DNA of 64,000 nt from Planctomycetota bacterium (GTDB lineage: Bacteria > Planctomycetota > Phycisphaerae > WQYP01). The notes beneath the pieces were generated by a model that saw only the letters and a program-made list of their open reading frames with translations, did not search any database and had not been told where the DNA came from. Location of the stretch: the NCBI GenBank assembly GCA_021790385.1, contig JAJYDW010000013.1, forward strand, positions 1 through 64,000, given 5' to 3'. Positions 1-64,000 of the stretch are shown here, in pieces; positions within the stretch are counted from its first letter, which is position 1; each line of letters begins with the position of its first letter. The translations under genes and the position numbers were made by a program.

Positions 1-323
1 TCCAGATGCTTCAGCCGCATCCGCTGGTTGCGATCACATATAAGCGCCGATGATGCATAATTTGCCATGAACAAAGCATACCATGCCAGCATCTATATGT
101 CAAGTCATTTACGAGACACTACACTAGGTGGTGGGTGGAATTTGGCCGCAATGCCAAATCCCCAGGCCCGCAACTGCGCCCTCAACCGACCGGCCGCTTT
201 AAGCCCCACCAGGTGCAACCATCAATTGCGGCGATTGTCCTGCAAATAATGGCACATCTGCCCGTTTATTTCGGGAGCCGGGGGCGTCTTCGCCCGCCGT
301 AGCCAGACCTCGTCGGCACCGGC
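1..323. other. No gene recognised at window start
   Basis: I see no credible coding region here. The short open frames on both strands have no ribosome-binding site, no family resemblance and no neighbour support. The stretch may hold the far end of a gene that lies outside the window. Confidence 0.5.
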
Positions 324-353
324 TTGACTTGCCACCGGCCCAGCGGCTATAAT
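324..353 (+). promoter_or_regulatory. Sigma70-type promoter of the ars operon
   Basis: TTGACT at 324-329 and a perfect TATAAT at 348-353 are separated by 18 bases. They lie about 60 bases before the arsR start and are correctly oriented for the operon. Confidence 0.8.
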
Positions 354-368
354 TCGTTAGTTGACGAA
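353..368. promoter_or_regulatory. Probable ArsR operator palindrome
   Basis: TTCGT (353-357) and ACGAA (364-368) form an inverted repeat separated by six bases. It touches the -10 element and would cover the transcription start. ArsR-family repressors typically bind such imperfect palindromes, so autorepression released by arsenite is the expected mode. The assignment rests on position and symmetry only. Confidence 0.6.
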
Positions 369-411
369 GTGTGGAAGTGTTTTCCACCGGTTCAAGCCAT
401 TTGGAGCCGCC

Positions 412-783
412 ATGAAAATGCGGGAATTTATCCAGGTTACCCAGGCCCTGGCAGACCCCGCGCGGGTGCGGGCGCTTTTGGCCCTGCGCGATGGGGAACT
501 GTGCCTGTGCCAGATTATTGAACTGCTGGGCCTGGCGCCGTCCACCGTTTCACGTCATTTGAATCTGCTTTATCAGGCCCAACTGGTGCAGCGACGCAAA
601 CAGGGGCGGTGGATGTATTTTACCCTCGCCGGTAAAACCGCCACGCCCCCCGTGCAGCAGGCCATTGCCTGGGCTGCTGCCGCACTGGCCACGGATCCGT
701 TGATAAAACAAGATGCCCGGCGCATTAAAACCCTGTGCCGGCAGAACCTTGTGGAGCTTTGTGCATGTTATCGCCCAAATTAA
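412..783 (+). CDS. arsR: ArsR-family arsenic-responsive repressor
   Basis: This is a 123-residue winged-helix repressor, first gene of the ars operon. Residues 28-33 read GELCLC, the CxC metalloid site of classical ArsR (C31, C33), at the start of the helix-turn-helix. The recognition region LAPSTVSRHLNLL and the wing QRRKQGRWMYF follow. Further cysteines near the C-terminus (CRQN, ELCAC) may add ligands. The ATG at 412 follows a GGAG at about 403. An upstream TTG at 361 is open but lies inside the promoter-operator region. The end overlaps arsC by 19 bases, implying translational coupling. Confidence 0.9.
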   Translation: MKMREFIQVTQALADPARVRALLALRDGELCLCQIIELLGLAPSTVSRHLNLLYQAQLVQRRKQGRWMYFTLAGKTATPPVQQAIAWAAAALATDPLIKQDARRIKTLCRQNLVELCACYRPN

Positions 784-1250
784 AAATACTCTTTTTATGC
801 ACCGGCAATTCCTGCCGCAGTCAGATGGCTGAAGGCTGGGCCAGGGCCTTACAAGGTGATGTTCTGGAACCCTATTCGGCGGGCCTTGAAACCCATGGGC
901 TGAATCCACATGCCGTCCAGGTCATGGCCGAAGCCGGTGTGGATATCAGCGGCCACCGGTCCAAAAATGTCAGTGACCTCATCCATGTCCCCTTCGACGC
1001 CGTGATTACCGTATGTTCTCACGCCCACGAAACCTGCCCCGCCTGGCTGGGTAAAAAAACTACGCTCCTGCACGTGGGCTTTGATGACCCGCCCCGGCTG
1101 GCCAAAACCGCCGTAACCCCGCAGGAGGCCATGGGCCATTACCGGCGGGTACGCGATGAAATTCGGGCGTTTGTGCAAACGCTGCCGAAATTACTGGCAA
1201 AAAATGCAGTATCAATACACGCCCACACGAATGAAAGGAGCCAATCATGA
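765..1250 (+). CDS. arsC: Arsenate reductase, thioredoxin-coupled type
   Basis: A 161-residue cytoplasmic enzyme of the low-molecular-weight phosphatase fold that reduces arsenate to arsenite. The P-loop CTGNSCRS (C12, R18) matches CX5R(S/T). C84 and C91 in VCSHAHETCP are seven residues apart, as in the staphylococcal enzyme whose cysteine triad is recycled by thioredoxin. DDPP near residues 107-110 supplies the catalytic Asp-Pro. The ATG at 765 lies inside the end of arsR; a GTG at 735 is open but less likely. The stop overlaps the next start as ATGA. Confidence 0.92.
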   Translation: MLSPKLKILFLCTGNSCRSQMAEGWARALQGDVLEPYSAGLETHGLNPHAVQVMAEAGVDISGHRSKNVSDLIHVPFDAVITVCSHAHETCPAWLGKKTTLLHVGFDDPPRLAKTAVTPQEAMGHYRRVRDEIRAFVQTLPKLLAKNAVSIHAHTNERSQS

Positions 1251-1378
1251 AAATTCTGGTAGAAGTCTTCGATCCTGCCATGTGTTGTTCCACCGGCGTA
1301 TGCGGGCCGGATGCAGGCAAAGCCGGAACACAGGGCAAGTGGCGGGAAAAAGTAATGGATTTGTGGCGATTGGCGTAA
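1247..1378 (+). CDS. arsD: Mini-ArsD: 43-residue ArsD head peptide
   Basis: A 43-codon frame with an excellent AAAGGAG at 1234-1240 and an ATGA overlap with the arsC stop. The first 20 residues closely match the start of the arsenite metallochaperone ArsD, including FDPAMCCSTGVCG with C13, C14 and C19, the three As(III) ligands known in ArsD. After about residue 22 the similarity ends, and the thioredoxin-like remainder (about 80 residues in ordinary ArsD) is absent. No arsA ATPase gene is nearby. It could be a translated As(III)-binding peptide or a relic of arsD shortened by deletion. Confidence 0.7.
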   Translation: MKILVEVFDPAMCCSTGVCGPDAGKAGTQGKWREKVMDLWRLA

Positions 1379-1404
1379 GCAGACCATAAAAGAGTAGGGC
1401 GAAT

Positions 1405-2517
1405 ATGTCCCACGTATTCACAAAACTTTCCATTCTCGACCGTTTCCTCACCTTGTGGATTTTCGTGGCCATGGGTACAGGCATCGGCCTGGGATATCTA
1501 TGGCCCGGCTTGCCGCGGCTGATGGGCCATTTTGAATTCGGCACTACCAACCTGCTGCTGGCGGCAGGCCTGATTCTGATGATGTATCCACCATTGGCCA
1601 AGGTCCGCTACGAAGATCTCGGCAGGGTATTTGTCAACCTCCCGGTATTGGGGCTTTCTTTGCTGCAGAATTGGGTTATCGGGCCGCTGTTGATGTTTGC
1701 CCTGGCGGCCCTGTTTTTACATGGCCATCCGCTGTTTATGATCGGGCTGATCTTCATCGGCCTGGCCCGCTGCATTGCCATGGTTGTTGTGTGGAACGAT
1801 CTGGCCCGCGGCGATACCGATTATGCCGCCGGGCTGGTGGCATTTAACAGCGTGTTTCAGGTCATGTTTTACAGTGTTTACGCCTGGCTGTTTATCAAGG
1901 TGCTGCCGCCACTGGTGGGCTTGCACTTTCCGGCGGTGAATCTGGCGGGAATATCCATTGCCAGCATCGCCCGCAGCGTCTTTATCTATCTGGGCATTCC
2001 TTTCATCGCCGGCCTGCTCACACGCGTGGCGTTGATACGTATACGCGGCAAAACCTGGTATGAACAGCATTTTATCCCGCGCATCAGCCCCCTTACTCTG
2101 GTGGCACTGCTGTTTACCATTGTAGTGATGTTTGCCTACCAGGGCCGCCAGATTGTCGCAGAGCCTGCTTCGGTGGTATTGATCGCCACACCGCTGCTGA
2201 TTTATTTTGTGCTGATGTTTCTAATCAGTTTTTGGATGGGCCGGCGGGTACGTGCCAGCTACGCCCAGACCACCACCATGGCCTTTACCGCGGCGAGTAA
2301 TAATTTTGAGTTGGCCATTGCCGTGGCTGTGGCCTTGTTTGGCGTGGCCAGCCCGGTGGCATTTACAGCCGTCATTGGCCCCTTGGTGGAAGTGCCGGTG
2401 ATGATTGGCCTGGTCAATGTAGCCCTGTATTTTGGCCGGCATGTTTTCGGCACCGCCGGTACAGCCGAGCCGCTACCGGCGTGCAACGCAACGATCAAGG
2501 AGTCCCAACATGTCTGA
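1405..2517 (+). CDS. acr3: ACR3-family arsenite efflux permease
   Basis: A 370-residue inner-membrane protein with about ten hydrophobic helices. It begins [19 protein letters not shown], continues with [14 protein letters not shown], and has the conserved helix with [16 protein letters not shown]. That Cys in an ARC-type helix is characteristic of Acr3 carriers, which export arsenite without needing ArsA. The start follows GAGTAGGG at about 1390. The end overlaps the arsM start by eight bases. Its position after arsC and before arsM supports the role. Confidence 0.92.
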
Positions 2518-3457
2518 TTCCATTGTGGAAACTGTAAAAGCCCGCTATGGGGCCGTGGCCGAATCTTCTCTTTCCAGTCAGGATGCCGGAGTGCGCGCTG
2601 TGGCCGAGGCATTTGGCTATTCAACTGCGGAACTCCTGGCCATACCCGCCGAGGCCAATATGGGCCTTTCCTGCGGCAATCCAACAGCAATGGCCAGCCT
2701 TAAGCCCGGCGAAACCGTGGTGGACCTTGGTAGCGGCGGCGGGTTGGATGTATTTCTGGCCGCAACGAAAGTGGGTCCGCAAGGCAAAGCCATCGGTATT
2801 GATATGACCCCGGCCATGATCCAACGCGCACAAAAAAATGCCGCCTGCGGTGCGGATGGCCGGCCCTACAACAATGTCGAATTCATTCTTTCCTCCATGG
2901 ATCACACCACCTTGCCTGACAGCAGTGTCGATTGCGTTATTTCCAATTGCGTGATCAATTTAGCCGCGGACAAGCCGGCAGTGTTTCGCGAAATCGCCCG
3001 GATACTTAAGCCCGGCGGGCGGTTGGCTATCAGCGATATTGCCCTTAAAAAGCCTTTGCCGCCGGAACTGGCGGATAATATTGCCGCCTATGTAGGCTGC
3101 CTTGCGGGAGCAATATCGATGAAGGATTATGAACGGCGACTTATCCATGCCGGATTTGAGCAGGTGGCCGTCATCGATAGCAATGCAGATTTAAACAGCT
3201 ACACCAAAGCGGACAGCCAGTGCGGCTGCTGTTCGCCGCGGATGGATGATCCGGCCGACCAAGGCACAGATGCGTTGAAACCCGGGGACGATTCGCCCTT
3301 ACGGGTGCTGCCTGCCACGTGCTGCGATCAGAATGCAGTGCAACGAGTCGGCGGGGTGGAAAAGCCTCTTCATGCCGCGATGCGCGATGTGCTGGCCCGC
3401 TACAACATCAACGATTATGCCGCCAGCGTGAAAGTGCTGGCCATCAAGCCGGCATAG
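2510..3457 (+). CDS. arsM: Arsenite S-adenosylmethionine methyltransferase
   Basis: A 315-residue cytosolic class I methyltransferase that methylates As(III), the last step of this operon. The SAM motif [11 protein letters not shown] is at residues 70-80. Expected cysteines are C55 in GLSCGNPT and the Cys of [11 protein letters not shown] Cys-rich stretch (QCGCCSP, then ATCCDQ) lies in the C-terminal third, and the tail [17 protein letters not shown] is typical of the family. The ATG at 2510 follows AAGGAG and overlaps the acr3 stop. A longer upstream extension inside acr3 is an open-frame artefact. Confidence 0.93.
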
Positions 3458-3461
3458 GGGC

Positions 3462-4196
3462 ATGGCCCCGTGTAGTCTTGACCTGCAGTTGTTTGCGGGG
3501 TTCGACACCACACGGCACGGCAACTTCACGGCGGGTTCGCCATCCGTGCAGATTGACATTCGCACGGTTCGGGCGGCGTTCCAGGACGGGTTGTCATTTG
3601 AGCGGAAGGATAATGGGGAGATAGCCGTCGGCATCCGGCCGGATCAACTGGTGAATTATGCGCTGAATGCGAGCGAATTGCACTGCCAGGGACGCCACGC
3701 GTCGACCTTTCGGTTGATAAGCCGGGCTTCGGGGCTTCAAAAAATATCTGATAATGAACTCAACCAGATGAGTGAGGCACGACGACGAATCATACAACGG
3801 ATCAGCCGGTTGTCACGGGACGGCAACTTTCAGCAGCAGGTCCTGCAGGCCTATGACCATCGGTGTGCCGTTACGCGATCGCCACTGCGGCTGGTCGAAG
3901 CGGCACATATCTTGCCTGTTGGTGCACCTGACAGCACAGATGTTGTCACCAACGGGCTGGCACTGTCTCCGACCTACCACCGAGCATTTGATAGTGGATT
4001 AATCTACCTGATCGACCGTTATGAGATGAAGGTGAATCCGGCCAAGGAAGTAGAACTTCGCGGCCTGAACTTAGCCGGGGGCATCGACGCCTTCAAAGCC
4101 CCGCTCGGTGGCATCCTCCTGCCTCCGGGCGCCCGGCAACGGCCCCGACTCGACCTGATTCTTAAGGCCAATCGTTTCAGGTTGATTGCAACGTGA
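3462..4196 (+). pseudogene. HNH nuclease (restriction-type), apparently 5'-truncated
   Basis: The 244-residue frame carries a C-terminal HNH_2-like domain: YDHRCAVTRSPLRLVEAAHI, then NGLALSPTYHRAFDSGLIYL, with the paired His, Asn and His of the metal-finger nuclease. Upstream, LFAGFDTTRHGNF resembles an internal segment of the COG3440 putative restriction endonucleases. From memory of the family these have roughly 80-90 more residues at the front. The frame starts only five bases after the arsM stop with no spaced ribosome-binding site. That suggests a deletion joined the nuclease remnant to the ars operon. It could still be expressed as a shorter protein. Confidence 0.6.
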
Positions 4197-4651
4197 ATAA
4201 CGGGCCAGAAAAATTTATGAGGCGTGCTAACGTTGCCCACGCAATTTGATTTTTCACCGTCCGGATTTCACCTTGCCGCAACTTGAACCTTGAACACCTT
4301 GACGTGGCACGTATAGGCAGCACTTCATTATGTATGATATTTCTGCATGCGAATACATTGTTCAGGCAGAATTGGAGTGTCCAACGGTCCCGTTTGAATC
4401 CAGTTGGGGTATTATGTTATCGTGCATATTCGTTTATTTATCCGGGGAATAGAGAAGTTTTTTCCCGAGGGCGTTTTTGCGCTGCCGGCGCATTAACAGC
4501 CATTCCAGAGCTGTGGTTGGTGCTGTTGCCGTGCAGGCCCGCCGGTTTACGCTGGTGTACGACCAACCATCGTTGACAGAATTGGGATATCGTGCTATTG
4601 TTATCCTAAAATGCAGGGGCGGTACCCGTTTTTGGCGTGCGTATGTCGGCG
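4197..4651. other. Intergenic region before the transhydrogenase operon
   Basis: This is an AT-richer stretch of 455 bases without a convincing gene. Short open frames on both strands have no recognisable family or ribosome-binding site. The only supported element is the promoter at its right end. Confidence 0.6.
4573..4601 (+). promoter_or_regulatory. Promoter of the pnt operon
   Basis: TTGACA (4573-4578) is a consensus -35 box. It is followed after 17 bases by TATTGT (4596-4601). The predicted transcript starts about 40 bases before the pntAa start codon. Confidence 0.7.
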
Positions 4652-5821
4652 ATGATCGTAGCAATTCCCAAGGAAACCTTTGTCGGCGAATGTCGCGTGG
4701 CGCTCACACCGTCGCGCATCGGTTCTTTGATCAAAGCCGGTTTTGAAATTCGCATCGAGGCTGGGGCGGGCGTAGCCGCCGGTTTTGCCGACGCGGTCTA
4801 TCAGCAGCGGCAGGCCGTGATCGTGGCCGACCGTGGCAGCCTGCTTTCGGCTGCGGATGTGGTGTTGCAAGTTCGCACTGCGGGTGCCAATCCGGAATTC
4901 GGGCACAAGGATCTGGCATTTATGAAGCCCGGTGCAGTGATTATCGGCTTGGCCGAGCCATTGATGCAGCGATCCGCTATTGAAGCCTTCGCCGGGGGCA
5001 AAGTCGTGCTTTTAGCCATGGAACTTATTCCGCGGATCAGCCGGGCGCAAAGCATGGATGCCCTTTCATCCATGGCCAGTTTGTCAGGCTACAAAGCGGT
5101 GCTGATGGCGGTCAACGAATTGCCGCGCATTTGTCCGATGATGATGACGGCCGCCGGTACTATCACTCCCGCCAAGGTGCTGGTGATTGGGGCGGGTGTG
5201 GCCGGACTCCAGGCCGTGGCTACTGCCCGGCGTCTGGGTGCCGCGGTCAGCGCGTATGATGTGCGGCCCGCGGTAAAAGAACAGATTTTGAGTCTGGGCG
5301 CCAAGTTTGTGGAATTGCCGCTGGAAACCAAAGATTCCCAAACCGCCGGTGGCTACGCCAAAGAGCAATCCGCCGAACAGCAGCACCGCCAAAGCGAACT
5401 GATGGCCAGCGTGGTGCGTGAATCGGACGTGGTCATCAGTACCGCCGCCATTCCCGGCAAAAAAGCACCTGTCCTGGTTACCGCCGAGATGGTAGGCAAC
5501 ATGAAAGCCGGAGCGGTGATTGTAGACCTTGCCGCCGGTTCCGGCGGCAACTGCGAATTGACCAAGCCCGGACAAACCGTGGAAGTGGGTGGCGTGCGGA
5601 TCATGGGGCCGGTCAATCTACCTTCCACGCTGGCGTATCATGCCAGCGAACTCTACTCCAATAACGTGTCCAACCTGCTGCTGCATTTGACCAAAGCCGG
5701 CCAGGTTGTTCTGGATGATAAGGACCAGATCACACACGACGTGCTGGTGACGCGCGACGGCCAGGTGGTGAACGCCGGCGTGCGGGCGGCCTGGGGCCTG
5801 CCTTCTTCAACGCCGTCATGA
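4652..5821 (+). CDS. pntAa: NAD(P) transhydrogenase subunit alpha part 1 (NAD(H)-binding domain I)
   Basis: About 389 residues of the AlaDh/PNT fold. The head [20 protein letters not shown] is the family signature, followed by the Rossmann segment [22 protein letters not shown] near residues 170-190. The tail carries [20 protein letters not shown]. The cytoplasmic domain transfers hydride between NADH and NADP+, coupled to proton flow. A split alpha subunit (Aa, Ab) followed by B is the three-gene arrangement of many bacteria. ATG 4652 is preferred because homologues begin just before IPKE; GTG 4637 and ATG 4643 are alternatives. Confidence 0.93.
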
Positions 5822-5837
5822 AACAAGGAGTTGCGTC

Positions 5838-6131
5838 ATGGGTTCAAGCCTGACTTCCAATTTATTTGTCTTTATTCTGGCGGCTTTTCTGGGTTATGAA
5901 GTGGTGCGCCGGGTATCGCCGCAGTTGCACACCCCGCTTATGTCGCTGACCAACGCCATATCCGCCATCTCTGTGGTCGGGGCGATTACCATCGCCGGGT
6001 CCCACCGCGGCGGTGTGTTGCTGATGAGTCTGGGGGCCATCGCCGTCGCCTGTGCGATGATCAATGTGGTCGGCGGTTTTATGATCACCGACCGGATGCT
6101 GAAGATGTTTAAGAAACGCAAGGATAAATGA
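5838..6131 (+). CDS. pntAb: NAD(P) transhydrogenase subunit alpha part 2 (membrane)
   Basis: A 97-residue inner-membrane subunit with three hydrophobic helices. The core [20 protein letters not shown] carries the conserved TPLMS.TNAISG-like motif of the proton channel domain II. The C-terminus is [15 protein letters not shown] lies just before the start, 16 bases after pntAa. The end overlaps pntB by four bases, so the three subunits are made together. Confidence 0.93.
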
Positions 6132-7567
6132 TGGTTGCCGCCGCTAAGACTACAGCATTGCACGCCGCGACCACCTGGCCGCACACCGCCCATTGGCCGT
6201 GGTACGTAACGCTGGTATACATGGCCGCGGCGGTGATGTTTGCCCTGTCGCTCAAATGGCTAAGCTCGCATAAAACGGCGCGGCGCGGTGTGAAAATCGG
6301 CGAAATCGGCATGGCTGCGGCGATTTTGGCGACGCTGTTTCTGCCGGAGGTGCGGCAATACAACTGGATTTTCGCCGGGGCTGTCATCGGTGCCGCCATC
6401 GGCGTGCTGCTGGCCGTGCTGACTCCCATGACCGCCGTGCCCCAGCAGACCGCTCTCTCCCACGCCTTTGGCGCCCTGGCGGCGGCACTGGTGGGCACGG
6501 CCGAATTCTACGGCCATCATGCCCAGTTGACCGCCGGCAGCACTGCCGCAATCGGTCTGGAAAGCCTGCTTGGCTATCTCACGTTCACCGGCAGCTTGAT
6601 AGCCGCCGGCAAACTCCAAGAGGTGTTGCCGACCCGGCCCATCAGTTACCCGTTGCAGAATCCCATTAATCTTTCCGTGCTCGCTGCGGCAGTGGCCTGT
6701 GGTGTGTGGATGTGCATCTCGCCGCACATCGTGTTTTTGTATCCGGTGTTTGTGGGGCTGTCGCTGCTTTTTGGTGTGCTCCTGATCATTCCGATCGGCG
6801 GCGGTGATATGCCCACCGTCATTGCCCTGCTGAACAGCTATGCCGGGCTTTCCGCCTCGGCCATGGGGTTTGTAGTAAATAATAAATTACTGATCATAGC
6901 CGGCGCGCTGGAAGGTTCTTCCGGTTTCATTCTTTCCATGATTATGTGCCAGGCCATGAATCGCTCGTTTCTTAATGTGCTGTTCGGGCAGGCGGCCAAT
7001 GGGAAAAGTGCTCCTGCTGATGACGTGTACGGCGGGAAAATAAGAACTACCACCGCCGAGGAGGTGGCCGATATTCTCGCCTCCGCCCGGCGTGTGGTGA
7101 TTGTGCCCGGCTACGGGTTGGCGGTGGCCCAGGCCCAGCACGTAACCGGCGAACTGTTCGAGCTGCTGGATTCCAAAGGGGTGGATGTGCAGTTTGCCAT
7201 TCATCCCGTGGCCGGCCGCATGCCGGGGCACATGAATGTGCTACTGGCCGAGGCCGATATTCCCTATGATCGCCTGCAGGAAATGGAGCAAATCAATGAG
7301 CAGTTCGCCGATGTAGACGTGGTAATTGTCAATGGTGCCAACGACGTGGTCAACCCGGACGCCCGCGACAATCCCGGCAGCCCCATCGCCGGCATGCCCA
7401 TTTTAAATGTGGACAAGGCCCGGATTGTGGTGGTGATTAAACGCTCTTTAAGCCCGGGATTTGCCGGCATCGCCAACCCTCTATTTGCCCGCGACAATTG
7501 CCTGATGCTTTTTGCCGACGGCAAAAAAGCCACGCTGGATATCATTCAGGAAGTGAAAAAACTTTGA
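6128..7567 (+). CDS. pntB: NAD(P) transhydrogenase subunit beta
   Basis: A 479-residue protein with about eight to nine N-terminal membrane helices (domain II) and a C-terminal NADP(H)-binding domain III. Domain III shows [35 protein letters not shown] and [19 protein letters not shown], all hallmark PntB motifs. The ATGATG at 6128 overlaps the pntAb stop; either ATG could serve. Together with PntAa and PntAb it forms the proton-translocating transhydrogenase that supplies NADPH. Confidence 0.95.
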
Positions 7568-7890
7568 TGCGCCCGGGACAGCGTTTCGGATGGAGCGTTC
7601 GCTGCGGAGGGGGGGCCAGCGTCCAGCGTTGCCTATCTGCTCCAATGGCCGTATAATTTCGAGTTGGCAAGTTTCTGGATGTTTCGTCGTCGTGGTGCGA
7701 CGGCCGGGAACAAGCTTGGCTGGCGGCCGGTCCTGGCGGACATTAGCGCACGCGGCACAGCCCAGGCGAATGTCACGAAGTTCGGTGCGCAACCATCCCC
7801 ACCCGCATCGGAGCATTTTCGATATTTTCCCTCCAGGATGCTCAGCGGCTACGTGCGTGTTGCGACATTTTATAGAAAGGGTTATTGCTC
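7568..7890. other. Long leader region of rpsA
   Basis: There is no gene in these 323 bases. A promoter at 7629-7657 leaves an untranslated leader of about 225 bases before the S1 start. S1 autoregulates its own leader in enterobacteria; whether that happens here cannot be read from the sequence. Confidence 0.5.
7629..7657 (+). promoter_or_regulatory. Promoter of rpsA
   Basis: TTGCCT (7629-7634) and a perfect TATAAT (7652-7657) are separated by 17 bases and face the S1 gene. Confidence 0.7.
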
Positions 7891-9600
7891 ATGGTGGATT
7901 TTAAGTTACTCAAAGAGCTGGGTTTGGACGACGATACGGCCAACCAGGAAGTGAAGAATGTAGTGGCCGCGCAGATGCCCGGCGGCGACCTCGGGCAGAT
8001 GATGGAGAAGAGCGGACAGGCGTTTACCAACGGCTCGATTCTCAAGGGGAAAATTGTCAATATCCGCGGCGACGATGTGGTGGTGGAAATCGGCCTTAAG
8101 AGCGAAGGCGTGTTGTCACGTTCCCGCGAGTTTGATTCTCCGGCGGAAGTGGAAATCGGGGATGAAATCGATGTGCTGCTGGAACAGGTGGAATCGGAAA
8201 ACGGCCTGGTGCAAATTTCCAAGCGCAAGGCGGATCGCATTCGCGGCTGGGAATCGATTGTGCAGACCAAAAAGGAAGGAGATCCTGTTTCCGGTAAAGT
8301 AACCCGCAAAATCAAGGGCGGGCTGCTGGTAGATATCGGGGTGCCGGTGTTCCTGCCGGCCTCGCAGGTGGATATCCGCCGACCGGGTGAAATTGGTGAA
8401 TTCGTCGGCCGGGTCATTGACGCGGAAATTCTCAAAATCGATTTGGAACGTAAAAACATCGTCATTTCGCGGCGCAAGCTTTTGGAAAAGCATCGCATCG
8501 AAGCCAAACAGAAACTCTTTGACGATATTCAGGTCGGCCAGACGCGCAAAGGCACCGTCAAGAACATAGCAGATTTTGGCGCATTTGTGGATTTGGGCGG
8601 TGTGGACGGTTTGCTGCACATTACGGATATGAGTTGGGGCCGCGTGAATCATCCCAGCGATATGGTCAAACTGGATCAGGACATCGAGGTGGTGGTGCTG
8701 AATGTGGACCGCGACCGGGAAAAAATTGCGCTGGGCCTCAAGCAGAAGCAGGCCTCACCCTGGGAACAAGTCGAAGAAAAATACATTGTCGGCAGCCGGC
8801 TCAAGGGCACCGTGACCAATATTATGACCTACGGCGCTTTTGTTAAGCTGGAAGAAGGAGTGGAAGGCCTGGTGCATATTTCCGAAATGAGCTGGACCAA
8901 ACGCATCAATCACCCCAGTGAAATGCTTTCCGTGGGGGAGGAAATTGATGTAGTGGTTCTGGAAGTGGACAAAAACAAGCAGGAAATCAGCCTGGGCATC
9001 AAGCAAACCGAAGCCAATCCGTGGACGGTTCTGGGCGAAAAATACCCAGCGGGAACGGTGGTTGCCGGCAAGGTGCGCAATTTGACCAACTACGGCGCGT
9101 TTGTCGAAATTGAAGAAGGCATTGATGGTCTGCTGCATGTAAGTGACATCAGTTGGACCAAGAAAATCACCCATCCCAGTGAAGCGCTTAAAAAGGGTGA
9201 TGAAATTAAGTGCGTCGTTTTGAGTGTGGATCAGGAGAAAAACCGCGTCGCGCTGGGACTGCGGCAACTCACGGAAGATCCGTGGGTTCATGCCATTCCG
9301 TCCAATTACCATCCCGGCATGATCGTGAAGGGCAAAGTCACCAAGATCACCAACTTTGGGGTGTTTGTGGAACTTGAGCCTGAACTGGAAGGCCTGTTGC
9401 ACATCAGCGAGATTTCCGAAAATAAAGTGGAAAATCCGCAGGATGTGGTCAAACTGGGTGATGAACTGGAAGTCAAAATTATCCGTGTAGACCTGGAAGA
9501 CCGCAAAATCGGGCTTTCGCTGAAACGGGCTCAACAGGGTGAAGATCAGGGTGAAGAGAGCAAACCTGTCCGCAAGTTCAAGGGCGGATTGGAAGGCTAA
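7891..9600 (+). CDS. rpsA: 30S ribosomal protein S1
   Basis: 569 residues with six S1 (OB-fold) repeats starting near GSILKGKIVNIRG, GDPVSGKVTRKIKG, GQTRKGTVKNIADFGAF, GSRLKGTVTNIMTYGAF, AGTVVAGKVRNLTNYGAF and PGMIVKGKVTKITNFGVF. Repeats 3 to 6 are nearly canonical (VDGLLHITDMSW type), while repeats 1 and 2 are divergent, as in true S1 where they bind the ribosome. The length fits bacterial S1. S1 recruits mRNA to the small subunit. ATG 7891 is used, with GAAAGGG upstream; a TTG at 7885 is also open. Confidence 0.95.
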   Translation: MVDFKLLKELGLDDDTANQEVKNVVAAQMPGGDLGQMMEKSGQAFTNGSILKGKIVNIRGDDVVVEIGLKSEGVLSRSREFDSPAEVEIGDEIDVLLEQVESENGLVQISKRKADRIRGWESIVQTKKEGDPVSGKVTRKIKGGLLVDIGVPVFLPASQVDIRRPGEIGEFVGRVIDAEILKIDLERKNIVISRRKLLEKHRIEAKQKLFDDIQVGQTRKGTVKNIADFGAFVDLGGVDGLLHITDMSWGRVNHPSDMVKLDQDIEVVVLNVDRDREKIALGLKQKQASPWEQVEEKYIVGSRLKGTVTNIMTYGAFVKLEEGVEGLVHISEMSWTKRINHPSEMLSVGEEIDVVVLEVDKNKQEISLGIKQTEANPWTVLGEKYPAGTVVAGKVRNLTNYGAFVEIEEGIDGLLHVSDISWTKKITHPSEALKKGDEIKCVVLSVDQEKNRVALGLRQLTEDPWVHAIPSNYHPGMIVKGKVTKITNFGVFVELEPELEGLLHISEISENKVENPQDVVKLGDELEVKIIRVDLEDRKIGLSLKRAQQGEDQGEESKPVRKFKGGLEG

Positions 9601-9629
9601 GTTCGCAAATTCATGGACTGATTTTTCCA

Positions 9630-9658
9630 GGGCACGGCCAAAAGCCGTGCCCTTTTTT
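9630..9658 (+). terminator. Rho-independent terminator of rpsA
   Basis: GGGCACGGC (9630-9638) pairs perfectly with GCCGTGCCC (9644-9652) around a five-base loop. Six T follow. It begins 30 bases after the S1 stop. Confidence 0.92.
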
Positions 9659-9743
9659 ATGGTGGGTGCGATTGGCCGTTCACCCCGCCGCGACTGAGGG
9701 ACTAAGTCGGCTATCAAGACGGATTCCGTCATTTTTAATGCCC

Positions 9744-9771
9744 TTGCTTTTGCGCCGGCTTGGGTTATATT
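9744..9771 (+). promoter_or_regulatory. Candidate promoter of rpsD
   Basis: TTGCTT (9744-9749), 16 bases, then TATATT (9766-9771). It lies between the rpsA terminator and rpsD and leaves a leader of about 165 bases. Apart from these elements the 341-base gap 9601-9941 shows no gene. Confidence 0.5.
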
Positions 9772-9941
9772 GGTTGCGGTTACATTCGCCGAGAAGGCCC
9801 GGAGAAAATGGTTTCATCGGGTACGCCGGCTTTGGAGCGGCCCATGGCCGCAGGCAACCGCTTCACCTTTGGCAACGGCTGACAGCCGAGCGGGTGAGGT
9901 TTTGTTTGCGGGGTTTGTGGCTTGCGGAATCAGGAGTTTTT

Positions 9942-10538
9942 ATGTCCCGTTATCTGGGTCCCAAGGTTCGTTTATCACGCCGGCTGGGCGTGGCAATCGC
10001 CGATCTTCCAAAACATAACAAGAGCGAGTTTGTAGCGCCGGGCATGCATGGCTTTCGGGCCAAGCGGCTTTCGGAATATGGCATTCGTCTGCGCGAAAAG
10101 CAGCGCATGAAGGCTCATTACAGCGTGCTGGAAAAACAGTTTCGCCGGTATATGGCCATGGCCAAAAAGGCCAAGGGTAACACCGCCGTTACGTTGCAGC
10201 AGCTTCTGGAAACACGGTTGGATAACGTGGTTCGGCGGCTGGGGGTTACACGTTCGATCTGGGCGGCCCGGCAGTTGGTGGCGCATGGACAGGTGAAAGT
10301 GGATGGCAAGAAGGTGGACGTGGCGAGTTTCCAGGTGGTGCCGGGCGCGGTGATTACCTTCCGCGAAAAAGTGCATAAGATGCTGCGTGAAAACATGGAA
10401 AGCCTGGCCGGTCATCAAACGCCGTCGTGGTTGGAATTTAATCCGGCCCAGTTGGAAGCCAGGGTGGTGGGGTTGCCGCAGCCGGAACAAATTCCCTTTG
10501 AAATCAACCCCAGCCTGATCATTGAATTTTATCGTTGA
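9942..10538 (+). CDS. rpsD: 30S ribosomal protein S4
   Basis: 198 residues. The start MSRYLGPKVRLSRRLG lacks the zinc-binding cysteines, so this is the cysteine-free form of S4. KQRMKAHYSVLEKQFRRY and the S4 RNA-binding domain LETRLDNVVRRLGVTRSIWA, then QLVAHGQVKVDGKKVD, follow. S4 nucleates assembly of the 30S subunit. AGGAG at 9932 fixes the start; the frame is open further upstream but is not conserved there. It is not in the S13-S11-S4-rpoA operon used by many bacteria. Its last 20 bases overlap the convergent gene on the other strand. Confidence 0.95.
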   Translation: MSRYLGPKVRLSRRLGVAIADLPKHNKSEFVAPGMHGFRAKRLSEYGIRLREKQRMKAHYSVLEKQFRRYMAMAKKAKGNTAVTLQQLLETRLDNVVRRLGVTRSIWAARQLVAHGQVKVDGKKVDVASFQVVPGAVITFREKVHKMLRENMESLAGHQTPSWLEFNPAQLEARVVGLPQPEQIPFEINPSLIIEFYR

Positions 10539-11082
10539 TCGCGGCTCGCTTGAGGCGATGGGCCTTGATGCGCAGGTAAATCAGATACGCCAGTATCAAT
10601 GCGTTACCCACCAAAATACCGATGCGCAGAACATCCGGCTTGCGGGTAATTTCGTAAATTTCCAGCGGCAGCAGGAAGGCGGTATCAATGAGAACCAGGT
10701 ACTCGGCCCAGACTTTTTCAAAATATAATCCAAAGCCTTCGATGGCGAACATGACGGCGTAGAAAAACGTTCCGCCCGCAATCATTTCCATGGTTTGCGG
10801 AGTGAGCAGATGGAGACGGTCGATGATGGGGTCGATGAAGCGATTGTGCGGGTCGAGACGCACATAGTTGACCCAATGGGTCATCAGACGGGCCAAGTTG
10901 GTTTTACGAAACACAATGGCGGCCACGCCCGCGGCCACCATCACCGTGGCCTTGAACAACTTGAACAAGGCGATGGTAAGCAGGATGCGATTGTGGTGCT
11001 TCCTAGGGGCACTTTTGCCAGGCCCGGCGGCCTGCGAACCCGAGGCAACCGCGGCGACGGGATCTTTGGGTGGCTTGTTCAT
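10519..11082 (-). CDS. DUF2127 family membrane protein
   Basis: 187 residues. After a hydrophilic head rich in Pro, Ala and Lys come four hydrophobic stretches, beginning LLTIALFKLFKATVMVAAGVAA. The later segment has GLYFEKVWAEYLVLIDTAFLLPLEIYE, a pattern typical of DUF2127, an inner-membrane family of unknown function. Translation is coupled to the upstream SGNH hydrolase by an ATGA overlap. A long extension of the frame past 11082 runs antisense to nothing known and is ignored. Confidence 0.75.
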   Translation of the reverse strand: MNKPPKDPVAAVASGSQAAGPGKSAPRKHHNRILLTIALFKLFKATVMVAAGVAAIVFRKTNLARLMTHWVNYVRLDPHNRFIDPIIDRLHLLTPQTMEMIAGGTFFYAVMFAIEGFGLYFEKVWAEYLVLIDTAFLLPLEIYEITRKPDVLRIGILVGNALILAYLIYLRIKAHRLKRAAINDKIQ

Positions 11083-11759
11083 GCGCCGGCTCCGAGCGAT
11101 GTTTTCAGACCAAGCAAGGCCCCGATGGCTGCGGCTATCTGGGCGGAGATAAGGTCCACCCCGGCGGCGTTGGGGTGTACGCCGTCGGCGGCCACCCAGT
11201 GGACCAGGGGTGTGTGAGCGGCCATGTTTAATACGTGCTCTCGTACATCTACCAGCGGCACGCCCTGGCGGGCGGCCCACTGGGCGAAGGATTGTTGATA
11301 GACGCTGCGCCAGTGGTGCCGCAGGGCAAAAATTTCCGGCAAGGCCCCATAAAACAACCGATTGGCGCGTTCATCGGGCAGTGCGGCGATGGGGGCAATG
11401 GTCAGGTAAAGCAGTACGTGGGCCTGGGGGGCCAGTTCCCGGCACGTAGCGAGAATCTGATCCCAGATATGTGTAAAGTTGCTAAGTCCCGCCTGCTGGT
11501 CATTGGAATTGTTAAAGGCGCAGGATTCCAGCACCAGGATATCGGGCTTGAGCACGGGCAGCGGCTGCATACGCTCCCGGCCATGCCAGTATTCATAACG
11601 CAGCCGATAGAGCACCAGTTCTGCGCGGGTGGCGCCGATGCCGTAATTGAACAGTTCGGCATCTACACGCGGCTGCAAATTGGCGAGGTGTTCGGCCAAG
11701 GCCCGCGGCGGGCGATGCAGGTATTCGGTCATGGAATCGCCATAGATGGCTATACGCAT
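11079..11759 (-). CDS. SGNH/GDSL-type hydrolase
   Basis: 226 residues with the start MRIAIYGDSMTEY (block I, catalytic Ser in GDSM). NYGIGATRAE supplies the oxyanion Gly and a FNNSND stretch the block III Asn. The C-terminal DGVHPNAAG holds the catalytic Asp-x-x-His. These esterases deacylate sugars, lipids or peptidoglycan substituents; the substrate is not readable here. No signal peptide is visible, so it is probably cytoplasmic. It is co-transcribed with the DUF2127 gene. Confidence 0.85.
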   Translation of the reverse strand: MRIAIYGDSMTEYLHRPPRALAEHLANLQPRVDAELFNYGIGATRAELVLYRLRYEYWHGRERMQPLPVLKPDILVLESCAFNNSNDQQAGLSNFTHIWDQILATCRELAPQAHVLLYLTIAPIAALPDERANRLFYGALPEIFALRHHWRSVYQQSFAQWAARQGVPLVDVREHVLNMAAHTPLVHWVAADGVHPNAAGVDLISAQIAAAIGALLGLKTSLGAGA

Positions 11760-11976
11760 AAAAGTCCCGGTATATGTATTGCATCATGGTCGGCAGCATT
11801 ATAGGCCAACCCTGACCATCACCATCAGGCCGCCTGACATTACACCCTGGCGGGCTTGTCTGCATCTGCTCTATCCACCCAGAAACTAATTGTATCACAG
11901 GCCATACGATCCGGCTATCGCCGATTTCAACCAGTGGCGTCTCTGCGCAGTTGGAATACGTAGCTGGCTGGAAGGC

Positions 11977-14900
11977 TTATCGTGGACGGTCAAACCGGCC
12001 GAAGCGCACGGCCAGCGTGGGCAAAATTATCAGATTGAGCAGGGTGGAGGTACACAAGCCGCCCACAATGACCTGGGCCAGCGGGCCTTCAATTTCTCGC
12101 CCCGGCGCGCCGCTGCCCAATGCCAGTGGCAGCAGGCCCATGGCGGCCACCAGTGCGGTCATCAGAATTGCCGGCAGCCGGTCCACCGCGCCGTCAATGG
12201 CGGTTTGCACATTCCAGGTGCGGCCTTCGCGGGCCACCAGGTGCTGGTAATGGGAAAGCAGCATGATGGAATTGCGCAGAGTAATGCCAAAGAGAGTGAT
12301 AAACCCCACCATGGCTCCCAGGGACAGTACCCCGCCGCAAATCCACGCCGCCAGCACGCCGCCCACCAGAGCCAGGGGCAGGTTGATCAGCAGCAGCAGG
12401 ACATTGTTGAAATATTTCAGCACCACCAGCAACAGCAGCAAAATGCCCAGCAGGGCAATAGCGGAATGCACCAGCAGGTCATGCCGGGCCTGGGCGGCTG
12501 CTTCGGCAGAACCGGTAAAATTGACCACAACTCCGGCGGGCAGGTGCAATTGCGCCAGGGCTTTTCTGGCGGCGTGCACGTATTGGCCGGCAGTGGTGCC
12601 GGCCAGGTGAATGTTGATGGTTTGGGCGCGTTGGCCATTGATATGCGAAATACGATAAAACCCGCTGGATTCATAGATACGGGCGAGCGCAGAAAGAGGC
12701 AGCCAGTTGCCGCCAGGGGTGCGTATAAGCATGGTACGCAGGGCAGAAATGCGTTGGCTGTGGGCCGGGGAAAGGGTAGCCACCACCGGCCAAATACGTG
12801 TGCCATGGTAAATGTGTCCGACGGAGCGGCCGCGGGTCAGCAGGCGCACCTGGCTTAGCACGGCCATGGGGGTAAGACCCCAGCGGCGCAGTTGCCGGTA
12901 ACGCGGCCGAACCTGGATTTCCGGAGCATTCCAGGCGGTTTGCGGGGCCACACTGCGGGCACCGGAAATATTTTTGAGGGCGGCAGTGAGCATGGACGCG
13001 GCCTTTTCAATGGCCGAAAACTTATTGCCGATGACTTGCACCGCCACCGGCGAGCCGGAACCGGAAATAGTTTCGTTGATGCGTTCGGATAACACGGTAT
13101 TGTAGTATAGCAGTACCCCGGGGAACTTAGTGATCAGCCGATGCATATCCGCCCGGAATTGCCGGGCCTGGCCCGTGCTAAGAGGTTTCATGCGGATCAG
13201 GTATTCGCTGTATTGCGGCCCCAGCACATCGCCACCCAGGTTCGACCTCCCAGACCGCTGTTCAACCTGCTGGATGAAGGGAATATTATCGAGGTCCGCG
13301 GTAACACGGTTGCCGATGGCGATGGATTGCTTAAGAGAAGATCCCGCCACCAAGGCCAGATGCACCACGTAGTTGCGTTCATTCAGGCGTGGGAAAAATT
13401 CGGTTTTCAGCCAGGGCAGCAGGGCCAGTCCGCCCAATGTTATCAGCACCACCAGCGCTATGGCTGCGGTTCGCCATTGTTCCACCTGCGTAAGCAAACG
13501 GCGATAGCCGCGCTTGAGGTGGCTGGTCAGCCAGGCGTCGTGGCGGGTGACGGCCACCGATGGCAGCAGCGTCATACATAACGCGGGAGTAAGGGTCAGG
13601 GCCAGAACAAGCGAAGAAATAACCGCGGCAATGTAGGCCACAGCCAGCGGCGCAAAAAAACGACCGGACAGACCACTAAGGCCGAAAATCGGGAGAAATA
13701 TGAGAATGACAGCGGCTGTGGCGAACACCACGGCACTACGTACCTCCAGCGACGCAGAAAGTACCACGCCCAGGGCCGCACGTGGTGCTGCGGAAAGGGC
13801 GTTGAGACGCAGTCGACGGGTGATGTTTTCCACATCAATGACCGCATCGTCCACCACTTCGCCGATGGCCACCGCCAGACCACCCAGCGTCATGGTATTG
13901 AGTGTTTCACCCATGTGGGTAAGGATGGTAATAGCGGCCAGCAGGGAAAGGGGAATGGCGAGGCAGGAAATGAGGCTGGTGCGCCAGTCGCCCAGAAACA
14001 GCACCAGCACCAGAATCACCAGGCCCGCCCCGATCAGCAGAGAATCGATCAGGTTGTGCAGGGCGGTGGTAACAAAATTGGAGGATTGCAGGATTTTGCC
14101 GTGCAGGACAATGCCGCGTTGGGTGAGTACGGGCTGCAGCGCGGCCAGGGCTTTTTGCACGCCCGCGCTTACCGCCAGCAGGTTGGAACCATACGCCTGG
14201 CCGATCATCAACAGCACGCCGGGCCGCCCCATGATGGATACGGCTCCTACCTGCGGCAGATGGCTGATGCGAATATGGGCCACATCCGCAAGTGTTACCA
14301 CCTGGCTGCCGTGGATGAGCACCGGCGTTTGGCCCAGTTGTTTCAAGGATTGAACCTGCCCATGCACCCGCAGGGTCATATCTTGATTGGGCGTGGTAAC
14401 AAACCCCGCACCCACCAGCCCGGTGGCCTGCCGAGCCGCGGCCAACACCTGGCTTATGCTTAAGCCGTATTGAATCAAGCGTCCGGGCCTAAGCTCTATG
14501 CGATAATCTTTTTGCAATCCCCCGTAAATGACCACTTCAGATACACCATGCACAGCCAGCAAGCGCGGCTGCATCACCCAGTCCGCCACGGTGCGCAGGC
14601 GGCGGATGTCGTTGGTTTTGCTGGTGATGCCCACCACTGTTACCCAGCGAATGGAACTGCTTAAAGGCATTAGCACCGGGGTATGAACATGCGGAGGCAA
14701 CGTGCCCGCCACTTGTGCCAACCGCTCTGAAACGGCCTGCCGGTCGCGATAAATGTTCGAGCCGCTGGGAAAAAGCACTTTAACGATCGATATTCCCTGC
14801 ATGGAATTGGAAAAAGTGTCCTGGGCACCTACGCCACCGGCCAGAGCTTGTTCAATGGGAGTGGTAACAAGTTTTTCGACCTGGCTGGGGCTGAAACCCG

Positions 14901-15060
14901 GAGCCAGGGTTTTTATTTTTAATTGCGGTTGAATGAAATTCGGGTAAACATCGTAACGGGCCATGGTGATGGAATAAATACCGTAGCCCACCAGCATACA
15001 CGCCAGTGCGATGATGATACCGCGAAAATGCAAAGAAAAATTTACAATACGTTTGAGCAT
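11977..15060 (-). CDS. RND efflux pump, inner-membrane subunit (CzcA/CusA-like)
   Basis: 1027 residues, the normal size of an RND pump. It starts with a first helix (MLKRIVNFSLHFRGIIIALACM) and the porter-domain opening DVYPNFIQPQLKIKTLAPGF, which resembles heavy-metal RND proteins. Helix 4 carries the proton-relay motif AIGEVVDDAVIDVENITRR, and a second six-helix bundle lies in the C-terminal half. It drives proton-powered export across the envelope together with the two genes upstream. The GEVVDDA clade includes many pumps of unknown substrate, so a metal role is only suggested. Confidence 0.88.
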   Translation of the reverse strand: MLKRIVNFSLHFRGIIIALACMLVGYGIYSITMARYDVYPNFIQPQLKIKTLAPGFSPSQVEKLVTTPIEQALAGGVGAQDTFSNSMQGISIVKVLFPSGSNIYRDRQAVSERLAQVAGTLPPHVHTPVLMPLSSSIRWVTVVGITSKTNDIRRLRTVADWVMQPRLLAVHGVSEVVIYGGLQKDYRIELRPGRLIQYGLSISQVLAAARQATGLVGAGFVTTPNQDMTLRVHGQVQSLKQLGQTPVLIHGSQVVTLADVAHIRISHLPQVGAVSIMGRPGVLLMIGQAYGSNLLAVSAGVQKALAALQPVLTQRGIVLHGKILQSSNFVTTALHNLIDSLLIGAGLVILVLVLFLGDWRTSLISCLAIPLSLLAAITILTHMGETLNTMTLGGLAVAIGEVVDDAVIDVENITRRLRLNALSAAPRAALGVVLSASLEVRSAVVFATAAVILIFLPIFGLSGLSGRFFAPLAVAYIAAVISSLVLALTLTPALCMTLLPSVAVTRHDAWLTSHLKRGYRRLLTQVEQWRTAAIALVVLITLGGLALLPWLKTEFFPRLNERNYVVHLALVAGSSLKQSIAIGNRVTADLDNIPFIQQVEQRSGRSNLGGDVLGPQYSEYLIRMKPLSTGQARQFRADMHRLITKFPGVLLYYNTVLSERINETISGSGSPVAVQVIGNKFSAIEKAASMLTAALKNISGARSVAPQTAWNAPEIQVRPRYRQLRRWGLTPMAVLSQVRLLTRGRSVGHIYHGTRIWPVVATLSPAHSQRISALRTMLIRTPGGNWLPLSALARIYESSGFYRISHINGQRAQTINIHLAGTTAGQYVHAARKALAQLHLPAGVVVNFTGSAEAAAQARHDLLVHSAIALLGILLLLLVVLKYFNNVLLLLINLPLALVGGVLAAWICGGVLSLGAMVGFITLFGITLRNSIMLLSHYQHLVAREGRTWNVQTAIDGAVDRLPAILMTALVAAMGLLPLALGSGAPGREIEGPLAQVIVGGLCTSTLLNLIILPTLAVRFGRFDRPR

Positions 15061-15091
15061 TCGCCCGCCTTAAAAAATTGCACCATCGCCA

Positions 15092-16276
15092 TTACCCCGA
15101 TTTTTTCAGAGTAGATTGCAGTTGAATTGTCATCAGCAATTGTGCACCACGTATCACGATGGGCTGCAGTGGCAGTGTGCCGGGTCGCACCGCAAAGCCT
15201 CCCGGCACCGTTACAGGATGGATAAGCGGCCGCAATACAAACACGCCCTGGGCCTGCTGAAGATAAACCCAGCGCCGGCCCCGCCACCATACCGCTGCGG
15301 ATCGGGGGATAATGGTGCGGCGGACGGCGGCGGCCATGGTAGGTACGCGGGCGGTGATAGCCATGTCCGGCCGGAGGGTTCCAGAATTATTTATCGCATA
15401 CAGGATGGCAAGGCCGCGGGTTTGGCGGCTGGCTGCCGGGCCAATGGTCACCGGCTTGGCCACCAGCCAGTGCTTGTGGCCCAGAGCTTGCACGTGGACG
15501 GGCGCAGCCATGGCCACTTTTCCCGACTCTGCAGCGGGCAGGGCCACAGCCGCCAAAAGAGTGTGGAAATTTTCCACCTTCAGAATCGGCTGGTTCGCAG
15601 CCACCGCCGCGCCGGGATGAGCCAGCACCGCGGTGACCAGGCCGGTCTGGAAAACCGGCAGGGGCAGCATGGCTCCTGCGGCCCCGGCCTTTAGTTGCCG
15701 GGCAATGGCGGCAATGCTGTGCTGATCGGACTTTACCCGTGACCGGGCCGCTGCCCGCGCGGCCTGTGCTTGTTGCAAACTCCGCAGGGATACAGCCTGG
15801 TTTTGGCGATACAGCGATTTTTCACGCATGTATGCGGCGGCCGCAGTGGTACGTGCCACCTTGGCCGCAACAAGGTCTGCCTGCACTTTGGTAAGCTCCA
15901 GGGCGAGGGTGATGCGCAAGGTGGTGGAAACCACTGGCTTTACGCCCGCCACAAGCTGGCCTTGCGTTACCGTCTGGCCAAGGTGCGGCCAGGGTTGGCC
16001 CGGCATGGCAAACACCACTCCCGCCAGCGGCGAGGAAAGGGTAAATAAGGCATCCGGGTTGCGCTGCAACTGCCCGTAAAGCGTGACCATGGGTTGCACG
16101 GCGGCCGTTTTCAGGGGCGAAGTTTGAAGATTGAGCGTTTTTTGCTGGGCTGCGGTCAGGTGAATGACGGTGGCGGCCTGAAGTACGGCGGAAGCCAGGG
16201 CCACGTAGACACCAGCGGCCACCGCCGCTGATAAGCCACAGTGCCAATGCCGGTGTTGTGGCGGGATGATGTTCAT
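15092..16276 (-). CDS. RND efflux periplasmic adaptor subunit
   Basis: 394 residues. An N-terminal hydrophobic signal (AAVAAGVYVALASAVLQAA) is followed by the barrel-sandwich start TLYGQLQRNPDALFTLSSPL. A long alpha-hairpin rich in Ala, Gln and Arg follows at about residues 125-200, then beta-barrel segments. This layout is that of membrane-fusion proteins linking an RND pump with an outer-membrane channel. It overlaps the outer-membrane gene by four bases (ATGA) and is 31 bases before the pump gene. Confidence 0.87.
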   Translation of the reverse strand: MNIIPPQHRHWHCGLSAAVAAGVYVALASAVLQAATVIHLTAAQQKTLNLQTSPLKTAAVQPMVTLYGQLQRNPDALFTLSSPLAGVVFAMPGQPWPHLGQTVTQGQLVAGVKPVVSTTLRITLALELTKVQADLVAAKVARTTAAAAYMREKSLYRQNQAVSLRSLQQAQAARAAARSRVKSDQHSIAAIARQLKAGAAGAMLPLPVFQTGLVTAVLAHPGAAVAANQPILKVENFHTLLAAVALPAAESGKVAMAAPVHVQALGHKHWLVAKPVTIGPAASRQTRGLAILYAINNSGTLRPDMAITARVPTMAAAVRRTIIPRSAAVWWRGRRWVYLQQAQGVFVLRPLIHPVTVPGGFAVRPGTLPLQPIVIRGAQLLMTIQLQSTLKKSG

Positions 16277-17706
16277 GGCTGCAATCCTTTCGGTTGGGCA
16301 GGGGTGCGGCCCAGCGGCTTTTCCAGAAGGTTATCCAGATGGCCCAGGGCCAGAGCGGCCTGGCGGCGCTCGTGCAGCGCCAGGAGCTGATACGTCATTA
16401 AGGCGAATTGGGCTTCGGCCAGAGCCAGGCGGCTTTGGGCACCGGCGTGAAAAGCCTCGCGGGTCAGGTGCCATTGGCGGCGCTGGCGGAGGGCAATGGC
16501 CCGGGCCGCCCGCCATTGACGCAAGTCCGCTCGATACGTGGCCAGGCCGGTGCCAATGGCCGTAATGACCATGGTTTGCTGTTGCCGCAGATTGGCGGCA
16601 ATGAGCCGGCGGTGGGCATTGGCAGCCGCGATGGCCCCCTGATTTTGATTAAACACCGGTAGAGTCATGGAAAAGCCCAGGGTAAATTCATTGGCCCCCT
16701 GGTCAAACTTGTACCCCGGCCCCAAATGAATATCCGGATATTGCCGGGCCACCTGCAGCTTGAATGCCGCTTCCGCGGCCTGGTACTGTTCCAGTAGTGA
16801 TTGTATATCCATGCGATTAAGCAAGGCCGCCCGAACCAATGGGCGCAGTTTCAACGCCCGCACCCGCGGCAAGGTCCACAGGTGCGGGGTAAACCATTTT
16901 ACCCCCGCCAAAGCCCGCGCTGGCACCGAAAGTGCCGCAGCCAGTTGACTCCGTCGCTGCCTCATCCGGCCCTGCCCGGCCAGCAGGGCCAGGGCCGCCT
17001 GGCGAGTCTGAATCTGGGCGGCTGCAAAAACCGGACGGGAAATATCTCCAGCGGCAAAACGCGCCTTGAGCAGAGACGCAATCAGGCGGGTATCCGCGGC
17101 CTGACGGGCCAGCAGCCGCACGTGCTTGCGGGCATAAAGATATGTAATAAATGCCCGGCGGATGGTTTGCCGCACGTTCCATGCGGTCTGGCCGAAATTA
17201 AATCGGCCGGCGTGAATAAGTGCCGCGGCCTGGGCCATACGATCCTGGCGGCGACCGGCCGTTTCAATGGGAATATCAAAGTTAAACCCCAAAATCCACG
17301 GCGACACGCCCGGGGACACCTTAGCCGCATACGTAGGCGATAGCCCAACAGTGGGATTGGGCGATTGGGAGGCGGTAATCAGGTTGGCCTGAGCCAGCGC
17401 GATTTGCGCCGCTTGCACCCGCAGTGCGGCACTGTAATACCAGCCCGTGGCCACCAGCGTGCTTAGGGTTTGCCGGTGTGGAAAGCCGGGCGGCATACGG
17501 ATGGGTTGAGCGGCGATGAATTTGCGAAGGTGGGGATTGGTCAAGGATCGATGTTGAAAGTGGGAATGGAAGGTGGCCGGGTGCAGCGGTTGAGCGTGGT
17601 ACTGGGCGCAGCCGTCCAAAGCCAGAAACAGCGTCCATGCCGCCATGGCACCAAGCCCGAAAAATCGCCCGTGCCGCGGACTAAGTTGTTGCGGTGCGTT
17701 GATCAA
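16273..17706 (-). CDS. Outer-membrane efflux channel (TolC/CusC-like lipoprotein)
   Basis: About 477 residues. The start region ends in a lipobox-like LALDGC, so it is probably a lipoprotein. Two OEP repeats follow, with long Ala/Gln/Arg-rich helices and the typical phrases SPNPTVGLSP and RQYPDIHLGPGYKFDQGANEFTLGFS. It is first in the efflux operon. The start is uncertain: TTG 17706 (used) or TTG 17727, with AAAGGA at 17720-17725; no ATG precedes the signal segment. Confidence 0.85.
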   Translation of the reverse strand: MINAPQQLSPRHGRFFGLGAMAAWTLFLALDGCAQYHAQPLHPATFHSHFQHRSLTNPHLRKFIAAQPIRMPPGFPHRQTLSTLVATGWYYSAALRVQAAQIALAQANLITASQSPNPTVGLSPTYAAKVSPGVSPWILGFNFDIPIETAGRRQDRMAQAAALIHAGRFNFGQTAWNVRQTIRRAFITYLYARKHVRLLARQAADTRLIASLLKARFAAGDISRPVFAAAQIQTRQAALALLAGQGRMRQRRSQLAAALSVPARALAGVKWFTPHLWTLPRVRALKLRPLVRAALLNRMDIQSLLEQYQAAEAAFKLQVARQYPDIHLGPGYKFDQGANEFTLGFSMTLPVFNQNQGAIAAANAHRRLIAANLRQQQTMVITAIGTGLATYRADLRQWRAARAIALRQRRQWHLTREAFHAGAQSRLALAEAQFALMTYQLLALHERRQAALALGHLDNLLEKPLGRTPAQPKGLQP

Positions 17707-18031
17707 CGATTGGGTTTTCCTTTCCAATGAACTTACGCCAGCAATGGGGTAGAAGTTCGGCCCAGCCTCATACGTTGATGATAGTGTTGTGGTGGAAGTG
17801 CGCCAACCCGATGGAGGCGAGAGGGCGGTTCTGCGGAGTGATTCCGCACCTTACCTCGTTGCGGGCAGCAAATGCTGGGCCCGCATTATCCGCCCCCATG
17901 GCAGGATAACTTAAAACCAGGGGATGCCCGTGCAGGGAAAGACCGCAGGCGATAATCGACCGCGGCAAACACCCGGACGGCAACTCAACAAAATTCATTG
18001 TGTTACCACAACCCTGAATAGGAGAAACGAA
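17707..18031. other. Divergent intergenic region, efflux operon / capsid gene
   Basis: No gene is seen in these roughly 325 bases, and no near-consensus promoter for either side stands out. An AGGAGA at 18020-18025 serves the capsid gene. Confidence 0.5.
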
Positions 18032-19399
18032 ATGAAAGTCAAATTCCTGAAAGATTATCTGGGCCATCACAAAGACACCGTGCTGGATATTGCCGACGAT
18101 CAGGCCCAACCGCTGCTCGATGCAGGTGTCTGCCAGGCGGTGGAAGCCCGGCCGGAGGAACTGGATCAGGCGGTGGCAGCCATCCAGAAATCGATGAACG
18201 AGCAACTGGAAAGCGCCGCCCAGAAAATCACCAAACGTGTGATTGAGCAGGTATCAAAAGGTATTTCCGGGGTGCGGCCCAGCATTGTCATCGGGCCGGA
18301 CCGGGCCGATCTGGACCCCACCGGCGGATTCAAAAATCTTGGTGAATTTGCGGCGGTGGTGCGAAAGCATTCGCTGGGGCACTTTACCGACGAGCGGCTA
18401 AGCCGGATGATTGCCAAGGCGGACGGCATGAACGAAACGGCCCTGTCCGACGGCGGCGCCCTGGTGCCTACGGAATATGCCAACCAACTGTACCGGGATG
18501 TTCTGGCGGAATCGGTGCTCTTTGACAAGGCCCGCAAATATCCGATCAACCTGGGCAATTCACTTTTTATACCGGTGCGTTCCATGCTGGATCTGGGGAC
18601 TACCGCAGCCAGCGGCGGTTCGCTGGGCACGTGGTTGACCGCCGGTGGCGTTACCGCTGACGGCGTACCCATCCCCGCCCAGAAGCCGGTATACAGCCGC
18701 GTGCAGATGACGTTGAACCGCTGGGGAGCACTGCTTCCGGTAACCGACGAGTTGCTGCAGGACAACAATGTGGCGCTGGCGAATTTCATCCTGGATGAAG
18801 GGGGCATTGCCCTGGCCTGGGATTTGAACAATGCGTTTATCAATGGTTCCGGCCAGGGTCAGCCGCAGGGGGTACTCTCGTCTTCGGCGCTGATTACGGT
18901 GGCTGCGGATACGAGCCAGACGCCGTTTACAATTACATACAGCAACCTGGTGAACATGAAAAGCCGGCTCTGGACCATTCGCCCCGGAGACATGTCCGGC
19001 GTGGTGTGGATAGCGCATCCGGACTGCGAAGCCCAGTTTGAACAGCTCAAGGATGCGGCAGGCCGGAATCTGTATTTTGCGGCCGGCACCATCGGGCAGA
19101 CGCCCAATGCGAAGCTGTTTGGCATTCCGGTGGTGTACAGCTACCACTGTTCGGCGGTGGGCAGCATCGGCGATGTGATTCTGGCCGATTTCAGTCAGTA
19201 TTTTGTGTCCACGAAGGTCAATGGCGGCCTGGAAACGGCCATGTCCATGCACCTGTATTTTGATTCGGCGGAGGTGGCGTATCGCATACTCTACCGTATC
19301 GATGGCAAGGTAGCCCGCCAGTTGCCGCTCACCATTCCCAGCAGTACCAACACCCGCAGCGGCTTTGTGGCGCTGGCCGCACGGCAGCCGATCAGTTGA
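18032..19399 (+). CDS. Phage major capsid protein, HK97 fold
   Basis: 455 residues. A short N-terminal charged and coiled region (SMNEQLESAAQKITKRVIEQ) could act as the scaffolding delta domain. The body is typical of the Phage_capsid family: GGALVPTEYANQLYRDVLAE, ALLPVTDELLQDNNVALANF, the loop NNAFINGSGQGQPQGVL, and FGIPVVYSYHC followed by GDVILADFSQYFV near the C-terminus. ATG 18032 follows AGGAGA. No terminase, portal or protease gene lies upstream, where the neighbour is a divergent efflux operon. The capsid gene is therefore isolated from its usual partners. Confidence 0.9.
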   Translation: MKVKFLKDYLGHHKDTVLDIADDQAQPLLDAGVCQAVEARPEELDQAVAAIQKSMNEQLESAAQKITKRVIEQVSKGISGVRPSIVIGPDRADLDPTGGFKNLGEFAAVVRKHSLGHFTDERLSRMIAKADGMNETALSDGGALVPTEYANQLYRDVLAESVLFDKARKYPINLGNSLFIPVRSMLDLGTTAASGGSLGTWLTAGGVTADGVPIPAQKPVYSRVQMTLNRWGALLPVTDELLQDNNVALANFILDEGGIALAWDLNNAFINGSGQGQPQGVLSSSALITVAADTSQTPFTITYSNLVNMKSRLWTIRPGDMSGVVWIAHPDCEAQFEQLKDAAGRNLYFAAGTIGQTPNAKLFGIPVVYSYHCSAVGSIGDVILADFSQYFVSTKVNGGLETAMSMHLYFDSAEVAYRILYRIDGKVARQLPLTIPSSTNTRSGFVALAARQPIS

Positions 19400-19518
19400 T
19401 GAGTCCGGGCAAAGCCGGGTCGGAAAACGGGTGGTCGGCTGTGGTCAACGCGCCCGTTCCGGCCTGGCCCGGCAGCCATTGGCGTGTGCAGATGTGCCAA
19501 GTTCCACAGGATTCAGTC

Positions 19519-19770
19519 ATGCAGACAATTACCGCCGAGATCGGCATGAATTTACTGGTGCAGTGGTCGCTGGTGGGCGGCTTTTTAATCGGGCTGCTGG
19601 GCAGCATGGTAACCGCGGCTGGATACGTATCCGCTTTGCGCATCACGCAGCGGGAACATTCGCGGCGGCTGGATGCCATGGAACAAAGTTCGCAACTGGC
19701 CAATGAACGAATGCTGCGGATGGAGCAGGGCATCGCCAAATTGCTGGAACGTACTCGGCACATGGGATAA
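19519..19770 (+). CDS. Small membrane protein with coiled coil
   Basis: 83 residues: an N-terminal amphipathic part, one membrane helix (SLVGGFLIGLLGSMVTAAGYV), and a charged coiled coil (REHSRRLDAMEQSSQLANER). It begins 119 bases after the capsid stop. The architecture resembles holin-adjacent or Rz-like phage envelope proteins, but no family is recognised. The frame is open upstream to 19396; ATG 19519 places the membrane helix sensibly. Confidence 0.55.
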   Translation: MQTITAEIGMNLLVQWSLVGGFLIGLLGSMVTAAGYVSALRITQREHSRRLDAMEQSSQLANERMLRMEQGIAKLLERTRHMG

Positions 19771-19840
19771 GGGGCTGTCCGGTCCAGGCGGTCCTGCACA
19801 AATTCACAGCGTCCGGCACATTAAAAACGGAGTGAAATAC

Positions 19841-20428
19841 ATGTTGCAATATCATCAATCAAAAATGGTTCGTATCGCGCTTCTGGGTTTAGTCACCATT
19901 GGGTTGGCAGGTTGTAAAAGTCAGCCCTGGACCGGACTGGAGATGGCCCCACCGGTGGAACCGCAAATCGCAGGGCTGGTGCCGCAACTCGCCCAGGTGC
20001 AGGCTCTTAATCACGCGGCCCGGAGGCAGGTGCAGCACCTTACACCGGCCAATGTGCCGGCCCAAAAGCCCAAAGTATTGGCCACTCTGGCAGTGCAGCG
20101 ACGGGCGTTGTACCAGGCCGCAGCAACCGTGGCCATGGTACGAACTGCCGCCGGTCGTGAAGATCAGGCCGCACAACAGGCCGTTGCGGCCGCCCGGCAC
20201 GCCGCAGAGCAACTCACCGCTACACGCGAACTGCTGCAACAAGCCCAGCAGCGCTATCGCGATGCCTGGCTGGGTGGCAAGGCCCATCGGCTGCTGGACT
20301 GGATTGTGGGCTTATCCGTGGCCGCAGTGTTGCTGGATTTTCTGGCCGATGCGTTTTTGGGAGTCGGGTTTAATCCCCTGGAATGGATCGCCGGGCTTTC
20401 CGGCCTGGCGAAAAAAAAGATGGTTTAA
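19841..20428 (+). CDS. Putative lipoprotein with helical body and C-terminal membrane segment
   Basis: 195 residues. A signal peptide ends in the lipobox GLAGC. The body is a long Ala/Gln/Arg-rich helix without Gly or Pro breaks (QAVAAARHAAEQLTATRELL). A hydrophobic stretch (LDWIVGLSVAAVLLDFLADAFLG) lies near the C-terminus. A lipid anchor plus a long helix is reminiscent of phage spanins, which bridge the envelope at lysis. This is inference; no family match is recognised. CGGAG precedes the start. Confidence 0.6.
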   Translation: MLQYHQSKMVRIALLGLVTIGLAGCKSQPWTGLEMAPPVEPQIAGLVPQLAQVQALNHAARRQVQHLTPANVPAQKPKVLATLAVQRRALYQAAATVAMVRTAAGREDQAAQQAVAAARHAAEQLTATRELLQQAQQRYRDAWLGGKAHRLLDWIVGLSVAAVLLDFLADAFLGVGFNPLEWIAGLSGLAKKKMV

Positions 20429-20446
20429 ATTTATAAGGAGAATCGT

Positions 20447-20635
20447 ATGTATATGATGGAAATTGCCCTGGGGTTTTGTGGTGGTGCTGCGGCAGTCTTG
20501 GCAGTGCAGGCACTGGTGGAACACAAACGGTATGCCGATGCCGCCCGCACCGATATGGCCGCGCTTCGCGATGAACTGCGAAAATTGACCGCCGATGCCG
20601 TGTCCGAAATTCGTCGCCTTACCGGCAAACCATAG
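20447..20635 (+). CDS. Small single-pass membrane protein
   Basis: 62 residues: a membrane helix near the N-terminus (GFCGGAAAVLAVQALVE) and a charged helical tail (DMAALRDELRKLTADAVSEI). A strong AAGGAG at 20434-20440 supports translation. It sits 18 bases after the lipoprotein gene, so it is probably part of the same operon. Function unknown. Confidence 0.6.
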   Translation: MYMMEIALGFCGGAAAVLAVQALVEHKRYADAARTDMAALRDELRKLTADAVSEIRRLTGKP

Positions 20636-20725
20636 CGCGGTGGTGCCGGCGGCTGGGGAGTGTGGCGCAGTCTGCCGCCGGTGGTTTCCGACAGATGGCA
20701 GGCATCAGGTATAAAGGTTCCGCGG

Positions 20726-22042
20726 ATGCGTATGTTAATCAAATGGCCCACTCGCCAGAGGCCGCAGAAATTTCTGGAAAATCTGGCGCGTTGGCGGGCG
20801 ATGCTTTCCGGTTGCAACCAGGTGCACTTTTTAATATCCGTGGATGAAGATGATAGCACCATGAACCAGCCGGCGATACGTAAGGCGCTGGCGGCGATGG
20901 CCAACGTAACTCTGCGCGTGGGGCCGGCGGGCCGGAGTAAAATAGCCGCCTGCAATGCGGATGTGGATGCGTGGGTACGCGAAACATCCTTAACTCCCCA
21001 CGTGCTGGTACTGGCCAGTGATGATATGGTGCCGCAGGTGCCTGGTTATGACCAGCTCATCACCACCACCATGGCGGAAGTATTTCCCAATGTGGACGGA
21101 GCGCTGCATTTTGATGATGGTTACCATGGCGGCAACCGGGTGATCACGCTTTCGGTGCTGGGCTGGAATCTGTATACCAAGTTCGGCTATTTGTATCAGC
21201 CGGAGTACCAATCCTTTTTCTGCGATAACGAATTCACCGATGTAACCCGGGCCATCGGGGCGTATCATTATGATCCGCGGGTAATTGTGCGCCATTGTCA
21301 TGTCGGACGAACCCCCGATGCGCTCTATCGCCGGAATCAGGCCTGCTGGCTGCAGGACCAAAACACGTATCACCGGCGCCACCAGGCAGGTTTTGGCCTG
21401 CGGGAGCCGATCTTAAGCATTTTGATTCCCACCCTGCCGGTACGCCACGCCAGCCTGCAACAACTGCTGGACAATCTCAATCGGCAGACCGCGGCGTTGG
21501 GGAATCCATGGGCGGTTGAAATTCGCATCAACCGTGATGGCGGCGAAAAACCTGTGGGCGTGAAACGCAATGAATTATTGGCCACAGCCCGCGGCCAATA
21601 CGTGGCATTTATTGATGATGATGATCAAGTAGCCACGGACTATATGGCAGAAATCCTTGCGGCCCTGGCCCGGCATCCGGGGGCGGATTGTGTGGTATTT
21701 GCCGGCGAATTAACCGTGGATGGCCATATTGCCGGTCCGTTTGACTTTGGCCTGGAACACCGCCGTTATTATCAGCGGGGCGGCGTGTACTATCGCACTC
21801 CCAACCATTTGTGTCCGGTAAAACGGGCCTTGGCCGTGGCCACGGGCTTTCCAACCATCAACCGGGGCGAAGACACGGATTATGCCGTGCGCCTGTATCC
21901 GCAATTACAATCGCAGGCAGCGGTCCGCCGGTCCGCTGCCGCGCACGAAAAATCAGATCATCCGGACCGGATGGTTAAAAAAACGCTTTATTTCTATCGC
22001 TTCAGCACGCGCGGCACAAAAACACAAAAGCCGATAACCTGA
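20726..22042 (+). CDS. Glycosyltransferase with two GT-A-like domains
   Basis: About 438 residues. The N-terminal half (LIKWPTRQRPQKFLENL, SVDEDDS, LVLASDDMVPQ) and the C-terminal half (PILSILIPTLPVR, VKRNELLATARGQYVAFIDD, then a DDDDQ box) each look like a nucleotide-sugar transferase domain with a metal-binding acidic motif. The C-terminal half has the family 2 pattern. It follows the capsid cassette on the same strand. The gene could glycosylate the virion or host surface, or be an unrelated host gene. ATG 20726 (preceded by AAAGG) is chosen; GTG 20660 is possible. Confidence 0.75.
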   Translation: MRMLIKWPTRQRPQKFLENLARWRAMLSGCNQVHFLISVDEDDSTMNQPAIRKALAAMANVTLRVGPAGRSKIAACNADVDAWVRETSLTPHVLVLASDDMVPQVPGYDQLITTTMAEVFPNVDGALHFDDGYHGGNRVITLSVLGWNLYTKFGYLYQPEYQSFFCDNEFTDVTRAIGAYHYDPRVIVRHCHVGRTPDALYRRNQACWLQDQNTYHRRHQAGFGLREPILSILIPTLPVRHASLQQLLDNLNRQTAALGNPWAVEIRINRDGGEKPVGVKRNELLATARGQYVAFIDDDDQVATDYMAEILAALARHPGADCVVFAGELTVDGHIAGPFDFGLEHRRYYQRGGVYYRTPNHLCPVKRALAVATGFPTINRGEDTDYAVRLYPQLQSQAAVRRSAAAHEKSDHPDRMVKKTLYFYRFSTRGTKTQKPIT

Positions 22043-22121
22043 ACGTGTTCCGGCCGGGCATCATCCCCAATCCCTGTTTTTAACTGATGCTTTCAGATGT
22101 TATGGGCACGTCCGAAGAGTG

Positions 22122-22152
22122 TTGCCGGATGGGTGTACACTTTGTTTATATT
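22122..22152 (+). promoter_or_regulatory. Candidate promoter before the polytopic membrane gene
   Basis: TTGCCG (22122-22127) is followed by TTTATA (22145-22150, spacing 17) or TATATT (22147-22152, spacing 19). It is the best match in the gap before the 22231 gene. Confidence 0.4.
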
Positions 22153-22230
22153 CGCCGCTCATTCCACCGATAGAAACTGCTGTCCCGCCCATGTGGTGGA
22201 GTCGTTTAGTCGTATAAAGGGGTTTACATT

Positions 22231-23322
22231 ATGAGTAGTCCGTGGAGAGATTCAACGCCCGGTAGTGAAACTATGGGTCCCTGGAACACGCCAATCACTG
22301 GTACCAAGACCGAATCTGCGGCAGTACCATCGAATACAGCGATTGGTTCCGCGGACGAAAGCCCGACGTGCGTGGTGACCTTAGGCGATGGAGAACTGGT
22401 ATCGGCACCACCGCTGCAAATTCCCTCTACAATTGCCAAGACGGATGAGCCGGCGGTGGCGGCGAAATTCCCGCGGCGCCGGGTGGAGGCAGCCTGTATT
22501 GGGGTGGCGGAATTAGGATGCGTGGCCTTGCTAAGTGGCTTGTACTTTCTGCCCAAGGGCATCGGCCACAGCGAATTTATGAATTCGGTAAAAACCGGCG
22601 GTTCCCTGGCCTCTATCCCCGGCATGTTGCAGATGGCGGAATTTGTGGCCGGCGGGGCCGGCCTGATCCTGATTCCACTGATGGCCGGTGCGCGGCGCGG
22701 AAAGGTGCTGCTGAATGTGGGCTTTGGCCTGATGGGATTGTTGATACTGGCCCTGCTAAGCCAATATTCCATGGGTTTTAACCTGGTGTTCATGCCTATG
22801 CTGGCCTTGTTGTCCCTGGTATTTTTTGACACCATCGCCAGGTTTGTCCACGTATTACCACAGGAGCCAAACATAGCCCGCTGGCGGCTGGCTACGGCTT
22901 GCCTGGTCACGGGAGTATGGCTGCTGCCGGCGTTGGCTTCCCTGCGTGGTGCCAATGCCCTGCTGGGTGTGCGGCTTCCGGATGGATCTTTCATGGAGCA
23001 CCTGCTTACCGCAGGCTGCATTGCCGGTGAATTGGCCGGCCTGCTGGGGTTGATTGCCTGCGCCATTCCCAAGTCCAAATTCACACTGCAACTGGCGCGG
23101 CTGATGGGCGTGGTGGCCATGATGTCCTGCTCCCTGGTGGCACTGGTGGCTACGCTGACGGTTTCCGGTGTTTTGCGGGGCGATATGCACTGGTTTGGCG
23201 TGGAACTGGTCTGGATTATTCTGCTGGTTTTCGGCTGTCTGATGCTGGTGTGGTCCGGCATGATGCAGCGACTGGCCGTGAAGGTTCAGGACTCCATTCA
23301 AGAATCGCCGGCGGCAGCCTGA
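22231..23322 (+). CDS. Polytopic membrane protein of unknown function
   Basis: 363 residues. The first 85 are hydrophilic, Ser/Thr/Pro-rich and probably disordered. Then come about eight hydrophobic segments, starting VEAACIGVAELGCVALLSGLYF and ending WIILLVFGCLMLVWSGMM. No transport or enzymatic motif is recognised. AAAGGGG precedes the ATG. It lies directly upstream of the prepilin/beta-solenoid locus on the same strand but is separated from it by a terminator. Confidence 0.7.
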   Translation: MSSPWRDSTPGSETMGPWNTPITGTKTESAAVPSNTAIGSADESPTCVVTLGDGELVSAPPLQIPSTIAKTDEPAVAAKFPRRRVEAACIGVAELGCVALLSGLYFLPKGIGHSEFMNSVKTGGSLASIPGMLQMAEFVAGGAGLILIPLMAGARRGKVLLNVGFGLMGLLILALLSQYSMGFNLVFMPMLALLSLVFFDTIARFVHVLPQEPNIARWRLATACLVTGVWLLPALASLRGANALLGVRLPDGSFMEHLLTAGCIAGELAGLLGLIACAIPKSKFTLQLARLMGVVAMMSCSLVALVATLTVSGVLRGDMHWFGVELVWIILLVFGCLMLVWSGMMQRLAVKVQDSIQESPAAA

Positions 23323-23371
23323 GAGCGCCCACCGGCAGCGTTCATCGATTTTTACTGTGGAGTGCGGTATT

Positions 23372-23399
23372 GGGCCGGGGTTTATACCTCGGCCCTTTT
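23372..23399 (+). terminator. Rho-independent terminator after the membrane gene
   Basis: GGGCCGGGG (23372-23380) pairs with CCTCGGCCC (23387-23395), with one G-T wobble and a six-base loop. TTTT follows. Confidence 0.75.
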
Positions 23400-23473
23400 C
23401 TATTGGCGGGAGCTATTTTTAAGCGGGCTGATTCCTATGCTGGAACCAGAAAAATGTTGACGGCTGCGGCCGA

Positions 23474-23520
23474 TATTAAATAACCAACGGTCATTTCCAA
23501 CTCTGCCGCCATATTTAATA
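23474..23520. repeat. Upstream inverted repeat, copy 1
   Basis: TATTAAAT (23474-23481) and ATTTAATA (23513-23520) form an inverted repeat. The right arm lies in CTGCCGCCATATTTAAT (23503-23519), which recurs exactly at 25185-25201 before the next paralogue. The rest of the gap 23400-23650 holds nothing else I recognise. Confidence 0.65.
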
Positions 23521-23650
23521 GGACCCTTCAGAAATATTTGTGGTTTGCTCATCCCCATGGTCGAATGCAGGAGTATGTGGGGCGTGGCCGCGAGGTTGTG
23601 CAAGCCCTGCGTGCATTGTTGTGTGGCCGGGTGTTGAATCAGAGGTAAAT

Positions 23651-24985
23651 ATGAAAAGACATCATCATCATCGCGGTTTTTCGCTCACGGAATTGCTGGT
23701 GGCTCTGGCCGTGCTTACCGTCCTGGCAGCCATACTTATCGCCGGCCTGGCCCGGGCCCGTGAATACGCACGCATTTCGCAATGTCTTTCCAACCTGCAT
23801 CAACTTTCGCTGGCCGCCTTAAGCTACGCCCAGCATAATGAAGGGGCCTTACCCAGCGACTATAAAATGCCGGGCGGCTATTGGTATCCTGAAATTACTC
23901 ACTATGACAACAATATTGCCGCCAACGCCATTTGCCCGGATGCGGCTGCGCCATCCAATGGCATCGGCACCGCCACCACGGCCTGGGGACCGGTGAACCC
24001 GGACGGCCCATACCCCTGGTTGCAGGGAACCACTTCCAGCTACGGGCTTAATAATTATGCCAATCCAGGCGGCACTATTCCCGGCATTGCCAGCGTTGGC
24101 GAACTTACCCTGGGTGGCAACCAGACCTATCAGCAAATAGCCCAGGGTGCCCTTACCTCCGCCACCGGCATTACCGCCAGCGGGGACGTGAGCATTTACG
24201 GTAACCTGCAGGCCGGCGGCAGTATTAACACCAGCGGCAATTTTTATATCAGCGGCACGGAGACACCGAACATGCCCGCTCTCCAGCCTCCGAGTGTATC
24301 CAACATTTTCCAAACTATCCAAAACACGGATAATCCCACCCCGATTTCCGGCGATACCACGGTCATCAACTTCAACAACAATCCATACCAGATCATCAAT
24401 GGCGACTTTTCGCCCAATGGCCAGATTCAGATTATCGGCAGCGGTACGCTTCTGGTGACCGGAAGCATTGACGTCAGCAGTTGGTTCCCGGCCAACGGTA
24501 CGGGTACGGCCAACATTAACCTGGTGTGCCTGGGAAGCATCAATTTTTCAGGCCAGGTGAATATCAACGGGGGCATTTATGCCGGCGGCAACCTGAACTT
24601 AAGCGGCAAATATAACCTGGGTGGCGTGCTGGTGTCCGATGGGGCTTTGGCCGACACCGGCAGCGGTACGTACAGTCAAAAGCCCCCACCCTCGTATGAC
24701 CCGCGGTCCGGAGGGCGCGATCTGCTTGATTCCCAGCCGCTTTTCGCCGATTGCATCTGGGTGGACGGCAGCCCCACGGCCATCGATGCCGTGCCCACCA
24801 ATACCCAGCTTGGAGATCAGAGCCTCAACGCCAATGACCAGATGGGGCGATTCTGCATTAACCGCCATCTGGGGCAAATCAACGTATCGTTTACGGATGG
24901 CTCAGCCCATACCGTTCCGCTGGCCCAGTTGTGGCAGTTGAACTGGTCCAGCAGTTTCCGTGCCCAAAATGTGGTGGTGCCGTAG
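23651..24985 (+). CDS. Prepilin-headed beta-solenoid surface protein, copy 1
   Basis: 444 residues in three parts. (1) A type IV prepilin head: a His-rich leader, the G|FSLTELLVAL cleavage and N-methylation motif, and a hydrophobic helix running into LARAREYARISQCLSNLHQL. (2) A central Gly/Asn/Ser-rich stretch (about 165-350) with short strand-turn repeats such as SGDVSIYGNLQAGG and FSGQVNINGGIYAGGNLNL, predicted to form a beta-solenoid like bactofilins or pectate-lyase-type helices. (3) A tail with His, nine residues, then DG (RHLGQINVSFTDGSAHTVPL), the H-X9-DG signature of planctomycete prepilin-like proteins. GAGG at about 23642 supports the start; the frame is open from 23540. Export by a type II secretion or type IV pilus machine is expected. 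Confidence 0.85.
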   Translation: MKRHHHHRGFSLTELLVALAVLTVLAAILIAGLARAREYARISQCLSNLHQLSLAALSYAQHNEGALPSDYKMPGGYWYPEITHYDNNIAANAICPDAAAPSNGIGTATTAWGPVNPDGPYPWLQGTTSSYGLNNYANPGGTIPGIASVGELTLGGNQTYQQIAQGALTSATGITASGDVSIYGNLQAGGSINTSGNFYISGTETPNMPALQPPSVSNIFQTIQNTDNPTPISGDTTVINFNNNPYQIINGDFSPNGQIQIIGSGTLLVTGSIDVSSWFPANGTGTANINLVCLGSINFSGQVNINGGIYAGGNLNLSGKYNLGGVLVSDGALADTGSGTYSQKPPPSYDPRSGGRDLLDSQPLFADCIWVDGSPTAIDAVPTNTQLGDQSLNANDQMGRFCINRHLGQINVSFTDGSAHTVPLAQLWQLNWSSSFRAQNVVVP

Positions 24986-25155
24986 CCTGTTACCATAACC
25001 TGTGTACCCACGGCCCGATGGTGCGGCAGGCTTCCTGGGTCCGGTGGAGGTGCAGGTGGAGCCTGGCAAGCGTGTCCAACTGTGCCACGGCGATCTGCTG
25101 CTCCGGTCAGGCTGGCCGGCGATGGTTCAAGGGTGGCGCTGTCGGCTGGGACCGA

Positions 25156-25201
25156 TATTAAAAGCGAACTGGTTGTTTCTAACGCTGCCGCCATATTTAA
25201 T
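25156..25201. repeat. Upstream inverted repeat, copy 2
   Basis: TATTAAA (25156-25162) and ATTTAAT (25195-25201) repeat the element found before copy 1. Both share the 17-base block CTGCCGCCATATTTAAT and a following GGACC-TTCA-AAAT pattern. The gap 24986-25327 otherwise holds no gene. Confidence 0.65.
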
Positions 25202-25327
25202 CGGACCTTTCAAAAATCGTTATAGTACGTGTATACGTGTGGTCGAATAAACAGGTGTGAAGAGGCTCTCTGGCGGGTGGAACGCTTAGCTCGTACGAAG
25301 CGGGGATGTGGGGACAGTTTCAGCAGG

Positions 25328-26656
25328 ATGGACATGAAGTTACGGCATCGCAAATACGGTTTTTCACTCACGGAAATAATTGTCGTCATGGCAATTATGG
25401 CGGTTCTGGCCACTATTTTGCTGGCCGTCCTGGCCCGGGCCCGCGAATACGCGCGCATTGCTACGTGCCTGTCCAATTTACACCAGTTATCGCTGGCCGC
25501 CTTAAGCTACGCCCAGCATGACCGCGGGGCCTTGCCCAGTGATTATCAAATGCCGGGCGGCTATTGGTACAAGGAAATAGCCCCGTATGATAATGACATC
25601 GCCGCCAATGCCATCTGCCCCGATGCGACCACGCCATCCAACGACATCGGTACTGCCACCACGGCCTGGGGACCGGTGAACCCGGCCGGCCCATACGGCT
25701 GGTTGCAGAGAACTACTTCCAGCTACGGACTTAATAATTTCGTCAACCCCGGCAATAGCATCCCGGGAATCTCCAGCTTCGCTTCGTTGAGCCTCAGCGG
25801 CAATCAGACTTTTTATGGTACCATCGCCTCTGCCGCCGGTATTTCAGGAGGCGGCAACCTGACTGTGTACGGCAATCTGCAGGCCGGTGGGACGATTAAC
25901 ACCCATGGCCACGTGTACATCAGCGGAACCCAAACTCCCAATATGCCAAGCCAGCAGCCGCCCAGCGTGGCCACCATTTTTCACAATATTGAGAATACAA
26001 ATAATCCCACCCCGATTTCCGGAAGTACGCGGGTGATCAACTTCAATAGCAATCCGTACCAGATCATCAACGGTGACTTTTCGCCCAGAGGCCAAATCCA
26101 GATCATCGGCATCGGCACGCTGCTGGTGAGCGGGGATATCGATATTTCCGGCTGGTTTCCCGCCAATGGGCTGGGCACCGCCAATATCAATCTGGTTTGC
26201 CTGGGCGATATCAATTTTTCGGGGCAGGTGAATATCAACGGGGGAATTTATGCCGGTGGGGGGCTTTCGCTCAGCGGCCGGTATAACCTAAGCGGCGTGA
26301 TGGTGGCGGATGGCGCGTTTGATGACAGCGGACGCGGCACCTACGTACAGAGACCGCCGCCGTCGTTTGACCCGCGGGCCGGAGGGCGCAGCCTTACCGA
26401 AGCCCAACCGCTGTTTGGTGATTGTATCTGGGTGGATGGCAGCCCGGCAGCCACCGATGCCGTGCCCACCAATCTCACCTTGGGAGACCAAACCCTGAAT
26501 GCCAACGATCAGATGGGCCGGTTTTGCATTGACCGCCATTTGGGGCAGATCAACGAGTCGTTTACGGATGGCTCGGCGCATACCGTTCCGCTGGCCCAGT
26601 TGTGGCAACTCAACTGGTCGGGCAATTTCCGGGCGAAAAATGTGGTGGTGCCATAA
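25328..26656 (+). CDS. Prepilin-headed beta-solenoid surface protein, copy 2
   Basis: 442 residues, very similar along its whole length to copy 1 (ends in the same DGSAHTVPLAQLWQLNW-type tail). The head is G|FSLTEIIVVMAIMAVLATIL. The body has NLTVYGNLQAGGTINTHG, PNMPSQQPPSV and INFSGQVNINGGIYAGGGLS; the tail has RHLGQINESFTDG (H-X9-DG). ATG 25328 or 25334 gives the short basic leader expected for a prepilin; the frame is open from 25229. Duplication evidently included the upstream element at 25156-25201. Confidence 0.85.
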   Translation: MDMKLRHRKYGFSLTEIIVVMAIMAVLATILLAVLARAREYARIATCLSNLHQLSLAALSYAQHDRGALPSDYQMPGGYWYKEIAPYDNDIAANAICPDATTPSNDIGTATTAWGPVNPAGPYGWLQRTTSSYGLNNFVNPGNSIPGISSFASLSLSGNQTFYGTIASAAGISGGGNLTVYGNLQAGGTINTHGHVYISGTQTPNMPSQQPPSVATIFHNIENTNNPTPISGSTRVINFNSNPYQIINGDFSPRGQIQIIGIGTLLVSGDIDISGWFPANGLGTANINLVCLGDINFSGQVNINGGIYAGGGLSLSGRYNLSGVMVADGAFDDSGRGTYVQRPPPSFDPRAGGRSLTEAQPLFGDCIWVDGSPAATDAVPTNLTLGDQTLNANDQMGRFCIDRHLGQINESFTDGSAHTVPLAQLWQLNWSGNFRAKNVVVP

Positions 26657-27275
26657 GGCAGGTGGTCAATTCGTGGAGCCACAGCCAATTTCCGGAGGTG
26701 TCCAGTGGATATCTCCAAGTCCTTAAAAAAATGTAATGGTATTGGTAACTCTCCAATAGTAAATAGGTTACGAATTATTTTATGGGGTGTGGTCTGAACC
26801 GTTATTGGACAGGGCTGCACGATCGAGGACTGCCAGCGTAAGTATAAGGTGAGGCCGGAGATTTGAATCTTCTTGCCTCTGGCGGCTGAGGGAGCCTGGA
26901 TCTACCACGGACGGGGTTGTTGAGGGGTCTGGGTTTAATTTTGATGGGTGGAAAAACTGATGGATAAGTCCGAACTTTTTCCAGGATGGCGATTTTATAG
27001 GACCATGTAAGATTTTCCGAATATTTTTGGGGGAAATATTTTCCATCCGCCGTTTTATGACTATGGTTTTAGCATCGCTTAGGTGCGGCGGCCCATGTGG
27101 CGTGCTTCCTTGGCGAGGGCACTAAAAGTGCAGTGGCGAGCAGTAGCTTTTATGAGCCGGTCGCCAAGAGAAAACAAGTAAGTGTCTGGCCGCTGTTATG
27201 TGGCCAGGCTGCGGTTTGCCGGTTGTGTCGGCGGATCGTTATCAAAATAAAGGTCTTTTGAAAGGAGACAGCATC
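26657..27275. other. Intergenic region with possible structured RNA
   Basis: No gene is supported in these 619 bases. At 26980-27030 a block (ATTTTATAGGACC) loosely recalls the upstream elements of the two paralogues. At 27109-27168, CTTGGCGA (27109-27116) can pair with TCGCCAAG (27161-27168). They enclose a small hairpin, GCACT-aaa-AGTGC (27119-27131), about 110 bases before the PEP-CTERM gene. Confidence 0.4.
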
Positions 27276-28037
27276 ATGCGTAATGTCAAAATATCAGCGC
27301 TTGGAATTTGCGCCTTGGCTGCGGCCAGTGTCATGGGTTTGGGTGCCCATTCAGGACGGGCTAACCTCATCACAGATGTGATAACGGGTACGGGGAATCA
27401 AACCAACACCCCCTCAACATTTTCGGGTACCGTCACATTGCGGTTCGATACCACGGCAGGAACTTTGTCCATCACGATGGACAATACCACTTCCGAAACT
27501 TATGCAGCCGGTGATCTTATGCAGGGCATGAGTTTCAATATTTCCACCACCGGGGGTGGGTCGCTGTCAACGGCCACATTCTCTTCCGTTACCGGCAACC
27601 TCATCAACGTGGCCAGTGATGGTACTTACAGCAGTGCCGGGGCAGCCGCCGTTACCGGAGGAACGAACAATATAACGGGGACAAGCAATTGGGTGCTTTC
27701 GTCAACGGCAACCGGCCTTACATTGAAGACCAGCAGTGGTTTCACGCTGATTGGAGACCCCACCGGCGGAAATTACAGCGCCGCCAATAGCAGCATTAAA
27801 GGCAACGGTCCACATAATCCCTTCCTGCAAAATTCACCGACATTCGTGCTTGATCTTCCGAATATTGTGGGCGCAAGCAACGTGGATGTGACATGGGCTA
27901 CGATTTATTACACCACGGGTGGCGTCGAGACCACGACCCGCATCAATGGCGGAACGCCGTTGCCTGAGCCAGCGGCCCTTTCGCTGTTTTCCATTCCGGC
28001 CATTGGTTTGCTGCTGCGGAAGCGGCGCGTGGCCTGA
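27276..28037 (+). CDS. PEP-CTERM sorting domain protein 1
   Basis: 253 residues. There is an N-terminal signal peptide (ISALGICALAAASVMGLGAHSGRA), a low-complexity Ser/Thr/Gly-rich beta body, and a C-terminal sorting signal LPEPAALSLFSIPAIGLLLRKRR. That signal has the Pro-Glu-Pro box, hydrophobic helix and basic end recognised by exosortase systems. The protein should be exported, anchored and later released or bound to the surface. GAAAGGAG precedes the ATG. It sits between copies 2 and 3 of the prepilin/beta-solenoid family. Confidence 0.88.
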   Translation: MRNVKISALGICALAAASVMGLGAHSGRANLITDVITGTGNQTNTPSTFSGTVTLRFDTTAGTLSITMDNTTSETYAAGDLMQGMSFNISTTGGGSLSTATFSSVTGNLINVASDGTYSSAGAAAVTGGTNNITGTSNWVLSSTATGLTLKTSSGFTLIGDPTGGNYSAANSSIKGNGPHNPFLQNSPTFVLDLPNIVGASNVDVTWATIYYTTGGVETTTRINGGTPLPEPAALSLFSIPAIGLLLRKRRVA

Positions 28038-28096
28038 GCCGGTGGAATTTTCCGCGGATCCCGTCCTTTGCGGCGGCAAAGAGCTTTCAAACGCTG

Positions 28097-28128
28097 GCCG
28101 GGCTAATGCCATTGGGCATTGGCCCGGC
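28097..28128. terminator. Strong 14-bp hairpin after the PEP-CTERM gene
   Basis: GCCGGGCTAATGCC (28097-28110) pairs with GGCATTGGCCCGGC (28115-28128), with one wobble and a four-base loop. There is no T run on either side. It may be a terminator of the non-canonical kind or a 3'-end stabiliser. Confidence 0.55.
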
Positions 28129-28173
28129 TGCGGTGCTTCAAAGACGGGATGGGAGCCGGTTTCGGTAACACCC

Positions 28174-28202
28174 TTGACGTTTACCGGATGCAGTAATATA
28201 AT
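28174..28202 (+). promoter_or_regulatory. Promoter of prepilin/beta-solenoid copy 3
   Basis: TTGACG (28174-28179), 17 bases, and a perfect TATAAT (28197-28202). The gene begins 272 bases downstream, giving a long leader. I see no gene in 28038-28473. Confidence 0.75.
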
Positions 28203-28473
28203 AATACAGATAGTTCCTTATTGGATCAAAGCCTCGTTGATCTGTCCTGGCACCAGTAGGGTTCGTAAGCGAGTGGTTTCTGCCTGACCTGATGGCTGGC
28301 AGGGGTGGATGAAAAAAACGATCCGGCTCGTGTTGCGCCGGTGGCAGGCTCTGGTTGATGTCTGTTACCATGGCACAATTCGCCCGGCCTGATATTGATG
28401 TTTTGGTTCTCTACCGTGGGGCTGTGTAGGCCTCTGCGGCACAGAACCGGCCCTCAAGAAAGGAGCTACCACC

Positions 28474-29901
28474 ATGTTGGCTCCAGCTTTAACTACGTAT
28501 GTGTTCCACAATTTGTCTACAGGTTCTATGAAATCCAGGCGGTACCGCCGCACGACACGCGCCTCCTGCAAGGGGCCGTCGCTCCGTCATGGCGGGTTTA
28601 CCCTTACGGAATTGCTGGTGGCGGTAGCCATCATAGGCATACTCATCGCCATCGTACTGACCTGTCTGGCCCGGGCCCGCGAATATGCCCGCACCGCGCA
28701 GTGCCTATCCAATTTGCATCAACTTTCACTGGCGGCGCTTGCGTATGCCCAGCATAACCGGGGAATGATGCCATCCGACGGGCTTACCATGGGTGGTTAC
28801 TGGTACCCCGAAATTAAACCTTACGACAACAACATCACCGCCAACGGCCTGTGTCCAGATGCCGCCACACCGGTCGATCCGGCTGCCACCGACCAGGGTA
28901 TTGGAACCGCCAGCCAAGCGTGGGGTCTGGTAGATCCCGTTGGGGCCTATGGCTGGCTGCAAGGCACCACCTGCAGTTACGGCATGAACACCCACGCCGG
29001 TGGTGACAGCGTTATCCCCGCAGTGGCAGCCTTTGGCAAAGTAACACTGGGGGGCAATACCAACTATTACGGAGGCATTGCCTCGGCCACCACCATTGAA
29101 GCCAACGGCAGCGCTTTGATCACCGGTGCGATGGAATCCGGCGGGGCTATTACTCTGCACGGCGGCATTACGGTGCAGGGTGCACAGTTGCCCGATATGC
29201 CCGGTATGCAACCGCCTGATGTAACCGCCATATACAACCAGATCATGCAGACGGATAATCCGGCTCCGGTTATTTCGGGCAACACCATTGACTTTACCAA
29301 CAACCCGTATCTTTATATTAATGGTAATTTTGATGCCAGCGGACAGATGACTATTATCGGTTCCGGCACGCTGCTGGTGTCCGGCAATGTGACGGTGGAC
29401 GGGATATTTCCTTCGCAGGGAGCTGCCAACATCAATATCGTTACTCTTGGCAGTGTTACCATTCACGGCCAACTGGATCTCAATGGCAGCATCTATGCTC
29501 AGGGAAACTTTACCAACAGCGGCAACCAGGGCATCCACGGCGTATTGGATATCGGCGGATATTATGATGACCACGGCAAAGGCTATATTGCCATCGCGGC
29601 CCCACCGCCCTTCGATCCGCGGGCCAACGGCAATCAAATCGTGGAATCGCAGCCGCTGTTTGGTGATTGCATCTGGGTGGATGGCAGCCCGGCAGCATCC
29701 GATGCCGTGCCCAGCAATACCCAGCTTGGCGATCCCACGCTTAACGCTCAGGATCAAATGGCCAGATTCTGCATTGACCGTCATCTGGGCTGTGTTAATA
29801 TCTCCTTTACGGATGGCTCGGCTCATACCGTTCCGCTGGCCCAGTTGTGGCAACTTAACTGGTCCGGCAATTTCCGGGCGAAAAATGTGGTGGAGCCATA
29901 A
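28474..29901 (+). CDS. Prepilin-headed beta-solenoid surface protein, copy 3
   Basis: 475 residues, clearly the same three-part design as copies 1 and 2 but more diverged. The leader is longer (about 40 residues) before G|FTLTELLVAVAIIGILIAIV. The body has AMESGGAITLHGGITVQG, FDASGQMTIIGSGTLLVSGN and IHGQLDLNGSIYAQGNFTNS. The tail is RHLGCVNISFTDG (H-X9-DG) with the same LAQLWQLNWSGNFRAKNVV end. AAGGAG at 28459-28465 supports ATG 28474; an internal ATG before SRRYRR would give a shorter leader. It has its own promoter, unlike the 17-base element of the other copies. Confidence 0.85.
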   Translation: MLAPALTTYVFHNLSTGSMKSRRYRRTTRASCKGPSLRHGGFTLTELLVAVAIIGILIAIVLTCLARAREYARTAQCLSNLHQLSLAALAYAQHNRGMMPSDGLTMGGYWYPEIKPYDNNITANGLCPDAATPVDPAATDQGIGTASQAWGLVDPVGAYGWLQGTTCSYGMNTHAGGDSVIPAVAAFGKVTLGGNTNYYGGIASATTIEANGSALITGAMESGGAITLHGGITVQGAQLPDMPGMQPPDVTAIYNQIMQTDNPAPVISGNTIDFTNNPYLYINGNFDASGQMTIIGSGTLLVSGNVTVDGIFPSQGAANINIVTLGSVTIHGQLDLNGSIYAQGNFTNSGNQGIHGVLDIGGYYDDHGKGYIAIAAPPPFDPRANGNQIVESQPLFGDCIWVDGSPAASDAVPSNTQLGDPTLNAQDQMARFCIDRHLGCVNISFTDGSAHTVPLAQLWQLNWSGNFRAKNVVEP

Positions 29902-30015
29902 CGGCCGGCGGCCAACGCGGACCGCGATTTTTCTGTCCCGCCGTCCACCCCTGGCGTGGGCAGAAGGACCCGCCGGAAAGTATGAAGTTATTGCTGTGTG
30001 ATCCCTTTAGGGGGG

Positions 30016-30031
30016 CGGGCATTCCTGCCCG
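30016..30031 (+). terminator. Possible weak terminator hairpin
   Basis: CGGGCA-ttcc-TGCCCG is followed by TCTCTATTTC, about 115 bases after the copy 3 stop. The stem is only six pairs and the T tract is interrupted. Confidence 0.35.
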
Positions 30032-30157
30032 TCTCTATTTCAAAATACCTGGGCCCAGGCTGTGATTCCTTTGGTGACGGTTGCCACAATGCCCGGCCGC
30101 AACCAAACGTGCATTGATATCATCCACGCCCGGCTGAGGTATATTTACCCTCAATTC

Positions 30158-31504
30158 TTAATTTCCACCCGGTTTGTTGGGCCAGTAAAAATACCAGCCC
30201 GCCCACTCGGCATTCCACGTATCCACCCAGGCATGTGCCGGATCGGCCTTAGGATTTACGTATACCGGTGGCTTGCCATGCTCGCTGGGTTGCAGCGGTG
30301 GGGTGTGGGCTTCAGCCCAGTCGCTGGTGGTGAGGGCAGAGGTTACATTGCCGGAAACCGGGTCGTAATAGCTGGGGTGGTCGATCCCGGCCACGTGGCC
30401 GTCCGCATAAAGAGTATTTTCAAATGCTGCTTTCTGCGGATCGGTCTGGCTTGGATGGTTAATCAGATATAAATTGCCCTGTCCGCCGCCACCGCCCCAG
30501 GTAACACAATCCGCAGCCAGAATATCGCTGGGCTTTCCAAATTCGGTGGTGGCGGGTTTGTTTTCGCCGTTGCCCCAGGCCAGTTGGGTGGAACTGGGGG
30601 CGTTATTATTAAAGCCGTTGGTTAAAATTATGCCCGGTTGGGACCAGCCGGAGGTCTGGTATTCCTGAAAATTGCCAGGCTGGCGCAGCAATGCCCCGGC
30701 CACGTAAGCATACGTGGTGGTAATCATGTAGCCCCAATCTCCCGGCTGATAACAGGCGAAAAGATCATCCGTGAATTGGCAGCTCGGGCAGATCATCCAT
30801 GGGGCCAGAGTAATTTTCGGCTCCGCACTGGCGGGCAGATTATAGCCGCTTTCAGTGCTAAGGTTTTTTGGTAATCCGCCATCCACACCCATGGTGGTGG
30901 GGTCCATGCCGTCCTGATCAGGTTGCAAGCACAGGGGCAGCGGAAGGCCCTCGTTGGCCGAGGCAATGGGGGTGGCATCGGTCAGGCCGGAGATGTGGCT
31001 TTTGCCATGGGCAGAAATCTGGGTATGAAAAGCTGTGCCAAAATAACTGGAAATGGTTTTGGTGCTGTAGCCGGTGCCGCCGTATTCCAGAAAGGTGGAA
31101 TAAGGCGTGCCGTAACGCAGCCACGCCGCCCCGGCGTTGACCTTGGTCTGGTTATTGGAATCTAAATTCAAGCCCAGCGGAAATTGCGTAGCCACCATGG
31201 GGTCGGAGCTAAGCCAACTGGGCAGGCCATTGACATTTTGCGGATTGCCTTCGCCAAAGGCCCAGGAGGTGGGAAAATAGCCGTGGTTATCCTGGGCGAA
31301 GCTTTGGGCCACAAGTCCCCACGTATGCAAGTTAGCCGCGCACACGGCCCGATTGGCCAGTTCCCTGGCCCGCGAAAGGGTGGGCAGCAATAGAGCAATG
31401 AGGACGGCGATTATAAACATCACCACCAATAATTCCACGAAGGTAAAACCTTCGCGCTGGTGGCGGCGCGGGTATAGAGTGGTTGTAAATGTCGGCGTTG
31501 GCAT
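30158..31504 (-). CDS. Prepilin-like secreted protein (DUF1559-like)
   Basis: 448 residues. The head is REG|FTFVELLVVMFIIAVLIALLLP, then [21 protein letters not shown], the usual planctomycete prepilin-like start. The body has no beta-solenoid repeats. The C-terminal region carries NTLYADGHVAGIDHPSYYD, the display-type YADGHV motif of this family. It is convergent with copy 3 and probably uses the same secretion machinery. GAAGGG precedes the ATG. Confidence 0.8.
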   Translation of the reverse strand: MPTPTFTTTLYPRRHQREGFTFVELLVVMFIIAVLIALLLPTLSRARELANRAVCAANLHTWGLVAQSFAQDNHGYFPTSWAFGEGNPQNVNGLPSWLSSDPMVATQFPLGLNLDSNNQTKVNAGAAWLRYGTPYSTFLEYGGTGYSTKTISSYFGTAFHTQISAHGKSHISGLTDATPIASANEGLPLPLCLQPDQDGMDPTTMGVDGGLPKNLSTESGYNLPASAEPKITLAPWMICPSCQFTDDLFACYQPGDWGYMITTTYAYVAGALLRQPGNFQEYQTSGWSQPGIILTNGFNNNAPSSTQLAWGNGENKPATTEFGKPSDILAADCVTWGGGGGQGNLYLINHPSQTDPQKAAFENTLYADGHVAGIDHPSYYDPVSGNVTSALTTSDWAEAHTPPLQPSEHGKPPVYVNPKADPAHAWVDTWNAEWAGWYFYWPNKPGGN

Positions 31505-31647
31505 GCTCGTAGCCCTTCTCTTGCGTCACCCTGTCCCGGCTGGAGCAAACCATGCAATGTTCATCAGCCGGAACCGGCTCCATACTACAAAAAGATTACC
31601 ACTCGGACCTTGCCGTGGCTGTTTTAGATTCTCGGACGTACCAGCGC

Positions 31648-31682
31648 AAAAAAGGGCCGCGGAAGTTGTTGGCTTCCGCGGC
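31648..31682 (-). terminator. Rho-independent terminator (minus strand)
   Basis: Read on the minus strand, GCCGCGGAAG and CTTCCGCGGC form a perfect 10-bp stem with a seven-base loop. CC and six T follow (plus-strand 31648-31653). It serves the PEP-CTERM gene that ends at 31764. Confidence 0.85.
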
Positions 31683-31763
31683 GCTTGTTTTAACTATTTA
31701 TTGACCCGCCGGTATTGGCTGCATTAGCGGGCTTTGATACTGCCCATGGGCAGGTTTCGGCCA

Positions 31764-32552
31764 TCAGGCGCGGAGAGTTTTCTTCCGCGGCAGAAGCAGA
31801 ATTCCCAGGCCCATGGCACCCATCATCGCCAGGCTGGCGGGTTCCGGGAGCGGGCTGCCGGTATTGATGGAGACTGTGCTAAGCAGCACGCTGCCGGAGA
31901 TGGTGCTGCAGTTCTGGTCCTGCCAGTCCCAGCAATTGTTGTTGTTATCCCAGTTGTCGTCGTCGCCCTGGATAAAACCCGTTTCGGTGATATCCAGATA
32001 AGTGTTGGCCCCGGGCTGGGTTAGGGAGAAGCTGGCGGTGGCGATGTCGCCGGTGGCATTATTCCAATTGCCGGAGGCAACCTTATCACTGCCCAGTTTT
32101 CCGGCCGTATTGGAACTGTAAATGGCATAAGCATCACCGGAGGATTGTTGCACGCTGCCGATGGTGATGGTGACGGGGTTGTTTCCGTCGGGCAGGGCCG
32201 CCAACACGTTGGCCATATTCAGTTGGATAAACTGGCCATGGCCAATTTCGTGATCGGGACCGTTGGCCAGACCCAGACCGGTTTCGGCGGCTGAACCACT
32301 CTTGTAATAAAGCGCGGTTTCGTTGGTGTAGTATTGGGTGCTTTGCTTGTTGAACCCTGTGGCCGTGATCTGGATGGTGGGGGTGGTGGTGGAATTAAAA
32401 GTGGCGACATTGCCGAGGTTGCCGGTTGTGCCGGCGAAATCAAACGAGATGGTGCTGGCACTGGCCTGGCCCACGGCGGCGGCCAGAAGCGCTGCGCCTC
32501 CAACGATGGAAGCGACTTTCAGGGAGGTGGTGGAATAGAGGTAGTTACGCAT
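31764..32552 (-). CDS. PEP-CTERM sorting domain protein 2
   Basis: 262 residues. Signal peptide (LKVASIVGGAALLAAAVGQASA), a beta-rich body with an Asp/Asn/Trp-rich patch (GDDDNWDNNNNCWDWQDQNC), and the C-terminal sorting signal LPEPASLAMMGAMGLGILLL followed by PRKKTLRA. AAAGGAG precedes ATG 32552, and a terminator follows. It is a secreted, exosortase-processed surface protein of unknown function. The acidic patch could bind calcium. Confidence 0.88.
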   Translation of the reverse strand: MRNYLYSTTSLKVASIVGGAALLAAAVGQASASTISFDFAGTTGNLGNVATFNSTTTPTIQITATGFNKQSTQYYTNETALYYKSGSAAETGLGLANGPDHEIGHGQFIQLNMANVLAALPDGNNPVTITIGSVQQSSGDAYAIYSSNTAGKLGSDKVASGNWNNATGDIATASFSLTQPGANTYLDITETGFIQGDDDNWDNNNNCWDWQDQNCSTISGSVLLSTVSINTGSPLPEPASLAMMGAMGLGILLLPRKKTLRA

Positions 32553-33219
32553 GGTTATGTCTCCTTTCAAAATGACGATTACATCTACCTTGGGTTGATT
32601 GAAACCATCAGCCAACCGGATTTCAGTTGCTGGATCGCGGTTGCGATTCTTAACGCACTGCTATGGTCATGTACCGCAGGCCGACGCTTCGACGACTGTC
32701 GCTCGGACTATCGGGTCGCCATTCAACCTGCGTGATATTGAGAGCGTTATCTTGAAGAGGCCTGGAAGAGGCTTTCCTTTACTCTCTGCCTGCCATGGGC
32801 ACTTTAAGCTCTCTTTTTTCCAGCCAGGGCCTTAAACGCCCCGGCGGCCATCTGAATTTGTTCCGGGCCATTGTCAGGCCAGTAACTTCGGATAACACTT
32901 AAACCATAGTCAGAAATCGGAAGATGGAAAGTAAATTGGTAAAAAATGGAAAAATTTTCGAATTGCTCGTCTGTGCCTATTTTAGGCGCTATTATAAGAC
33001 TTTCACCAGCCGATGGTGCACCGTGCGCCACGACCATCCAACATCCAATATTGTCCGGGAAATTCGCGCGGGTGAAAGCCTCGAGATAATTTTGTCCGAT
33101 GCGAAGGCCTGCTGCGGAGGCAGGTCCGAGGTTAGGCGAGCGGTATGGAAGTACTGGCAAGTTAAGCGCATGCAGCAGCGCGGCGGGCGAGGGGCTAAAT
33201 AAAATCTCCCCGGAATCGC
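32553..33219. other. Gene-poor region
   Basis: 667 bases without a supported gene. Open frames on both strands overlap each other, have no ribosome-binding site and resemble no family. The left part must hold the promoter of the PEP-CTERM gene at 32552, but no clear consensus is visible. Confidence 0.5.
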
Positions 33220-33670
33220 TTAGGGCAATTTTATCAGCGCCTTTTTTCTGGCATACCGTTGGCGTGCCAGTTCCTTCTCTCGCTCCAATCGGGCCAGCCC
33301 CTCTAACATGCCGGTATCCACTTGGCCATCCATCAAGGTCATCTGGTAAAACAGCACGTCATATTTACTCGGTGGACGCCCGCGCAAAAGCGTATGGAGC
33401 AACAGGGCGATCACCATGACATAGAAGATAAAATGCATACCCTCCCGGTTATGCGTGACCATGTGGGTAAAATGGTTGTGGACCTTGATCCAGCGGAAAA
33501 ATAGTTCGATCGGCCATCGCTGCTGATACAGCAGCCCGATGATATAGGCCGGCAATTCTAATAAATCCGTGATCAGGCGAATGGGACGATCCGGACAGGC
33601 GGGATTCATGAGGATAATCTCGCGTACCAGTCGGCGGGGTATTTTCGAGCGTGCCGCGCCGGAAAAATGG
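33220..33670 (-). pseudogene. IS4-type transposase, C-terminal fragment
   Basis: About 150 residues of the DDE transposase C-terminal part. PIRLITDLLELPAYIIGLLY, then QQRWPIELFFRWIKVHNHFT, contains the Y-x2-R-x3-E-x6-K (YREK) signature with the last catalytic Glu. The N-terminal two thirds with the other catalytic acids are missing, and the frame upstream of 33670 does not look like transposase. It is a dead IS relic that abuts the sulfur-operon promoter. Confidence 0.75.
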
Positions 33671-33676
33671 CCGACA

Positions 33677-33705
33677 TTGACAACGATATTCAAATGTTCT
33701 ATTAT
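33677..33705 (+). promoter_or_regulatory. Promoter of the sulfur operon
   Basis: TTGACA (33677-33682), 17 bases, TATTAT (33700-33705), just before the ArsR-rhodanese start at 33729. The spacer and following bases are AT-rich with TCAA and TTGA arms, a possible binding site for the regulator itself. Confidence 0.75.
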
Positions 33706-33728
33706 TCTATTGATTAGGTGATAAGGCC

Positions 33729-34421
33729 ATGAAAAACAACCGCCCCAATCCGAATCGCGCATTTAAGGATGCTGCTTACGTGCAGTTGGCACGCATCGGC
33801 AAGGCCGTGGCCAGCCCCAAACGTTTCGAATTGCTGGACCTGCTGGCCCAGGGGCCGCGTAGCGTCGAGGCGCTCGCCAAAGAAGCCGGGGCCACGGTGG
33901 CCAATGCTTCTCAGCACCTGCAAGTTCTCCGCCGGGCCGGCCTGGTTGAAACCGAGCGGCATGGTCTGTTCATCACCTATCGCCTTGCCGATGTGTCCGT
34001 GGCGGAATTACTTCGTCATTTGCAGCGCTTGGCGGAAAATCGACTGGCCGAGCTCGAACGCATCGCCCGCGATTTCCTTTCCCGCCACGGGCCGATGGAA
34101 ACAGTGAATTCCCGTGAACTGCGGCAACGTCTCCGCAACGACGGCGTGACGCTCATTGACGTTCGGCCATCGGAAGAGTTCTTGGCGGGTCACATTCCGG
34201 GCGCCATTTCCATTCCTCTGCCTCAACTCAGGGATCGTCTGGTGGACTTTCCGAAGGACAGGCAGGTCATCGCTTATTGCCGCGGCCCCTATTGCGTGCT
34301 GGCGGTAGAGGCAGTCAAGATACTTCAGGCCAGCGGTATTCGTGCCGCTCGTTTAGCGGAGTCCGTGCATGATTGGCGGGCCGAGCGCGGCACGCTGGTC
34401 GGGGGAGGCGTACGTCGATGA
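33729..34421 (+). CDS. ArsR-family regulator fused to a rhodanese domain
   Basis: 230 residues. Residues 15-105 form a winged helix (ELLDLLAQGPRSVEALAKEA, ANASQHLQVLRRAGLVETER). Residues 115-225 form a rhodanese domain with DVRPSEEFLAGHIPGAISIP and the active-site loop CRGPYC, where the first Cys would carry a persulfide. Such fusions are thought to sense sulfane sulfur directly. The regulator begins a four-gene operon with a strong promoter and overlaps the next gene as ATGA. The regulator end lacks the ELCxC arsenic motif, so arsenic sensing is unlikely. Confidence 0.87.
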   Translation: MKNNRPNPNRAFKDAAYVQLARIGKAVASPKRFELLDLLAQGPRSVEALAKEAGATVANASQHLQVLRRAGLVETERHGLFITYRLADVSVAELLRHLQRLAENRLAELERIARDFLSRHGPMETVNSRELRQRLRNDGVTLIDVRPSEEFLAGHIPGAISIPLPQLRDRLVDFPKDRQVIAYCRGPYCVLAVEAVKILQASGIRAARLAESVHDWRAERGTLVGGGVRR

Positions 34422-35626
34422 TACGTATTATCATCCTTGGCGGATCCTTCGGCGGATTAACCGCGGCCTTGGAACTGCGCCAGCGGTTGGGACCCGACCA
34501 ATGTGACATCCTCCTGCTGGCAAAGGACGACCGTTTTGTTTTTATACCGTCGCTGCCTTGGGTGGCCATTGGCACCAGGACGTTGGAACAAATTTCGTTT
34601 CCTCTGGCCAAGACATTGAAGCGAAAAACCATCCGGTTTTCCCAGCAGGCAGCCCGGCAAATTGACCCGGCAAAACGTCTGGTCCACACCGATCAGGAAG
34701 ATCACCATTACGATTATCTGGTCATCGCCACCGGCCACCGCAGCGCCAACGAAGCCGTGCCGGGTTTAGGTCCCTTTGATGGTCCGGGCCATTCCCTCAT
34801 GTCACCGCCCGAGGTGCTCGAGGCGCGGCAGTCGCTCAAGGATTTTCTTCTCAACCCCGGACCGCTCGTGGTGGGATGCGCCCCCGGTGCCAGTTGCATT
34901 GGCCCGTCGTACGAATTCGCCTTTGCAATGGATCATTTGCTGCGCCATCGCAAAATCCGCCATCGGGTGCCCATCACGCTTGTCACGCCGGAACCGTTTC
35001 CCGGACATTTTGGGTTGGGTGGCGTTGGCAACACACGGCGGTTTGTGGAAGACGCTCTGGAAAAACGCGAAATCAGATATCACACGTCGGCCGTCGTTTC
35101 CCGAATTACCAGTACAGCCGTGGAGCTGGCCGATGGCCCCAAGATCGAGTCCTGTTTCTCGCTTATTCTACCGCCGCTGGCAGGTGTGAAAGCTGTGACG
35201 GACTCGCCGGGATTGGCGAACGCCAAAGGGTTCATCCCCGTCGATGAATATTACCGTCATCCGGCTTTTCCAAATATTTATGCCGCGGGCGTGGCTGTAG
35301 CCATGGCGCCCGTTGCGCCAACGCCGGTCCCCGTCAATTTTCCCAAGACGGGCGGAATGACCGAGCAGATGGCCAGAGCAGTCGCCCACAATATGGCCGC
35401 CGACATTCAGGGTGGCGCCAGAATCTCCAAGGATCTGTTTGCGGAATGCATTATGGACATGGGCGATACCGCCGCTTACTTCAAGGCCGAGCCGGTGCGC
35501 CCTCCGCGCAATGTTGCGCGCATGGCCGGGGGAAAACGCTGGCTCTGGGCCAAGAAGGCCTTTGAGCGGTACTACCTGTGGAAGGCCCGACGCGGAAAGA
35601 CTTTCGCCGCGGGCTGGGGCTGGTAA
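34418..35626 (+). CDS. FAD-dependent oxidoreductase, sulfide:quinone reductase-like
   Basis: 402 residues. The N-terminal Rossmann motif is MIRIIILGGSFGGLTAALEL. DYLVIATGH closes the first FAD part. The SQR-like segment VVGCAPGASCIGPSYEFAFA contains paired cysteines in the position of an SQR redox Cys. The C-terminal part has FPNIYAAGVAVA and VNFPKTGGMTEQMARAVAHN, typical of the SQR/NDH-2 group. Expected role: oxidation of sulfide or persulfide at the membrane. GGGGGAGG precedes ATG 34418. Confidence 0.8.
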   Translation: MIRIIILGGSFGGLTAALELRQRLGPDQCDILLLAKDDRFVFIPSLPWVAIGTRTLEQISFPLAKTLKRKTIRFSQQAARQIDPAKRLVHTDQEDHHYDYLVIATGHRSANEAVPGLGPFDGPGHSLMSPPEVLEARQSLKDFLLNPGPLVVGCAPGASCIGPSYEFAFAMDHLLRHRKIRHRVPITLVTPEPFPGHFGLGGVGNTRRFVEDALEKREIRYHTSAVVSRITSTAVELADGPKIESCFSLILPPLAGVKAVTDSPGLANAKGFIPVDEYYRHPAFPNIYAAGVAVAMAPVAPTPVPVNFPKTGGMTEQMARAVAHNMAADIQGGARISKDLFAECIMDMGDTAAYFKAEPVRPPRNVARMAGGKRWLWAKKAFERYYLWKARRGKTFAAGWGW

Positions 35627-35729
35627 CGGGATAAGCTGCGAAGTCGCGCCATAACGGTGCCAGTATTTGACTTACTTACCAGGAATATCGAGCGGTTTAT
35701 AGCGATTAGATCGAAAGGAACATTGGCTC

Positions 35730-36050
35730 ATGAAACTAGCGATTGTGATTTCTACCAATGAAGCGGAAACTATGTTTAATGCCTTGCGTCTGGGCGTCTT
35801 TGCCCGCAAACAGGGCGATGAAACGGGCGTCTTCCTGATCGGAAAAGCCGTGGAAATCGAGCAAATCATCAATCCCAAGTTTGACATCAAGCAGCAGGCC
35901 CGGGCGTTCCTCGATAGCGGCGGGCGCATCTTGGCCTGCGGCACATGCCTGAAGTTGCGCCAGTCCGCCGGTTCGGAGGTCTGCCCGCTTTCCACCATGA
36001 AAGACCTTTATGACCTGATCCGAAACGCTGATCGCGTAGTGAGTTTTTAG
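35730..36050 (+). CDS. DsrE/F-like sulfur-relay protein
   Basis: 106 residues of the DsrE fold: MKLAIVISTNEAETMFNALR, then ETGVFLIGKAVE and a conserved cysteine pair in ILACGTCLKLR, where DsrE-type proteins carry the persulfide. AAAGGA precedes the ATG. It lies 103 bases after the flavoprotein and four bases before the cysteine desulfurase, fitting a sulfur-transfer partner. Confidence 0.85.
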   Translation: MKLAIVISTNEAETMFNALRLGVFARKQGDETGVFLIGKAVEIEQIINPKFDIKQQARAFLDSGGRILACGTCLKLRQSAGSEVCPLSTMKDLYDLIRNADRVVSF

Positions 36051-36053
36051 CCT

Positions 36054-37187
36054 ATGAAACGCATTTATCTCGACTTTAATGCCAGCACGCCGCCGGCACC
36101 TCAAGTTGTCAAAGCGATGAGGCCGCTCCTGGCGGACTTTTACGGAAATCCTTCGAGCCACCACTGGGCTGGAATTCACGCCAAAGAGGCGCTGGAACAT
36201 GCACGCGGCCAGGTGGCGGCGCTGCTGGCTTGCCGCTCCGATGAAATCGTCTTTACCAGCGGCGGCACCGAGGCCAACAACCATGCCATCAAAGGCGTAT
36301 TTCAGACACGGGGTAAACCAGGCGGCCACATCATCACCACCCAAATCGAACATCCGGCCGTCTTGCAGCCCTGCCGCTTTCTGGAGCGGCTGGGCGCCAA
36401 GGTCACTTACCTGCCGGTGGACTCCCATGGTCTGGTGGATCCCGATGACGTGCGTAAGGCCATCACCACACAGACGATTCTGGTCACGGTCATGCACGCG
36501 AATAATGAAGTCGGGACCATTCAGCCGATTGCAGAAATCAGCCGGATCACGCGCCAGCGCGACATTCTATTGCACACCGATGCGGCCCAATCCGTCGGCA
36601 AGCTCCCCACACGAGTGGCGGAATTGGGCGTGGATTTGTTGTCCGTCGCCGGCCACAAGCTGTATGGCCCCAAGGGTGTGGGCTCGCTTTACATTCGGCA
36701 TGGCGTTCAACTCGAGCCGCTGCTGCATGGCGCGGGTCATGAATCCGGCCGGCGGCCCGGGACGGAAAACGTGTTGCTTGACGTCGGTCTGGGTGCGGCT
36801 TGTGAAGCGGCCCAACCCTGGCTCGGCATGGCCGCGGTCCAGAGGCTGCGGGATTATTTTTGGCAACGATTAAGCACTGAATTCGGCGCGGCGGTTGTGC
36901 TCAACGGCCATCCCACCGAACGGCTGCCTAATACGCTCAATATCTCATTTCCCGGAAGAATTGGTTCGGACGTGCTGGAATCCATGGAAGGCGTGGCCGC
37001 TTCAACCGGTTCCGCATGCCATACCGGCAGCACGGAAAATTCACCCGTCCTGAAAGCGATGCAAATCCGGCCTGAAGTGGCGATAGGAGCCATCCGCTTT
37101 AGTCTGGGTCGCAGCACCACACAGGATGAGATAGATGGCGTGGTAGAACAACTCCACCGGGTTCTGCAAGAAAACGGTCGCCGATAA
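36054..37187 (+). CDS. Cysteine desulfurase (NifS/IscS family)
   Basis: 377 residues of a PLP-dependent class V aminotransferase. YLDFNASTPP opens the protein. TSGGTEANNHAIKG and HTDAAQSVGK hold PLP-binding residues, AGHKLYGPKGVG carries the PLP lysine, and STGSACHTGSTENSPVL carries the catalytic Cys on the mobile loop. It removes sulfur from cysteine as a persulfide. The immediate DsrE neighbour is a likely acceptor; no IscU or other iron-sulfur scaffold gene is present. Confidence 0.92.
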   Translation: MKRIYLDFNASTPPAPQVVKAMRPLLADFYGNPSSHHWAGIHAKEALEHARGQVAALLACRSDEIVFTSGGTEANNHAIKGVFQTRGKPGGHIITTQIEHPAVLQPCRFLERLGAKVTYLPVDSHGLVDPDDVRKAITTQTILVTVMHANNEVGTIQPIAEISRITRQRDILLHTDAAQSVGKLPTRVAELGVDLLSVAGHKLYGPKGVGSLYIRHGVQLEPLLHGAGHESGRRPGTENVLLDVGLGAACEAAQPWLGMAAVQRLRDYFWQRLSTEFGAAVVLNGHPTERLPNTLNISFPGRIGSDVLESMEGVAASTGSACHTGSTENSPVLKAMQIRPEVAIGAIRFSLGRSTTQDEIDGVVEQLHRVLQENGRR

Positions 37188-37489
37188 CCGCCTGTGGTGC
37201 CAACATCAATCTGACAGGGTTGACCTGTTCCCTCAACCGCTTTTACCCGCACATTCAACCACACCGTTGGCTTCGAATCATTTTATGATCGGCTCTCAGT
37301 TCGCACCGCTGTGCACACCATTGCAACAATTCCCGCCCTGATTGGAGCTGGGAGCCTCGTCCAAAATTCGGCCACGATTGCAAAGCACCAGTACAAAAAC
37401 AACTTCGTGTTTTTTGATCAAAGGGCGGGTATGATAACGGCGTCAATGGAGTGAGGCGGAGTATTATTAGATGCAGGAAGCATACATTC
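37188..37489. other. Gap with no supported gene
   Basis: I see no gene, terminator or promoter in these 302 bases. The right side borders a transposase relic and may be IS-derived. Confidence 0.45.
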
Positions 37490-37726
37490 ACCGTTGCCAA
37501 TGTCCGGTTTGCTGAGAGTCAAGGCCGCAGCCTGCGGCATCTCAGCGATGAGTTGAGGAAGCAAGGCTTGGAGGTCTGTCCGAATACTGCAGGGCGCTTA
37601 CTGCGCAAGGGAAAATTCTCGTTGAAATCCAACCGCAAGGGACAAACCGGTCCACCTTATCCCGACCGGAATTTGCAGTTCCAGAACATCCAGCAAAAGC
37701 GTGGGCAATTCACGGCTGCAGGCTAG
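37490..37726 (+). pseudogene. ISAzo13-type transposase fragment
   Basis: About 75 residues: SLRHLSDELRKQGLEVCPNT, then RLLRKGKFSLKSNRKG and PYPDRNLQFQNI. They resemble the N-terminal helix-turn-helix part of ISAzo13 (DDE_Tnp_ISAZ013) transposases. The catalytic part is absent. It ends at 37726, just before the remains of alkA, so its insertion or a later deletion probably removed the alkA start. Confidence 0.65.
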
Positions 37727-37729
37727 CCG

Positions 37730-38523
37730 GTGGAAGTAACCATGACGCAGGTGGGCACACCCAAGCATCCGCGGCTGCGCGTCACCATACGAGGCGCTGA
37801 ACTCAATGCGGCAATGAAAAAAACGATCACGACGGTGCTCAATCGCCTGCTCGGCCTTCAACTCGATCTGGCCCCCTTTTACCGCTTCGCCCGGAATCAT
37901 CCCCCCTTGCATGCCCTCGCCCGCCAATTTCGCGGCATGAAGCCACCACGGTTCACCGGCGCTTTTGAGGGCATTATTAACGCCATCGTCTGCCAGCAAT
38001 TGACCCTCACCGTGGGCATCCGCTTACTAAACCAAATCGCCGCAACGTATGGTGCGACAATGCAGGTGGATGGCACGACCGTTCACGCCTTTCCACAACC
38101 GCGCGAACTGGCTTCCACGTCGCCGACAAGGTTGCGAAAGATGGGTTTGAGCTGGCACAAAAGCCGGGCCATGATTGAATTGGCCCAGTTCGTCGTTGCC
38201 GGCCGGTTAGACCCGGAGACCATTGCCAATTTGCCCGATCAGGAAGCGCTGGAACGATTGCAGAATGTGCGCGGCGTTGGCCGCTGGACCGCCCAATACG
38301 TGCTCCTCCGGGGGTTGGGGCGAACGCATCTGTTTCCCGGTGACGACGTGGGGGCGCGCAACAACCTGCGTGCCTGGTTAAATCTTGCCGAACCATTGGA
38401 TTATGCGGGGGTCCAGCGCACCCTTGAGCCGTGGAAGGGCTATGGTGGTTTGATTTATTTTCATCTGCTTTTTTGGGCCGCCTGGCCCAAGCCAGCCATA
38501 TTCAACCCAATGGCGGCCCGTAG
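37730..38523 (+). pseudogene. alkA: DNA-3-methyladenine glycosylase II, damaged at both ends
   Basis: The HhH-GPD glycosylase core is intact: PPRFTGAFEGIINAIVCQQLT, the hairpin LQNVRGVGRWTAQYVLLRGL, and FPGDDVGARN with the catalytic Asp. The N-terminal domain of AlkA-like enzymes (about 70-80 residues) is missing at the junction with the transposase fragment. Near the C-terminus the frame is lost at a T6G3 run (38469-38477). One base changed there restores GRLAQASHIQPNGGP and a TAG at 38521-38523, a typical AlkA end. In the actual frame translation continues antisense through the next gene to 39097. The enzyme would excise alkylated purines if functional. Confidence 0.75.
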
Positions 38524-38530
38524 CCCGACC

Positions 38531-38995
38531 TCACGTTCCGCCTTTGCCCGGCTGATATTGACCGGCAACACTTCCAAATGCAACGGCCAACCGGTTCCAG
38601 CCGTTGATGCTGACGATGGCCATGGTCAGGTTCACCATTTCCTTTTCGGAGAATTGCCGCCTTACCCGCAGGTACAGTTCTTCCGACACATGGTTATTGG
38701 CAAGGAGGGTGATGGCCTCGGTCCATTCCAAAGCCGCCCGCTCCCGCGCGTCAAAAAAAGGTGCCTCTTTCCAAGCAGAAAGCAGGTACAGCCGCTGCTC
38801 GCTTTCACCACCGGCTCGGGCATCTTTGGTGTGCATATCAATACAAAATGCGCAACCGTTGATTTGCGAAGCCCGCAAGCGGACCAGCTCCAGCAAAGAC
38901 TTTTCCAGCCCGCAGTTCCGCACAAAATTCTCCACGCCCCGCATCGCCTGATAGGCCTCGGGCACTACCGCTTTGTACGCCAACCGGCTTTCCAT
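38531..38995 (-). CDS. AhpD/carboxymuconolactone decarboxylase-like protein
   Basis: 154 residues. The AhpD-type motif E-x7-C-x2-C-x3-H is present in VRLRASQINGCAFCIDMHTK. ERAALEWTEAITLLANNHVS and VNLTMAIVSINGWNRLAVAF follow. Most such proteins act as peroxidase partners or in redox defence; the substrate is unknown. AAGGAT lies eight bases before ATG 38995; ATG 39001 is also possible. The stop is eight bases from the inferred original end of alkA, convergent. Confidence 0.87.
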   Translation of the reverse strand: MESRLAYKAVVPEAYQAMRGVENFVRNCGLEKSLLELVRLRASQINGCAFCIDMHTKDARAGGESEQRLYLLSAWKEAPFFDARERAALEWTEAITLLANNHVSEELYLRVRRQFSEKEMVNLTMAIVSINGWNRLAVAFGSVAGQYQPGKGGT

Positions 38996-39160
38996 AATCA
39001 TATCCTTCAGGTGGTTAAAGGCGCTCATCCGCTTCCAAGTTACCATGCCATGTCTGGCGCCGCCAACACACCGCGCGACACCCATAAAAGCCAGTAGCCC
39101 GCTTTCGCACACCATATTCCCTGGGTACGATATAAACTAGCTCAAGCAAGGAGACATACG

Positions 39161-39505
39161 ATGGAATCACCTGCGGATATAAACAAGGCTACCTGGCCCA
39201 ATGGGCCGGCCAATTTGTCCCGTTTGATTGAAACCCAACCCGGATCCGTCGTCAGCCGGGTGTTGCTCAAGCGTAAAACCGGCAATGTTACACTCTTTGC
39301 ATTTGCCCCCGGTCAGGATCTTTCCGAACACACTGCGCCGTTCGACGCCCTGCTTCAGGTCCTGCAAGGCCAGGCCACAATCTCCATTGCCGGTAACCCA
39401 TTCACCGTACGGGCCGGTGAAGCCATCTTGTTACCGGCGGGCAAACCGCACGCGGTTCAGGCGGTCTCGGCATTGCACATGCTCTTGACGATGATTCGGG
39501 AGTAG
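39161..39505 (+). CDS. Cupin-domain protein
   Basis: 114 residues forming a single cupin barrel. Motif 1 is FAPGQDLSEHTAPFDALLQV and motif 2 is GEAILLPAGKPHAVQA. A metal could be held by the His and Glu/Asp residues of these motifs. It could be a small sensor or enzyme; no specific reaction can be assigned. AAGGAG precedes the ATG. The DUF488 gene follows after six bases. Confidence 0.85.
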   Translation: MESPADINKATWPNGPANLSRLIETQPGSVVSRVLLKRKTGNVTLFAFAPGQDLSEHTAPFDALLQVLQGQATISIAGNPFTVRAGEAILLPAGKPHAVQAVSALHMLLTMIRE

Positions 39506-39511
39506 CACGTG

Positions 39512-39868
39512 ATGTCCAAAATCCAGATAAAACGGGTGTACGAAACGCCAGCGCCCGAAGATGGAGTCCGAGTTTTAGTGGAACGGCTTTGGCCTCGCGG
39601 CCTTACCAAGGCCAAGGCGAAAATTGACCTCTGGCGGAAAGACATCGCTCCGAGTCCAGAATTGCGCACTTGGTTTGCCCACGATCCCGCAAGATGGGAG
39701 GCATTCAAAAACAGGTATTGGCGGGAATTGCGCTCCAATCCAGCGGCCGTACAAACATTGCGCGAACATATCCAAAAGGGCCACGTCACCCTGGTCTATG
39801 CTGCGCACGACCAATGGCACAACGGAGCGCTGGCCCTACTGGAATTTCTGGATTTGCCGCAAAACTGA
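39512..39868 (+). CDS. DUF488 family protein
   Basis: 118 residues with the family pattern IQIKRVYETPAPEDGVRVLV, then WPRGLTKAKAKIDLWRKDIAPSPELR, WFAHDPARWEAF and VTLVYAAHD. DUF488 (YeaO-like) is widespread and of unknown biochemical role. GGGAG precedes the ATG at a good distance. It is co-directional with the cupin gene and probably co-transcribed. Confidence 0.88.
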   Translation: MSKIQIKRVYETPAPEDGVRVLVERLWPRGLTKAKAKIDLWRKDIAPSPELRTWFAHDPARWEAFKNRYWRELRSNPAAVQTLREHIQKGHVTLVYAAHDQWHNGALALLEFLDLPQN

Positions 39869-40071
39869 TGGATCTGTCACGGTGGGCAAAACCTCCTTTG
39901 GCAGCGCTGATGAAGAAGTATTTTCCCTTGGCTTTGCAGCCTGCGGAGCAACCACTAAATCACGCGCAGTGGCGGCAAGCCCCGAATCCACCACCAGCTT
40001 GACCACATCATTATGAAAGAATAACGCAATGGTCCAGTCCATCATTACCCGAAGCCGCCGCCGCGTCCGCC

Positions 40072-40452
40072 ATGCTTAAAACATTAAATCTTTACACCAT
40101 CTCCGGCGGGGTGCAAACGCCGGCCAAAACCGATGAGACCGGCTTTGCTACCAGTGCCAAGGGGACGTTGCTGTTTGCCGATGTCAAGAACCATGTCGTC
40201 TACCAACTTACCGCGACCCATGGGTTTAGTCTCAACCAGGCATTTTCCGCCGATAAGACCAACCACTGGCTGGATACTCTCAACTTTAACACCGGCCTGC
40301 TTACACCGGTGGTCACGGGGCTGGGACAGCCGGCGGGTATCGGCTATATTGCTGATCCTGCCAGCACTCTTCCCGATCTGGCCGGATTGGCGCTGTTAGC
40401 ACCGGCTAGCGCCTTGTTGCTGCTGGGCCAACGAACCCGGCGGTGGGCATAA
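40072..40452 (+). pseudogene. C-terminal fragment of a secreted beta-propeller-like protein
   Basis: 126 residues without a signal peptide. The strand pattern (LLFADVKNHVVYQLTATHG, LDTLNFNTGLLTPVVTGLG) resembles the last blades of a propeller repeat. The end, LPDLAGLALLAPASALLLLG followed by QRTRRWA, looks like a degenerate PEP-CTERM helix with a basic tail. The missing start suggests that the 5' part was lost. The gap 39869-40071 shows nothing else. Confidence 0.5.
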
Positions 40453-40477
40453 ATAGCTATCACGGAACTTGAGGCTG

Positions 40478-40508
40478 CAAAAAGGCCCCGCCCAAAGACC
40501 GGGGCCTT
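40478..40508 (-). terminator. Terminator of the aconitase gene
   Basis: On the minus strand AAGGCCCCG and CGGGGCCTT form a nine-bp stem around a nine-base loop and run into TTTTTGC. It lies about 115 bases after the acnA stop. Confidence 0.75.
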
Positions 40509-40621
40509 GGGCTTGCCCGGCCCGAAGGCCCAAGTCAGCCGGTGCTTTTGATAAGCCCGGTGCCGCGTGGTCGGCGGACGGCAACGGTTTCAACTTGCTC
40601 TGCGGCAGGTGGCCGCGGGAA

Positions 40622-43390
40622 TCATTCCGCCGCCATGCGTCGCAGCACGGTGTGTAAGATTCCGCCGTTGCGGTAGTATTCCACCTCTACGGGCGTATCG
40701 ATGCGGCAGATGGCGGAAAATTCCACCGTGCGGCCATCGGCCCGGCGGGCCACCACACGGATGTCCTGCCGCGGTTTTACATCTTCTGGTATGTCAATAT
40801 CATAAGTTTCCACACCCGTTAAACCCAATTCGGCGGCGGTCTGCCCTTTGTGAAATGTCAGCGGCAAAACGCCCATGCCCACCAGATTGCTGCGGTGAAT
40901 ACGCTCAAAACTTTCGGCGATCACCGCCCGCACGCCCAATAAAAATGTACCTTTGGCGGCCCAGTCGCGGCTGGAACCCATGCCGTAATCCTTGCCCGCC
41001 AATATCACCAGCGGCACACTCTGGCGATGGTAGTTGACGGCGGCATCGTAAATGGACTTCACCTGCTGATCCGTAAAGTCCCTGGTAACACCGCCTTCGG
41101 TGCCGGGGGTGAGTTTATTTTTGACGCGGATATTGGCAAAGGTGCCGCGGGTCATCACGCGATCGTTGCCGCGGCGGGAACCGTAGCTGTTGAACATGGC
41201 CGGGGTAACACCATGTTCCAGCAAAAAGCGACCGGCCGGGCCGTCCTTTTTTATTGAACCGGCGGGGCTGATATGGTCGGTGGTAATGGAATCTCCGAGA
41301 TAGGCCAGACAGCGGGCATTTTTGACCGCGGTGATGGCGGCGACTTTGGGATCCATGCCGACGAAAAAGGGCGGCTCTTGAATGTACGTACTGTTTTCAT
41401 CCCAATCAAAAACCTCGCCCCGGCTGGTCTTAATCGCTTTCCATTCCGGCGAACCTTCAAACACGTTGGCGTATTGGCGGCGGAAGTGTTCACTAAGGAC
41501 GTTTTTGGCAACCGCCTCATCCACCTCGCGCTGGCTGGGCCAGATATCCGCGAGCAGCACCGGTTTGCCGTCGGCACCATGCCCCAAGGGCGTGCGTTGA
41601 AAGTCGATATCCACCGTACCGGCCAGGGCGTAGGCCACCACCAGCGGGGGCGAAGCCAGGTAATTGGCCTTGACGTCGGGACTGATGCGCCCCTCAAAGT
41701 TGCGGTTGCCGGAAAGCACCGCTGCCGCGACCAGGTCGCCTTCGGCAATGGCGCGGCTGATGGGTTCGGGCAGCGGGCCGGAATTGCCGATGCACGTGGT
41801 GCAGCCAAAACCGACCAGGAAAAATCCACATTCTTCCAATGCGCCCACCAGGCCGGCCTTGGTCAGGTAATCCATGACTACCTTGGACCCCGGAGCCAGC
41901 GAGGTTTTCACCCATGGTTTGCGGGTCAGGCCGAACTTGCGGGCCTTTTGGGCGACCAAGCCCGCGGCGATCATGACGCTGGGGTTGCTGGTGTTGGTGC
42001 AACTGGTGATGGCCGCAATCACCACCGCGCCGTGCTTCAGGGCGAAGTTATGCCCGTCGTATTGCACCGGTACGCCGTCAAAGCCCACATCCGTTTTCAC
42101 GGCTGCCGGGGCAGTGGCTGCGGTACCGCTGCCGTTACCGCCTTCGCCTTCCCAGCTTTGCATATTGGATCCGCGTCCGGTGGAGGCTTTGCCATAGACC
42201 AGCGAAAGATCCTGCCGCCATTGCGATTGCATGGCGCTAAGAGCCACACGATCCTGCGGTCGGCGCGGGCCGGCCAGGGACGGCTCCACCGAAGCTAAAT
42301 CCAGGGAAAGAGTGCTGCTGTAAGTGATTTCGCGGGTATCCTGCCGCCACAACCCCTGGGCTTTGGCGTATTGTTCCACGGTGGCAATCAGATCGTCCGG
42401 TCGGCCGGAGAGGCGCAGGTATTGAAGCGTTTGGTCGTCCACCGGAAAATAGCCGATGGTGGCACCGTATTCCGGGGCCATGTTGGCAATGGTGGCCCGG
42501 TTGGCCACGCTCATGGCGGCCAGACCCGGCCCGAAAAATTCCACAAATTTATCTACCACGCCGTGCTCGCGCAGCATTTGCGTAATGGTAAGCACCAAGT
42601 CGGTGGCAGTGCAGCCTTCGCTTAATTCGCCGGTGAGCTTGAACCCCACCACTTCCGGCAGCAGCATATAAATGGGCTGGCCGAGCATCACAGCTTCGGC
42701 CTCAATTCCGCCCACGCCCCAGCCGACAACGCCCAAACCGTTGATCATGGTGGTGTGCGAATCGGTGCCGACCAGCGAATCGGGGTAGAGCACGGAATCT
42801 TTTTCCCACACCACCTTGGCCAGATATTCCAGATTAACCTGATGCACAATACCGGTGGCCGGCGGCACCACCCGGAAATTCTCAAACGCCTGCTGCCCCC
42901 ATTTTAAGAACTGATAGCGCTCCAGGTTGCGATTAAACTCATGTTGGCTGTTGATTTCCAGGGCCGCACTGCTGGCAAAAGCATCCACCTGCACGCTATG
43001 GTCAATCACCAGGTCGCACGGCACCAGTGGATTTACTTTTTTCGGATCGCCGCCCAGACGCAACATCGCAGCCCGCATGGCGGCCAAGTCCACCACGGCC
43101 GGTACACCGGTAAAATCCTGAAGAACCACGCGGCCGGGCATGAAGGGCACTTCAATGCGTGCCGGTTTACGGGCATCGTACTGAGCCAGTGCTTCCACAT
43201 CCTTGGGTTCCACGATGCCGCCATCGCAATTACGCAAACACGATTCCAGCAGCACTTTAATGCTGTACGGCAGTTTATCCACCGGAGCAAGATGCTTGAG
43301 GGCATCAAGGCGATAAATGGTTTTGGGACCTATTTTCGTATTGAGTGTGGTTCGAGAGTTAAAAAAATCCTTACGCTCGGATGCAGTCAT
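40622..43390 (-). CDS. acnA: Aconitate hydratase A
   Basis: 922 residues of the AcnA/IRP type. It has [39 protein letters not shown], the cluster ligands in [13 protein letters not shown] and [14 protein letters not shown] (three Cys), and the swivelling domain [17 protein letters not shown], then [12 protein letters not shown]. The enzyme interconverts citrate and isocitrate using a 4Fe-4S cluster. A low-complexity Gly/Ala/Ser insert ([16 protein letters not shown]) sits ahead of the first cluster Cys. ATG 43390 with GAAGGA upstream is chosen; a further open extension to 43795 overlaps the phoH gene and is rejected. Confidence 0.95.
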
Positions 43391-43717
43391 TCTAAAATCC
43401 TTCAAAAATCCGCCAGGCTGGTGGTGGATGGTGCCAAGGCTTGGCACCCCCGCCCCCGCTTGCGCGCCGTCCGATATTTTAGCGTCGGTGCGCCTACTTG
43501 CCACATGCCGTGCGGCAGGAACTGTTTCCATGGATATGGGACTGCTATAACCATCGTCCAATGGCCGATAAAGAAAATGGGGAATAGTCGGCGGACTGCC
43601 GGGGGCGTGTGTGACCGTTGCGCCAGGGGGCATGTGGGGTCCCGCTTGCCAGGATTGCAGCGCTGGCATAGGCTTAATGACCGCGGGGGTGTTCGCTGTA
43701 GGTTTAACAAAAGGGTG
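43391..43717. other. Divergent promoter region, acnA / phoH
   Basis: No gene is supported in these 327 bases. Open frames extend into the gap from both sides but lose family similarity. I could not pick a clear promoter for either gene. Confidence 0.45.
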
Positions 43718-45088
43718 ATGGCCGGCATGACATCTGAAAAAATGACCACGGCAAACCTCAAGTATTTTGTTCTGGACACCAGCGTATTGCTGCATAATCC
43801 CAATGCCTTATTTTCGTTTGCGGATAACGAAGTGGTCATTGCGTTTGATGTGCTGGAAGAGTTGGATAAATTCAAAAAAGATTCCAACGATGTGGGGCGC
43901 AATTCGCGCATGGTCATTCGCCACCTGGATCAATTGCGGGAGAAAGGACGGCTGGCTGCCGGTGTAAAATGGAACGGCCACGGCGGGGTGATTCGCGTGG
44001 CCATGGACCCGGTCCATGTGCCGGGCCTTAGCGAAAGCGTGCCGGACAATCGGATTATTTCCGCGGCGTACAAGCTCAAGCAGGCGGGCAAAACCGTCAT
44101 CTTCATCAGCAAGGATATTAACGCCCGGATCAAGTCTGATGCCTTGGGCATTGAGACCCAGGATTTTGAATCGCAAAAGGTGGATTACGAAACCCTGTAC
44201 GCCGGCTACCGTGAACTCACGGTGGATAGCGTTTTGATTGACCGTTTGTACGCGGAAAAACGCCTATCCATCAAAGACCCGGTGCTCACGGCGCTCAAGC
44301 CGGCGTTGTGTCCGAATGAATATGTGCTGTTTCACTCCAGTGCCGACGCTAATCAGACCGGACTGGCCCGTTATGTTTCCAGCCTGGAATCGCTGCTGCC
44401 GCTGACGCGCAGTAAAAAAGCCTGTTTCGGAATTATTCCACGCAATGTCCAGCAAACCATGGCCCTGGATTTGCTGCTCGATGATGATGTGCAGATGGTT
44501 ACGCTGATGGGTACCGCCGGTACCGGTAAAACCCTGCTGGCCCTGGCGGCCGGCATGACCAAAGTCTTTAACGAACAGCGCTATGAACGCATGTTGGTGG
44601 CCCGGCCCATTATGCCGCTGGGGCGGGATATCGGTTTTCTGCCCGGCAGCAAGGATGAAAAGATGGCCGCCTGGATGCAGCCAATCTTCGACAACCTGGA
44701 ATTCCTGCTCACGGATCGACGGATTCACAGCGGCGAAAGCGTCAATGTGGAAGGCAAGCTCAAGGCCTTAATCGACGGCGGCAAAGTGGTGCTGGAAGCG
44801 TTGACCTATATCCGCGGGCGCAGCATTCCGCACCAATTTATGGTCGTCGATGAGGCCCAGAACCTGACCCCGCACGAAATTAAAACTATTGCCAGCCGGG
44901 TGGGCGAGGGTACCAAAATTGTCCTCACCGGCGATGCCGAACAAATTGACAATCCGTATCTGGATGCCAATTCCAACGGATTGTCCTTTACCATTGAAAA
45001 ATTGAAATCCTCCGACATCGTGGGGCACGTAACTCTGGAGCGCCCGGAGCGCAGCTCGCTGGCCAGCCTGGTGGTGAAGGAACTATAG
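43718..45088 (+). CDS. PIN-domain PhoH-family ATPase (YlaK/PhoH2-like)
   Basis: 456 residues. Residues 12-150 form a PIN nuclease domain ([20 protein letters not shown] with the first acidic residue, [24 protein letters not shown]). Residues 220-450 form the PhoH ATPase with Walker A GTAGTGKT, Walker [15 protein letters not shown] and [13 protein letters not shown]. Proteins of this layout couple RNA unwinding to ribonuclease activity. ATG 43718 has AAAGGG close by; ATG 43727 is an alternative. Confidence 0.9.
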
Positions 45089-45488
45089 GCTTAGCTCGAT
45101 GTTCAGCCTCCCTTTGTCCGGCCGCACGCACCTGCGGGCGGCGTTGCCAGGGAACCTGCCAGCTTGGCAGGTACAAGCCTTGAATTCAGCTTGATTCGCT
45201 CTTTTGTCGGGTGGTGGCTGCGGCTGAACTGCAAAGTGTAAGTGGCTATTTTATAATAACTTACGATGTGGCAACAAAATTAACGCAACGATTCGGCACG
45301 GCTTTTGTTTTACTTATTATAGGTTCGGTAAACTCCGCGGTAGCGCGGGTGAAACAGGTGGTTCGGGCCACCGCGCCGACAACTGCCCCGAAACGCTGTC
45401 GGCGTTGTTGCACTTCCTGCTGCAGGTGACTTGGCGGAGCGTTCCGCCAAGCCGAACCAAGGTGACTATTTTCAAAGGAGACCATGTT
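45089..45488. promoter_or_regulatory. Upstream region of the Hsp20 cluster
   Basis: 400 bases without a gene. There is a TATAAT at 45252-45257 without a good -35 box. At 45430-45451 CTTGGCGGA pairs with TCCGCCAAG around a four-base loop; it lies 23 bases before the ribosome-binding site AAAGGAG (45474-45480). No CIRCE element was seen. The hairpin does not sequester the ribosome-binding site directly, so an RNA thermometer is not shown. Confidence 0.45.
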
Positions 45489-45935
45489 ATGTTAGACCTT
45501 ACCTATCGCCCATTTTTTCCCTTGGCCCAGCTTCAAGAGGACTTAGGCGACATTTTTGACAATGCCTTTGCCCCCATGACGGCGACGCGCATGTCCGACC
45601 AGACCTACCCGGCCGTGAATCTCTGGGAACAGGGTGATGCGGTGACACTGGAAGCGGAATTGCCGGGCGTGGATATTAAAAATGTCGAAATTCTGGCCAC
45701 CGGCAATCAGATCACGTTAAAAGTAACAAGGCCCGCGGCCGAAGGGGCGGAAAACTCCGGCCGTACGTGGCACCGGCGTGAGCGTGTGTTTGGCAGTTTT
45801 GCACGCACGGTGACCATGCCTTGGGATTTGGCTACGGACAAGATTGAAGCGTCTTTGAAAGATGGCGTGCTGAGGGTACATCTGCCCAAGGCGGAATCGA
45901 GCAAGCCGCGGAAAATTAAGCTGCTTGCGACGTGA
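45489..45935 (+). CDS. Small heat-shock protein Hsp20, copy 1
   Basis: 148 residues with an alpha-crystallin domain: PAVNLWEQGDAVTLEAELPG, VDIKNVEILATGNQITLKV, WHRRERVFGSFARTVTMPW and the beta9 motif LKDGVLRVHLPKAE. The C-terminus SSKPRKIKLLAT has a KIKL version of the I-x-I tail. It is an ATP-independent holdase chaperone. AAAGGAG gives ATG 45489; an ATG at 45484 reads only MLC and stops. Confidence 0.9.
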   Translation: MLDLTYRPFFPLAQLQEDLGDIFDNAFAPMTATRMSDQTYPAVNLWEQGDAVTLEAELPGVDIKNVEILATGNQITLKVTRPAAEGAENSGRTWHRRERVFGSFARTVTMPWDLATDKIEASLKDGVLRVHLPKAESSKPRKIKLLAT

Positions 45936-46024
45936 TTATCGCCGCAGCAACGCTCTGGAATATGGTGTCGCCGGTCGATATCGGCGAGTCAATTTGAACA
46001 GCTTGTTTTGCAAGGAGAATTTTT

Positions 46025-46420
46025 ATGAATACGGTGGCAATGGAAAAACGTGCGGCGACGGAGGCCGCCCCGGAAAAATTAAGTGCGGATGTCTTTTACA
46101 CTCCCGCAGTTGATATCTGGGAAAATGATGACGGTTTTACATTTTTGATGGACCTGCCCGGGGTCAAAATTGACGACATCGACATTACCTTCAACGGTGG
46201 CGTACTGACGGTAGAAGCGAAAGCGGCATCACGACAGTGCGAAGAAGATCGTCGTTTGCTGGAAGAATACCGGGTCGGCCACTTCCGCCGATCTTTTGAC
46301 ATCAGTGTTCCTATTCACAGCGAGGGTATTACCGCGGGGCTTAAAAATGGCGAACTGACCCTGTGGGTGCCCAAGGCTCAAGCGGCGCGAACGCGGAAAG
46401 TTGCTGTGAAAGCAGAGTGA
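46025..46420 (+). CDS. Small heat-shock protein Hsp20, copy 2
   Basis: 131 residues, alpha-crystallin domain from TPAVDIWENDDGFTFLMDLP through YRVGHFRRSFDISVPIHSEG to GLKNGELTLWVPKAQ; the tail is TRKVAVKAE. It diverges clearly from copies 1 and 3, so the cluster could give mixed oligomers. AAGGAG precedes the ATG, 89 bases after copy 1. Confidence 0.9.
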   Translation: MNTVAMEKRAATEAAPEKLSADVFYTPAVDIWENDDGFTFLMDLPGVKIDDIDITFNGGVLTVEAKAASRQCEEDRRLLEEYRVGHFRRSFDISVPIHSEGITAGLKNGELTLWVPKAQAARTRKVAVKAE

Positions 46421-46484
46421 GTATTTGCCGATGGCCGGCCCCGCATGGTGGGGAATCCATGGGCTTTTACGAAAGGAGAATTTT

Positions 46485-46979
46485 ATGAAACTCTTAGCAA
46501 AAAAACCGCAAAAAACGGGTGAGTCAAACTTGGCTGACCGCCGGGTGGAAAGGGCGGCGGGACCGTCGGAAATCCGGCGGCAGGTAGATCGGGCCTTCAA
46601 CCGGCTGTGGCAATCGCTGGGCAAAAATGGCCTGGCGGGGGCGGGTCCGCAATTGGCCTGGCCGGCCATGGACATGACTGATGAATCCGGGGCCATCGTG
46701 CTGCGGATCGATGCGCCGGGATTGAAGAATGAAGATGTTTCTGTGGAAGTCACGGGGCACCTGTTGATCATCCGCGGATCACGGAGTGAACAGTACCAGG
46801 AGAAAAGGACGGGTTGGTACCGCCACGAGCGGGCCAGCGGTAGTTTCTACCGCACCGTGCCCCTGCCTGGTTATGTCGATGCCGACAAGATTGAGGCCCG
46901 TTATGACCAGGGCGTGATTACCGTTACCATTCCGAAAAAACCTGGTGACGGTCCGCGAAAAATTCCGCTCTCTACGTAG
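46485..46979 (+). CDS. Small heat-shock protein Hsp20, copy 3
   Basis: 164 residues, with a longer basic N-terminal arm (about 55 residues). The alpha-crystallin domain follows: PAMDMTDESGAIVLRIDAPG, LKNEDVSVEVTGHLLIIRG, WYRHERASGSFYRTVPLPGY and YDQGVITVTIPKKP. The end is RKIPLST, an I-x-L tail. GAAAGGAG precedes ATG 46485. The three tandem genes with separate strong ribosome-binding sites suggest one heat-inducible operon. Confidence 0.9.
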   Translation: MKLLAKKPQKTGESNLADRRVERAAGPSEIRRQVDRAFNRLWQSLGKNGLAGAGPQLAWPAMDMTDESGAIVLRIDAPGLKNEDVSVEVTGHLLIIRGSRSEQYQEKRTGWYRHERASGSFYRTVPLPGYVDADKIEARYDQGVITVTIPKKPGDGPRKIPLST

Positions 46980-47041
46980 TATAAACGCCTCTGGCCATGG
47001 CCAAACTGTCAGAAAGGATGCCAGACCCTTTACGCAAATAA

Positions 47042-47072
47042 AGCAGCCCGGATATTAAGAGTCCGGGCTGCT
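47042..47072. terminator. Hairpin terminator between convergent genes
   Basis: AGCAGCCCGGA (47042-47052) pairs perfectly with TCCGGGCTGCT (47062-47072). On the minus strand it is followed by TTATTTGCG, so it mainly ends the prepilin transcript. It may also stop the Hsp20 operon from the other side. Confidence 0.8.
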
Positions 47073-47112
47073 GTCAGAATTTCTGTTGGCCGACTGCCGG
47101 CCGGGGGAGGCG

Positions 47113-48060
47113 TTACCAGTTGCCGTTTTCCACATCACGTACCGGAGCCATCCACACATCGAACGATTCCGGGGCACCGGCACTCCAGGCTGCAAAGACC
47201 GCGGCACTTCCGGTAGATCCACAGGATGCGGCACCATCAGTGGCAACGGCGCTGTTGTCATAACTGTAAATGGAATCTGAACCTTCGCCTACGTAGGGGT
47301 TGTCCTTCCAAACCACGTGATCGTCGCCATAGCCCACGTTCTGGCCGTCCCCGGCATGATTGCCGGAATTAAAGATATAATCGCCATAGGTATTAACCAG
47401 TCCCAGCAGAGGATCGCGGGCCATAGGGCCGCCGCCGGCGGTGTCGTTGGCGGGTGCCATATCTGCAGCCAGGGGCAGGTCTGCGGTGGTGGTATTGGTC
47501 CACCAGGCTCCTACGCTCCCGCTGGTGCCGTTCCACGGAAAGTCGATGGAATAGCTTTCGCCTACGCCCACGCCGGACGTGGTGTTGTTGACAATGCCAA
47601 AATTATCGAAGTATTCACTGCTGGCGTTGTAAAGCTCTGAAGGCAGCGTGGCATAGGGGTCGGACGGACAGATAAAGCTTTTCGCCGTCATCTGGCCGTT
47701 CAAGGTCAGCAGCCACATGGAAGCCAGTGGTGAACTGGTCATGGGGCCGGTCGCAAAGGCCTGCTGGCCCGCGGCATCCGCCGTCACGGATGTATCTGTT
47801 ACGGTCATGTTGGCACCGTTTTCATACGTAGTAGAGGTGGGAGCCTGGGCCGCCGGAAAAATCAGGCTGTTGTCCTGAGCGTAAACAATCATGGATTGAA
47901 TAAGGCTGCGTACATTCACCGAGCACACCGCCCGATTGGCCAATTCCCGGGCTTTCGCCAGGGCCGGCAGCAAAATGGCGATCAACAGGGCGATGATGGA
48001 GATAACCACGAGTAGTTCAATAAGTGTGAACCCACGAAGTGGTTGGCGATGGTTCCGCAT
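47113..48060 (-). CDS. Prepilin-like secreted protein
   Basis: 315 residues. [19 protein letters not shown] is a canonical prepilin leader and cleavage site, followed by [22 protein letters not shown]. The C-terminal part has [16 protein letters not shown], resembling the DGHV-type end of planctomycete prepilin-like proteins. GGAG lies before ATG 48060. It has no beta-solenoid repeats and is convergent with the Hsp20 cluster. Confidence 0.83.
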
Positions 48061-48182
48061 GAAAAGCACTCCAGTAAATAAACCCACGTCCTGCGGCAGC
48101 CGGAAACCAATTCCGGGACAACTACAGCCGATATCATCGACTGAACTTGAGTCTTCATTCATGAAAAAGCGGCAGGTGATGG

Positions 48183-49436
48183 CTATCGGACGTTGACGAC
48201 CCCGGCTTGCTTGCCGGACCAACGGAGGCACATACTAAATATGTCTGGAAAGGCGTGCAGATATGCTGTGGCCAGGGCCGATAACATCGGCTGCATCAGC
48301 ACCTGCGAAAATACATTGCCCCAGTGCAATCGCGATCCAAATTGATCCAGCCAGCGATCGCGATAGGCTTCGCCGATTACAGTCAGATCTTCACCGCCTG
48401 CCAGAGCCGTACGATGCTCACTAATCACCCGGCCCAGCAGTTGGCCCGCGTCCAGCGCCAGAGTCAGCCCCTCGCCGATCAGGGCATGAACCTCACCGGC
48501 CGCGTTGCCGACAAAGAAACGTCCGTCGGCATAAATCTGCCGCACCCCCGGTTCCATAGGCCCGCACGCCAAAAAATCGCCGATGGGGCGGGCGTGACGG
48601 AGGCATCGACCAAAGCCATTATTGTGCTCCTGCAAATAACCATACAATTCCGCCGCGGAACCATACTGACGCAACAGCCTCCGCTCCACCACAAATGCCA
48701 GATTGTACCGGGGCATGCACGTAACAGGTCCGGCATTTGGGGCTGAGCCGCTGCCGCCCGTACGTACCAGCCCTGCATACAAACCTTCCACTCCGCCAAT
48801 GGCGATGGTGTCATCCGGCAGGTGAACATTTTCCAGGTGGATCTTAAAACACAGGCAGCCGGCGATGCCAGAATGCGGTGCATCCGGCCGGCCGACGGTA
48901 TGGACGGTGCCAGGCGAGAGAGAATTCATCGCTCCCAGTCGGGGAGAGCCATGCGCCAAAACCACCATCCGGGCACGTAGTGGTCGGGGTGAACCGCCAT
49001 AGAAAATCTCAAAGCCCGTCCGGGCACCGCCCCGCACCTGGCTTACATGCACCGGCTGGAATATGGCCACACCCAATTTCGCGGCCCGCTGGAGCAAAAT
49101 AAAATCCAGCACATCGCGGCCAATCGCCCGGGCGCAATGGCCGTCGGCGTGGACAGGCAATGCGCCGCGCAGTTCCAGCCCCCATTCAGGATAGACCGCC
49201 ACATATTTTAGGGCAGGACCCGCCATGGCATGCAGCCGCGAGGCCACATTCAAATCGGCCAAGACGCTCCACCCGGCCGGAGAAATGAATTCTCCACACA
49301 CCTTCTGCCGGGGAAAGTTTTTTTGTTCCAGTACGCAAACATCCAGACCTGACCGGGCCATAAACGCCGCTGCGGAAGCCCCGGCCGGGCCTCCGCCAAT
49401 TACCGCAACATCGTAGTTTTTGTGCGCCGTGTTCAA
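48183..49436 (-). CDS. FAD-dependent reductase, geranylgeranyl-reductase-like
   Basis: 417 residues. The FAD motif is [20 protein letters not shown], followed by [20 protein letters not shown], the typical signature of geranylgeranyl reductase and halogenase-like flavoproteins. The second FAD motif is [23 protein letters not shown]. It probably reduces a polyprenyl or hydroxylates an aromatic substrate; which one is not readable. The start is a TTG, ten bases after the preceding gene, with which it forms an operon. Confidence 0.8.
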
Positions 49437-49446
49437 AGGTGCCCAC

Positions 49447-51432
49447 TTATTGAGCTGCGGCCCGGCCCTCGGTCATCACCAGGTGCATCTGGTTTTGCAC
49501 CTTCTGGGCCAGGTTGATTTGGTTGGCAGCCACGAGTTTGCTTTCCAGACGTTTGCCCACCCGGTACCAGTCGCTTTCTTTCATAAAAATGCCCATCACC
49601 CGTGACGGCGGCCTTATTTTCAGCCAGGTCGTTTCCCACAATTTCAGCACGCGGTTTTTATGCCCCTGCTCTTTTAGAATATCCTGGGCGCCGGCCAATG
49701 CTCCCAGCACAAACGGGCCGGCGCTGGCAAAACGGTTAATCACATCCATGTAACATTCGCCTGCCCGGTTCAGATGACCGGCTTTCTTCCACATGGCCGC
49801 CTGATACATGCGTACCTCGCCGGCGAGGTCAAAACGGGTATTTTCAAAGAGCATGAATTCCCGGTTCCATAACTGATTTTGCTGCTCGACATTTTTGACC
49901 GTTAAAATCATGGGCGTAAGCACGGCCATGATAAAATCAGGATATCGATTCTGGCACACGCGAATCAATGCCGTTGCCCAATCGGCTTTCTGGTCATAAC
50001 TCATCTGCCCCTGGCTGGCCAATCGGCTGACCATGAACCACTCCGGCGCATAACCATTGCATTGATGCACCGCCCGCCGCAGCAGCGTGAGCATCTGCTT
50101 GACGGTTGCAGGCCGGGGCCGTCGGCGCAGAGCATCCACATGCTGCGGTGGCCGCGGTGGGGCAAATGCCTGATGGTGCGATTGCATCAGCATCAGCCGC
50201 CCCGCGGCATCCGTCAGTGCTTCGGCATTCCAGCGCTGGCGCGCGGTGGTGTGAATAAGCTGGGCGCTAAGTGAAATGTAGGTATCGGGTTCCTGCTGGC
50301 GCGTCTGGGGGTTCATCACGTGTCCCTGTATGCCGCGGTATTCCTGATATCGACCGCTGAGAAAATTCCACCAGCCTTGACCGCCCGACGATTGAAGAAA
50401 ACCCACCCACGCATGGCCCGCGTCATTGCCCATGGCGGTGTCGTAGGCGGAGGGGATGCCGATGGCCTTGGCCACTTCGCTGGAAAAAAAGGCCTGATCT
50501 ACGCACACCCCACCGTAGCGTTTGATGTTGGGCAGGGTAAAACCGGCGGTATCAATCCGCAGTTTGTGCCCCTGCAGAAAACCAAAATCGTAGCGGATGC
50601 TGAAAAACAACTCTCCTACATTGGCATCGCCGTGGTAATGGGCCAGCGCCCAGCGCATATCGGCAATGCTCGATCCGCCATCCACGACGTAAATCAGCAG
50701 TTCCGCCGGCACTCGCCGGATGCCATAAAACATGTGATCCTGATAGCGCACGTAATACTTAAACAGGGCTACGGGGTCCGGTGAATGGCCCTGGTTTTCG
50801 TTGATCTGCAAAGTTAAGGGGGTATAAAGAACCGAACAGATTGCGGCAGTCAGGTTCGGATATTCCGCTGCCCGTCGGCCCAGCTTGTGCCGCAGATGAT
50901 CGAGCATGGCATAAATTGCGGGCATGGCAGCTTTCTGCGATTTAACCAGAAACACCAGCGTTTTCGCCAGAGGATGATTTTTACGCAGGTATTGCAGCAG
51001 TGCCAGCCGCGTTTGGGCACCGGGCACGGCAGATAACTGCGTTACCAGCAACCGGGCGAAGTCCACCTGACGCAGGGTGGCAATATCGGCAGGACGGGCA
51101 TAGGCAATAGCCTCATCACACAACTGATCCAAGGCGGTTTTGGCGGTGGAAAAGTCTCCATCCTTTTGTAGCCGCTTTAAAATACCGTCGGTTCGGCGCA
51201 AGGCCCAAACGTGAAAACTGAGTTTCTTGACCGGTTGGGTGGTGGCCGGGGCTTTTTGAACGGTAACGGCGGGCTTTTTGGCCGCGGGTGCGTGGGTACC
51301 GCCGGCTGCCGCAGCCTGCTGGGCTTCTTCCCGGGCCAGTCGTACCGCCGCCGATAGCTGCGCCCGTAAGGGTACAGTGCCCGCCATCATCAGGCCGCAA
51401 GCTGCACTGGCCAGCAACAAAAGTTTTTTCAT
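49447..51432 (-). CDS. Secreted protein with transglutaminase-like domain
   Basis: 661 residues. A signal peptide (LLLLASAACGLMMAGTVPLRA) is followed by an Ala/Pro-rich linker and a helical part. A papain-fold segment near residues 300-350 shows YGGVCVDQAFFSSEVAKAIG, then NDAGHAWVGF, giving the Cys and His of a transglutaminase-type triad. A helical repeat-like C-terminal half with TPR-like phrases (YQAAMWKKAGHLNRAGECYM) follows. Function is unknown; peptide or cell-wall processing is possible. GGAG precedes the ATG, and a short coupled leader frame lies just upstream. Confidence 0.7.
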   Translation of the reverse strand: MKKLLLLASAACGLMMAGTVPLRAQLSAAVRLAREEAQQAAAAGGTHAPAAKKPAVTVQKAPATTQPVKKLSFHVWALRRTDGILKRLQKDGDFSTAKTALDQLCDEAIAYARPADIATLRQVDFARLLVTQLSAVPGAQTRLALLQYLRKNHPLAKTLVFLVKSQKAAMPAIYAMLDHLRHKLGRRAAEYPNLTAAICSVLYTPLTLQINENQGHSPDPVALFKYYVRYQDHMFYGIRRVPAELLIYVVDGGSSIADMRWALAHYHGDANVGELFFSIRYDFGFLQGHKLRIDTAGFTLPNIKRYGGVCVDQAFFSSEVAKAIGIPSAYDTAMGNDAGHAWVGFLQSSGGQGWWNFLSGRYQEYRGIQGHVMNPQTRQQEPDTYISLSAQLIHTTARQRWNAEALTDAAGRLMLMQSHHQAFAPPRPPQHVDALRRRPRPATVKQMLTLLRRAVHQCNGYAPEWFMVSRLASQGQMSYDQKADWATALIRVCQNRYPDFIMAVLTPMILTVKNVEQQNQLWNREFMLFENTRFDLAGEVRMYQAAMWKKAGHLNRAGECYMDVINRFASAGPFVLGALAGAQDILKEQGHKNRVLKLWETTWLKIRPPSRVMGIFMKESDWYRVGKRLESKLVAANQINLAQKVQNQMHLVMTEGRAAAQ

Positions 51433-51470
51433 GGCAATACTCCAAATTTATCCCGGTGGCGGCAAAACAC
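51429..51470 (-). other. Possible 13-codon leader peptide
   Basis: AAAGGAGGA on the minus strand (51483-51491) is about 50 bases before the true start of the 661-residue protein and so too far away to serve it. It could serve a GTG at 51470. That frame ends in a TGA overlapping the ATG of the main gene (ATGA). Purely structural evidence. Confidence 0.3.
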
Positions 51471-51507
51471 GCAATTTCTGGGTCCTCCTTTCGATGATGC
51501 AGCATTC

Positions 51508-51536
51508 AACATAGCAAGTTGCCAACTGGAGTTCAA
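51508..51536 (-). promoter_or_regulatory. Promoter of the transglutaminase-like/reductase operon
   Basis: On the minus strand TTGAAC (51536-51531), 17 bases, then TATGTT (51513-51508). Confidence 0.55.
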
Positions 51537-51565
51537 CTGCGGCTGCGGCGGGCCGGTGAGGGAGA

Positions 51566-51595
51566 TTGTTGGCGCTATCTAGTTTCGGGTATAGT
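51566..51595 (+). promoter_or_regulatory. Candidate promoter of the AsmA-like gene
   Basis: TTGTTG (51566-51571), 18 bases, TATAGT (51590-51595), about 65 bases before the start codon. Confidence 0.45.
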
Positions 51596-51660
51596 TTACT
51601 TGATGTTTTTAAGGTGCGACCACGGCGGCCGACTGCGGCACCCTTTACCGGAGTACGCCC

Positions 51661-52461
51661 ATGAAACTTGTGTATAAAATTCTGGTCTTTGCGGCTTTGC
51701 TGATCATTATTGTGGTAGCGGTGGGGCTGTTTTCAATCGACGGCCTGATCCGCCAGGCCGTGCAATCGCAGGCGACCACAGCGCTGGGCTGTAAAGCCCA
51801 CCTCGCGGATGCTTCCCTGAGTCTTTTTGCCGGCAAACTTGGATTAACCGGCCTGACGGTTGCCCAACCCTCCGGCTACGGCCAAGGCCGGCTGTTGCAG
51901 ATGCAGTCCTGCCATATCACGGTGAGTGTTCATTCCCTACTGGGCCACACGGTGCAGGTTAAAACCATCCGCATTGACGGTATGCTGGTGAATATCGATC
52001 AACATGGTTTAAGCAGCAATGTTCAGCACGTACTCAATTACATTCATAAACATGAACAACCGGCGCCGGCAGCCGGCAGTCCGGCCTCGACTGGTGGCAA
52101 ACAGTTGCAGATCAATCAGGTTATTCTCACCAATGTTACCGTGCATGTAGCCGTTACCGATTGGCCCGGTATAGCACCGTCCATCACCATTCCGCTCAAG
52201 CAGATTGAAATTAATCAGCCGACCAATCCCCACGGCCGGCCGTTGCGCATTGCCGACCTGGTGCGGCAGATACTGGTACAGGTGGTGGGCCAGGCCATGC
52301 GCAGCAGCAAAATGCCGCAGGTGGTTCATCAATCCCTGGGTAATGTTGAGAATTTGCTCCAGAACACCGGATCGCTGCTGCAAAAAGACACCAACAACCT
52401 GGTGGGCGGTTTGAATTCATCGCTCAACAAGCTGTTCCACAGCGGCACGAGCAAGAAATAA
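51661..52461 (+). CDS. AsmA-like envelope protein
   Basis: 266 residues. An N-terminal membrane anchor (ILVFAALLIIIVVAVGLFSI) is followed by the AsmA-type start DGLIRQAVQSQATTALGCKA. Beta-rich repeats come next (KLGLTGLTVAQPSGYGQGRL, VKTIRIDGMLVNIDQ), as in the N-terminal part of the AsmA/DUF748 lipid-transfer family. The C-terminal 70 residues are helical. It likely faces the periplasm. Much shorter than full AsmA proteins, but similar short members exist. Confidence 0.7.
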   Translation: MKLVYKILVFAALLIIIVVAVGLFSIDGLIRQAVQSQATTALGCKAHLADASLSLFAGKLGLTGLTVAQPSGYGQGRLLQMQSCHITVSVHSLLGHTVQVKTIRIDGMLVNIDQHGLSSNVQHVLNYIHKHEQPAPAAGSPASTGGKQLQINQVILTNVTVHVAVTDWPGIAPSITIPLKQIEINQPTNPHGRPLRIADLVRQILVQVVGQAMRSSKMPQVVHQSLGNVENLLQNTGSLLQKDTNNLVGGLNSSLNKLFHSGTSKK

Positions 52462-52496
52462 CCGCCGCAATTGGTCGGGCGGCGTGGGGGGCAAAG

Positions 52497-53204
52497 TCAA
52501 TCTGGTATTTCGCCGGCGTCCCACAACTGCAGATTGCCATTGGCCTGATAAAAGGCCAGCCCGAAGGCGTTGCCGGGAACCATGGATCCGTTGGGCCGGG
52601 GCTTGGTAAGCTCAATGTTCACGCCCAGCGTAACGGTGCCATCCGCGGTTTTCACTCTGTAAGTCCATGATGCCGGGCTGGCGGACGTGCCGTTGTAACC
52701 GCCGGTCTGCGTAACGCTGACGGCAAACACCGGCGAACCAACGGCATAAATCAGGGCCATGGCCCGCGGCGGAGTTTCCTGGGTGTAGCCCACACCCAGA
52801 GCGGTATGAAATGAATTCATTGCCAGGGTATGCACATCGCCCAAACTATTTTCCGCCAGGTTCAGCACCAGCATATTGTTGTTGCCGGTGTCAATCATCG
52901 CTTCGGGCATGGCCAGGTTTTCCGCAGCCAGGGCGCAACTGTTGCCGCTGATAAGGTGCCCCGCGTATTTACCACCACCGGTTTCGACGGCGGTAATCTT
53001 CACCACCATCATGCGCGGCCCGGACGGTGCCGCCGCCAGACCCATCACCGCTCCGCCCCCGGCCAGACGGGTCATCGCCAGAGATTCTCCACCCAGCAAG
53101 GCGGCATTGGTATTCACCTGGTGGATAATGTCATTGACGTGGTCCGCGATATCGCAGAACGGTTCTTCGCGGGCACTCCATGTTGGAATCGGTGGATGCA
53201 TCAT
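52497..53204 (-). CDS. Phage-associated protein of unknown function
   Basis: 235 residues, no signal peptide, rich in Gly/Ala/Thr with a beta-strand pattern in the C-terminal 100 residues (VSVTQTGGYNGTSASPASWT, VTLGVNIELTKPRPNGSMVP). The head is MMHPPIPTWSAREEPFCDIA. I recognise no family. It is paired with the following gene (13-base gap) on the strand opposite to the neighbouring head-tail genes, so a virion surface protein is conceivable but unproven. Confidence 0.5.
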   Translation of the reverse strand: MMHPPIPTWSAREEPFCDIADHVNDIIHQVNTNAALLGGESLAMTRLAGGGAVMGLAAAPSGPRMMVVKITAVETGGGKYAGHLISGNSCALAAENLAMPEAMIDTGNNNMLVLNLAENSLGDVHTLAMNSFHTALGVGYTQETPPRAMALIYAVGSPVFAVSVTQTGGYNGTSASPASWTYRVKTADGTVTLGVNIELTKPRPNGSMVPGNAFGLAFYQANGNLQLWDAGEIPD

Positions 53205-53217
53205 TTTGTGCGGCCCC

Positions 53218-54084
53218 TTAAGTAATATCCGGAAAGGCGGTGTTAAAATCGGTCTGGCCGTAAATCACGAACCGCCCCCAACCATTGCCGGCCGTGGCCG
53301 AACCGTCCGTAACCATGCTGCCGGCAATGCCCGCCGGAACCGAACCGTCCACATTTTTGAAAACGGCGTATTCATCCCAGGTTTGCGGGTTGTACGCAAA
53401 GCTATACGTATTGCGATACCAGATGCCGTCCCGGGTGCTGCCGTTGATCGGCAGGCACAGCCATGTTCGCGGCGGATAGCCGCGCCACACAACGGAATTC
53501 ACCAGCCCGGCATATTGCACAGTCAGCGTTTCGGGATCTGCGGTTTGCAGAAAATGAAACGAAAGCGTGGCATTCAGCATCACCCGCTTCAATTCCGCAA
53601 CCATGGTCTGCGGCTGACCGCCCTGCGGCGTATAGTTCACCGCGGCCAGATTGTTGTTGGCATCGTACGGACGCAGCAACTGCACCAGCCCGGCGTTGTA
53701 GCTTTTCAGATAAGCCGAAGGGTATTGGTCCCATTCGTATCGGCAATAGATATCAAAACAATCCGGCCCCAGGCACACCGCCCGCACGGCCCGCACGATG
53801 GCTCCAGGCTCGTTGGGGTGGGGCGTATTCACCGCAGGAATCACAAAACCGGTGGTGGAATCGGTGGCCGTGGCCGCCATGATCGGCCTCTGCGTAGGCG
53901 TATATTCTTCCAGGCCGGTAACCTGAAACTTGCGCACAATGCGGTAGCCGGTGGTGGTCCATTCCAGCGGATTGGGCAAAAGTAAATCTTCTTTGATGCT
54001 GATGGGCATGATTGGCGTGTAGGGCGCACATGGCGGGGGATAATATGAAAGCAGCGCCCGGGCCGGCCGGAGCTGCAGCTTCAC
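53218..54084 (-). CDS. Phage-associated protein of unknown function
   Basis: 288 residues, beta-rich, with aromatic and Pro-rich phrases (RGYPPRTWLCLPINGSTRDG, WYRNTYSFAYNPQTWDEYAV). No family is recognised. GTG 54084 gives the full frame. ATG 54009 (MPISIKEDLLLP) may be the real start. It is divergent from the head-tail connector gene, from which it is separated by only 40 bases. Confidence 0.5.
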   Translation of the reverse strand: MKLQLRPARALLSYYPPPCAPYTPIMPISIKEDLLLPNPLEWTTTGYRIVRKFQVTGLEEYTPTQRPIMAATATDSTTGFVIPAVNTPHPNEPGAIVRAVRAVCLGPDCFDIYCRYEWDQYPSAYLKSYNAGLVQLLRPYDANNNLAAVNYTPQGGQPQTMVAELKRVMLNATLSFHFLQTADPETLTVQYAGLVNSVVWRGYPPRTWLCLPINGSTRDGIWYRNTYSFAYNPQTWDEYAVFKNVDGSVPAGIAGSMVTDGSATAGNGWGRFVIYGQTDFNTAFPDIT

Positions 54085-54124
54085 ACCTGGTTATCCCCCA
54101 TCATGTGGGCACTACACCCGTTTT

Positions 54125-54982
54125 ATGGTGAATTTGGTAACCGCGGATTATGTCAGCTCAGTGGTGGCCGGTGCCGGCAACATCAGCAGTGCTACGCTCA
54201 ACAATATAATAACCGCGGCCAGTGTGATGGCCCAAACTTTTTGCCGGCGGCAGTTGGTGCCCAACCGCTGGGTGGAAAAATACGATGCCCCTTCGACCGG
54301 CTATTTAATGCTGCGGCAAACACCCGTGCTGGCCCTGAATCTGGTAACCCTGTATCCACAATCTGCCAGTCCCCTCACTTATAACGCCAATCAGTTTGAC
54401 CTTCAGGCCGGTACCGGGCGAATTTCGCTCTTGCCCGATTCAACCACCGCTTTTCCCGATTTCTATTTTTTGGGGACGCAGGTCGATGGCAGCTTTCCCG
54501 GCCTTGGCCGTGGCATTATTCAGGTGGATTACACCGCCGGCCTGGGCTTTTTAACCACAGCCACCGCGCCCATCGCCCCGGGAATTCAGACCGTGCCGGT
54601 ATCGGCCACCAGCGGCCTGGCCGGTGAGGGCAACTTACTTGGGTTGTGGCAGATTTCCGTGGGCACCGCCCTGACGGTAGACCCCGGGCTACTTACCCAG
54701 GAAACCATTACCGTTACCGGCGTTTCCATCACCACAATGACCGCTGCTTTTTCGCAGCCGCACGCCAATCAGGCCCAAGTTGTTGGAACCTTAATTCCCG
54801 CAGATCTGCAACTGGCGGTGGCGCTGATCGTGGGGAATCTGATCAATCAGCCGGATTTGACCAAAAGCCGCGAATCGCTCGGGCGAACCATGGGCTATGA
54901 ATATTTTGTCCGCCCCGGCGATCTGGTGCTAACGCCCGAAATAAAAGCCATCCTTGGTCGCTACCGTGATGTGCTGGTGTAA
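54125..54982 (+). CDS. Phage head-tail connector (gp6-like)
   Basis: 285 residues. The start YVSSVVAGAGNISSATLNNI, VMAQTFCRRQLVPNRWVEKY and the end LQLAVALIVGNLINQPDLTK with ESLGRTMGYEYFV fit the Phage_connect_1 / gp6-like family that docks under the portal. A central insertion of about 120 residues with strand-rich, Thr/Gly-rich sequence makes it longer than the usual 100-200 residues. It opens a plus-strand run of virion genes. Confidence 0.7.
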   Translation: MVNLVTADYVSSVVAGAGNISSATLNNIITAASVMAQTFCRRQLVPNRWVEKYDAPSTGYLMLRQTPVLALNLVTLYPQSASPLTYNANQFDLQAGTGRISLLPDSTTAFPDFYFLGTQVDGSFPGLGRGIIQVDYTAGLGFLTTATAPIAPGIQTVPVSATSGLAGEGNLLGLWQISVGTALTVDPGLLTQETITVTGVSITTMTAAFSQPHANQAQVVGTLIPADLQLAVALIVGNLINQPDLTKSRESLGRTMGYEYFVRPGDLVLTPEIKAILGRYRDVLV

Positions 54983-55071
54983 ACGTTGCCGCAGCCGGAA
55001 CTGGAATGGCATAAAACCGCCAACCCGGCCGTGAGAGTCCCAAAGTATGCATCTGATAAAGGCCCCGTCGC

Positions 55072-55404
55072 ATGAGTTTGTTTTTATTGTGCCCTGGTCA
55101 AATATCCGTAGAGCGCGCCGCGGTCAGCACAGATGCCACCGGCGGTATCGTCCGCCAATGGCAGACGGTGGCCGCTAACATCCCCGCCACCATTCTTACT
55201 CTGCGGGCGAGTGCCAATGCCGGTATGAATCGCCGGGGCATTGTAACCACGCATCTGATTATTTCGCCGGCAAATCCGACGGCACGTATCGGCGACCGGG
55301 TCAGTGATGGTACGTTCTGGTACCTGGTGCGGTTCACAGCCGACCTGGGCAATCGAGGCCGGGCGTGGGCAATTTTCGCCCAGCTTATAGACCCGCAGTC
55401 TTAA
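55072..55404 (+). CDS. Phage head-tail joining (head closure) protein
   Basis: 110 residues of a small beta-barrel: VERAAVSTDATGGIVRQWQT, IPATILTLRASANAGMNRRG and TARIGDRVSDGTFWYLV. This is the pattern of the SPP1 gp16 / HK97 gp7-type stopper family. Its place between connector and tail-completion genes follows the standard siphophage order. Confidence 0.75.
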   Translation: MSLFLLCPGQISVERAAVSTDATGGIVRQWQTVAANIPATILTLRASANAGMNRRGIVTTHLIISPANPTARIGDRVSDGTFWYLVRFTADLGNRGRAWAIFAQLIDPQS

Positions 55405-55433
55405 TACGTGCTGCGGCAGCAGCGGGAGCCATC

Positions 55434-55859
55434 ATGCAAAGTTTAATTCCGGGTCTTATCGCCGCAATTCTGGCCGATAGCCAGGTTGCCGGCTTGCTGG
55501 CCCAGAACCAGATATATATCGGGGCAGCTCCGGAAACCGCACCCATGCCCTTTTTAACCCTGGCCACAACCGCAGGCCGGCCCACACGGCATGATTTTGC
55601 CGGCAATCGCCTGACCGAAACCATGGTGGTGCTGACTGCCGTGGGCGAAAGCCTGCCGGTGCTGCTGGAAATTGCCGACCAGCTTGCCGCTCTGCTGGAT
55701 GCTGCGAGTTTCCCTCTGGCTGCAGGGGTGCTGCTGGGGGTATGGCAGCAGCAGGCTCCAGAACCCACACTGGCCGGCTTTGATGCCGCCAATGATGAAG
55801 TCTATCGGGTGGCAAGTCGTTTCCGCTGTCAGGTGTATGAAATGGTCCGCCAGCCGTAA
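55434..55859 (+). CDS. Phage tail completion protein (DUF3168-like)
   Basis: 141 residues: IPGLIAAILADSQVAGLLAQ, IYIGAAPETAPMPFLTLATT and a C-terminal strand YRVASRFRCQVYEMVRQP. These agree with the gp17/DUF3168 tail-terminator group that ends the tail tube at the neck. GGGAG precedes ATG 55434. Confidence 0.7.
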   Translation: MQSLIPGLIAAILADSQVAGLLAQNQIYIGAAPETAPMPFLTLATTAGRPTRHDFAGNRLTETMVVLTAVGESLPVLLEIADQLAALLDAASFPLAAGVLLGVWQQQAPEPTLAGFDAANDEVYRVASRFRCQVYEMVRQP

Positions 55860-55915
55860 CCATGATTTTCAGAAATGTTCCTTGTACGTAGTGTAGTCCT
55901 TATTGGAGAAACCCC

Positions 55916-56302
55916 ATGTCCACCACCACACCGCTTTCCGGCCTGACGGCCACGGTTACTTTGCCGCCGGGAATCACCGCTCAGGTTTATGACTGCCAGT
56001 TGGAGGAGGAATTTCGCGAGGGTGATTCCGAATCGTTTGCGGATGCGGGTTACGGATCGGGCGTACTGACCGGCCAGCGCCTCAAGGGCACCATTGTCGG
56101 ATGGCTAAGCCAGAATGACCCGGGCCTGGGCACCATGCATTCGCAGGTGCCGATTGTTTTTACTGCCGCGGATGGCTGTGTGATTTCCGGCAATTTTAAC
56201 GTAACCCAATTTCGGTTGCGGTTGCGGGTGGGGCAGGTAAGCGTGTTTACCGCGGAAGTAGCCTCCGTGGGGCCGTACACCAAGGTCTGGATTCTTTCCT
56301 GA
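55916..56302 (+). CDS. Probable phage tail tube protein
   Basis: 128 residues, all beta in appearance: SGLTATVTLPPGITAQVYDC at the start, then GVLTGQRLKGTIVGWLSQND and FNVTQFRLRLRVGQVSVFTA. Size and order fit a small major tail tube subunit. Assignment rests on position more than on motif. Note that the tail chaperone with its frameshift follows directly, as in lambda-like tails. Confidence 0.6.
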   Translation: MSTTTPLSGLTATVTLPPGITAQVYDCQLEEEFREGDSESFADAGYGSGVLTGQRLKGTIVGWLSQNDPGLGTMHSQVPIVFTAADGCVISGNFNVTQFRLRLRVGQVSVFTAEVASVGPYTKVWILS

Positions 56303-56331
56303 TATGACGGAAAATTGTGGTAGAAAATGCC

Positions 56332-56817
56332 ATGAACCAAAATATGAACTTTGTAGAAGCAACTGATGCCCCGGTGATGTGGCTGTGGGGGGATACGTGC
56401 GTGATCCTGCCGGTGTGGACCATTGATGATTTGAAAGTGGTGCTGGCCCGGCTGCAGGCGGAAAAAATCTCCCATCTGCGCCAGGCCTGTGCGGAAGTGG
56501 AACTTTCTAAGGTAGAACGGACGTATGTGCTGGCGCGGGCACACTGGCAACGCCTTGGGCCTGCGGATGCGGTGGCCTATTTTCGCACCGTGGAAGGGGT
56601 GCAAGAAGCCCTCCGCCACGCTTTAACCAAAGCGGGTATCGGCCCGCAGCAGATACAGGCCATGCTGGATGCTACACCGTTTTCGGAGTTGCTGGAACTA
56701 GCGCGGGATGTGCTGCGGCTGGAATCGCCCACTGTGCCGCCCGCACCGCCCGCCGCCGGCCATGAACACCAGGGGGATACCCCCAACCCTTTTGCTGTTC
56801 CATCGCCGGCGATTTAG
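56332..56817 (+). CDS. Phage tail assembly chaperone, 0-frame product (gpG-like)
   Basis: 161 residues, helical: VWTIDDLKVVLARLQAEKIS, YVLARAHWQRLGPADAVAYF, VQEALRHALTKAGIGPQQIQ. The Pro-rich end is PPAPPAAGHEHQGDTPNPF. Position after the tail tube, and the frameshift site at 56787-56793, identify it as the G-like chaperone. ATG 56332 is chosen; GTG 56317 and ATG 56344 are alternatives. The reading frame ends at TAG 56815-56817. Confidence 0.7.
   Translation: MNQNMNFVEATDAPVMWLWGDTCVILPVWTIDDLKVVLARLQAEKISHLRQACAEVELSKVERTYVLARAHWQRLGPADAVAYFRTVEGVQEALRHALTKAGIGPQQIQAMLDATPFSELLELARDVLRLESPTVPPAPPAAGHEHQGDTPNPFAVPSPAI
56787..56793 (+). promoter_or_regulatory. -1 ribosomal frameshift slippery site CCCTTTT
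   Basis: In frame the codons are AAC CCT TTT GCT, so C-CCT-TTT is a perfect X-XXY-YYZ heptamer. A -1 shift puts the ribosome on CCC TTT and continues through an open frame of 90 more codons to 57065. It lies 24 bases before the 0-frame stop, where lambda-like tail chaperone genes shift. Confidence 0.7.
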
Positions 56818-57065
56818 AACATTCCCCGGATTTTCTCTGGCTGGAAGATCTGCGGATGTGGTACCCCGGCCTTGCGCCGGGCGGTTGTTCCTGGACAAAA
56901 TGCCGGGCCTTATGGTTGCGGGCCAATGGCGGAGGCTGTATGCCCGCCGGCCCATGGAACCGCAGTGCGGCCGGGCCGGTTGAATCTTGGGAAATGACCA
57001 AAATAAAGGAATTGGAGGCCTGGCTTGACGCACAGCATTCGTCCAACCACGTACGTACCAACTGA
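56793..57065 (+). CDS. -1 frame extension of the tail chaperone (gpGT-like)
   Basis: Ninety codons in the -1 frame, entered by frameshifting at 56787-56793. The sequence has a credible protein composition: GDLEHSPDFLWLEDLRMWYP, CRALWLRANGG, then EMTKIKELEAWLDAQHSSNH. There is no start codon with a good ribosome-binding site of its own. With the 0-frame part the fusion would be 244 residues. In lambda the T part binds the tail tube and the tape measure chaperone complex. Confidence 0.65.
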   Translation, partial: CCSIAGDLEHSPDFLWLEDLRMWYPGLAPGGCSWTKCRALWLRANGGGCMPAGPWNRSAAGPVESWEMTKIKELEAWLDAQHSSNHVRTN

Positions 57066-57471
57066 CCACCCGGCCGCGGACCAACATGCCTCCGACGGCT
57101 TTCCGGATTTTGGCAGTCTGGATGGTTTGGAAGCGGCCCTTGGCAGTGCGGAATTGGCCGCAGCCGATCCCGCCCAGGACAGGGGACGGCAGCGCGCCAT
57201 CAACCAGGGCTTTTTGCCGGCATCATCAGCCCGCGGCTTGCACTTCATGGCTTCCCGGCCAGCGCACCAGTCTGCCCGTGGGCCGGGGGCCGTGGCGGCG
57301 AATGCGGCTGCACAGTCGGCAAGCCGCGGAACCGGGGACAGGCTGGCGGAACTGGCCCAAATGCAAGAGCGCCATAGCCGGGCCTTGGAAAAAATTACCG
57401 AGTTGGTGCAGCGGCGGCGTGAGAAAACCATGGATGCGGCGGGGAATCAGCCGTTTGAGTTTGGGCCGTAG
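57025..57471 (+). CDS. Phage-region protein with C-terminal coiled coil
   Basis: 148 residues, likely from a TTG at 57025 with GGAG at 57013. It overlaps the chaperone extension by 41 bases. The N-terminal 90 residues are Ala/Ser/Gly-rich and probably disordered. The end is a charged helix (LAELAQMQERHSRALEKITE). A tape measure gene would be expected here, but this frame is far too short. It could be a tape measure remnant or a small accessory protein. Confidence 0.5.
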   Translation: MTHSIRPTTYVPTDHPAADQHASDGFPDFGSLDGLEAALGSAELAAADPAQDRGRQRAINQGFLPASSARGLHFMASRPAHQSARGPGAVAANAAAQSASRGTGDRLAELAQMQERHSRALEKITELVQRRREKTMDAAGNQPFEFGP

Positions 57472-57656
57472 GATGGCGGCTGGCACGCAGAGGCACAGAG
57501 CAATAAGTACCTGCCCCCCTTTCTTGTATCGGTGAATTCCACCACTTTCAGCCAAAAATGTCAGGCCATTACTTTCAACTGCGTGCCGCCGGGGCGGCGA
57601 GCAAGCGACCGGCTTTCAGAGGCCGGCATCGGTGGGGGTGTGAGCCAAGGGTGCAA

Positions 57657-58110
57657 TTATTGGCGCTGCACCAAATTGACCATGTGAAATACGAATTTTT
57701 GCTTGTGCCCGTTGGGATGCCAATTCACGGCATAGTGGTGCGTGCGGGCCCAGAATTCCAAGGCCCGGCACGTGCCAAAGCCGCTGGGCCGCACCAGAAA
57801 AATCAGCAGGGTGCTACGGGGGCGATGGCGGCGAAACACCCCTGGTCCGTGGCGTGGGGAAATCAGGTTCGCCAGCGTATAGGGAACCGCTCCCGCGCGG
57901 CGGGTGTAAACCTGGTTGTCGAACAGTACGTTTTTAATATGAAAATCGGTGGCCGTCAGCGGCCATATCCGGTTTTTGGCCACCTCAAAAAACACCGTCT
58001 GGCGGTTGGCGGTGTTGCGTACGTAGGGAATGTAAAAGCGAACGGTATGGGCCTTGCGCACCTTGGCCAAGGCCGCCGCTTTTTTCCGGGCCGCGGCCAG
58101 GCAATTCGGC
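57657..58110 (-). pseudogene. C-terminal fragment of an unrecognised protein
   Basis: About 150 residues with protein-like composition on the minus strand: VRFYIPYVRNTANRQTVFFE, IWPLTATDFHIKNVLFDN, STLLIFLVRPSGFGTCRALE and ARTHHYAVNWHPNG. Similar VxP-SG and GYxxxWxP phrases occur in biopolymer-related planctomycete proteins, but I cannot name the family. No start codon with a ribosome-binding site is seen, and the frame meets the Sel1 gene head-on, so the 5' part is probably lost. Confidence 0.45.
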
Positions 58111-58111
58111 C

Positions 58112-58645
58112 ATGGCTGCTTGGTGGCGCGGGGGAGCGAAAGCCAGGGACAGGTGGCTGGTCTTGGCCAGCCTTCGGGAGAAGCACGAACAGCATTACCA
58201 TCGCGCGATGGCTGATTTTCGCAAAGCTGCGGCGGCGGGCAGTGCAAATGCGATGTTTAACATTGGCGTGCTTTATGCCGATGGCCAAGGCGTCCCCCAG
58301 GATTATGCCAAGGCGATGGAATGGTATCGCAAGGGTGCGGCGGCAGGGAGTGGGCGGGCGATGGCCTCCATTGGTGATCTCTACGATTACGGCCACGGCG
58401 TCCCCCAGGATTACGCCAAGGCGATGGAATGGTATCGCAAGGGTGCGGCGGCGGGGAGTAGGTTGGCGATGTTTGGGATTGGCTATCTTTATGACCAAGG
58501 CCAAGGCGTCCCCCAGGATTACGCCAAGGCATTGCGCTGGATGCGCAAGGCGGAGGCCAGCGGTGATCCACTGGTCGCAGCCTTGGCGAAAATGGTCATT
58601 GCCAAGATCAAGCAAGCCCAAGCCGCGCAAAACAGTGGGCAGTAA
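58112..58645 (+). CDS. Sel1-like repeat protein
   Basis: 177 residues with three to four Sel1-like repeats of 36 residues: AMFNIGVLYADGQGVPQDYA, AMASIGDLYDYGHGVPQDYA, AMFGIGYLYDQGQGVPQDYA, each followed by a KA-(M/L)-(E/R)-W-(Y/M)-RK helix. Sel1 solenoids act in protein-protein binding. No signal peptide is visible and no good ribosome-binding site precedes ATG 58112; ATG 58211 is a possible start. The repeats are almost identical at DNA level. Confidence 0.75.
   Translation: MAAWWRGGAKARDRWLVLASLREKHEQHYHRAMADFRKAAAAGSANAMFNIGVLYADGQGVPQDYAKAMEWYRKGAAAGSGRAMASIGDLYDYGHGVPQDYAKAMEWYRKGAAAGSRLAMFGIGYLYDQGQGVPQDYAKALRWMRKAEASGDPLVAALAKMVIAKIKQAQAAQNSGQ
58291..58614 (+). repeat. 108-base tandem repeats inside the Sel1 gene
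   Basis: The block CGTCCCCCAGGATTA begins at 58291, 58399 and 58507, exactly 108 bases apart. The surrounding sequence is nearly identical, so the units were copied recently or are kept alike by recombination. Confidence 0.8.
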
Positions 58646-58697
58646 TGGCGTTGGTCCCAGGTCCGGGGGCAATTATCCTCGCTTTTCAGTGGAGTGG

Positions 58698-59039
58698 ATG
58701 ATGAAGGTGATCAAGGTAATGGCGGTAATTGCCTTAATTATCGTGACATTTTTTTACTTCCTGCGGCATGATTTGGTCCTGGTCTCGCTTAGCTGGCGCC
58801 CGTCGCTCATCGGCGCCGGCCCCGTGCTCGACGTCACGAATGAAGGCTCTCATAAACTGATAAATGTATGGATCGATTACACTTCTTCCACGGGAGTCAA
58901 GCAGAAGGTGATTGTGGACTCAGCGCTCAATTCTCAGGATATGCTTGAGCTTAGGTGGCTCCAAGGCTACTCATTCAAGCCTGGCAGAGTTACTATCAAA
59001 TCTTCTGGACAGAAGCTTTTCAGGCGGCCGATTTTTTGA
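58698..59039 (+). CDS. Small membrane-anchored protein
   Basis: 113 residues. MMKVIKVMAVIALIIVTFFY is an N-terminal membrane anchor. The rest is a small beta-rich domain: PVLDVTNEGSHKLINVWIDY, then TGVKQKVIVDSALNSQ and LRWLQGYSFKPGRVTIK, like an extracytoplasmic immunoglobulin-type module. GTGGAG precedes the ATG. Its last seven codons overlap the end of an IS256 transposase relic on the other strand, so its natural C-terminus may have been replaced. Confidence 0.65.
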   Translation: MMKVIKVMAVIALIIVTFFYFLRHDLVLVSLSWRPSLIGAGPVLDVTNEGSHKLINVWIDYTSSTGVKQKVIVDSALNSQDMLELRWLQGYSFKPGRVTIKSSGQKLFRRPIF

Positions 59040-59205
59040 TTCCGTCCTCGTAAATAATCCCGACGATAATATCCTTAATCTGTTCGGCTCCATTGAGTCG
59101 CTGGAAGTTTCTCTGGGCGCTTTGACCGAGCTTGTAAACCATCGCCAGACCTGCCGCACGGCTGGCGTTATTTCGTGTCTTGTTATGTGGGTAAAAGATG
59201 TCGGG
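59020..59205 (-). pseudogene. IS256-family transposase, C-terminal fragment
   Basis: Read on the minus strand, the frame gives DIFYPHNKTRNNASRAAGLA, then MVYKLGQSAQRNFQRLNG and QIKDIIVGIIYEDGI, ending KKSAA and TGA. This matches the last 60 residues of IS256 mutator-type transposases (the region after the catalytic Glu). The rest of the element is absent; rhamnosidase coding sequence begins ten bases further on. Confidence 0.7.
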
Positions 59206-59214
59206 TACCTTTTC

Positions 59215-62037
59215 TCACGCCGGCCGCGGAAAGCTGAAGCGGTACTCGCCCGAGCCAACGGTACAACGCACCACGCCCGCTTTGCTTGCCATGTTCTTAA
59301 TGCCCGCAGCCTTGCCCAGCGGCCCGTTGTCCAGACGCACCTGCCGCGGATTACCACACGGCAAAACCACGGTAGCGGCGGCATTGGCGGGAACGGTTAC
59401 TTCCAACATGACGGTTTTGCCCTGCACCTTCCAGTACGAACTTAGCGGGCCATAGGCGGTTTGCAGGGCGGCCTTCACCCAGGTGATGCGCCGGGCGGCA
59501 TCGGAATCGCGCGGCGGCAGTTGTGGAGCAATCACCGCGTGCTGGTAGCCGGTGGTATTTTCGTCCATATCCAGGCCGGCCACCCGCTGATAAAGCCATT
59601 GGCCGATAGCCCCATAGGCGTAATGATTAAACGAATTCATGCCGGGGTCCTGAAAGCCTTTGTCCGGGGTCCAGCCGTCCCAGCGTTCCCAGATGGTGGT
59701 GGCCCCATTTTTTACCGGGAACAGCCAGGATGGATAATCTTCCGCCAGCAGCAGGCGGTAGGCAACATCGGTACGGGCGGCGCTGCTAAGCACAAAATTA
59801 AGGTCCTTGACTCCCAGAAAGCCCGTGGATAAATGCCAGTTGCGATTTTTCCAGGTGTTGGTGTAGCGGCCCTTTTCCAGATCGAACACCAGGCGATCCG
59901 CGGCCGCTTTCCGCAGCTTCTGCGGCAATAGATCAAAAGCCAGGGCCAGTACGTACGCGGTCTGGGTATCGCCAAGCACCCGCCCGGCCGGGGTTACGTA
60001 ATGCTGGACAAACACCTTCTGGAACCGGCGGAACATGGCCGAAAAATGCGTAACATCCGCCTTTTTCCCAAGCACACCGGCAATGCGTGAAAGCAGGTCA
60101 GCGCTGTGGGCGGCAAACGCTGTGGCAATAAGGTCCGGCGGAGTGTTGGCATCATGATGCAGCCAGTCGCCGAAGTTATGCCGCGTATCCACATTGGCCG
60201 TAGAGAGATACTTGCCATAACGCACCATATTGTTGTAATGGCGTTCCAGAATGCGTGTATCGCCATAGCACCAATACATGGTCCACGGCACAATGATACC
60301 GGCATCGGCCCAGCCCGGCCCGCCATCACCGCCATTTTTCGCCAGCATATCCGGGGCCACCATCGGGTACGTACCCTTTGGTGCCTGGGCATCATTAAGA
60401 TCAATCAGCCATTTGGTGAAAAATGAGGCTACGTCAAAATTAAACGCGGCGGTGCGGCAGAATACCTGGGCATCGCCGGTCCAGCCCAGGCGTTCATCGC
60501 GCTGCGGACAGTCGGTGGGTATGTCAATAAAGTTGCCCTTTTGTCCCCACACAATGTTGTGCTGGAGCTGGTTGATAAGCTTGTCGGAACATTCAAAGGT
60601 GCCGGCCGGTTCCATATCGGAATGTATGACCACCGCTTCCAAAACGTCGGCGGCGGGAACAAAGTCCGCCATTTCCCGGCCATCGGGCCCGCGGACGGTC
60701 AATTCGGCGTAGCGAAAGCCCTTGAATGTGAAACGCGGTTCAAAAACGCCCGCCCCGCTGCCGCCGGTAATATACGTATCGGTGCATGTGGCATGGCGCA
60801 GGTTGGTGGTGTAAAGGGTGCCATCCGGGTTGAGTACCTCCGCATGGCGCAGGGTAAAGGTGGTGCCGGTGGGCAGGCCGGCGGGGGTTTTCAGCCGCAG
60901 CCAACCCACCAGGTTCTGCCCCATATCAAAAATATGCACGCCCGGCTTGGGTTGCGTGCGGTTCATCACCGGCAGGGTGGAAATGCGGCGGATTCGCGGC
61001 CCCGGCGAGGCCACCACGGCCAGGCGGGACGCGGCCGCCTTCCCGCCGGCAGATTTGGCCCAGGGCAACGGCATGAGGGCCAGTTTCGGCGGCGTCTGCG
61101 GAATGTTGTGCAAACCTTCCACGCAGCCGGACCAGGTGCTATCGTCAAAGCCCACAGTGTTCCAGCCGGGCTGTTCCAGCCGGGCGTCAAAGATTTCACC
61201 ATCATAATGCTCTGCTTCCAGAAGTGGGCCGGTGCCGGCTTTGAAATGCTCATCGCTGACCAGCGTCACCGTGGAACCATCCTGCAATTCCACCTGAAGC
61301 TGCAAAAGCAGCGCCGGTGCCGCACCGTAGGATGGATGTCCCTGATTGGACCAGCCTAATCGGCTGGCAAACCAGCCGCGGGCCAGTTGCACTCCCAGCG
61401 CGTTGGTATTGGCGCTAAGCATATCGGTAACGTCGTAGGTCTGGTATTGCACACGCTGGGAATAATCGGTCCAGCCGGGGGTTAAATAATCCGTGCCCAC
61501 GCGGCGGCCATTGATATAAAGCTCGTAATGACCCAGAGCGGCTACGTACACCCGTACCCGCCGCACCGGTCCGGCCAGGTCAAATGTGCGCCGCAGCAGT
61601 GGACACGGTACCGGATTGCCATCGGTGAGCTTCAAACCGGAACTGATCCATTTCGCCTGCCAGTCCGTACGCTTCAGCAGCCCCATTTCCCAGAACGCCG
61701 GCTCGCTGTATGGCCCAGGCTCATTGCCACCGGTCCAGATACGTACTTTCCAGTAGTACCGGCAGCCCGATTTAAGCGCCGGGCCGCCGTACACAATATG
61801 CCGGCTCTGGCTGCCGGCAACCCGGCCGGAATCCCATACGTCGGCCTGATCGGCCCGCAGCTTTTCCAGGCTGCCGGCCACCAGCACCTGGTACGCCGTC
61901 TGGGTTACGCTACGCTGACCGGGCCGGGCATTGACCAGCCAGAACAGCCGTGGCCGCATTTCTTCCAGACCGATAGGATCGACCAGATATTCGCATTGGA
62001 GTTTAACGGGGGGAAGGGGGGTGATATTGTTTTTCAT
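59215..62037 (-). CDS. Alpha-L-rhamnosidase, GH78-like
   Basis: 940 residues with the GH78 plan. There is an N-terminal beta domain (LVDPIGLEEMRPRLFWLVNA), a carbohydrate-binding region with VYVAALGHYELYINGRRVG and TPGWTDYSQRVQYQTYDVT, and an (alpha/alpha)6 catalytic barrel with DIPTDCPQRDERLGWTGDAQ that carries the general acid. A C-terminal beta-sandwich (WVKAALQTAYGPLSSYWKVQ) follows. It releases terminal L-rhamnose from plant or microbial polysaccharides. No signal peptide is seen, so it acts on imported oligosaccharides or in the periplasm by another route. Start ATG 62037 follows AGGAAG. Confidence 0.92.
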   Translation of the reverse strand: MKNNITPLPPVKLQCEYLVDPIGLEEMRPRLFWLVNARPGQRSVTQTAYQVLVAGSLEKLRADQADVWDSGRVAGSQSRHIVYGGPALKSGCRYYWKVRIWTGGNEPGPYSEPAFWEMGLLKRTDWQAKWISSGLKLTDGNPVPCPLLRRTFDLAGPVRRVRVYVAALGHYELYINGRRVGTDYLTPGWTDYSQRVQYQTYDVTDMLSANTNALGVQLARGWFASRLGWSNQGHPSYGAAPALLLQLQVELQDGSTVTLVSDEHFKAGTGPLLEAEHYDGEIFDARLEQPGWNTVGFDDSTWSGCVEGLHNIPQTPPKLALMPLPWAKSAGGKAAASRLAVVASPGPRIRRISTLPVMNRTQPKPGVHIFDMGQNLVGWLRLKTPAGLPTGTTFTLRHAEVLNPDGTLYTTNLRHATCTDTYITGGSGAGVFEPRFTFKGFRYAELTVRGPDGREMADFVPAADVLEAVVIHSDMEPAGTFECSDKLINQLQHNIVWGQKGNFIDIPTDCPQRDERLGWTGDAQVFCRTAAFNFDVASFFTKWLIDLNDAQAPKGTYPMVAPDMLAKNGGDGGPGWADAGIIVPWTMYWCYGDTRILERHYNNMVRYGKYLSTANVDTRHNFGDWLHHDANTPPDLIATAFAAHSADLLSRIAGVLGKKADVTHFSAMFRRFQKVFVQHYVTPAGRVLGDTQTAYVLALAFDLLPQKLRKAAADRLVFDLEKGRYTNTWKNRNWHLSTGFLGVKDLNFVLSSAARTDVAYRLLLAEDYPSWLFPVKNGATTIWERWDGWTPDKGFQDPGMNSFNHYAYGAIGQWLYQRVAGLDMDENTTGYQHAVIAPQLPPRDSDAARRITWVKAALQTAYGPLSSYWKVQGKTVMLEVTVPANAAATVVLPCGNPRQVRLDNGPLGKAAGIKNMASKAGVVRCTVGSGEYRFSFPRPA

Positions 62038-62469
62038 GGTTGCATCTTCCTGTTCTGATATCGCCAATACCATGATACGGTCTATTCTCCGCACCACCGG
62101 TGCTTACCCTATCCGTAATTTCAATCTCCTGCAAACCTCTGGATAAGGTGCCAGGTCAATTGAATTTGACCCGGTGCCGGACACATATTATGATCACTTT
62201 TATGCGTCGCGCGAAACGCCAGTTGGCCGGCAATCAGGTTTGCCATTTGCCTAATCTCGGCAATGGCCGGATGGATATATTTAACAGTGTGTGGGATGTC
62301 CGGACGTTTCAGCATGATATTGCGACGGGTTATACGTATAGCCGGTCATCTGGGGCTGGAATCATCGCTGCACGCGGATTTGCCCGCAGGTGGAGAGCGG
62401 CTGCGGCAGTTGCCTTATAAGCGAATTCCGCCAGTAATAAACTGACCCTTAGTGATATGGAGACACACC
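62038..62469. other. Divergent region between rhamnosidase and methyltransferase
   Basis: No gene is supported in these 432 bases. An inverted repeat GGTCAA (62154-62159) / TTGACC (62166-62171) lies inside GGTGCC direct repeats, about 120 bases before the rhamnosidase start. It could be an operator or the mark of a small mobile element. Confidence 0.45.
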
Positions 62470-63501
62470 ATGGTCAAACATGCTACATCGTCCAAGCCAT
62501 CCCCGCAAGACCTGATGCTCGCAAGGCTTTTGCAAATGCACTTTTCCTTTGCGCCGGCCAAGATACTCAGCGCGGCGCTGCAATTGAAATTGTTTTCCCA
62601 CATCGCCGCAGGGCACCACACCGCCAGGGCCATCGCCGGGGCGGCCCGTGCTGATGAACGCGGCATCCGCATGGAGCTTGATGCCCTGGTGGCGCTGGAT
62701 CTGCTGGCCAAACGCGGCGGGGCGTATTGGCTTATACCGCCGTCAAGCCGCTATCTGGTGCGGGAAAGTCCGGATTATTTTGGTTCCATGCTCGAACACG
62801 ACGCACTGTGGGACGCCTGGACGCCCCTGACATCCGTTGTTCGCACGGGCCGGCCATACCGCAAAGTGGAACAGCGGAAAAAGGCAGAGAAATTTTTCCC
62901 CGCCCTGGTGCGCAGTTTGCACATTATGAACTGCGGGCCGGCGCATCGGCTGGCCGAGCTGCTGGGGGCCGGAAAAACACGCCACGGTCTGCGGGTGTTG
63001 GATGTGGCGTGCGGTTCCGGCATATGGGGCATTGCCGTGGCCGAGGCGGATTCCACCGCCCGCGTTGTCGCACATGATTTTCCCGGTGTGCTGGCCACCA
63101 CCCGCCGATATGTACGCCGCCATCAACTCGGTAAGCAATTTGAATATCTGCCCGGTGATCTTCGCAAGGTGAATTTTGGCCAAGGGCAATTTGATGTGGC
63201 CCTGCTGGGCAATATTGTGCATTCCGAGGGTGAACGTTCTTCCCGTGACCTTTTCAAGCGGCTGCACAAGGCCCTCAAGCCGGGTGGATGCGTGGTGATC
63301 ATTGATATGATTCCCAATGATCAACGCACCGGCCCGGCGTTTCCGATTTTTTTCGCCATCAACATGCTCGTCAATACCGCTAACGGAGATACCTACACGC
63401 TGGCGGAGTACCGGCAATGGCTTGCTGCCGCGGGTTTCCGGCAGGTACGTCCTGCCCCGATCGGATCGCATTCGCCGGCCATTATCGCCACGCGCGCATA
63501 A
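62470..63501 (+). CDS. SAM-dependent O-methyltransferase
   Basis: 343 residues. The N-terminal dimerisation winged helix comes first (APAKILSAALQLKLFSHIAA, MELDALVALDLLAKRGGAYW). A class I methyltransferase fold with VLDVACGSGIWGIAVAEAD, VAHDFPGVLATTRRYV, FDVALLGNIVHSEGERSS and GGCVVIIDMIP follows. This is the O-methyltransferase family 2 / hydroxyneurosporene-type layout; the substrate is unknown. GGAG gives ATG 62470. Confidence 0.85.
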   Translation: MVKHATSSKPSPQDLMLARLLQMHFSFAPAKILSAALQLKLFSHIAAGHHTARAIAGAARADERGIRMELDALVALDLLAKRGGAYWLIPPSSRYLVRESPDYFGSMLEHDALWDAWTPLTSVVRTGRPYRKVEQRKKAEKFFPALVRSLHIMNCGPAHRLAELLGAGKTRHGLRVLDVACGSGIWGIAVAEADSTARVVAHDFPGVLATTRRYVRRHQLGKQFEYLPGDLRKVNFGQGQFDVALLGNIVHSEGERSSRDLFKRLHKALKPGGCVVIIDMIPNDQRTGPAFPIFFAINMLVNTANGDTYTLAEYRQWLAAAGFRQVRPAPIGSHSPAIIATRA

Positions 63502-63550
63502 TGCCGTGCCGCCTGTGCTGTTCCCGACCTCTTTTACCACCCCTTATCCC

Positions 63551-64000
63551 TCATAGGCGCCAACTTAGCGAAGCGGGTTTTCGTTTTCTTTTGCCGTGAC
63601 ACAGCCCCCGGCGAATCGTGGGCCGGTAGCGCAGGACGTTTTCCAAGCCGATGGGCGGAATAATGGTAGACACCAGTTCTCTGAAGATCAGGGCCTGTTC
63701 ACGCCAGCGGCTTCGCTGCGGTTGGATCGCTATATCCCCAGGGGAAAAAATGCTCGGCTTGTCGCCAGAGCTTTTCCACCAGTAAGGCGACAAATAATTT
63801 GCCGTTTAGCCAAGCCCGTGAACTGCCGTCAGTTCGCTTGGGAAGCAGCCCTAGCCCCATAATGGATTTCATACGGTTGAACACCAGTTCTATCTGCCAG
63901 CGTACCTGATAGACTCTGAACACCTCGCGGTTCGGCATTTCCCTGGCATCCACGCTGGTCCTAATCATGACGTAATGAGCCATCATCCGCCCCAAACGCC
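63551..64000 (-). pseudogene. IS4-like transposase, cut by window end and frameshifted
   Basis: The minus-strand frame up to the window end carries MMAHYVMIRTSVDA and YQVRWQIELVFNRMKSIMG with GLLPKRTDGSSRAWLNGKLF, the C-terminal Y-x2-R-x3-E-x6-K part of an IS4-type DDE transposase. It stops at 63699. The expected C-terminal tail (REQALIFRELVSTIIPPIGL to the basic KRKRKPASLSWRL end) continues in another frame down to 63551. The copy therefore appears to be frameshifted between about 63793 and 63699. The N-terminal part lies beyond 64000. Confidence 0.7.

Follow-up and report, generated by a model that had tools for sequence, protein, structure and literature searches.

The window analysed here, a 64,000-nucleotide stretch of a contig from a bacterium of the Planctomycetota, contains a putative phage tail gene whose end overlaps a second open reading frame, shifted by one base. 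The question raised by this locus is whether ribosomes are programmed to slip into the −1 frame, as an earlier note on this DNA had proposed, or whether the two frames have some other relationship. We put the probability at roughly 0.88 that positions 56344-57065 encode a tail assembly chaperone with the G/GT logic of phage lambda, made by −1 programmed frameshifting. The elements of the putative frameshift are listed below; counts refer to the species of the window's genus.

56344-56817, plus strand: 0-frame of the putative tail assembly chaperone, 157 aa, G-like; kept from ATG 56344 in 5/5 species.
56770-56777, plus strand: candidate Shine-Dalgarno (SD)-like stimulator, CAGGGGGA, ending 9 nt ahead of the heptamer; in 5/5 species nothing else within 40 nt pairs as well with the anti-SD.
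56787-56793, plus strand: slippery heptamer C-CCT-TTT, in phase and perfect in 5/5 species.
56793-57065, plus strand: −1 frame extension, 90 codons plus stop, T-like; open in 5/5 species.

Re-reading the sequence confirmed the 0-frame end at 56817, the in-phase CCCTTTT and the 90-codon −1 frame, all reported in the earlier note. The phase is exactly X-XXY-YYZ, with X at codon position 3 of the 0-frame and CCT-TTT as the 0-frame codons. The 0-frame stop (TAG, 56815-56817) lies 28 nt past the first base of the heptamer. After the slip, the −1 frame would start with TGC at 56793 and run to a stop at 57063-57065. Only the start of the gene had to be revised: the ATG at 56332, where the earlier note began the gene, is in frame but not conserved, and conservation begins at ATG 56344. 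Upstream, the last stop of the −1 frame in the window is at 56763-56765, so that the frame opens 21 nt before the heptamer. Between this stop and ATG 56856 the window contains no ATG, GTG or TTG in the −1 frame, and ATG 56856 itself sits inside a conserved block of the extension. Separate initiation of the extension, which the earlier note had named as evidence that would count against a frameshift, is therefore unlikely.

How often would such an arrangement arise by chance? Of the 12,677 codon positions in 30 other open reading frames of the window, 46 carry an in-phase XXXYYYZ. For a single sequence, p is approximately 0.06 for a heptamer within the 16-codon overlap, or 0.035 if Y is restricted to A or T. 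A −1 open reading frame of at least 90 codons from the equivalent point was found in four of the 30 control frames. As these chance rates are not small, a single genome is only suggestive, and it is conservation across congeneric species, not the window's genome alone, that decides the question of the putative frameshift.

In a search of 61 related genomes, the chaperone turned up in each of the five species that make up the window's genus and in no other genome. The 0-frame stop is 28 nt past the first base of the heptamer in every species, and the −1 frame is 89-92 codons long, counted from the heptamer. Loss of the heptamer from homologues, or stops in their −1 frame, had been named beforehand as evidence against the proposal; all five homologues keep the heptamer and have no −1 stops, which supports a programmed −1 frameshift in a tail chaperone gene. 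The fused proteins of the congeneric species are 68-86% identical to that of the window. They align over their full length, with gaps of whole codons only, and the extension contains the conserved blocks DF..LEDLRMWYPGL and ESWEM.KI.ELEAWL. The other two frames of the extension hold stops in every species. The dN/dS ratios are 0.21-0.40 for the 0-frame and 0.18-0.60, hence below 1, for the extension.

The codons of the heptamer are also informative, with comparative evidence drawn from five species of one genus. Of the gene's nine invariant prolines, only the one in the heptamer is CCT in every species; this codon encodes just three of the other 64 prolines and is thus a rare proline codon in this gene. 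The preceding codon varies between Asn, His and Asp, and its third base is always C. Phenylalanine is encoded by TTT throughout the gene; since TTC never occurs, we discounted the TTT codon of the heptamer as evidence.

The SD-like element upstream of the heptamer was absent from the earlier note and was added by the present analysis. It takes the form AGGGGGA, AAGGGA or AAGGAGA, and ends 9 nt upstream of the heptamer in all five species. Among 441 upstream offsets, only −15 to −17 reach an anti-SD pairing energy of −4.9 kcal/mol in all five species, in a scan whose far-upstream offsets are partly out of register due to small indels. The canonical 3' end of 16S rRNA is present in the window's genome and in two relatives. 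Stimulators of this kind are well documented in dnaX, and an estimated 56% of IS elements have them (PMC5009743). We found no downstream stem-loop or pseudoknot: the folding energies of the 40, 60 and 90 nt past the heptamer fall within those of shuffled sequences in all five species.

Taken at face value, most ribosomes would reach the stop at 56817 and release the 157-aa protein. A minority, aided by the SD-like element 9 nt upstream, would slip back by one base on C-CCT-TTT, as the tRNAs for Pro and Phe shift to pair with CCC and TTT, and would produce a fusion of 240 aa. By analogy with lambda gpG and gpGT, we infer that the extension acts like lambda T: it would bring in tail-tube subunits, and assembly would be sensitive to the proportion of the 157-aa to the 240-aa product.

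The surrounding genes form a tail module, as follows.

52497-53204, minus strand: divergent gene, probable counterpart, by position and similarity by eye, of the second gene past the tape-measure candidate of prophage G020:C66.
53218-54084, minus strand: divergent gene, 33% identical to the first gene past the tape-measure candidate of prophage G020:C66.
54125-54982, plus strand: head-tail adaptor (phrog_442, E 2e-14), present in 23/28 family genomes.
55072-55404, plus strand: head completion protein (PF05521, E 1.3e-4, just under the Pfam cut-off).
55365-55859, plus strand: tail completion or terminator protein (PF11367, E 1.2e-6, above the Pfam cut-off).
55916-56302, plus strand: tail-tube-like protein, by position and by an aligned homologue in a full prophage, whose protein weakly matches phrog_185 (tail tube, E 0.049).
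57025-57471, plus strand: next open reading frame, 148 aa, TTG start, GGAGG at 57014-57018, C-terminus QPFEFGP.

The gene order given in the earlier note, from adaptor to chaperone, is supported: the first and third genes have PHROG and Pfam matches, and the remaining ones have weaker matches. A structure model of the tube-like protein was too poor to use and was discarded. The 148-aa open reading frame is present in all five species, one copy being cut by a contig end. It comes after the chaperone; in related prophages an open reading frame of 900-1000 aa follows the chaperone-like gene. No tape-measure gene was recognised after the chaperone or elsewhere in the genus, in a search of low power, the candidates of two prophages not matching each other; the chaperone thus has no recognised client.

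We regard the frameshifted gene as a putative tail assembly chaperone because of its position after the tail completion (PF11367) and tube-like genes, the frameshift, and a weak resemblance of its predicted fold to viral proteins. The 0-frame protein was modelled as a β-hairpin plus helices (pLDDT 79). Its best viral matches, at E 0.006, are unnamed phage proteins; annotated chaperones are among the weaker matches, with E above 0.5. The fold matched nothing significant in the PDB, and the chaperone gave no significant match to Pfam or PHROG family models. We detected no sequence similarity to lambda G or T. The fused protein has no relatives in viral contigs and 50,697 phage records, and the adaptor none among viral contigs.

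The C-terminus of the 0-frame protein, NPFAVP, bears on the strongest objection to our reading. It resembles the motif NPFDFxP, which is common to the product of 57025-57471 and to the open reading frames that follow the tube-like gene in L079, L081, L082, L085 and L088, the proteins being otherwise diverged. Because an NPF-like motif ends neighbouring proteins, the Pro-Phe encoded at the heptamer may itself be under selection as protein. Of the arguments against the heptamer's conservation as evidence this is the strongest, and what the codons and the SD-like element show meets it in part only. Extended to the whole locus, it gives an alternative in which CCCTTTT is kept as C-terminal Pro-Phe code and the extension is a separate protein, made from ATG 56856 or by reinitiation past the 0-frame stop; the ATG is indeed conserved, as the methionine of LRMWYPGL. 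We think this improbable. The block DF..LEDLR, which lies ahead of ATG 56856, is conserved as protein in all five species, and there is no start codon near the 0-frame stop. The proline codon is the rare one, the base in front of it stays C when the residue varies, and the SD-like element is at slippage distance from the heptamer, not ahead of ATG 56856. Frameshifting is favoured by the in-phase heptamer in five of five species, the whole-codon indels, a CCT fixed against the usage of the gene, the constant distance of the SD-like element, and the gene order.

A second alternative arises from the distribution of phage genes in the genome. The particle genes are found at separate places: the capsid gene, the tail module (52497-57471), portal and protease (L045:5656-8053) and terminase (L046:2124-3638). 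The capsid gene is 35 kb from the tail module:

17924-19399, plus strand: HK97-type major capsid protein (PF05065, E 1.4e-36), present in 21/28 family genomes.

The portal and protease genes are on the window's contig, just outside the window itself; the gene for the terminase is on another contig amid host genes. Relatives, which are named as Planctomycetota and Phycisphaerae metagenome assemblies, repeat the neighbourhoods of capsid, tail module, portal and terminase. While the adaptor is found in most of the family, it occurs in none of approximately 370 other sampled genomes of the class. Capsid (21/28) and terminase (19/28) are mostly single-copy, several of the genomes being incomplete. 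Capsid identities are 64-91% for the main family matches, versus 53-55% for two prophages. The capsid and adaptor trees recover every genus that has more than one member as a monophyletic group, with the prophages outside. By these sequence criteria, the locus is not an ordinary prophage; it is part of a dispersed, family-wide and apparently vertically inherited set of genes.

Some further genes lie beside the capsid gene. Two small open reading frames follow it (19471-19770 and 19844-20428): one probably contains a membrane segment, the other resembles a lipoprotein. They have no family match, and a role in lysis is suggested by position only. A glycosyltransferase gene (20660-22042) is kept beside the capsid gene in relatives and is located between the capsid and adaptor genes in the prophages. 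Three similar large open reading frames with a pilin-like N-terminus, starting at 23540, 25229 and 28474 (region 23540-29901), also follow the capsid locus in relatives.

Could the locus be the remnant of a decaying prophage, in which a formerly uninterrupted gene has broken and the −1 frame, its severed end, yields no product? The structural genes are scattered, a tape measure was not found, and some capsid matches in other genera carry a stop inside the matched stretch. Set against this, both frames are intact in five species with dN/dS of 0.2-0.6, and capsid, terminase and adaptor are retained in 19-23 of 28 genomes, with trees that group by genus and place the prophages apart. An identical break at a perfect slippery site in five species would be a coincidence. 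We therefore consider decay very unlikely, slightly more so than a separately made extension. Transcriptional slippage, which requires a long homopolymer, is ruled out by the lack of one at the site.

The putative frameshift can also be compared with two more complete prophages that are relatives of the dispersed set, G020:C66 (L020, L027) and G004:C147 (L030, L078). Both have a chaperone-like gene at the equivalent place, with a −1 extension of similar type (shared pattern G..P...S[WY]) that looks homologous, which speaks for frameshifting. Neither prophage gene has an XXXYYYZ site, which speaks against it. At the aligned place both read GAC-CCT-AC; a single tRNA might slip there on CCC-T, though this lead comes from two sequences. 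Several other genera have, immediately or a little way downstream of the tube-like gene, a protein of 120-160 aa ending in NPFDFxP; further genera have unrelated open reading frames there. We found no chaperone in other genera, even with a profile that included the prophage version, a search that a too-diverged copy could escape.

Among known systems, the closest parallel is with lambda G/GT and the chaperones of other long-tailed phages, which share a gene placed after the tube gene, a heptamer near the 0-frame end and a short −1 extension without a start (PMC5009743). The lambda heptamer is G-GGA-AAG instead of C-CCT-TTT (PMC5009743), and the planctomycete gene differs further in its conserved SD-like element, in having no recognisable tape measure after it, and in belonging to a vertically inherited element. 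Escherichia coli dnaX likewise combines an XXXYYYZ site with an upstream Shine-Dalgarno-like stimulator, but its heptamer is A-AAA-AAG; here, no downstream stem-loop is supported and the product would be a long fusion instead of a truncation (PMC5009743, PMC6787027). The same heptamer as in the window is used, in its C-CCU-UUU form, by the Japanese encephalitis group flaviviruses (Y-CCU-UUU), with a pseudoknot as downstream stimulator, on eukaryotic ribosomes and in an unrelated gene (PMC2657137).

Judged from its distribution and the trees, the dispersed set is probably most like a gene transfer agent. Titles and abstracts of the searched open-access papers describe no gene transfer agent in Planctomycetota, and we know of no earlier one. 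Gene transfer agents are defined as packaging mostly random host DNA, not their own whole genome, and delivering it to cells (PMC9662315). Three of the features given for them are found here in genes from metagenome assemblies: tailed-phage ancestry (capsid, portal, protease, terminase, adaptor and tail completion proteins are tailed-phage-derived), endogenized genes at multiple loci, and, as judged by the grouping by genus in the trees, vertical inheritance (PMC9662315). RcGTA of Rhodobacter capsulatus similarly has head and tail genes of tailed-phage type that sit at several loci and are passed down with the host lineage; the planctomycete set is in another phylum and has another phage ancestry (PMC9662315). 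A tentative extension of this idea, which we hold at somewhat less than even odds, is that the family carries an undescribed dispersed gene transfer agent that has co-diversified with its hosts, and that one genus has kept the frameshifted chaperone while others have lost it and have the short NPFDFxP protein straight after their tube gene, so that the genera would illustrate, step by step, how a domesticated tail becomes simpler.

Taken by itself, the putative frameshift adds one case to a familiar phage mechanism, distinguished by an unusual heptamer and by the conservation of its Shine-Dalgarno-like stimulator. The setting is of greater interest. A selected frameshift signal in vertically inherited phage genes is evidence that the tail genes still cooperate, a point that sequence data can hardly establish for a putative gene transfer agent. 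If the set is a true gene transfer agent, its genera could be compared to ask which parts a domesticated tail can spare.
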